The notes under the pieces: generated by a model | What the model was told of the DNA's origin: nothing | Database searches by the model: none | What the model saw: only the letters and a program-made list of their open reading frames with translations | Assembly (NCBI GenBank): GCA_005793375.1 | Contig: SXSK01000324.1 | Location: 1-35,182, forward strand | DNA length: 35,182 nt | Source: Verrucomicrobiales bacterium | GTDB taxonomy: Bacteria > Verrucomicrobiota > Verrucomicrobiia > Limisphaerales > UBA9464 | Reading direction: 5' to 3' | Translations under genes and position numbers: made by a program | Shown: positions 1-35,182 of the stretch, in pieces | Layout: the number at the start of each line of letters is the position of its first letter | Position numbering within the stretch: position 1 is the stretch's first letter

Positions 1-120
1 AATGATAATGCCCGAGTGGACTGTCCTCGGAGATCAATAATCGCGCCTGACGCATGCCGTCATTATGGCAACTTCCAAAAACCGAGCAAGCTTATTTTAT
101 AAATGACCTGTCCCTTATTA

Positions 121-534
121 TCAAATTCCCTCCAAAACATCCGCAGCGGGATCGGGCAGATTCAACGCCGTGTCCGCCGTTGTATCTGGGCCGCCCGGCA
201 CCGTGAGCGGAACATTCAGCGGTCGGCGACGGCGGAACCGATCGACAATGCGGCACCGGGTGACGTGCATCAGCCAGCCCTTGAACGTACATTGGTTCGG
301 GTCGTAGGCGAAATCCGGCATTTTCCTCGCGACCCCGATGACCGTTTCCTGAACCACGTCTTCCGCCTCCGGATCGCTCAAACCGGCCCGGATTGCCGCG
401 CCGTAAATGACCTTCCAGTAGGTGTTAAAGAATTCACGCCAACTGGGTTGATCATCGAGATCACGCAGCCGCTCGATCAACGACCGTCGCGTGGGCAGCA
501 GTTCGTCCGGATTGGCGATGGACTTGGAGCTCAT
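121..534 (-). pseudogene. ECF-type RNA polymerase sigma factor, 3'-truncated (region 2 present, region 4 missing)
   Basis: 137 aa ORF with sigma70 region 2-like sequence (DPEAEDVVQETVIGVARKMPDFAYDPNQCTFKGWLMHVTRCRIVDRFRRR); stops after ...DPAADVLEGI with no region 4 in any continuing frame. Confidence 0.75.
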
Positions 535-784
535 CGTTACTAGAGAACAATCGCAGTCGGCAGTGCAATTTTACAGAAATTTTGCGTGGATCGGGGCCGC
601 CAATGGCGGCAACCACCAAACCCGCCTTGGCCAACGACGAAATCCACTGCTAAAAGCCGTCACGAGAACCTTCAATCCAAACGACCAGTCCAAGGTCGAC
701 TATGAGCATGAGAATGAGCCTTTGATTTGCCCTCCAATAATTGGAGGCGCTTCGGATCTTGACGCTGAATTCTTCCCTTTATCC

Positions 785-1174
785 CTATCCCGACAGGTGA
801 TTCGGCACATTTCGGGTGTCACACAGTTCGATGACATGGCCATCGGGGTCGGAAACATAGATTTGCCAGGCGCCGTCGGGCCGGGTTCGGCGCGGTAGGT
901 AGTTGACGCCAACCTGCTTCAGATGGGCTTCCCAGGCGTCCATATCGTCAATACGGAGAGCAAAGTGGGTCCCTCGATCGTTTGAGATCACGGGGAGGCT
1001 CCGTTCGCCGATGAGGTGGAGTTCCTGACTCTGGCCGAGTCGGAACCACGCGCCCGGAAACTTGAAGGCGGGCCGGGGCATGGGACAAAGCAACAACACG
1101 CGCCGATAGAAATCACTGCTCTTTTCGACATCCGTGACGTGCAGGGCTACATGATTCAACTCCAGATGGGTCAT
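785..1174 (-). CDS. VOC family (glyoxalase/bleomycin resistance-like) protein
   Basis: MTHLELNHVALHVTDVEKSSDFYRRVL...VSDPDGHVIELCD is typical VOC; ATG at 1174 preferred over the upstream ORF start. Confidence 0.85.
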   Translation of the reverse strand: MTHLELNHVALHVTDVEKSSDFYRRVLLLCPMPRPAFKFPGAWFRLGQSQELHLIGERSLPVISNDRGTHFALRIDDMDAWEAHLKQVGVNYLPRRTRPDGAWQIYVSDPDGHVIELCDTRNVPNHLSG

Positions 1175-1237
1175 GACACCGGTCGTGATACCGAGAGTTG
1201 CATAACCTGACAACGGTTTCCCGGGGGGCGGGGGGGA

Positions 1238-1270
1238 GAAAGCGGCAGAGGGCTGCCAGCACTCCAGAGG
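1238..1270 (+). repeat. Dispersed hairpin repeat, copy A
   Basis: GAAAGCGGCAGAGGGCTGCCAGCACTCCAGAGG between divergent VOC and moxR genes. Confidence 0.7.
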
Positions 1271-1394
1271 AATAAAACCGAGGGTTTCCAGCGTTCCAAA
1301 GGGTTTGGCTACTGCCTTGCCTTCTGATGCGAGGTTCCTAACCTGCCGGCGAAACATTTCTCAGCGGGGACGGTCCAACATCCGCGCAACAATC

Positions 1395-2393
1395 ATGAAC
1401 ACTGAAGAAGCTATTGGCCAGTTTCGCAACGCGTACGTCGCGTGTCGGGAGCAAATTGGCCGGGTGATGGTGGGGCAGGACGCCATTGTCGAGGGAACGT
1501 TGACAGCCATTTTCGGCGGTGGACACGTTTTGCTGGAAGGCGTTCCTGGGCTAGGCAAGACGCTTTTGGTTCGAACCTTGGGTGAAGTGCTCAATCTTTC
1601 CTTCAGCCGGGTTCAATTTACGCCGGACCTGATGCCGGCTGACATTCTAGGGACGAACCTGGTGATGGAATTCCCCGATGGTCGCCGTGGATTTGAATTT
1701 CAAAAGGGACCAGTGTTTGCGCACTTGGTGTTGGCGGACGAGATCAACCGTGCCACGCCCAAGACGCAATCGGCCATGCTGGAGGCCATGCAGGAAAAGC
1801 AGGTGACCGCCGGTGGTGAGGTGCGGCCATTGCCGGCCCCATTCTTTGTTTTGGCGACGCAGAATCCTATCGATCAGGAGGGAACGTACCCATTGCCCGA
1901 AGCGCAATTGGATCGGTTCTTCTTCAAATTGATTGTGGGTTACCCCAGCGCCGCCGAATTGATGGAAGTCGTGACGCGGACTACCGAGGGCGGGAAGGTC
2001 GTTCCTGAAAAAGTGTTGGATGGGCCAGATCTGATCGCGTTGCAGCAGTTGGTGCGGCAGGTCCCGATTGCGTCGCATGTGAAGGATTATGCTGTGCGAT
2101 TGGTCATGGCTACGCATCCCAAGACCGAGACGGCCGCGCCCATCTCCAATCAGTACTTGCGTTTTGGGAGCAGTCCGCGAGGTGCCCAGGTGTTATTATT
2201 GGCGGGAAAAGTGCGCGCCCTGACACAGGGACGCTTCAACGTGAGTTACGAGGACATTCAGGTCGTGGCGGCGCCGGCCTTGAGGCATCGATTGATTTTG
2301 AATTTTGAGGGTGAAGCCGAGGGCATTACCACGGACATGGTGGTTGGCCAGATTCTCCAAGACGTTCCGCGTGACGCTGCTGTGAGTGTTTGA
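1395..2393 (+). CDS. MoxR family AAA+ ATPase
   Basis: Walker A GVPGLGKT, Walker B LADEINRA, ATQNPIDQEGTYPLPEAQLDRF motif diagnostic of MoxR. Confidence 0.95.
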   Translation: MNTEEAIGQFRNAYVACREQIGRVMVGQDAIVEGTLTAIFGGGHVLLEGVPGLGKTLLVRTLGEVLNLSFSRVQFTPDLMPADILGTNLVMEFPDGRRGFEFQKGPVFAHLVLADEINRATPKTQSAMLEAMQEKQVTAGGEVRPLPAPFFVLATQNPIDQEGTYPLPEAQLDRFFFKLIVGYPSAAELMEVVTRTTEGGKVVPEKVLDGPDLIALQQLVRQVPIASHVKDYAVRLVMATHPKTETAAPISNQYLRFGSSPRGAQVLLLAGKVRALTQGRFNVSYEDIQVVAAPALRHRLILNFEGEAEGITTDMVVGQILQDVPRDAAVSV

Positions 2394-2417
2394 CCGTAGG
2401 CCCGGTCGATACTGCGT

Positions 2418-3350
2418 TTGATGAAGACTGCATTGCTCCCCCCAGAACTGCTTCGACGATTGGAGCAAATACAGTTGCTTGCGGCGCGCCGCGCCAAGAG
2501 TACGGCACGGGGCGAACGACGCAGTCGTGCCCGTGGCGTGAGTGTCGAGTTCGCCGACTACCGCAATTACGTGGTTGGGGATGATTTGCGGCATCTCGAC
2601 TGGAATCTCTTTGGCCGGCTGGATCGGCTTTTTCTGAAACTGTACGAGGAAGAACGGGAATTGCCCGTGCGCATCTTCCTGGATGCCAGCGAGAGCATGA
2701 ACTTTGGAACTCCCCGGAAGTTTGATTTCGCACGGCAGGTGGCGGCTGCCATGGGTTATGTCGCACTCTGTGGATTCGATCGCGTCAGTTTTCATGTGTT
2801 CCCGGATCCACAAGCTCAGGATTCCCAGGCGCTAATTGCATACAATCAACAGATGGCAGTGCGTGGAGCCCTGCGGTCTGTCCGCGGTAAGAAATCCGCC
2901 ATGCAATTCTTCACGAATATCACAGCCCTGACATCGGGTGGAGCTGCGGACTTTAATGCCGCGTTGAAGCGTGGAGCGCTTGAGGCTCGTCAGACCGGCG
3001 TGGCGGTGGTGTTGAGCGACTTCTTGGATCCGAATGGTTACGAGGCCGGACTGACGGCACTCGTCGGGCGCGGATTTCAGGTCCATGCGGTGCAACTCCT
3101 GGCCCCTGAAGAGCTGGAGCCATCGGCCTTTGGAGATCTTCGCTTGATTGACGCAGAAACCGGAGCCCAACAGGAAGTCACCTTTGGCAAATATCGACTC
3201 AAAGCGTATCAACAGAGTGTTGCGTCTTTCATTCAACGGCTGAGAGAGTACTGCCAGCCCCGGGGTATCCAATTTTTCAGCGTGAGCAGTGCGACGGATC
3301 TGAGCGATCTGCTGCTCAAGCAACTGAAGGAATCGGAAGTGTGGTCCTGA
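2418..3350 (+). CDS. DUF58 domain-containing protein
   Basis: EFADYRNYVVGDDLRHLDWNLFGRLDRLFLKLYEEERELPVRIFLDASESM; directly follows moxR. Confidence 0.93.
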   Translation: MMKTALLPPELLRRLEQIQLLAARRAKSTARGERRSRARGVSVEFADYRNYVVGDDLRHLDWNLFGRLDRLFLKLYEEERELPVRIFLDASESMNFGTPRKFDFARQVAAAMGYVALCGFDRVSFHVFPDPQAQDSQALIAYNQQMAVRGALRSVRGKKSAMQFFTNITALTSGGAADFNAALKRGALEARQTGVAVVLSDFLDPNGYEAGLTALVGRGFQVHAVQLLAPEELEPSAFGDLRLIDAETGAQQEVTFGKYRLKAYQQSVASFIQRLREYCQPRGIQFFSVSSATDLSDLLLKQLKESEVWS

Positions 3351-3360
3351 TGGGATTGTT

Positions 3361-4608
3361 ATGGAAATCATGGAAACGACAATGGATAGCCTGACTCGGC
3401 GAGGCTTCCTGAAACGAACCGGCTGGGCGATGGCGACGGTTGGTTCGGCGCTGGGTTCGATGTCAGCGGAGTCGCTGCAATTGGGTTTTGAGAATGGGGA
3501 GCGGCCATTGGTGAAATATCCCCAAAAGCGACCGCTGCTTCAACTGACGGCGCGGCCGCCTCAATTGGAAACGCCCTTTGGTGTTTTCAATGAGAGTCTG
3601 CTGACGCCCAACGATGCGTTTTTTGTCCGGTACCATTTGACAAATTCGCCCCCGAAAGCGGAGGTGCTGCAGCCGGGAACCTTTCGGTTGTCGATCAAGG
3701 GCAATGTTGGGACGCCATTGAGTCTCTCAATGGAGGAGCTGAAGAAGCGTTTTGAGCCGGCGGAAGTGGTGGCCGTCAATCAATGTTCGGGCAATAGTCG
3801 CGGCTTTTTTAAGCCGCGGGTCGCTGGCGGGCAACTGGGACATGGCGCCATGGGGTGCGCCCGTTGGCGCGGGGTGCGATTGGCGGACGTATTGAAAGCG
3901 ACTTCACCGGTGGCGGGCGCCAAGCAGGTGGTTATTAACGGGCTCGACACTCCGTTCGTTCCTCAGACGCCAGACTTTATCAAGGCGTTGGAAATGGATC
4001 AGGCGTTGGATCCGGAGTTGCTTCTGGCGTATGAGATGAATGGGGAACCATTGCCCTGGTTAAACGGGTTCCCATTGCGCCTGGTAGTGCCCGGCCATTA
4101 CGGCACCTATTGGATCAAACACATTCATGAAATCACGGTGGTCAATGAGGAGTTCAAAGGCTTCTGGATGAACCCTGGGTATCGGATCCCGGACGATCCC
4201 TGTGCCGCCATCGCTCCGGGGACAGCCCCTAGACGAACCATACCCATCTCACGCTTTAATGTTCGATCGTTCATTACCAGCCTTGGGCCCGGAGCGGTGC
4301 TCAAGGCGGGTCAATTGGTGGTGTTGCGAGGCATTGCCTTCGACGATGGACATGGCATCCGCGAGGTGTTGGTCTCGGACGACGAGGGTCGATCGTGGAA
4401 AGCGGCGGATTTGGGTAAAGAAATCGATCGCTATGCTTTCCGGGAGTGGACGCTTCGCTATACACCGACGAGGGTAGGTTCTGCGACTCTCATGGCGCGT
4501 GCCACGAATCGACTCGGGCAATCACAACCGCTCGAGCCGCTCTGGAATCCGGCGGGGTATATGCGCAATTGTGTGGAAGCTGTGGTGGCGACTGTAAACG
4601 CATCATGA
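3361..4608 (+). CDS. Tat-exported sulfite oxidase/sulfite dehydrogenase molybdopterin subunit (SorA-like)
   Basis: Twin-arginine start TRRGFLKR; NQCSGNSRG Mo-ligand Cys motif; WLNGFPLRLVVPGHYGTYWIKHI; C-terminal dimerisation-like domain. Confidence 0.88.
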   Translation: MEIMETTMDSLTRRGFLKRTGWAMATVGSALGSMSAESLQLGFENGERPLVKYPQKRPLLQLTARPPQLETPFGVFNESLLTPNDAFFVRYHLTNSPPKAEVLQPGTFRLSIKGNVGTPLSLSMEELKKRFEPAEVVAVNQCSGNSRGFFKPRVAGGQLGHGAMGCARWRGVRLADVLKATSPVAGAKQVVINGLDTPFVPQTPDFIKALEMDQALDPELLLAYEMNGEPLPWLNGFPLRLVVPGHYGTYWIKHIHEITVVNEEFKGFWMNPGYRIPDDPCAAIAPGTAPRRTIPISRFNVRSFITSLGPGAVLKAGQLVVLRGIAFDDGHGIREVLVSDDEGRSWKAADLGKEIDRYAFREWTLRYTPTRVGSATLMARATNRLGQSQPLEPLWNPAGYMRNCVEAVVATVNAS

Positions 4609-4955
4609 AGACATTTCTTAAACTGGGCCTTATGGGAAGCTTGGGATGCTGGTTGATGGCAGCCGATGTGCCCGTGGAACCGGTGAGAAACGCCTTCGGA
4701 TCGGATCCGTGGACGTTGCCTGCTGAAAAGACTCAACTCAAGGAGGGTGACGGTTTGAAGGCACTCAGCACAAACTGTCTGTTGTGTCATTCGATGGATT
4801 ATGTGTCGACGCAACCGGTGTTGACGCGAGCCCAGTGGACGGCAGGGGTGGAAAAAATGCGCGCCCGTTTTGGGGCGGTCATTTCGACCAATGCGATTCC
4901 GACGATTGTGGAGTATCTCACTCGCAACTACGGCCGTGAAAACCCAAAGCCCTGA
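4605..4955 (+). CDS. Monoheme c-type cytochrome, SorB-like subunit
   Basis: Signal peptide, CLLCHS heme motif, 4-nt ATGA overlap with the sulfite dehydrogenase gene. Confidence 0.8.
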   Translation: MKTFLKLGLMGSLGCWLMAADVPVEPVRNAFGSDPWTLPAEKTQLKEGDGLKALSTNCLLCHSMDYVSTQPVLTRAQWTAGVEKMRARFGAVISTNAIPTIVEYLTRNYGRENPKP

Positions 4956-4970
4956 GCATCGGATCGAGCG

Positions 4971-6818
4971 ATGAATTTTTTGGCGCCACTCGGATTTGCT
5001 TTCGCGGCGGCGTTGCCCGTAGTGGTGGTGTTTTATCTTTTGAAGCGCAAGCGTGTGGTGCGGTTGGTGCCGTCCACGCTACTCTGGCAGCGATTCTTGG
5101 CGGAGAGCCAAGCCAGCGCTCCATTCCAGCGGTTGCGCCACAATTGGCTGCTACTGCTTCAGTTGCTGCTGCTTTCCCTGGTCGTCTTGGCGTTGGCCAG
5201 ACCCTATTTCACTGGTCAGGCCAGTACCGCTGCATTGCAGGTGGTGGTGCTCGACAACAGCGCCTCAATGCAAACGACCGATGAATCGCCATCGCGATTT
5301 GAGAAGGCGCGTGCGGAGGCCCTCCAACTGGTCGAGGGCCTCAACACCCGCAATGGTCAGCAGATGATTTTGTTGGTAGCTGGGGCGGGCGCTGAAGTGA
5401 AACAGAGCGCCACTTCCGACAAGGCCTCCCTGCGGCGAGCATTGCAGACGGCGTCGGTGACGGATACCCCGTCGAGATTAGTGGAAGCCTTGCGTGTGGC
5501 TGAAAGTCTGACTCAGAACAATCCGCAAGCCGAAATTCATCTGTTCAGCGATGGCGCGGTAATGGGGTTGGAAGAATTTGAAGCGCGCGACTTGCGGCTG
5601 ACGTATCATCAGGTTGGAGTGCGCGCGCAGAATGCCGGCATTGTGAGCTTGGATGTAAAGGCCAGTCCGGAGGATCCCTCCAAACGAGCGATCTTTACCA
5701 GTGTCGCCAATTTTTCGAGTACACCTCTGGAGTCAACCTTGGAGCTTTTACTAGACGGTCGTTTGTTGGAAGCCAAGGCGGCTACGGTGGGGCCAACCAA
5801 TACCGTGCCGGTGGTTTTTGTCGCGCAGCAAGCGAGCAACGGCGTGTTTACCGTGCGCTTGAGCGCCACCGATGATCTTTCGGCGGACAATCAGGCGAGT
5901 GTGGTCAGCTTGTTGCCAGAGCCGGCCCAAGTGCTGTTGGTGAGCAAAGGGAATCGTTTTCTGGAGAAAGCATTAGCTGCCTCCAGTCCACATATCGAGG
6001 TGTCGAAGGCCGCGGATTTCGCAGATCCAGCCGCCAAGGTTGATTTAGTCGTGCTCGATGATGTCATCCCTTCCGCTTGGCCTTCGGGAAATGTGCTGGC
6101 GATCCATGTCGTCCAAACCAACTGGTTTGAAAGTCCGATTTCAGCCCAGGAGAACCCCGCGATCGTGGATTGGAAGAATACGCATCCATTGCTGCGCTTC
6201 GTCAGTTTTGATTCGGTTCAGGTGGCTCAGAGTTTAGCGGTAAAAACTCCATCGTGGGCAGTTTCGTTGGTGGATTCTCCATCGTCACCGCTGGTGATTG
6301 CCGGGGAGCTTGGACGACAGCGCATTGTCTGGATTGGGTTCGACACGTTGCAGAGCACCTGGCCACTGCGAATTAGTTTTCCGATTTTCATTGCCAATGT
6401 GGTGGATTGGTTGAATCCAGCGAGTGCCCGGGCAGATCAATTCATGGTTCGAGCCGGGGATCCGTTTCGGTTTCCTCTCGAAGGTGAAGTGGCCAACGCA
6501 CGGATCACCTCGCCAGATCTCACTCAAACGGAGTTGGAACTTGGACCCAACACACGCGAACTAGTCTTTGGGGGGACACGCAGACAAGGCACTTACAACG
6601 TCGTCGCAGGAACCAATGCCTTCGCATTCTGCGTCAATTTGTTGGACGCCCAAGAAAGCAACACCCAGCCGCGGTCGAGTCTCAATATAGGCCGATTCAA
6701 GGAAATCCAACAGACCACTTCAAAACCGGCGAACCTGGAATACTGGCGATGGTTCGCCTTGGCGGGGGTTGCGGTCATGATGGTGGAATGGTGGTGGTTC
6801 CATCGGCGCACGGCATAG
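4971..6818 (+). CDS. BatA/VWA domain-containing membrane protein
   Basis: N-terminal MNFLAPLGFAFAAALPVVVVFYLLKRKR (BatA-type), MIDAS-like VVVLDNSASM, C-terminal TM segment. Confidence 0.9.
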   Translation: MNFLAPLGFAFAAALPVVVVFYLLKRKRVVRLVPSTLLWQRFLAESQASAPFQRLRHNWLLLLQLLLLSLVVLALARPYFTGQASTAALQVVVLDNSASMQTTDESPSRFEKARAEALQLVEGLNTRNGQQMILLVAGAGAEVKQSATSDKASLRRALQTASVTDTPSRLVEALRVAESLTQNNPQAEIHLFSDGAVMGLEEFEARDLRLTYHQVGVRAQNAGIVSLDVKASPEDPSKRAIFTSVANFSSTPLESTLELLLDGRLLEAKAATVGPTNTVPVVFVAQQASNGVFTVRLSATDDLSADNQASVVSLLPEPAQVLLVSKGNRFLEKALAASSPHIEVSKAADFADPAAKVDLVVLDDVIPSAWPSGNVLAIHVVQTNWFESPISAQENPAIVDWKNTHPLLRFVSFDSVQVAQSLAVKTPSWAVSLVDSPSSPLVIAGELGRQRIVWIGFDTLQSTWPLRISFPIFIANVVDWLNPASARADQFMVRAGDPFRFPLEGEVANARITSPDLTQTELELGPNTRELVFGGTRRQGTYNVVAGTNAFAFCVNLLDAQESNTQPRSSLNIGRFKEIQQTTSKPANLEYWRWFALAGVAVMMVEWWWFHRRTA

Positions 6819-6920
6819 AGGCACGGCGTCCTGCAAGCATCGGTTGTCTTGGCCAATTCCGTCTCACAGCTGGCCAAGTCTTGCAAAGCGCCACACCAGT
6901 GACCTGTCAGGCTCACGCGC

Positions 6921-7205
6921 GTGAATGGAACCGCCGCCCAGAATTCTCCTAGCGAGGCAGCACCAACTCTGTGCTCATTAAGCCGTGTCAAGACGGGCAT
7001 GGTGGTGCGGGTGAAGCGATTGATCGCTGCCCCTGAGACCTGTCAACGCCTCCGGGAGCTCGGATTGAATGAAGAATCGATCATTCGACTGATCGCTCGT
7101 CAGGCGACGCTTATCTGCCAGGTGCGAAATGCTCGTCTTGCCTTTAGTGAGACGTTGGCCCGCAGTATCCTGGTTGAATCGTTGGATGCATCTCCGTGCG
7201 CCTGA
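6921..7205 (+). CDS. FeoA domain protein
   Basis: VKRLIAAPETCQRLRELGLNEESIIRLIARQATLICQVRNARLAFSETLARSILVE fits FeoA/SH3-like fold. Confidence 0.8.
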   Translation: MNGTAAQNSPSEAAPTLCSLSRVKTGMVVRVKRLIAAPETCQRLRELGLNEESIIRLIARQATLICQVRNARLAFSETLARSILVESLDASPCA

Positions 7206-8155
7206 CCGAGCCACTTTGGGCTGGAGTGGCGTTGTTCACGGCAGTGATTGGGATCACTTTAAGCTCCTATTGGATTTGGCATCGATCAATCGGAGCTGAC
7301 GCGGCGAAGTTCAACCGAAAGGCGACGTCGTTGCCCCGGCCCCCAGACGAGTTGGGAGAAACCTCGGTGGTTGGTGTCTTGGCTGGGTCAGGATTACAGC
7401 AGACCAATCCGTCGATTCTCAGTCGGGATTTTCCTCGGTTCGATGACGAACGCGTCCTTCAGGGCAGATATCTCTTCGAACGTCATTGTGCGGCCTGCCA
7501 TGGACGCTGGGGAGATGGTCGCGGTGAGTTGGCGGAAGGTATGCATCCCAAGCCGAGAAAACTGACGGCAGGGGTCTTTAAATTTCGCAGCACCCCAACG
7601 GGTTCGCTTCCGATGGATTTGGATTTGGAACGGACAATCCGCCGAGGCATTGCCAATAGTTCCATGCCATCATTCCAACACCTTCCCTCGCGAGACGTTG
7701 ATGCGTTGATAGTATTTGTGAAGACGTTGTCCTCGAACTGGCGACGACAGGCGCAGCCATCCATGCCGATGTCACTTCCAGCCGAGCCAGCGTGGCTTTA
7801 CCTCACAGTCGAGTCCGAGACCCATCGTGTTGTCGGCAAGGAATTGTTTGCCGCCAATTGTGCTCCGTGCCATGGGGAGCGTGGTGATGGTAGTTCCGAA
7901 ATTGCGAAATCATTGGAGGATGTCTGGGGTCAACCCTGTGCGCCCTCGGATCTCCGACACGAGGGACTGAAATGCGGGCCGGAATTGATGGATATTTTCC
8001 GGGTTCTCGTGACCGGCCTGGACGGGACGCCGATGCCGAGCTTTCGCGAGGCTTTCACGGATGAGCAGTTGTGGGATGTGGTGGCCTACATCGCCTCGTT
8101 GCGCCGCAAACCGGCGATGGACGCTACCAAGGCGGAGGAACTGGACGAGCCATGA
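7196..8155 (+). CDS. Diheme c-type cytochrome
   Basis: GTG start; N-terminal membrane anchor; two heme motifs CAACHGRWGDG and CAPCHGERGDG. Confidence 0.88.
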   Translation: MRLTEPLWAGVALFTAVIGITLSSYWIWHRSIGADAAKFNRKATSLPRPPDELGETSVVGVLAGSGLQQTNPSILSRDFPRFDDERVLQGRYLFERHCAACHGRWGDGRGELAEGMHPKPRKLTAGVFKFRSTPTGSLPMDLDLERTIRRGIANSSMPSFQHLPSRDVDALIVFVKTLSSNWRRQAQPSMPMSLPAEPAWLYLTVESETHRVVGKELFAANCAPCHGERGDGSSEIAKSLEDVWGQPCAPSDLRHEGLKCGPELMDIFRVLVTGLDGTPMPSFREAFTDEQLWDVVAYIASLRRKPAMDATKAEELDEP

Positions 8156-8236
8156 ACTTTGGCCGAGGAATGATCGGAGGCCAGTCGAATGTGGGCGCCT
8201 CTCCGAGTTGTCGGTGGTGCATCTTCTGCTCAAATA

Positions 8237-8265
8237 GAAAGCGGTGGAGGGCTACCGCAGTCAAA
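8237..8265 (+). repeat. Dispersed hairpin repeat, copy B
   Basis: GAAAGCGGTGGAGGGCTACCGCAGTC in the intergenic region upstream of coaD. Confidence 0.75.
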
Positions 8266-8328
8266 ATAGTGCGGCGGCCTTTTGGAGACGACATTGCCGA
8301 GCGGCTCCGGCGGTATTAGGCTCGGCTC

Positions 8329-8808
8329 ATGCGAACGGTGATTTACCCGGGAAGCTTCGATCCATTGACCAATGGGCATTTGGATGTGATCCAGCGCGCG
8401 GCCAGTTTATTTGATCGGGTGATTGTTGCGGTCGCGCAGAATGAGGGTAAGCAGCCGTTGTTCACCTTGGAAGAGCGACGCGAGCACGTCACGGAAGTGA
8501 CTCGCGAACTGAGTAATGTGGAAGCGGACATCTTTGAAGGGTTACTGGTGGATTATGCGGTCCGGCGCGGCGCGTGTGCGGTGGTGCGGGGATTAAGGGC
8601 AGTGAGTGACTTTGAATTCGAGTTCCAACTTGCTTTGATGAACCGGAAACTGAATAGCTCTGTGGAAACAATTTTCATGATGCCTCGAGATACCTACACG
8701 TTTCTGAGTTCTCGACTGGTGAAGGAGATTGCCCGGCTCGGAGGGGACGTCACGCCATTCGTTCCACCCCGAATTTGTGCGGCATTGAAGGAGAAATTGA
8801 AGTGTTAG
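8329..8808 (+). CDS. coaD: Phosphopantetheine adenylyltransferase
   Basis: MRTVIYPGSFDPLTNGHLDVIQRAA ... VVRGLRAVSDFEFEFQLALMNRKL ... FLSSRLVKEIA. Confidence 0.97.
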   Translation: MRTVIYPGSFDPLTNGHLDVIQRAASLFDRVIVAVAQNEGKQPLFTLEERREHVTEVTRELSNVEADIFEGLLVDYAVRRGACAVVRGLRAVSDFEFEFQLALMNRKLNSSVETIFMMPRDTYTFLSSRLVKEIARLGGDVTPFVPPRICAALKEKLKC

Positions 8809-8857
8809 TTCTAGAAAACTTGTCGAGCGGCTGGTTCTGGTTCTAATCAAGAGGTAA

Positions 8858-10033
8858 ATGTCCATTCCACTTCATACCTTGCGTGCCGGCGTGATCGGCA
8901 CGGGATTTATCGGGCCGGTTCACATTGAAGCCTTGAAGCGCCTGGGGGTTCAGGTGACGGCCATCTGTGGGTCGACAAAGAATGCGAAAGCCACGGCGGA
9001 TACGTGGGGTATCCCTGAGGTTTATGGGGATTACAACTACTTGGCGATGTGTCAGTCGCCCACCGTGGATGTGGTGCACATCACGTCGCCGAACAAGGTG
9101 CATGTGGTCCAGGCATTGGCTGCATTGGCCGCTGGCAAGCACGTCGTCTGCGAGAAACCGCTGGGAATGACGGCTAACGAGACAAGACGAGTGGTGGCCG
9201 CCGTCGGTAAGAAGGGTGCGCCCGTTTTTGCGGTAAACTACATGTGCCGATTTTTTCCGGCGGTGCTTCAAATGCGAGCGTTGATCCAGCGCGGCGAATT
9301 GGGGCAGATCATCCATGTACAAGGGCATTTTTTCCAGGATTGGTTGCTCCAACAGGCCGACTACAATTGGCGACTTCTCGCCAGCGAAGGAGGAAAGCTT
9401 CGCGCCGTGGGGGACATTGGGACTCACTGGATGGATGCGGTGTCCTTTATGCTGGGCGCCCGAGTCGAGGGTGTTTTCGCTCATTTGGAGACGTTTCACA
9501 AAAAGCGGCTTCGGCCCAAAGGTGAAGTTAAGACGTTTGCAGCAGTCGACCCGGCCGACATGGTTCCCTACAAGGTTGATACGGAAGATTTCGGATCGCT
9601 GCTCCTTCGATTTGGGAAATCGAAACACGGTTTCGCGAACGGTGTTCATTCGAATGCTTCCATTTCACAGGTGGCGGCTGGATGGAAATGTAGTTTGGCC
9701 GTCGGTATTTATGGGACCAAAGGCAGCGTGCGGTGGGATCTCCAGCAACCCAATGAAATCCTGCTCGGGCGTCGCGATGAACCGAATCAAGTGTTACAGC
9801 GAGCCACAGCGGGTTTTACTAAAGATGTGGCGGGTTTCACGGATTATCCCGGAGGGCATCCGGAAGGGTTTCCAGACAGCCACAAGATGCATTATCGGGC
9901 GATTTACGAACACATTGCCAGTCAGCGTCGGACCCCCGTGCTTTTTGCAACGGCGGACGATGGGCATCATGAGGTGCAATTGTGCGAAGCCATATTGAAG
10001 AGCCATCAAAAGCGGCAGTGGGTCGAACTTTGA
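8858..10033 (+). CDS. Gfo/Idh/MocA family oxidoreductase
   Basis: N-terminal Rossmann GVIGTGFIGPVH, VCEKPLGMTANET motif. Confidence 0.95.
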   Translation: MSIPLHTLRAGVIGTGFIGPVHIEALKRLGVQVTAICGSTKNAKATADTWGIPEVYGDYNYLAMCQSPTVDVVHITSPNKVHVVQALAALAAGKHVVCEKPLGMTANETRRVVAAVGKKGAPVFAVNYMCRFFPAVLQMRALIQRGELGQIIHVQGHFFQDWLLQQADYNWRLLASEGGKLRAVGDIGTHWMDAVSFMLGARVEGVFAHLETFHKKRLRPKGEVKTFAAVDPADMVPYKVDTEDFGSLLLRFGKSKHGFANGVHSNASISQVAAGWKCSLAVGIYGTKGSVRWDLQQPNEILLGRRDEPNQVLQRATAGFTKDVAGFTDYPGGHPEGFPDSHKMHYRAIYEHIASQRRTPVLFATADDGHHEVQLCEAILKSHQKRQWVEL

Positions 10034-10119
10034 TCAGAAAGGCTCTTCCCCAATAGACTCCAGGCGTGACACCAATTCTCGAATCCACCAATTCTGACCG
10101 GTAATTGATCGATTAACTG

Positions 10120-10494
10120 ATGACCCCTATGGCGACGACCGATACGTGCTGTACCATCGCCCCCTATTTCAAGGTGGCTGCGGGCCGAATGACGGAATTT
10201 AAGGCCCTTTGCGAACGCTTTGTGGCGACCACCCAATCTGAAGGGGGCTGCCTTTACTACGGGTTTTGCTTTGATGGCGAGCTTGTGCATTGTCGCGAGG
10301 GATATCGCGATGCGGAAGCGTTGCTGGCGCATTTGGCGAATGTGGGTGCCATTTTAGATGAAGCGTTGCAAATCGGGACCATTCAACGACTCGAAGTCGC
10401 AGGCCCAGAAACCGAACTCGCGCTATTGCGCGGCCCATTGGCGCCTTATGCTCCTCAATTTCTGGTCTTGGAATATGGGTTTCGACGACCGTGA
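10120..10494 (+). CDS. Antibiotic biosynthesis monooxygenase (ABM/YgiN-like) domain protein
   Basis: APYFKVAAGRMTEFKALCERFVATTQSEGGCLYYGFCFDGELVHCREGYRDAEALLAHLANVG. Confidence 0.7.
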   Translation: MTPMATTDTCCTIAPYFKVAAGRMTEFKALCERFVATTQSEGGCLYYGFCFDGELVHCREGYRDAEALLAHLANVGAILDEALQIGTIQRLEVAGPETELALLRGPLAPYAPQFLVLEYGFRRP

Positions 10495-10498
10495 TTGA

Positions 10499-10511
10499 CC
10501 GCCTGAGGCGG
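10499..10511. terminator. Short hairpin between convergent genes (CCGCC-TGA-GGCGG)
   Basis: Perfect 5-bp inverted repeat in the 31-nt gap between the convergent stops at 10494 and 10526; no strong T tract. Confidence 0.3.
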
Positions 10512-10525
10512 ATTGGGTTTACGGT

Positions 10526-11473
10526 TCAATTCCGGTGCGCCTTGTGGCACGCATTGCAGGAGCGGGAAAGTCGTTGAAACGATTCGTCCATGTTGGCGGT
10601 GGTGGATCCTTCAGATCGAACAATTCCGTGGAAAACCTGGGCCAACGACTCCGCACACTCCAAGGATTGGCGGTATTCGGGCGCGCGTTGTTTGGGGTCA
10701 TCCGAGCGCAGCAATTCTCGAAGTTGCTCCCAAACCAATAGGGCGTTCTGGGCAGGGGAGTCCCCTGGGTGTTTGGGATCCGCCTTCCACTGATTCTTTT
10801 GGGCCGATTTCAAACGATCGAACCGCTCGTCAATCGCTACCATGAAGTCCACTAATGTCGACGTCGTCGCCACCTCTGGAAGCGGTCGTGGCTTGGAGTG
10901 GGGTGCGAGTCGGGGTGCCTGAAATTGGCCGACGCTCTGGTAGAGACCGACGTATTCTGTGGAAGTCCCGGCTTGCCGCATGAATGCCACCGCTTGATCG
11001 GGGGTCCACCCGGCCGTGCCAAGGCACGCAATGGCTGCCGCTGCGGGGCCGCGGTGTTTGCCATGATGGCAGTGCACATAAAGTGGCCCCGAAGCTGAGC
11101 GAGTCGCTTGGATGAGCTCGGCCACTCGATTTGAAGAAATGCCATCGTAACCAATGGGCAGGTGAATGTATCGGAGCCCACACTTTTTGGCGCTCATCAG
11201 GTCGGGTTTTCCACCGTCCACACTGACCACGGTCGTCACACCCAGGCTGGCTAGTTCCTGAAAGGCGGCATCGGAATCTGGGGAGCTTCCGGAGTAAATA
11301 TTCGTGGCAGCATGGAAGGTATTGTGAAGGTGGACAGTTTTCAGCGGCAGGGGAAAGGCCGTCGTCGATTGGGCGGCGATTGGGTTCCAGGCGCAGAAAA
11401 TCAACCAACAGATCGCGGCCCAACCCCTGGGGTGCTTCGGGAGTGTGAACTGGTTGATACAAGAGGACGGCAT
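10526..11473 (-). CDS. Secreted dual-specificity/tyrosine phosphatase-like domain fused to C-terminal class II c-type cytochrome-like domain
   Basis: Signal peptide; VHCHHGKHRG (CX5R P-loop) at 11051-11074; helical C-terminal region ending in SCNACHKAHRN (CxxCH at 10544-10558). Confidence 0.85.
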   Translation of the reverse strand: MPSSCINQFTLPKHPRGWAAICWLIFCAWNPIAAQSTTAFPLPLKTVHLHNTFHAATNIYSGSSPDSDAAFQELASLGVTTVVSVDGGKPDLMSAKKCGLRYIHLPIGYDGISSNRVAELIQATRSASGPLYVHCHHGKHRGPAAAAIACLGTAGWTPDQAVAFMRQAGTSTEYVGLYQSVGQFQAPRLAPHSKPRPLPEVATTSTLVDFMVAIDERFDRLKSAQKNQWKADPKHPGDSPAQNALLVWEQLRELLRSDDPKQRAPEYRQSLECAESLAQVFHGIVRSEGSTTANMDESFQRLSRSCNACHKAHRN

Positions 11474-11551
11474 CTATGAAATTGGACGGGGCTCCCAGGC
11501 AACCCTCACGTAACGCTGCAACATTCTGACCGTGTGTTGCGGCGTTGCCAT

Positions 11552-12262
11552 CTAGGGCCGTTCTTCTCGCCAGTCATCCACGGTGATGAGCTGTGCTTTT
11601 TTCCATGCTCCGTGACCATCGAAGTAAAGCAGATTGGGACCGGCACCGTGTCGGGCACGTGCGACACGGCGTTCGCTGTTCAAGGTTTTGCCATTAGGCG
11701 AATACGGCAGGTGACTGGGGCTCCAGACGTCGTTGAGGTCACTGGAACCATTGATGGAAAGAGCTGATATGACGGGGCGCCAAGGGCCGTTCTCGTTGTC
11801 GGCGAAGTAAATTGAATCAGATGGCTGCTGGAACCGGGTCAACTTGGTCAATCCGATAATCTCAGTGCCGGTCTTGTCATTCACATTGCGAAAGGTCCAA
11901 GCGTTGTCGACATAGCAGATCAGCTGCTTTTTGTTGGGATAACTGGGGCAAGTGTAGATTTGGACTCGCGCGTAATCCTTGGAAGTTTGGCCTCCTAACA
12001 TCGGACTGAACACTTGCCACCAGAGGGGATAGTTGCCGCGCGGGATGAAGCCATTGTTGTCCTCGGCATACATCATCATGCCAAGGCCCATCTGACGGAG
12101 ATTGCTGAGGCATTTGGCTCGGCGCGCGGTTTCCTTCGCTCTGCTAAGTGCGGGTAGGAGCATCGACGCCAGAATCGCAATAATGGCGATGACCACGAGC
12201 AGTTCGATGAGAGTAAAACCCATCGGAATCAGGCGCTTTGTGGGTGTTCGATGACGATTCAT
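11552..12262 (-). CDS. Prepilin-type N-terminal cleavage/methylation domain protein (type II secretion pseudopilin-like)
   Basis: [45 protein letters not shown]-terminal [15 protein letters not shown] as in PVC pseudopilins. Confidence 0.92.
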
Positions 12263-12341
12263 GGGGGAGTGCGCGTCAAACCTTCGCACGAGGTCCTCGC
12301 GATCCTCAATGGAAAAGCGTCGCCGCGACAGTCCGTGGGCG

Positions 12342-12371
12342 CCTTTGCAGCGCAGTGGCCCTCCACCGCTT
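12342..12371 (-). repeat. Dispersed hairpin repeat, copy C1
   Basis: Minus strand AGCGGTGGAGGGCCACTGCGCTGCAAAG; matches other copies. Confidence 0.75.
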
Positions 12372-12402
12372 TTGGGGAATTGCTGGGTGAACTGGCGTGG
12401 AA

Positions 12403-12438
12403 GAATGAAAGCGGCAGAGGACTGCGCGTACTCCAAAG
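12403..12438 (+). repeat. Dispersed hairpin repeat, copy C2
   Basis: GAATGAAAGCGGCAGAGGACTGCGCGTACTCCAAAG. Confidence 0.7.
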
Positions 12439-12468
12439 GGTGTCGTCGTATGGCTCGAATGTCGGCGG

Positions 12469-12500
12469 CTTTGGAGCGCGGTGGCCCTCCACCGCTTTGT
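12469..12500 (-). repeat. Dispersed hairpin repeat, copy C3
   Basis: Minus strand AAAGCGGTGGAGGGCCACCGCGCTCCAAAG; perfect 7-bp stem GCGGTGG/CCACCGC. Confidence 0.85.
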
Positions 12501-12520
12501 TTGCTGCTTGAGTTGATTGG

Positions 12521-13639
12521 CTATTTCCCCAGGCAAGTGCGCAAGGCGGCGAGGAATCGATCGACATTGCCGCGCGAGGCGGTTTCGCCCATCAGGCCCA
12601 CTCGGATGATCTTGCCTTTGAGGGGGCCGAGGCCAGCGCCGACTTCAATGCCGAAATCTACCAACAGCCGTTTGCGCAGGCCGGCTTCGTCTATACCGGC
12701 GGGGACTCCGACGGCATTGAGTTGCCAAAGCTGATGTCCCGCTTGCGAAACGATTTCCAAGCCCAGTGCTGAAAGGCCATCACGCAAGGCGTGGTGCATG
12801 GATTGGTGGCGTTCAAATCGCGCTTCCAGGCCCTCGATCAAAACAAGTCGCAATGCTTCATGCAGGGCGTAGTTCATGTTGATCGGCGCTGTGTGGTGAT
12901 ACACACGTTCCTGTCCCCAGTAGGACGACAACAGATTGACATCGAGATACCAGCTTTGGACTTTCGTCTTGCGAGTTCGTGCGGCTTGGAGGGCGTTGGC
13001 GCTCAACGACACCGGGGACAGCCCCGGCGGACAGCTCAGGCACTTCTGAGTGCCGCTGTAGATGGCGTCAATTCCCCAGGCGTCGACTCGCACCGGACAA
13101 CCGCCCAGCGAGGTTACCGCGTCGACGAGGAACAAAGCCCCGGCGTCATGGGTGAGGCGCGAAATTTCTTCCAATGGAGTGAGTGCGCCGGTGGAGGTTT
13201 CGGCGTGGACGATTGCCACGAATTTCGGTTTCGACACTTTTTGGAGCGCCTCGGCTATCTGTTGGGGTTCGATGATCCGGCCCCAAGTAGCTTCGACCTT
13301 TGTGACCTTGGCGCCGCACCGTTCGGCGACGTCGCACATTCGGGTGCCGAAGACGCCGTTGACACCGATGATGACCTCATCTCCGGGTTCGATGAGGTTG
13401 GCACAGCAGAACTCCATGCCGGCACTTCCAGTTCCGCTGATTGGGAAAGTCATGTCGTTCTGGGTCTGAAAGACCTGTCGCAGCATGACTTTGACCTCTT
13501 CCATCATGCGGACAAACTCCGGATCGAGATGGCCGAGAGTCGGGCGGGCGAGGGCCCCATAGATGGAGGGGGAGACCATGCTTGGGCCTGGGCCCATGAG
13601 CAGTCGATGTGGCGGAACAAAAACCGGGGGTACTTGCAC
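12521..13639 (-). CDS. Class V aminotransferase (alanine-glyoxylate / serine-pyruvate aminotransferase family)
   Basis: [75 protein letters not shown]-lysine region. Confidence 0.92.
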
Positions 13640-13721
13640 AGGCCGAAGTTAAGGAGAGAGAAGGTCCTACCGCAACGAATTTGGGGACGAAACCATCCAA
13701 GTTCGGCATGCGGCCACGGAA

Positions 13722-14690
13722 TCAACGGCGACTGGGCTTCGACAGGGGACGCAGGGCTTCGAGCGCCGCTTTAAAATCTTCGGGAAGCGGGGCGTTGAAT
13801 TCCATGAACTGCTTGGTGCGCGGATGTTTGAGAGCCAGTTTTCGCGCGTGCAAGAGTTGGCGTGGCGGTTGATAGCCAGTCTCTTTGGCGATCCGGTTGG
13901 TTTGCCGTTTGCCGTACACGTCATCGCCGAGGATGGGAAAACCCAGGTGTTGAAAATGCACCCGGATTTGGTGGGTCCGTCCGGTGTGGAGTCGGGCTTC
14001 GATGAAGGAGGATTCGTTCAGCAGCTGCTGCAATTGATAACTTGTCCACGCGATGCGACCTTTGGCGGTGTTGGTAACGGCCATTCGCTTTCGATGCGTC
14101 GGATGCCGGGCGATGTTGGCCTTGATGTCACCGGCAGTCGGCGTGATATGGCCGCAGACAATGCATTGGTAGATCTTTTCAACAGTACGGTCGGCGAATT
14201 GTTCGCTCAGAGAAATGTGTGCGCGATCGTGTTTGGCGATGATCAGGCATCCGCTGGTGCCTAAGTCGAGACGATGGACGATGCCGGGGCGTTCCACGCC
14301 GCCGATGCCGCTCAGTTCTCCCTCACAATGATGCATGACAGCGTTGGCGATGGTTCCGTCCTCGTGACCAGCGCTTGGATGGACGACCAACTCGGCTGGT
14401 TTATTGATCACGAGTAAATCCTCGTCTTCGTGCAGGATCTCAAGTGGGATCTCTTGGGGCTTGAGGTTTCCAGGTTCGGCACGGGGCCACGTGATGGTGA
14501 CTACCTCGCCGGCTCGGGGCGTGTGCGTGGGTTTGATTGCGGCCCCATTGACCGTGATTTTACACTCGATGATAAGCCGCTGGAGGGTGCTCCTGGATAT
14601 CTCAGGAAATTGCGCGTGCAGGAATCGGTCCAGTCGCGTGGATCGGAGGGTCTTCTGAATGGTCAAGGTTTCGGTGGGTCGGTCGGTCAC
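13722..14690 (-). CDS. RluA/RluD family 23S rRNA pseudouridine synthase
   Basis: S4-like N-terminus; catalytic GIVHRLDLGTSGCLIIAK; RTHQIRVHFQHLGFPILGDDVYG. Confidence 0.94.
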   Translation of the reverse strand: MTDRPTETLTIQKTLRSTRLDRFLHAQFPEISRSTLQRLIIECKITVNGAAIKPTHTPRAGEVVTITWPRAEPGNLKPQEIPLEILHEDEDLLVINKPAELVVHPSAGHEDGTIANAVMHHCEGELSGIGGVERPGIVHRLDLGTSGCLIIAKHDRAHISLSEQFADRTVEKIYQCIVCGHITPTAGDIKANIARHPTHRKRMAVTNTAKGRIAWTSYQLQQLLNESSFIEARLHTGRTHQIRVHFQHLGFPILGDDVYGKRQTNRIAKETGYQPPRQLLHARKLALKHPRTKQFMEFNAPLPEDFKAALEALRPLSKPSRR

Positions 14691-15484
14691 TTGGATTCGT
14701 TGGGGGTTGGCGTTGGAACCCGCGGCTGGTTTCGAAGAACCGCCCAGAAGGCGATTCCCGCGAGCAGTATCAAACCGCTCATGGCTTGGCCGGGAGTGAA
14801 CACACCTTGTAGCGGGGCGGATGTGATGGAATAATCACCGCGAAAGTACTCGCTGAAGCTGCGAACGAAGGCGTAAGCGATGAGGTACAAGGAAAAAATC
14901 TGGCCATTGAATTTTCGCCGAGGAAACCACCAGGCCAGGCAGCCGTAAAGGGTCAGATCCAGGAGCGCTTCATAAATCTGTGCCGGGTGGACTCCAGCAC
15001 CGTGGGTGGCGTGATCGACGGGGAACCGAATGGCCCAAGGCAATTCCACAGGACGTCCAAAGCAGCATCCATTCATCAGGCATCCCAAACGGCCGAACGC
15101 GTGTCCCAACGCAATTCCGGGGGCCAGGGAATCCGCAAGTGTCCATAAGGGCAGCTTGAGGTAACGCACGCGCACAATTCCGACGGCAATCGCCAGGATC
15201 AAACCGCCGTAAAAAACCAAACCACCATTCCAGATCTTAAAGACTTCCGTGAGGGGCTGTTCGGCAAATTCGGTGCGCCAAAATGTGATCACGTAGAGAA
15301 TTCGAGCGCCGATGAGTCCGCCCGCCAGCAGCCACGGTCCCAGGTCGTAGATGGCGTTTGGATCCACGCCGGCTTTGCTCGCTCGGCGTGCTGAGGTCCA
15401 AAGCCCCAGGACAAAACCCAGCCCTACCAGCAGGCCAAAGGCGCGCACTGGAAATCCACCGAGATAAAAGAGGATTGGCTTCAC
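14687..15484 (-). CDS. lgt: Prolipoprotein diacylglyceryl transferase
   Basis: HAFGRLGCLMNGCCFGRPVELPWAIRFP; HPAQIYEALLDL; multi-TM; 4-nt overlap with the downstream pseudouridine synthase. Confidence 0.95.
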   Translation of the reverse strand: MKPILFYLGGFPVRAFGLLVGLGFVLGLWTSARRASKAGVDPNAIYDLGPWLLAGGLIGARILYVITFWRTEFAEQPLTEVFKIWNGGLVFYGGLILAIAVGIVRVRYLKLPLWTLADSLAPGIALGHAFGRLGCLMNGCCFGRPVELPWAIRFPVDHATHGAGVHPAQIYEALLDLTLYGCLAWWFPRRKFNGQIFSLYLIAYAFVRSFSEYFRGDYSITSAPLQGVFTPGQAMSGLILLAGIAFWAVLRNQPRVPTPTPNESK

Positions 15485-15613
15485 GAGCGGAATTCAACCT
15501 AGCGCACGGATCGACAGGTGTCAGGGCCGGGATTTCGTCGGGGTGTTGTCCGGGGATTGGTCTTCCGTGGTTCGCTGGGGCATCAGGCGGCCTCGAGGTG
15601 GCGAGACACCCGA

Positions 15614-16495
15614 CTAATTCTTCTGAATCCCTCGCAGGTGTTTGTCGAACCAGTCGGCAAAACGTGCGATGTCTTTTTCCATGTTTGGCCATCCATGATC
15701 GGCACCCTCCTTGCGGACCAATTCACAGGTGGCGCCTGCGTCTTGGGCCTTCTTTTGAAAAATCTCGGCTTGGTAAATCGGCACCAGCCTATCGGAATCC
15801 CCATGGACAATGAGTGTGGGCGGCATCGAGCGGGTCACGAAATGGATTGGGGAAATCTGCCGTCCCAAGGCCGCACGCGTTTCAGGCTTATCGGATTGCG
15901 AGCCAAATGCGGGATAAAATTGGCGCCCCACTCGGCCGATTCCGACTTGCTCGTCACCCGGTTCGCCCCAGTTCATGAAGTCTGTCGGAGGGAAGAAACA
16001 AGCGACAGCCTGGACCGCGCTACTTTCGCGATCAACGGGGTCTTTCGCGGAAGGGTCGCCGGGTTTCCCTTGCGTGCCTAGAGTGAGGGAAAGATTGCCA
16101 CCGGCACTGGCTCCAAACACGGCAAGTCGTTCGGGCTTAACTTGGTACTTGACCGCATTGGCACGCACAAAACGTACCGCGCGGTGAATATCGGAATAAA
16201 TCTCGGGAATTGTGAATCGGGGTTGAGAGCCATGCACCACAGCGAACACGGTATAGCCGCGATCGAGTAATTCTTTCATGTAGCCTGGGTTGATACCTTC
16301 GTGGCTTGAGAAAAATCCGCCACTGATCATGGCGCAAACTCCATAGCCGTTGGCATTTTTGGGTTGGATCACGTCCAGGGTCAACGCGGTGCCGAACTTG
16401 CGTCCGTAAATCGCTTCCGCACGCGTGAACGCTTCTTCCGCGATCCCGACTTGAGCGAGACAGGCGAGCGCTAGTAACAAGAGCCGTTGAATCAT
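15614..16495 (-). CDS. Secreted alpha/beta hydrolase (esterase/lipase-like)
   Basis: Signal peptide MIQRLLLLALACLAQVGIAE; nucleophile elbow FGASAGGNLSL; IVHGDSDRLVPI; ADHGWPN. Confidence 0.88.
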   Translation of the reverse strand: MIQRLLLLALACLAQVGIAEEAFTRAEAIYGRKFGTALTLDVIQPKNANGYGVCAMISGGFFSSHEGINPGYMKELLDRGYTVFAVVHGSQPRFTIPEIYSDIHRAVRFVRANAVKYQVKPERLAVFGASAGGNLSLTLGTQGKPGDPSAKDPVDRESSAVQAVACFFPPTDFMNWGEPGDEQVGIGRVGRQFYPAFGSQSDKPETRAALGRQISPIHFVTRSMPPTLIVHGDSDRLVPIYQAEIFQKKAQDAGATCELVRKEGADHGWPNMEKDIARFADWFDKHLRGIQKN

Positions 16496-16772
16496 GTTCG
16501 ACAGGGAGTACCCAGGACAAGCCGTTCTGTCACGCGGAACCGATTGCCTCCGCCACAAGTCCGGACGACCTGGTGTTTTCGATTCCGACCAAACGACGCG
16601 ATGCCTTGAAACGCCGATAACTGGTGGAGAATCACCATGGACAATCTGCCAGGACTTGCGGACGCTTACCAATATGGTCTGCGCTGAAAAGACCTGGGAA
16701 CTAATTGTCTCGGGGTTGAGGGGGCATGTCGTCCGCCAAACCGATGAGTACGTTCGACGGATCTTACCGTTG

Positions 16773-18353
16773 ATGCTGGTGCTTCTTCAATGGGTTTCAG
16801 CTGCCTCCTTCCCTGGCTCTACCGCAGAGCCGGCGCCCGGGGGCGCGGTATTGACGCAGGGGACAAATGTCTTTGGATTAACCAACCTTTGGACGATTCA
16901 TCTGACCGTTTCGCCAGCGGATTGGCAGAAACTGGGATCGAACGGTGGTCCTAGAGATCGCCACGGTGGTGGTGGCATGGGGAATCCGGGTGGTGGTGGT
17001 GGTGGTTTGTTTGAAGGAATTCTTCGAGGAGTGTTCGGCGGAGATGAGGCTCCACAGCAACGTCCTCAAGGTCAACCGACGGCTGCCAATCCCAATTCGA
17101 CGCGAGCCCGTGCTGCGGCTGTGGCGGCGTTGGAGGGTCATTCTCGGTATCCTTGGGTGTATTGCACTCTGGAAGGCGACGGCCAAACGTACACCAATGT
17201 GGCGGTACGGTTCAAAGGCGTGAGTTCGTTTGTGCGTGCTCCCAATGCCTACAAACGTCCCTTCAAACTCGATTTCGATCGAGGGACGCCAGGGCGGCGA
17301 TTCAAGGGGGTGGAAGAGTTTTACTTAAATAACAACGTCAATGATGCCACCCAAATGCGAGAGGCCCTGGCGTATGATTTGTTTCGTCGAGCTGGAATTC
17401 CGGCGCCGCGTACGGCGTTCGCCCGGGTGTATCTGACCATTCCAGGTCGTCTCGAGAAACAGCACCTGGGACTCTACACGTTGGTGGAAGCTGTCGAGGG
17501 GGATTTTCTCAAACGCCACTTTGGCTCCAAAAAAGGGTTATTGCTCAAGCCGGAGATGATGCGCGGCTTGGAGTATTTGGGGGACGATTGGTCCAATTAC
17601 CCCGATCGTTATGACCCTAAGGGTGAGGTGGATCCCCAGACCGCAGCGTCATTTATCGCGTTTGTGCGGTTCATTCAGGAAGCCAGTCCCCAAGACTTCT
17701 CCACGCGGCTCCCAGAATTCATCGACCCCGATGCATTGCTCAAATTTGTTGCCCTGAATTCCATACTGGCCAATTTGGATTCCTTTATCGGGAACGGCCA
17801 CAATTATTTTCTACATGTGCATCCCGCGACCCATAAGTCCACGTTCATTCCCTGGGATGTGAACGAGGCCTTCGGCATGCACCCAGTATCGGGTTCGTCA
17901 AAAAGCCAAATGCTCTTCAGTGTACTCCGGCCCAACGGCGATCCCAATCTACTCGTGGAACGGTGCATGAGCGATCGCACCTTCAGCCGACAGTACCGAG
18001 CCCATTGTGCCGCGCTTCTTACCAATATCTTCTCCCCAGCCCGCCTAGCGGCCGATATCGATCGGATCGCTGCCGTGAACAAACCTGTGGTCTTTGCGGA
18101 ATCAAAACGCGCCAAGGCGGATTTCGAACGAACCGTGCTCAAGACCCTGGGTCCCGATGATGGCGACACAAGCCAACCTCGCCATGATCGGGAGTTTGCG
18201 CGGGACGGATATCGCCCTCGGGGTTTCCCGGATGCCGTTGAAATTGACAACATGCCGTTGAAAGATTGGGTCCAGGGTCGGCACAACCATGTGCGAGACC
18301 AGTTAGACGGGAAGGCCCGCGGGACACGTCCTCGTCCTCGGTTGTTTAATTGA
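16773..18353 (+). CDS. CotH family (kinase-like) protein with Gly-rich insertion
   Basis: LTVSPADWQKLG...VRFKGVSSF...KRPFKLDFD...LYTLVEAVEGDFLKRHFG...FIPWDVNEAFGMH; start uncertain (16494, 16674 or 16773). Confidence 0.88.
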   Translation: MLVLLQWVSAASFPGSTAEPAPGGAVLTQGTNVFGLTNLWTIHLTVSPADWQKLGSNGGPRDRHGGGGMGNPGGGGGGLFEGILRGVFGGDEAPQQRPQGQPTAANPNSTRARAAAVAALEGHSRYPWVYCTLEGDGQTYTNVAVRFKGVSSFVRAPNAYKRPFKLDFDRGTPGRRFKGVEEFYLNNNVNDATQMREALAYDLFRRAGIPAPRTAFARVYLTIPGRLEKQHLGLYTLVEAVEGDFLKRHFGSKKGLLLKPEMMRGLEYLGDDWSNYPDRYDPKGEVDPQTAASFIAFVRFIQEASPQDFSTRLPEFIDPDALLKFVALNSILANLDSFIGNGHNYFLHVHPATHKSTFIPWDVNEAFGMHPVSGSSKSQMLFSVLRPNGDPNLLVERCMSDRTFSRQYRAHCAALLTNIFSPARLAADIDRIAAVNKPVVFAESKRAKADFERTVLKTLGPDDGDTSQPRHDREFARDGYRPRGFPDAVEIDNMPLKDWVQGRHNHVRDQLDGKARGTRPRPRLFN

Positions 18354-18370
18354 TCACTGGATCGGCCGAG

Positions 18371-18394
18371 AGTGGGAGTGGGAGTGGGAGTGGG
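18371..18394 (+). repeat. (AGTGGG)4 tandem repeat, canonical G-quadruplex motif
   Basis: GGG tracts at 18374, 18380, 18386, 18392 separated by AGT loops, in the gap between convergent CotH and SelO genes. Confidence 0.85.
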
Positions 18395-18404
18395 ATCGCG
18401 ACGG

Positions 18405-19937
18405 TCAGGTGCCGCAAAATGTCCGATAGACACCTCCACTTGGAGGTGCCGGTGATCGGTATTCCGCATTGTCCGGCGACTCGTCGAACGGATTCGAAAG
18501 TGCTTTCAATAATCGGTGCACCAAGGCGAGGTCACGATGTTTGGTTGCGGTTGCCAGCGCTTCCTCCACCTGATGATTTCGTGGGATGACGACGGGGTTA
18601 TGCCGTCGCATCTGGGCAAGCACCTGGTCGAGCGATTGAGGTTGGCGAGACAAACGGTGTTGCCATCGCTGATGCCAGACGCTGAATTCAGGATCGACAG
18701 GAGTTTCGGTGGGTATCGATGACCCCATGGACAGTTGGCGAAATGTGTTGGTGAAGTCCGCCTTCTGTTTTCGCATCCAATCAAGCAATTGTTCAATCAG
18801 GGTGTGATCTTCTGTTTCCTGGTTGAACAAACCTAGTTTAGCGCGCATGCCCGCGAGCCAATGTTGCTTGAATCGGTCGTCAAAGGAATCGATCGCGGCG
18901 TTCGCAAGATCCAACGCCTTGGACTCTTCGGGATGCAGCAGTGGCAGCAAGGTTTCGGCAAATCGCGCGAGGTTCCATTGCGCGATGCGCGGTTGTTTTG
19001 CGTAGGCATAGCGTCCCTGATGATCGATGGAGCTGAAGACCGTGCCGGGATCATACGCATCCATGAAGGCGCATGGCCCGTAATCAATGGTTTCGCCGGA
19101 CAACGCCATGTTATCCGTGTTCATCACTCCGTGAACGAAACCGACCAGCAACCACCGAGAAACCAGTTCTGACTGACGTTCGACGGCTACGTTCAGAAAG
19201 GCCAGATGGGGATTTTCCGCGTCCGCGAGTGATGGATAATGACGGTGTCGGGTGTGATTCGCGAGGGCTTCCAGGGACTCGCGATCGTCGCGGGCGGCGG
19301 CCCATTCGAAGGTACCTACTCGGATGTGACTGGCGGCAACTCGAGTCAACACGGCGCCGGGCAAGGGTTCCTCTCGAAACACCAATTCGCCGGTGGCGGC
19401 TACCGCCAGGCTTCGGGTTGTCGGGATTCCAAGGGCATGCATGGCTTCGCTGACGATATATTCGCGCAGCATGGGTCCCAATGCGGCGCGGCCATCGCCT
19501 CCGCGAGAAAATGGAGTTCGTCCAGGCCCTTTGAGCTGAATGTCGACACGATTGCCATGGGGAGTCAGGTGTTTACCCAACAGGATGGCGCGGCCATCGC
19601 CCAAGTTGGTGAGGTGACCATATTGGTGCCCGGCATACGCCTGAGCCATGGGGTCCGATCCTGCGGGGAGCACATTTCCGACAAACCAGTCTGTGTTCTC
19701 GGGATGTTCTAGCACCGAAGCGTTCAAGCCCAGGAGATCGGCCAGATCTCGATTCAAGATAGCCAGACTGGGCGAACGCACTGGAGTCGGATGCACTCTC
19801 GCGTACAAACGATCCGGAAGGCGACTATAAGAATGATCCCAGCGCCAACCTGCGGTAGGCGCTGTGTGAGTTGCTGGTTTCGACATCGTGGACTGATACC
19901 CTGGTTCAAGTTGAGGCGGGAACCGAGGGGACGTCAA
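18405..19937 (-). CDS. selO: SelO (YdiU/UPF0061) family protein adenylyltransferase
   Basis: AYAGHQYGHLTNLGDGRAILLG; DIQLKGPGRTPFSRGGDGRAALGPMLREYIVSEAMHALGIPTTRSLAV; GFVHGVMNTDNMALSGETIDYGPCAFMD; C-terminus TFCGT. Confidence 0.96.
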   Translation of the reverse strand: MTSPRFPPQLEPGYQSTMSKPATHTAPTAGWRWDHSYSRLPDRLYARVHPTPVRSPSLAILNRDLADLLGLNASVLEHPENTDWFVGNVLPAGSDPMAQAYAGHQYGHLTNLGDGRAILLGKHLTPHGNRVDIQLKGPGRTPFSRGGDGRAALGPMLREYIVSEAMHALGIPTTRSLAVAATGELVFREEPLPGAVLTRVAASHIRVGTFEWAAARDDRESLEALANHTRHRHYPSLADAENPHLAFLNVAVERQSELVSRWLLVGFVHGVMNTDNMALSGETIDYGPCAFMDAYDPGTVFSSIDHQGRYAYAKQPRIAQWNLARFAETLLPLLHPEESKALDLANAAIDSFDDRFKQHWLAGMRAKLGLFNQETEDHTLIEQLLDWMRKQKADFTNTFRQLSMGSSIPTETPVDPEFSVWHQRWQHRLSRQPQSLDQVLAQMRRHNPVVIPRNHQVEEALATATKHRDLALVHRLLKALSNPFDESPDNAEYRSPAPPSGGVYRTFCGT

Positions 19938-20034
19938 ATCGGTTGCTCACTTTGTTCTCAAATCCAAAACGGTTCTTGGCAGTCGGGAGCAGTTCGCTAG
20001 CCTTTCGTCCCGATTTCATTGAGTACCCTTACTT

Positions 20035-21669
20035 ATGCAAGAGTATCCGCATGTAGGCCAGCCCTCTGCACTGCTTATCAAGCACCTATTTGACCGTGCA
20101 CTGCTCTGGTCGCCGCAGCAAATCATCGTCTATCGCGACTTGCGCGAGATGACTTACCGAGAGTTTTACCAGCGAGTTCAACGGCTCGCGAATGTGCTTG
20201 TGGGGCTCGGGGTTGGTCCGGGTGACAAGGTTGGGGTGATGGATTGGGACAGTCATCGCTACCTGGAATTGTACTTTGCTGTGCCGATGATCGGAGCGGT
20301 GTTGCACACGGTGAACATCCGGCTATCGCTGGAACAGACCGCGTTCACTATTCATCATGCGGGAGACAAGGTGCTTTTTGTTCATACTGATTTTGTCCCG
20401 TTGGCCGAGGGGTTGGCGGCACAGCTGCCATCGGTTCGACAGCGTGTATGGTTGTCGGATGACCCCCAACCGGGCCCGTCTCCGTTGGTGTGTGCCGGGG
20501 AGTATGAAACCTTACTCGGTGCCGCGTCTCCGAACTTCCAATTTCCGGATTTCGATGAGAACACCGTAGCGACCATGTTTTACACGACCGGGACAACCGG
20601 TGATCCGAAAGGAGTGTTTTTTTCCCATCGACAATTGGTACTCCACACGCTGAGTGGAACTGCGGCGCTCGGGGCCTACCGAGATCCTATTTCGATTAAC
20701 GTCGACGATGTTTACATGCCGCTCACACCGATGTTTCATGTGCATGGCTGGGGCGTTCCTTACATCGCAACCATGCTCGGGATGAAGCAGGTGTACCCGG
20801 GGAGATACGAACCGGCGATGCTCCTGCGATTGATCGCCCAACATCGCGTCAGTTTTTCCCATTGCGTCCCCACCATTATCCAAATGCTGCTGAATCATCC
20901 GGCCAGCAAGGAGATTGATTTTTCGATGCTGAAATTGATCATTGGAGGGGCGCCCTTGTCGAAGGGGTTGGCACAACAGGCCATGGCCCGCGGCATCCGT
21001 ATTGCAGGCGGTTACGGCATGTCGGAGACTTGCCCCATCGTGGCGGCATCCCATATCAAGCCAGAACACGCTCAAGGGGCGCCCGAAGAACGTCTGGATT
21101 TTCTGACCCGAACCGGTCTCCCGTTGCCATTAGTGCAGGTGGCAGTTTGGTCGCCCGATGGTAAGCCGCTGGCAACCGGCCCTGAGAATGTGGGGGAACT
21201 TGTGTTGCAATGTCCCTGGTTGACCCAGGGGTACTATCGAAGTCCGGAGACCTCCGAAGCCCTCTGGAGCGGCGGTTGGCTGCACACCGGCGACATCGCC
21301 TATATGGACTCTGATGGGTACATCCGCATCATCGATCGAATGAAGGATGTGGTCAAGATTGGCGGTGAATGGATCTCATCATTGGAATTGGAGAATGCCT
21401 TGAGCCAACATCCGGCTGTGCGGGAGGTAGCGGTGTTTGGGGTGCCGGATTCAAAGTGGGACGAACACCCGCGCGCTCACGTTGTTTTGCACGAGGCCGC
21501 AAGAGGGACAACCACTCCCAAAGAATTATTTAAACATCTTCATGGGTTCATCGACCGCGGCGCGATCCACAAGCGGGCAATTCTTACTGAAATCGTCTTG
21601 GTTGACGCTGTGCCTAAAACCAGTGTCGGCAAGGTTGACAAGAAGGAGCTCCGAAAGCAGTACGCGTAG
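20035..21669 (+). CDS. AMP-dependent acyl-CoA synthetase (fatty-acid CoA ligase)
   Basis: FYTTGTTGDPKGVFFSHRQL; GYGMSETCP; GWLHTGDIAYMDSDGYIRIIDRMKDVVKIGGEWIS. Confidence 0.95.
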   Translation: MQEYPHVGQPSALLIKHLFDRALLWSPQQIIVYRDLREMTYREFYQRVQRLANVLVGLGVGPGDKVGVMDWDSHRYLELYFAVPMIGAVLHTVNIRLSLEQTAFTIHHAGDKVLFVHTDFVPLAEGLAAQLPSVRQRVWLSDDPQPGPSPLVCAGEYETLLGAASPNFQFPDFDENTVATMFYTTGTTGDPKGVFFSHRQLVLHTLSGTAALGAYRDPISINVDDVYMPLTPMFHVHGWGVPYIATMLGMKQVYPGRYEPAMLLRLIAQHRVSFSHCVPTIIQMLLNHPASKEIDFSMLKLIIGGAPLSKGLAQQAMARGIRIAGGYGMSETCPIVAASHIKPEHAQGAPEERLDFLTRTGLPLPLVQVAVWSPDGKPLATGPENVGELVLQCPWLTQGYYRSPETSEALWSGGWLHTGDIAYMDSDGYIRIIDRMKDVVKIGGEWISSLELENALSQHPAVREVAVFGVPDSKWDEHPRAHVVLHEAARGTTTPKELFKHLHGFIDRGAIHKRAILTEIVLVDAVPKTSVGKVDKKELRKQYA

Positions 21670-21704
21670 ACCCGCAGAATGCCCTAGTGAACTCAACTCG
21701 GAGG

Positions 21705-21738
21705 GAAAACGCTATAGGGCTACCGCGCTCCCAAAAGC
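21705..21738 (+). repeat. Dispersed hairpin repeat, degenerate copy D
   Basis: GAAAACGCTATAGGGCTACCGCGCTCCCAAAAG between two convergent genes. Confidence 0.6.
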
Positions 21739-21779
21739 CATCTCCTCGCGTCGTCAGCTACCGCGATTCCGAATCTGGC

Positions 21780-23249
21780 CTAGCTTAGGATGGCCGTGAT
21801 GGGGTTGCCTTCGGGAACGACCGGATGCGGCCGGCGGTTGGCGTCCTCGATAGTGCTGTTGGTGTCGATACCCATGGCGGCATAGATGGTTGCTATGATG
21901 TCGCCTGGGGTCACTGGATGTGTCTCCGGTCGGTAACCTTTGTTATCGGACGATCCATAGACGAAACCTTTCTTAAGGCCAGCACCAGTGAACAGCACGT
22001 TATAGAGATACGACCAATGGTCGCGGCCGCCGGCATTGTTCACCTTGGGGGCACGTCCCATCTCGCCCATCACCACCACCAACGTTTCATCGAGCAACCC
22101 GCGGGACTGTAGATCGTCGCAAAGTGTGGAGTAGACTTGGTCTAAGAGTGGCAGTCGGTAGTCTTTGAGGATGGAGAAGTGTTTCTCGTGGGTATCCCAG
22201 GCTGCGGGATCCGCGCCGGTCTTTTCGAAGGATTCCCACGAGACGGTAACGAATCGAACACCACGTTCGACAAGGCGCCGAGCGGTGAGTGCTGCTTCAC
22301 CATACAAGTGGCGTCCATATTGGTCGCGGAGGGTTGAGGATTCCTCATTCAACTCAAAGGCGCGCCACGGGCTATCCCCGCCTGCTGATCCATTGGCGCT
22401 GAGGATATCGAAGGCCTTGCGTTGGTAATCGTCGAATTTTTCATAGTCCGGCGATTCACCGATGCGAGTGCTCTCGCGGCTCAGTTGTTCTGACAGAGAT
22501 TGTCGGTGCTGAAGGCGGTCCAGGGTTAGGCTCGGGGCGAGTTGAGTGGCGGGAACATTGAGCTGCGCTTTGGGATGGCGTTGGGTGTCGTAAAAATCCC
22601 GAGGTTCGTATCGATCACGAATGTCGCACTGAGTGAACAGGGGATGATAGCGCGGTCCCAGGAATCCTGCGTAGGGGCCAGGTCGATAGATCTGTTGTCC
22701 CCAACCCGGATAGCAGGGCATCCAGATCGATGCCGGAATGGCCCGGCGTTCCTCCCGCGCCAAGTATTCGATGACCGCGTTCATCCCAGGAGCCTGGGTC
22801 GAAAGGATCGGCACCAAGGATTCGAGACGATCTGGTGGAAGGCCGCTCATGGTGTGAAGCAGGCCAGCACTGTGATCGTTGGAGTCGTGGTGGGCGGAGC
22901 GCACCAAAGTCGACCGATTCATCCATTGAGCGGATTTTGGCAGAAGCTCGCAAAAGTGGATGCCCGGAACCGACGTGGGAATGGAGCCGAATTCGCCACG
23001 GATTTCCCTGGGCGCAAGTGGCTTGGGATCGTAGGTCTCGTGGACGGGTGGGCCGCCGAAGAGATAGAGCAGTATGACGGATTTGGCGCGGCCCGGTCCG
23101 GGTTTGGCGGGCAGGGTGGCACCTTGGGCCTCAGCTTTGAGCAACTCCGGCAGGGTTAAGCCAAATAAGGACAGGCCCCCAATGCGCAACAATTCCCGGC
23201 GGGAAAACCCACCACAAACGGTCTGCGCCGATCCCAGGACACGAATCAT
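21780..23249 (-). CDS. DUF1501 domain-containing protein (Tat signal)
   Basis: SRRELLRIGGLSLFGLTLPELL; SVILLYLFGGPPVHETYDPKP; VMGEMGRAPKVNNAGGRDHW. Confidence 0.93.
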   Translation of the reverse strand: MIRVLGSAQTVCGGFSRRELLRIGGLSLFGLTLPELLKAEAQGATLPAKPGPGRAKSVILLYLFGGPPVHETYDPKPLAPREIRGEFGSIPTSVPGIHFCELLPKSAQWMNRSTLVRSAHHDSNDHSAGLLHTMSGLPPDRLESLVPILSTQAPGMNAVIEYLAREERRAIPASIWMPCYPGWGQQIYRPGPYAGFLGPRYHPLFTQCDIRDRYEPRDFYDTQRHPKAQLNVPATQLAPSLTLDRLQHRQSLSEQLSRESTRIGESPDYEKFDDYQRKAFDILSANGSAGGDSPWRAFELNEESSTLRDQYGRHLYGEAALTARRLVERGVRFVTVSWESFEKTGADPAAWDTHEKHFSILKDYRLPLLDQVYSTLCDDLQSRGLLDETLVVVMGEMGRAPKVNNAGGRDHWSYLYNVLFTGAGLKKGFVYGSSDNKGYRPETHPVTPGDIIATIYAAMGIDTNSTIEDANRRPHPVVPEGNPITAILS

Positions 23250-23294
23250 GTGGCTTGTGAGAACTAAGTCACCACTCTCTCCAACTGGATTCCG

Positions 23295-24344
23295 ATGTCA
23301 ATCCGCTCGACGACCGAGTGTGGGCGCTGGAAGTATCCGCGACCAATGCCTCTCAGCGTCCTTCTTAGAGCGAGCCATGGCCGACTTTCGCGGTCATTGG
23401 GCCAGCGCCTGCTTTTGCTGGCATTGGGCATTGTCGTGCTCTTGGGACTGATCGGGATCTGCTTGAAACCGGGGAGTTCTTTCGCCGAAGTCCTAAAGCG
23501 GGCTGGACCCAACGTGGCTCCGACCTTAATTGCGGGGTTGGGCATGACATGCATCATCTATACCGGAGCGATCGACCTCAGCATTGCGTCCATCGTTGCG
23601 GTGGCGGGGTCGGTATTTGGGATCGCTGTCCACCGCGGGTTGCCTCCATCGATCTGCTTCTTTGCCTGCAGCCTGACAGCTGCCGGGTTGAGCACATTCA
23701 ATGGCTGGACCATCCGAGCCACTCGGTTGCCACCTATCATTGTCACTTTGGCTGGTCTGGCATTATATCGCGGCTTAGCGCTGATACTGGCTGACTCGGC
23801 AGTGCCAAGTTTCCCGGGGTATTTTTCGATTCCGGGCGAGGCGCTTCATTTGCCTGGCAAGGTCTATCCCGGTTGGCTTTTGCTGGGTGCGGTGTTGGTG
23901 GCCGTGGGGTGGGAATGGAGTGCACGAACGCCCCGGATTTGGCAGGCGCTGGGCAGCAATGAAGAAGCTGTTCGCCTGGCGGGCATCGCGCCTTCACGCG
24001 TCCTGCAAAGTGCTTTCCTCGTGGGAGGTCTGTTTCTGGGGTTGGCATCGCTGATCTATGTCACGCGGGTGACCTCGATCGAACCGTCGCGACTGGCTTT
24101 GGGATTTGAGCTGTCGGTCATTGGGGCGGTCGTCTTGGGTGGCACCAACATTTTTGGAGGTGAAGGTAGCTTTTTGGGGACAATCCTCGGGGCGTTCTTC
24201 CTACACTTCGTGGGTGAAGCCCTCATTTTTGCCGATATCAGTGCTTACTGGCAGGAGGTTATCACGGGAATGGTGATTCTCTCCGTGATTGGGGCTGACT
24301 GTGCCATGCATCGGAAACGCAAACGAATGGAGGAGCTTGCATGA
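23295..24344 (+). CDS. Sugar ABC transporter permease (RbsC/LsrC/RhaP-type)
   Basis: TLIAGLGMTCIIYTGAIDLSIASIVAVAGSVFG; GAVVLGGTNIFGGEGSFLGTILGAF; true start may be 23347. Confidence 0.92.
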   Translation: MSIRSTTECGRWKYPRPMPLSVLLRASHGRLSRSLGQRLLLLALGIVVLLGLIGICLKPGSSFAEVLKRAGPNVAPTLIAGLGMTCIIYTGAIDLSIASIVAVAGSVFGIAVHRGLPPSICFFACSLTAAGLSTFNGWTIRATRLPPIIVTLAGLALYRGLALILADSAVPSFPGYFSIPGEALHLPGKVYPGWLLLGAVLVAVGWEWSARTPRIWQALGSNEEAVRLAGIAPSRVLQSAFLVGGLFLGLASLIYVTRVTSIEPSRLALGFELSVIGAVVLGGTNIFGGEGSFLGTILGAFFLHFVGEALIFADISAYWQEVITGMVILSVIGADCAMHRKRKRMEELA

Positions 24345-25318
24345 AACGCTGGACCTTGCCTGCGTTGCTGCTGGTCGAGATCGCTCTGTTCACCTGGATC
24401 TCGGGGGTTCGCCTCGATTCAGGTGGGGCTGCCTGGACCTATTTTCGCGGGTATTTTGCGGATCTTCTGGCCCAATCAGCCCCTGCGCTTCTGCTGGCGT
24501 TGGGCATGACGTTGGTGATCAGCACCGCCGGCATCGATTTGTCAGTGGCATCTCAAACCGCGCTAGTGGCCTGTGTGATGTCGACGTTTTCGGAAGGGCA
24601 AAGGTTTTGGGCGACAGCGGTCCCGATCGGAATGCTCCTGGGGATAGGATTGGGGTTGACGAATGGATGGTTGATCGGGCGGTTGGACGTCCCTCCGATT
24701 ATCGCCACGTTGGGGACCATGATCCTGTATCGGGGGCTGTGTTTTGCCTGGCTGGGGGAGGCGGAGAACTCACCATTCCTGAGCGTGCCTGGATACGAAT
24801 TCCTTGGAGAATTCTGGGGCACTCTGGCCCTGATTACTCTGGCGTTTCTCGGGTTTGGAACGTGGTTCCAAAACAGTCGGTGGCGTCGGGAGGTGCTAAT
24901 GATGGGTGGCAACCGGGTAGCGGCGCGTTATGCGGGCGTGCCGGTCACACGTCGCACGTTGGAAGTCTACGGGATCGTAGGGTTTTTGGCATCCATTGCC
25001 GCATTGACTTTCACCGCTCGGAATGGGTCGGTGAGTGCCAGTTCCCTGACTGGAATGGAACTGCGAGTGATAGTGGCTGTGGTGTTGGGCGGAACCCGGG
25101 TGCAAGGCGGGATGGCCTCATTGCCAGGCACATTTCTTGGAGTGTTGATATTGGCGGTGCTCGACGAAGGCTTGAGAGGTGCCTCGCGTTGGGGGGAGGA
25201 ACACCTCCCATTCAAGTTGAGCCATCTCCAGTTCGTCTTGCTAGGGTTGTTGCTCGTCGCAGGAGTCTGGTTGAACTCACGTCGAGAGGCGCAAGGCACG
25301 CCGAAACCCCGTAGCTAA
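24341..25318 (+). CDS. Sugar ABC transporter permease (second subunit)
   Basis: LLLALGMTLVISTAGIDLSVASQTAL; IVAVVLGGTRVQGGMASLPGTFLG; 4-nt overlap with preceding permease gene. Confidence 0.92.
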   Translation: MKRWTLPALLLVEIALFTWISGVRLDSGGAAWTYFRGYFADLLAQSAPALLLALGMTLVISTAGIDLSVASQTALVACVMSTFSEGQRFWATAVPIGMLLGIGLGLTNGWLIGRLDVPPIIATLGTMILYRGLCFAWLGEAENSPFLSVPGYEFLGEFWGTLALITLAFLGFGTWFQNSRWRREVLMMGGNRVAARYAGVPVTRRTLEVYGIVGFLASIAALTFTARNGSVSASSLTGMELRVIVAVVLGGTRVQGGMASLPGTFLGVLILAVLDEGLRGASRWGEEHLPFKLSHLQFVLLGLLLVAGVWLNSRREAQGTPKPRS

Positions 25319-25437
25319 ACTCAGAGGCTCTTTGAACTCAGATGCGAAGACTCCTGCGCCCATAATTTTAGGCTTCCAAACCCTTCCATAGAGCTTCCCA
25401 TGCCACATGGTCCAAACTACTCTGGATCCAGAATTCC

Positions 25438-26430
25438 ATGACACGTCACACACGCCGCCAGTTCCTTGCCGCGTCGGCTGCGGCTCTCGCCACACGAAGT
25501 TGGGGTGCGGATCGTACGATCACGATCGCGATGTTGCCCAAGTTGGTGAACATTGACTACTTCGACGCCGCCAAACGAGGCGCGCAACGCGCGGCGGCAG
25601 AGTTGGGCGTCACGTTGATTTACGATGGACCGACCGAGCCAAGCGGATCGGAACAGAACAAGTTCATGGACACCTGGATCCGGCAAGGGGTGAACGCCAT
25701 TGCCATCGCGCCCAACCAGCCCAAGGCCATGAAACGGGTTGTGGATAAGGCGCACGCTGCCGGTATCAAGGTGCTCACTTGGGACAGCGATGCCCCTGAG
25801 AGCGGTCGCGACCTGTTTGTCAACCAGGTCGACGAGCAGACGCTTGGGGAAAAGTTGATCGATGATTTGGCCCAGCAAATGGGGGGCGATGGAGAGTGGG
25901 CGATTGCGATTGCCAGTTTGGATGCCGCCAATCTGAACACCTGGCGCCGTTTTAGCGAAGCGCGCGCGAAAGCCAAACATCCCAAGCTCAAGCTCGTGGC
26001 CACAGAAGTCACGAAGGAGGATGAGAATTTTGCCCGGCAGAAGATGGAAACGCTGATGAACGCATGGCCAAACCTCAAAGGGATTGTGGCGTTCGATTCC
26101 AATTCAGTTCCGGGAGCCTGTGAAGCGGTGAAGCGATCCGGCAAAGTGGGAAAGGTGGCGGTGGTGGGGAACTCGACACCAGGCAAGATGCGCGGCTACA
26201 TCAAGGAAGGTGTGCTTCAATCCTTTTACCTGTGGGATCCACGTGAATTGGGCGCATTAACCGTTCGATTGGCCAAGCAGTTATGCGACAGGAAACCCAT
26301 TCAGAATGGGGCGCAGCTTCCCGGTTTTGGCAAAATTCAATTGAGTGCTGCCGATCCAAAGACCGTCATTATGGCCGATCCCATCCGCTTCACCAAAGAC
26401 AACATCGACAAGTACGATTTTGGGATTTGA
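25438..26430 (+). CDS. Sugar ABC transporter periplasmic substrate-binding protein (rhamnose/AI-2-like family)
   Basis: Signal TRRQFLAASAAALATRSWGA; periplasmic-binding fold ITIAMLPKLVNIDYFDAAKRGAQRAAAELG...GVNAIAIAPNQP...VLTWDSDAP. Confidence 0.92.
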   Translation: MTRHTRRQFLAASAAALATRSWGADRTITIAMLPKLVNIDYFDAAKRGAQRAAAELGVTLIYDGPTEPSGSEQNKFMDTWIRQGVNAIAIAPNQPKAMKRVVDKAHAAGIKVLTWDSDAPESGRDLFVNQVDEQTLGEKLIDDLAQQMGGDGEWAIAIASLDAANLNTWRRFSEARAKAKHPKLKLVATEVTKEDENFARQKMETLMNAWPNLKGIVAFDSNSVPGACEAVKRSGKVGKVAVVGNSTPGKMRGYIKEGVLQSFYLWDPRELGALTVRLAKQLCDRKPIQNGAQLPGFGKIQLSAADPKTVIMADPIRFTKDNIDKYDFGI

Positions 26431-26468
26431 GGCTTGATTCGTGACTCGTGGTTCCATCGCACGCCATT

Positions 26469-26975
26469 ATGAAATCGCATTTATTCTTAGGTGTTTTGTT
26501 ATCGTTATGGGTGGGTTTTGTCTCGTGGGATATCGTGGCCGCGGAGGCGGATACCACGGCGCGGTTGGCAGAGTTGAACGCCTATTGGAAGGAAGTTTCG
26601 CGGGCGGTGAGCGAGGGCGATTTCGAAGGGTACAAGGCGACTTGCCATGACGAAGGCGTGCTGGTGTCGGGAGTGAACCAGACGAGTTACCCGCTGACCC
26701 AGGCGCTAGCGCGATGGAAGCAGGGGTTCCTGGACACCCGTTCCGGGAAAATGAAAGCCAGCGTCGAATTTCGGTTCCGGCAACGATGGGGCGACCACGC
26801 GACAGCTCACGAGACTGGAATCTTCCGGTATGTTTCCGTGGATGAGAAGGGCGAGAAGAAGGACAGTCTGATCCATTTCGAAGGGTTACTGCTCAAGAAA
26901 CCAGGCGGATGGAAGATCCTGATGGAGTATCAAAAGGGTCCGGCGACCAAAGAGGAATGGGATGCACTGAAGTAA
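26469..26975 (+). CDS. NTF2-like/SnoaL-type secreted protein
   Basis: Signal peptide; NAYWKEVSRAVSEGDFEGYKATCHDEGVLVSG ... LLKKPGGWKILMEYQ. Confidence 0.65.
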   Translation: MKSHLFLGVLLSLWVGFVSWDIVAAEADTTARLAELNAYWKEVSRAVSEGDFEGYKATCHDEGVLVSGVNQTSYPLTQALARWKQGFLDTRSGKMKASVEFRFRQRWGDHATAHETGIFRYVSVDEKGEKKDSLIHFEGLLLKKPGGWKILMEYQKGPATKEEWDALK

Positions 26976-26999
26976 TTGGCCCCCTTCGAACCACTGGAA

Positions 27000-28094
27000 T
27001 CACGAGCCTCGCATCATCACTTGAGCCGGGTTGAGCGCCTGGTATTTGCCTTTGTTTGCGGTGATTTCGAAGGCTTGGGGTACGGAGCCGATGCCATTCA
27101 GTACATGCCGAATCATGGGCTTGAGCCGAACGCGTCCTGAGGCGACGAGTCGCACTGTATGTTGAAGGTGGGCTTGGGTACTAATGTCAGGGAAGATGTA
27201 TCGAAGGCTTCGTTCGCGAAGCATGTCGACATTCAATTCAAAGGGTGCGCCGAACCAGGACACGCCGATGATCTTTCCGCCGGAGCGGACCGCATCCATC
27301 GCTTGACGCACGGTGCTGGTGCCAGACAAGCCTTGTTTCGGGCTCCCGCCTGCACATTCAAAAACCACATCCGCTCCATTGCCATCCGTCAATTCGCGGA
27401 TGGCCTCGACGATATTGCCAGTACGAGCATTCAGGGCGTGGTCGGCTCCGAGTTCGAGAGAGATTCGGCAAGATTCCTCGCGTACATCCACGGTAATTAT
27501 TAATCCAGCTCCACTGATACGGGCGATCTGGAGGCATTCTAGCCCCATGCTTCCCTGACCGAAAATAGCGACGGTATCTCCCATTTCGATACCAGCCGTC
27601 TGGACCGCCGCGATGCTGTCGCTCAGGGATTGCAGACAGGCTGCCTCGCTGTCGGAGATTCGGTCGTCCACCAGAACGAGGGCGTTGGCGGGGAGACTGG
27701 CCACCTCGGAGAAGCAGCCCGGCAGGTCGAACCCGATGACAGGGCCTTGGCGGCAGAGATGACTGCGCTCTGACAGGCAAAGGGAACAGGATCCACAGGG
27801 AAGCTTGGCACGTGCGGCGACTCGTTGTCCGGGGTGAAATCGCGTGACCCCAGGTCCGACTTCAAGGATTAGTGCGCAGAATTCGTGTCCGAACAACTGG
27901 ACGGGCGCTTCGGTTTCGAGCCGTCGCTTCACGCGATCGTAGGCTAATGTTGGGATGCCAAAGGCCAGTTGGGCTTCGGTGACGCTCGGTTGGACACAAA
28001 GAGGTTCCACCAACACCTGACCCGGGCGCAGTGATGGCACGGGAATATCGTCTAGACGTAGATCTCCGAATCCGTGGAATCGCCAGGCTTTCAT
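27000..28094 (-). CDS. Zinc-dependent alcohol dehydrogenase family (MDR)
   Basis: GHEFCALILEVGPGV; structural Zn CGSCSLCLSERSHLC; Rossmann VAIFGQGSMGLECLQIA. Confidence 0.93.
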   Translation of the reverse strand: MKAWRFHGFGDLRLDDIPVPSLRPGQVLVEPLCVQPSVTEAQLAFGIPTLAYDRVKRRLETEAPVQLFGHEFCALILEVGPGVTRFHPGQRVAARAKLPCGSCSLCLSERSHLCRQGPVIGFDLPGCFSEVASLPANALVLVDDRISDSEAACLQSLSDSIAAVQTAGIEMGDTVAIFGQGSMGLECLQIARISGAGLIITVDVREESCRISLELGADHALNARTGNIVEAIRELTDGNGADVVFECAGGSPKQGLSGTSTVRQAMDAVRSGGKIIGVSWFGAPFELNVDMLRERSLRYIFPDISTQAHLQHTVRLVASGRVRLKPMIRHVLNGIGSVPQAFEITANKGKYQALNPAQVMMRGS

Positions 28095-28109
28095 GACTCA
28101 ATGAGTGGT

Positions 28110-29135
28110 TCAGATGCAGCGCGTGAACTTCTGTAGGGTGTGGCAGTCCAGCGGGATCTCGCCTCGTTTGCCCCCGGCCGAATACACGACTTCGGTGAGA
28201 TAAATATCTCCACGAAAATCGCAGGCAATGTCGTGAGGCGCGAAAAAATCTCCGGGTGCCGTGGGTTGAAGGCCCCCGCCCCAGCGCGAAAGCACCTTGC
28301 CTTCAGGCGATAGGATGCTGATACGGCCGCCGGTGGAACCCGGGGGCGGCAGTGGATTGCCTGGCCAGAGGGCGCAGCGGTAACCAAGTTCCGCGACCAG
28401 CGCGTTCCCGGCCGGATCGAATCGCACTTGGCAGGGACGCGCCAGATTGTCCCAGGAATCCAAGAAGTCTCCGTCTGAAGAAAAGATCTGAATGCGGCTG
28501 TTTTCGCGGTCGGCGACAAACACTCGGCCCTGGCGATCCACAGCGATTCCGTGTGGCAGATGGAATTGACCTGGCGCGGCGCCGGGTTTACCCCAGGAAC
28601 GGATCAGGCGACCTTCCGGATCGAATTTATGGACCCGCGCGTTGCCATATCCATCGGATACATAGAGTTCGCCTTCATGTCCGATGGCGACATTGGTCGG
28701 TAGATTGAAGGGAGGTCCTCCACGCACCACCCCACGGTAATCGACTTGGGTGGCACCGGTATCGGAGGGGATTCCCGGGTTGCCTAACGTCATTAACAGC
28801 CTGCCTTCCGGGGTAAACTTGCGCACTGTATGTTCGTAATCGTCGACGGTATAGATCGAATCATCCGGCCCCACAGTAACCCCATGGGGATGCTGGAATC
28901 TGCCCTCACCCCAGGATTCGAGAAATGTGCCATCCGAATCGTAGACCTGCATTTCGTTTCGACCGCGATTGAACACGAAGACACGACCACGTGAATCGCA
29001 CGCAACGCCGCTGGCCTCGACCCAATGAAACGCTTCACCAGAAGGGCATCGAGCCCATTGGGCATCTGCGTGGTACCGAAAGCTGCCGGTACCTACCAGC
29101 GGATGGTCCGTGTGGGATTCAGAGGATAGGGTCAT
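28110..29135 (-). CDS. NHL-repeat beta-propeller protein
   Basis: Repeated units such as FHLPHGIAVDRQGRVFVADRENSRIQIFSSDGDFLDSW. Confidence 0.9.
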   Translation of the reverse strand: MTLSSESHTDHPLVGTGSFRYHADAQWARCPSGEAFHWVEASGVACDSRGRVFVFNRGRNEMQVYDSDGTFLESWGEGRFQHPHGVTVGPDDSIYTVDDYEHTVRKFTPEGRLLMTLGNPGIPSDTGATQVDYRGVVRGGPPFNLPTNVAIGHEGELYVSDGYGNARVHKFDPEGRLIRSWGKPGAAPGQFHLPHGIAVDRQGRVFVADRENSRIQIFSSDGDFLDSWDNLARPCQVRFDPAGNALVAELGYRCALWPGNPLPPPGSTGGRISILSPEGKVLSRWGGGLQPTAPGDFFAPHDIACDFRGDIYLTEVVYSAGGKRGEIPLDCHTLQKFTRCI

Positions 29136-29169
29136 CGAGAGGTCGCACTCTAGGTGGTGACGGAGGGTC

Positions 29170-30222
29170 CTATTTTCCGGATCGCTGCGGGTGAAATCCG
29201 CGAGTCTTTACTTTGAGCCGGTACAATCCCTTGTCGATGGTGATGTACAAGGAATGAGCGTCCTCACCGATGCCGAACTCGACGTTGCTGGGGATGCCTT
29301 TCCAGTCCTCGAAAAGCCCGGATTGGTTCCGTGGACCCGTCTCCACGAAGGTTAACTCTTTCCCTTGGGGACTCACGACCATCAGTCCGGGACGCGCCAG
29401 GCTTCGACAAGCCAGATAAACGTGGCTTTCGGTGTCGACCGTCATGCCGTCACAACCGTTTTCTTGGCCGAAATCCACCAGGGTCTTCGGCGGCCCGCTG
29501 ACCTTACCCTGAGCGTCCAGTGGAAAGGCGTGGACCTTCATGGCACCGCGTTTGGGGACTGGATCGGTGGGCTTTAGGCGATTACCGCCGTTATTGTGGT
29601 CGCCGACATACAGGGTTCGTTGGTCGGGGCTCAAGACGATCCCATTCGGTTTTTCCGGGAGACGCGTGATTTCGGTAACCGTCCCGTCTCGGTCTAAACG
29701 ATAGACAGCCTCACGTTCCAGCTCGCGCGGCTCGGTCCCGCCGTAACGAGGGTCGGTAAAATAGATCCGGCCTTTCAAGTCCACGCAGAGATCATTGGGC
29801 GAATTGAAGCGATGGCCTGTGATTCGGTCGACCAGAGTGGAACCTTTCTGGGTGGCGAGGTCCCAGCGGATGAGTCGTCGACCTCCTCCGTCCGCGCCAT
29901 CGCAAGAAACCATTGAACCGTCGGACAAAAATGCCAAACCGTTGGATTTCCCCGATCGATCGGTGAAGACAGAAACCCGTCCCGTCTTGGGTTCGTAACG
30001 CAGGATCATCCCGTCATCTGCTCCAAATGGCATATCGGTGAAGTAAATGCTGCCATCGGGCGCGACTGCCGGACCCTCGGTCAGACCGCTATTGAGTTTT
30101 GCGGTGCGGGTATGGAGTGGTTCCAAATGTGCGCCAGGCATGAGAATCGGATCTTCGGCAGCACGGGCCAGTGGGGCAACCCACGCCAATAATAGAATCA
30201 AGGTTGGTGCGAAAGTCTTCAT
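29170..30222 (-). CDS. SMP-30/gluconolactonase/LRE family protein, secreted
   Basis: MKTFAPTLILLLAWVAPLARAAEDP signal; LTEGPAVAPDGSIYFTDMP; SNGLAFLSDGSMVSCDG; NSPNDLCVDLKGRIYFTDPRYGG; PNGIVLSPDQRTLYVGD. Confidence 0.94.
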   Translation of the reverse strand: MKTFAPTLILLLAWVAPLARAAEDPILMPGAHLEPLHTRTAKLNSGLTEGPAVAPDGSIYFTDMPFGADDGMILRYEPKTGRVSVFTDRSGKSNGLAFLSDGSMVSCDGADGGGRRLIRWDLATQKGSTLVDRITGHRFNSPNDLCVDLKGRIYFTDPRYGGTEPRELEREAVYRLDRDGTVTEITRLPEKPNGIVLSPDQRTLYVGDHNNGGNRLKPTDPVPKRGAMKVHAFPLDAQGKVSGPPKTLVDFGQENGCDGMTVDTESHVYLACRSLARPGLMVVSPQGKELTFVETGPRNQSGLFEDWKGIPSNVEFGIGEDAHSLYITIDKGLYRLKVKTRGFHPQRSGK

Positions 30223-30491
30223 GCGATCAAGTGAGGGGCTGGCGTGATTAAACTCCCAGTGGCTGAGATTGGAAAGCAGCAAAACTAAATGGAGTCGCCT
30301 CGCGAAGCCGCTTCGGGAATTCATCCCCAACCTCGTGATGGCTGCCCAATGGTTAAATCGTTATGGCTGAATAATTATTCGACTTTGCCCTAATGTCGGT
30401 GAGGAAGTCAGAACGGACGTTGCCGGGGTCGACGGTGGAGGGATTGCACGCTCTCGCCAAAACGTTCGGACTCGGAGACGCTACCAACACG

Positions 30492-32255
30492 CTACTCCTT
30501 TTTGATCTCATCGAAGTGCGTCCCGCCGAAATCCAACTGGTAGATCATGCCCTCAAAGCCTACCGCGTAGAGGTTGCCGGTTTCATCAGCGCCGATGGAG
30601 ACAAGTCCTTGGGGCAGGGTGCCGATTTGGCGAACGGCCTTCAGTTTGCCGTTCTCCTGCGTCAGTCCGAAAAGGCGTTTTGACATGTAATCACCGCAAA
30701 CGTACACGCCGTAGAATGACGATTGTTTGTCACCGCGATAGACATATCCGCCCGTTACCGAGATGCCGTATTTTCTCTTGTAGGAGAAGATGGGCTGGGT
30801 GAAGGAGCGACCTTCGCGCCGATACTGGTTTGAGAACGGTTCAAACCCTTCGTAAACGTTCCAGCCGTGGTTTTCCCCGCGTCGTACGATGGCCACCTCC
30901 TCTTGGCGATCCTGCCCGACATCCGCGAGCCACAGATCGCCGGTGATACGATCGAAGCTGAAGCGCCAGGGATTGCGGAAGCCGTAGGCCCAAATTTCAG
31001 GCCGTGCCTCGGGCATGCCCACGAAAGGATTGTCCTTGGGAATGGCGTAACCCAAAACACCTTCCGTGCGGTCGATATCGATTCGCAATAACTTGCCCAG
31101 AAGCAGTTGCAGGTTTTGGGCGTGCCCGTTGGGATCGTGGTGTGGACCTGTGTCGCCCATCACAATGTAGAGAAAGCCATCGGGACCGAATTGTAAGCAG
31201 CCACCACTGTGGTCCTCAGCCACACTGACAATCGTCATCACCCGACGCGGGGGATTCCCGGAATCGCGTTTGAAATCCAAAGCGAAGGTTTTTTCAACGA
31301 CAATTGTAGCCACCTTGCCTTCCTCAAAAACCTGATACTTCAGGTAGTACTTTCGGTTCTGGCGAAACTTGGGATGGAAGGCCACGTCGAGAAGGCCATT
31401 CGGTCCGCGTTCGTAAAACACCTCACTGGAGAGATCGGAAAAGAGTGTCTTGATCTCGCCCGTCGCGGTCTTCTCAAGGAGCCAGATGACGCCCTGCTGA
31501 TGCAGCACCAGAAAGACATTGCTCATCGCAGGCACTTGGCGAAATGACGTGAGCCCAGTTTGGACCTTGGCGCGCGGCAGCTTGAGTTCCTCGGAAATAA
31601 AGGGTCGTGCGCTCACGGGTTTCACCAATTGGGGAATTACCTTCGGCATGCCGTGATGGCTGGCTTGTGCGGATTCCGGTTGGCGCAACGTGGTTAGATA
31701 TTCCGTAAGGTCTGTGAATTCCTGAAGAGAAAGCCCCGTTTGTAATCCTTCTGGCATGAGCGACAACGCGCTGCCTCGCTGTTCTTTGATGTCGGCCTTG
31801 GCAATGGACAACAGCTTCCCTTCTGCGTCCATCAACTGCAAACCCGTCGCCGTTGCCTGTTTGAGGACCCCTTGGACTGTGTCTCCTGATTTCGTTTCGA
31901 CGATCACCGTACCATAGCCCGGGGCGATTGTGGCCGAAGGTTTTAGGATGGCATCGATGAGGTCACGTCGCCCGAATGCGTCACCTGCTGCAAACAGGTC
32001 CGGACCGGCTTTGGTGGCCCGGCCGTCCACTGAGTGACACTTGGAGCAGGCTAGCCGCGTCTCTTCCACAAAGAGTTTGGCTCCACGCTCGACATCGCCC
32101 TCGTGAGTCAGTGCGAATTTACGATACTCCTCCAGGCTTGGTGTTTGGGCGGGAGCCTTGGCCACTGGAGCTTGTGCGCGACTGGGAAGTTCGGTGCTCC
32201 AGAACAAAATCAAGGCCGTCGAGCAGACGAGGAGGTATCGGGGCAAGGTTTTCAA
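30492..32255 (-). CDS. Pirellula-type heme-binding cytochrome domain fused to PQQ-type sugar dehydrogenase (GSDH) beta-propeller
   Basis: CSKCHSVDG...GPDLFAAGDAFGRRDLIDAILKPSATIAPGYGTVIVETKSGDTVQGVL; then GLLDVAFHPKF, YIVMGDTG, WAYGFRNPWRFSFDRITGDLWLADVGQDRQEEVAIV. Confidence 0.93.
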   Translation of the reverse strand: MKTLPRYLLVCSTALILFWSTELPSRAQAPVAKAPAQTPSLEEYRKFALTHEGDVERGAKLFVEETRLACSKCHSVDGRATKAGPDLFAAGDAFGRRDLIDAILKPSATIAPGYGTVIVETKSGDTVQGVLKQATATGLQLMDAEGKLLSIAKADIKEQRGSALSLMPEGLQTGLSLQEFTDLTEYLTTLRQPESAQASHHGMPKVIPQLVKPVSARPFISEELKLPRAKVQTGLTSFRQVPAMSNVFLVLHQQGVIWLLEKTATGEIKTLFSDLSSEVFYERGPNGLLDVAFHPKFRQNRKYYLKYQVFEEGKVATIVVEKTFALDFKRDSGNPPRRVMTIVSVAEDHSGGCLQFGPDGFLYIVMGDTGPHHDPNGHAQNLQLLLGKLLRIDIDRTEGVLGYAIPKDNPFVGMPEARPEIWAYGFRNPWRFSFDRITGDLWLADVGQDRQEEVAIVRRGENHGWNVYEGFEPFSNQYRREGRSFTQPIFSYKRKYGISVTGGYVYRGDKQSSFYGVYVCGDYMSKRLFGLTQENGKLKAVRQIGTLPQGLVSIGADETGNLYAVGFEGMIYQLDFGGTHFDEIKKE

Positions 32256-32349
32256 GTGAACTGAGAGAGTGAAGATTTCGCTCCATTAGGGTCAAGTCCT
32301 CAACCCAACTTCGGAATCACGCAGAAGCAGAAGCCCTTTTGAACCGTGG

Positions 32350-32673
32350 CTACTGTCGCATCTGATTGGGAATAGTCGCCCAATCCAGCCCGAAACGCGC
32401 AAGATATTTGCTGAGTCGATCCGCATCGTTGGTGTGCTTTCGCCCGAGCCGAGTGACGCGGAAGAGTTTTCTTCCTGCATCGGACTGCGTGCGCGATTTA
32501 CGGCATACCCGTATGACATAAGCGAGCTGGGCTTGGTCGAAGGGATCGATCTCCTCCAGCCTTTTCGGGCCGAGCAGTTCGTTCAGGAGTTCGGCTTCGT
32601 CATCCTCCCATTCCGGCTCAGACCATGCGGCGCGCAGACGGGTGAATTCTTCCTCCGGTAGGGGGCGATAACC
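32350..32673 (-). pseudogene. C-terminal remnant of an RtcR-type sigma54-dependent regulator
   Basis: YRPLPEEEFTRLRAAW...EIDPFDQAQLAYVIRVCRKSRTQSDAGRKLFRVTRLGRKHTNDADRLSKYLARFGLDW resembles the RtcR C-terminal region; no AAA+ domain upstream. Confidence 0.7.
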
Positions 32674-33191
32674 TGAATTTCCGGCGGCGAGAAGATGCCA
32701 TCGCTGGTGGTCAACGGTGTTTGCGATTCGAATCGGACGTACCGGCCAGAAACTGCCGCAGGCAGATTGTAGACAACTTGCAATGGCGGACGGCCTGCGT
32801 ACGTGGTCGTTCAGAGGACTTTCCGGTTGGCGTCGAGGATGCTCAGCGTAAAGTCGTCGTTTCGGACGGTGCAGGGGTTGAAAAGCGCCGAGCATTCGCC
32901 CGCATCTAGAAGTCGGAACCAGACTTTCAAGCGTCCAATCGGCTTGCTCTCGCCCAAGTCCACTTCCCACCAGCCCGGATCTTCGGGAGCTTCATTTATA
33001 GTGACGGATTCGCTGGAGAAGGATTGGTTGGTGTTGCCGTCGTTGGCATGACTCGCATCACCGCCGGGGCCGGTGCTGGATTGGGAGGCGGTGCCGGTGG
33101 GAGCCCAGTTGACCTCAGTGAACTGTTGCGCTTTCAAGGCCATGTCGAACGCCGTCGCAACGATTAGGAGCCGGGAGCGAAGCTTACTCAT
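32664..33191 (-). pseudogene. Discoidin (F5/8 type C)-like domain secreted protein interrupted by one in-frame TGA
   Basis: Same-frame translation ...VNWAPTGTASQSSTGPGGDASHANDGNTNQSFSS...GWWEVDLGESKPIGRLKVWFRLLD...DANRKVL*TTTYAGRPPLQVVYNLPAAVSGRYVRFESQTPLTTSDGIFSPPEIQV; stop at 32811-32813. Confidence 0.72.
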
Positions 33192-33516
33192 AGGTGTTTC
33201 AATGGGTTTTTGGTAATGGAACCGATGGTTAAATCCGGACCAGCCTTGAGTGGTTCAATGGGACTTATCATGGGGCCCACAAGGCACTTGGCGGCAGGAT
33301 GATCGGCCGTTCTGAGAGCCTGTTGAAACGGGCGTGTTCGTTCAAAGTAAATACTAAGACTTGGCCCGAGCTCTCTTGGAACACGAATTCATGCAGGCCT
33401 GCTGTAACCTGAGTGTGGCGATTCCTTAATGATTCTGATGTAGGGGTTGAAGCCGATAACCGAATGGTCCTACTCGATAGAGCTTCAATCCAATAAATCA
33501 ATGTATCGATGAAATT

Positions 33517-34167
33517 ATGATTATGAATCACCAGCACTTGTATCTCGTAGGTTGGGCGCAGGCATTGCAACGTATCGCACTGGCCTTGCTCTTGGTGGCC
33601 AGCAGCTTGGTTTCGACTCGCGGTCAGGCCGGAGACATCTCCCCGGGGCCCGTCCTCCCATTGCCAATCGTGACGGTCATTAAAAATGAATTCTCCGGAG
33701 CCAGAGGTTGGAGGATTAGCTGGGCAGGGGGTATTCTGGGCGATAGTACCGCCAAAAACTGGAGGAAAATCTTCAGCACGGTTACGGGTTCCGTAAATAG
33801 CGTCAACTTTCTCAATGCCACGGGCGTGGTGAACACCGATAATGCGGATATGTCGCTCTGGGGACGATTGAGCGCCACGTCGAAACTCGGTGAGCTGAAC
33901 CAAGTGGGCGTTCTCAAGAACACCAAGTTTCGGTTGTCGACATGGAACCTGGCCACCTTGGAGAACGCGGCCAAGGTTAATCCCGCGACCTTTGGAGTGG
34001 CGTTCGAATTTGGTTTCTTCGGCCCTGTAGTCACCGAGACGGCGCCCTACCAAACGGGTCAAATCTATCTCTTCAAAACGGATCGACCCCAGCCCAAATA
34101 TGGCGCAGTTCGAATAGTGAAGTGGGGTGGTTCTGAAACCATCATCGAAGTCGTGGTTCAGAAATAG
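33517..34167 (+). CDS. Hypothetical secreted protein
   Basis: 216 aa ORF with hydrophobic N-terminus IALALLLVASSLVSTRGQA; no recognisable domain. Confidence 0.5.
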   Translation: MIMNHQHLYLVGWAQALQRIALALLLVASSLVSTRGQAGDISPGPVLPLPIVTVIKNEFSGARGWRISWAGGILGDSTAKNWRKIFSTVTGSVNSVNFLNATGVVNTDNADMSLWGRLSATSKLGELNQVGVLKNTKFRLSTWNLATLENAAKVNPATFGVAFEFGFFGPVVTETAPYQTGQIYLFKTDRPQPKYGAVRIVKWGGSETIIEVVVQK

Positions 34168-34221
34168 CACAACCACGCCACCTCCTGCTGGAGGGCTTCT
34201 TCCAGCGATTGAATAATCCAA

Positions 34222-34260
34222 CACCCGAAGCGTCGGGCCGCAGCTCGACGACTTCGGGTG
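34222..34260 (+). terminator. Strong hairpin (CACCCGAAG-CGTCG...CGACG-A-CTTCGGGTG), terminator or leader structure
   Basis: 14-bp near-perfect inverted repeat with one bulged A, followed shortly by TTTT; between a CDS end at 34167 and the ALDH start at 34357. Confidence 0.5.
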
Positions 34261-34356
34261 AGCTCGTTTTACCACCGGAACGGCTCTCAGCATTCACCCG
34301 GGTTCACTGGAATAGGGGATGGCCAAGCACGAGGATTCCAGCCAAATACAGCGCGC

Positions 34357-35182
34357 ATGAATCTTTCGAGCATCGTTGCCGGCCGTCCCGTGACCTCAGG
34401 CGAAACCCTCACCGTCCGATTTCCTTTTGACGGATCAGTGACGGGAACGGTTCGGCAAGCGGGTCGCACCCACACGGAAGCCGCGGTTTCGGCGGCCGTG
34501 AATTTTCGCGAGACACCCACACGATATCAGCGGGCGGAGATCCTAGAAAAGACTCGGGCGGCTCTGGAGTCCTGTCGCGATGAGTTCGCACGGCTGATCA
34601 GCTTGGAGACGGGACTGGCATTGCGCGAAGCGCGCTATGAGGTGGGACGCACTGTGGATGTCTTGAGGTTCGCGTCGATCGAGGCGCTGCGCGATGACGG
34701 ACAGATTTTTTCCTGTGATATTTCGGCCCAAGGCAAGGCTCGTAAGATTTTCACGACGCGCGAGCCGTTGCGATGTGCTGTGGCGATCACGCCATTTAAT
34801 CATCCCCTGAATCAGGTCGCTCACAAGGTTGGGCCGGCGATTGCGGCGGGCACGCCCATGATCTTGAAACCTTCCGAAAAGACGCCTCTGGTAGCATTGC
34901 GTTTTGCGGAGTTGCTGTTTGCGGCGGGGTTGCCGGGTCCGATGCTCAGTGTTTTGTTGGGACCAACGGCAGAGGTTGCCGAAGTGTTGGTGAAACATCC
35001 CGATGTCGACGTGGTGGCGTTCACGGGCAGTGTGCCGGTGGGCAAACGCATCGCGGCAACCGCGGGCTACAAAAAACTCGTGCTCGAGTTGGGCGGCAAT
35101 GATCCGTTGATCGTGATGGAAGACGCGGACCTCGAACTGGCTGTCACCTTGGCGGCGGAAGGGAGTTATCGCAATTCCGGTC
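34357..35182 (+). CDS. Aldehyde dehydrogenase, phosphonoacetaldehyde dehydrogenase (PhnY)-like; partial, runs off window
   Basis: Open frame from ATG 34357 to end: DDGQIFSCDISAQGKARKIFTTREPL...AITPFNHPLNQVAHKVGPAIAAGTPMILKPSEKTPL...VAFTGSVPVGKRIAATAGYKKLVLELGGNDPLIVMEDADL; not in the supplied ORF list because no stop occurs in the window. Confidence 0.85.
   Translation, partial: MNLSSIVAGRPVTSGETLTVRFPFDGSVTGTVRQAGRTHTEAAVSAAVNFRETPTRYQRAEILEKTRAALESCRDEFARLISLETGLALREARYEVGRTVDVLRFASIEALRDDGQIFSCDISAQGKARKIFTTREPLRCAVAITPFNHPLNQVAHKVGPAIAAGTPMILKPSEKTPLVALRFAELLFAAGLPGPMLSVLLGPTAEVAEVLVKHPDVDVVAFTGSVPVGKRIAATAGYKKLVLELGGNDPLIVMEDADLELAVTLAAEGSYRNSG

Follow-up and report, generated by a model that had tools for sequence, protein, structure and literature searches.

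The window, by which we mean the whole 35,182-nucleotide stretch of DNA analysed here, carries on its minus strand an open reading frame, as called, of 315 amino acids (10526-11473). An export signal comes first, then a CX5R domain whose P-loop reads VHCHHGKHRG; after a short linker the C-terminal part is helical and finishes with SCNACHKAHRN, the last His of the CxxCH motif lying five residues from the end of the protein. The features of the locus are as follows, with the basis for each in brackets.

10526-11473, minus strand: the whole open reading frame, an exported CX5R phosphatase-like protein with a C-terminal class II cytochrome domain (open reading frame, alignment, AlphaFold2)
11369-11473, minus strand: export signal, approximately residues 1-35, WAAICWLIFCAWNPIAAQ (hydropathy and pattern scan)
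10922-11344, minus strand: DSP/PTP-SAK-type phosphatase-like domain, residues 44-184 (Pfam PTP-SAK and TpbA matches)
11216-11218, minus strand: Asp86 of an SVDG motif (invariant, 93/93)
11144-11146, minus strand: Asp110, candidate general acid (phmmer alignment with Asp105 of TpbA)
11051-11074, minus strand: P-loop HCHHGKHR, residues 134-141, with Cys135 and Arg141 (direct sequence; conserved 93/93)
10529-10870, minus strand: class II cytochrome (four-helix bundle) domain, residues 202-315 (Cytochrom_C_2, PDB profile, AlphaFold2)
10841-10843, minus strand: Met211, putative sixth heme ligand (93/93; aligned with Met7 of cytochrome b562)
10544-10558, minus strand: CNACH, predicted heme c attachment motif, residues 306-310, with His310 as proximal ligand (93/93)

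The export signal was judged by a simple hydropathy and pattern scan, not by SignalP. A hydrophobic N-terminal stretch is present in 93 of 96 homologues, in agreement with the signal peptide proposed in the initial annotation; a lipobox-like motif occurs in 41 of them, and is absent from the export signal of the window protein. AlphaFold2 models the whole protein with a pLDDT of 92.2 and a pTM of 0.84, and its C-terminal helices (residues 206-226, 240-256, 265-286 and 292-313) form the four-helix bundle that structure prediction had been expected to reveal.

The phosphatase-like domain matches Pfam PTP-SAK at 2.6e-7, above cut-off, which places it among the PTP-SAK/DSP phosphatases of the rhodanese-phosphatase superfamily (PF22784), a group in which we know of no described cytochrome fusion. 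With Cys135 and Arg141 kept in all 93 homologues aligned, the original call of a DSP-type P-loop domain with a conserved Cys and Arg holds. The closest solved relative is TpbA (PA3885), a periplasmic dual-specificity phosphatase of Pseudomonas aeruginosa that shares export, fold and the HC-X5-R loop; it is matched at 1e-5 by sequence (phmmer) and 1.6e-10 by profile, and is the top structural match of the whole AlphaFold2 model (E 4.9e-7, TMt 0.76). Its general acid, Asp105 (PMC4409338), aligns with Asp110 of the window protein. However, TpbA is only about 21% identical, carries the loop HCKHGNNRTG rather than HCHHGKHR[GS][PA], and acts on TpbB as a single-domain phosphatase without a heme domain, so that we regard the window protein as working like TpbA without being a member.

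Fused members carry HCHHGKHR[GS][PA] nearly without exception, whereas the P-loop of phosphatase-only relatives is of the type HCxHG[SA]DRTG, and at the SVDG/Asp86 position unfused relatives mostly have NLR or similar. At the position of Asp110 an Asp is found in the window protein and 68 of the 93 sequences, elsewhere replaced by Asn, Ala, His, Ser, Gly or Glu. Directly behind the P-loop Arg, 64/93 have Gly, as does the window protein, and 28/93 have Ser. The window protein thus lacks the Ser/Thr at this position, which does not exclude it from the superfamily; the residue is common there but not universal, PRL phosphatases having Ala. Given the variable Asp110 and the frequent Gly after Arg, turnover may be slow, or the chemistry may differ from that of an ordinary phosphatase. 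The family alignment contains no second Cys column (a 'back-door' Cys) above 40% conservation, so a disulfide switch cannot be general. Among the phosphatase-only relatives, one in genome G563 (L170) has a fused-type P-loop, HCHHGKHRGG, and is followed by a further stretch resembling another copy of the domain in diverged form.

Three independent lines of evidence assign the C-terminal domain to class II, as in the initial annotation. A profile of the domain retrieves solved cytochromes c' from the PDB at 9e-7 and cytochrome b562 at 8e-6; Pfam Cytochrom_C_2 (PF01322) matches 58 of 64 family members (best 4.4e-8), the window protein itself falling at E 0.022 and 16.1 bits against a cut-off of 26.5; and AlphaFold2, given the domain alone, returns a confident four-helix bundle (pLDDT 95.9). 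A profile is needed, since phmmer with the isolated domain of the window protein found no match. A PF01322 search of relatives at 1e-6 was uninformative, returning no matches with control genomes equally silent. In Foldseek the best TM-scores of the isolated bundle, among the matches listed, are to cytochromes c' (1cgo, 0.68; 5b3i, 0.66), with no significant E-value, as expected for four-helix bundles. Class II cytochromes c (c', c556) and b562 share the bundle, and class II cytochromes c also share the C-terminal CxxCHxxxR with which the window protein ends, but these proteins are stand-alone, while here the domain is fused C-terminally to an enzyme domain. The window genome also encodes a stand-alone class II cytochrome (L131, G000:C300:10469-10603), above the Pfam cut-off at 2.6e-5.

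The cytochrome domain has diverged to a median pairwise identity of 30%, and its sole invariant residues are a Met, two Cys, a His and an Arg, the pattern that an axially ligated heme c needs. When the family is aligned by MAFFT and global HHalign with E. coli cytochrome b562, the axial ligand Met7 falls on Met211, and His102 on the CxxCH His, giving b562-like Met and His ligand positions; weak local alignments with b562 do not reach or cover Met211, so this register is supported but not proven. Because the invariant helix-1 Met211 aligns with Met7, the predicted heme is most likely six-coordinate, low-spin and His/Met-ligated (c556/b562 type), rather than of the five-coordinate, NO-binding cytochrome c' type. 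Six-coordinate His/Met hemes are typical of electron transfer rather than of open-site gas binding. On one contig of the window genome are CcsA-type and ResB-type assembly genes, which are what system II heme attachment needs.

We found 93 non-redundant full-length homologues with the same fusion, and these form the main alignment. Cys135, Arg141, Asp86, Met211, Cys306, Cys309, His310 and Arg314 are invariant in all of them, and a 64-sequence alignment has 23 invariant columns that include C135, R141, M211, C306, C309, H310 and R314. As judged from these alignments, conservation is far above chance and the open reading frame is not a chance frame. The whole architecture is conserved and the family is widespread; the 'chimera' described originally is not a one-off. 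About 109 of 345 evenly drawn Planctomycetota genomes, or about a third, have a strong match, a count made after dropping 20 genomes with phosphatase-only matches and including three proteins incomplete at the C-terminus. Among 340 evenly drawn Verrucomicrobiota genomes, the fused form occurs in only three, the window's own included, and phosphatase-only relatives occur in many. Full-length relatives are present in approximately half to two thirds of 34 other genomes of the same family, with a few more in the order. The 80 loci retained from named genomes are nearly all from Planctomycetota and Verrucomicrobiota, plus one from Hydrogenedentota; Rhodopirellula europaea, Limnoglobus roseus, Tautonia sociabilis and Roseimaritima sediminicola are represented in this set. 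The fusion is thus conserved across at least three phyla, and is patchy within Verrucomicrobiota. Apparent copies without the cytochrome in G546 and G619 were rejected as genes cut by contig ends, and a fused frame of 1318 amino acids in G540 is an open-frame artefact, the gene itself being ordinary.

In a tree of 143 phosphatase domains, all 109 fused rows lie on one side of a branch with support 100/94, and to judge from this topology the fusion is old and probably arose once. Two planctomycetal genomes, G537 and G405, form deep and long branches beside the fused clade, and both encode phosphatase and cytochrome as distinct genes lying side by side on one strand. In G537 (L172) the phosphatase gene lies at 1216-1767 and the cytochrome gene at 773-1219, the cytochrome start overlapping the phosphatase stop by 4 bp; in G405 (L171:441-1582) the phosphatase stop lies 83 bp ahead of the nearest likely start of the cytochrome, and this gap holds a GC-rich hairpin. 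Pfam finds both domain types independently in the two genomes, some matches being below curated cut-offs, and both split cytochromes retain a Met in the first helix region. The split forms may precede the fusion or result from fission. Neighbouring genes and gene fusion agree that the phosphatase and cytochrome parts work together, and the split operons are independent support for this partnership. A separate three-part fusion is encoded in G677 (L178:979-2790, minus strand): a sodium/calcium exchanger (PF01699, 9e-53) precedes a phosphatase domain that has diverged (P-loop TCETGRDR), and the CxxCH cytochrome domain comes last.

The computation establishes the two-domain anatomy, the conservation in at least three phyla, the single clade of the fused form and the split two-gene form. 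Our preferred, though still tentative, hypothesis, in line with the redox-controlled phosphatase of the initial annotation, is that the protein is a periplasmic phosphatase-type enzyme that couples its active-site Cys to a redox heme. In its favor, sequence, profile and fold all give TpbA, itself periplasmic, as the nearest solved structure, and the P-loop Cys/Arg and the heme motif are invariant together in 93 full-length proteins; the class II profile and fold matches, the Met211/Met7 alignment, the CcsA- and ResB-type genes, the single fused clade, the split operons and the b561-type genes beside two loci point the same way. Counting against it are the non-universal Asp110, the variable residue after the P-loop Arg, the lack of a conserved second Cys, the lack of a conserved gene neighbourhood, and the restriction of b561 adjacency to two independent loci. 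In such a mechanism, the Ccs (system II) machinery would attach heme covalently to Cys306 and Cys309, axial ligation would be by His310 and Met211, and the heme would trade electrons with the respiratory chain or with donors in the periplasm. Its redox state might control the phosphatase site, or the heme might keep Cys135 reduced; dephosphorylation of a periplasmic phospho-substrate would then track the redox state of the cell envelope.

The main rival, which we consider somewhat unlikely, is that the protein is a redox enzyme and not a regulated phosphatase, its CX5R loop binding an oxyanion or sulfur species and its heme carrying the electrons of a sulfurtransferase, persulfide or oxyanion redox reaction. 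The family's best matches in NCBIfam, below cut-off, are to the Blh sulfur transferase/dioxygenase (56/64 members, best 8.5e-9); the sulfur transferase model TIGR01244 matches 33/64, also below cut-off, and BLH_phosphatase 39/64. A predicted His/Met heme suits electron transfer, and the general acid and the Ser/Thr after Arg, neither of which is universal, are not needed for thiol-based sulfur or oxyanion chemistry. Against this, phosphatases are closest by both fold and sequence, the P-loop HCHHGKHR is of PTP type, and the window protein reaches 19.5 of 85.85 bits for TIGR01244 and 20.8 of 625 bits for Blh, both far below curated cut-offs, the Blh match spanning only about 48 residues. Blh, a bifunctional enzyme with a TIGR01244 domain, has a related CX5R-type domain, but this match is weak and its partner domain is a metallo-beta-lactamase-type dioxygenase, not a cytochrome. 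More specifically, the family might be a new class of heme-c-dependent CX5R redox enzymes, with an oxyanion or persulfide held at the His-rich P-loop (HCHHGKHR) and electrons passing to or from the fused His/Met heme during catalysis; we give this version little credence, although if true, a phosphatase fold would have been turned into an envelope oxidoreductase across Planctomycetota.

Next in likelihood, and improbable, is a phosphatase whose substrates carry pyrophosphate-type bonds or are (poly)phosphorylated small molecules; the heme domain would then be a structural or redox module. Good leaving groups, diphosphates among them, would suit an active site in which the general acid is not universal, the GKHR portion of the P-loop resembles that of Siw14/PFA-DSP enzymes, and 19/64 members match the Siw14-family model Pfam Y_phosphatase2 (best 1.5e-5); however, this match is below the curated cut-off for the window protein, and gene context offers no substrate evidence. 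More doubtful again is a pseudo-phosphatase, whose P-loop domain binds without turnover and which serves as an adaptor bearing an electron-transfer cytochrome: the general acid is variable and Gly replaces Ser/Thr after Arg in most members, but the catalytic Cys and Arg are kept in 93/93 and an Asp is kept at the acid position in 68/93. Least probable is the NO/O2 sensing suggested in the initial annotation, in which an open-site heme of cytochrome c' type switches the phosphatase, since, although the best profile matches of the domain include NO-binding cytochromes c', a divergent quinol-type nitric oxide reductase gene (norB/norZ) adjoins the fused gene in G540 (L183:3082-5001), and c-type heme Cache domains (sCache_heme, DUF3365/Tll0287) have NO-sensor properties when fused to signalling modules (PMC12889525), the invariant Met211 at the b562 axial position argues for a six-coordinate heme, and we reject an NO link through norZ because its adjacency was found in one genome only among the loci searched.

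The sCache_heme proteins likewise join an extracytoplasmic covalent heme, here a predicted one, to a signalling or enzyme module, but they have another fold and their partners are kinases, MCPs or GGDEF/EAL domains rather than phosphatases (PMC12889525). Neither domain of the present family is new; what is new, to judge from the literature searched, is that they are stably joined, and the combination is common. Our searches, partial in their coverage of the literature, found no description of a phosphatase-class II cytochrome architecture, and the initial annotation likewise knew of no described enzyme of this kind. Cys-dependent phosphatase chemistry is usually regarded as controlled by thiol oxidation alone. 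A redox-coupled phosphatase would directly and physically link respiratory or envelope electron flow to such an enzyme, and the pairing suggests an enzyme that is controlled by, or uses, cellular electron flow. The split operons offer a convenient means of testing the partnership in lineages with poorly understood envelope signalling.

No conserved gene neighbourhood was detected across about 80 loci, and none points to a substrate; when the 143 nearest neighbours were searched with Pfam, the only theme to emerge was a pair of b561 genes. At two loci from two phyla, the fused gene is followed immediately, on its own strand, by one of these cytochrome b561-type genes (L022:6005-6727 and L093:1778-2533), a hint only that an adjacent membrane cytochrome could supply electrons from quinol. 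Elsewhere in the window, adjacent genes at 3361-4955 resemble, by eye, a periplasmic sulfite oxidase-type molybdenum enzyme and a small c-type cytochrome, and 7196-8155 encodes a membrane-anchored, diheme cytochrome c-like protein with the CxxCH-type motifs CAACH and CAPCH.
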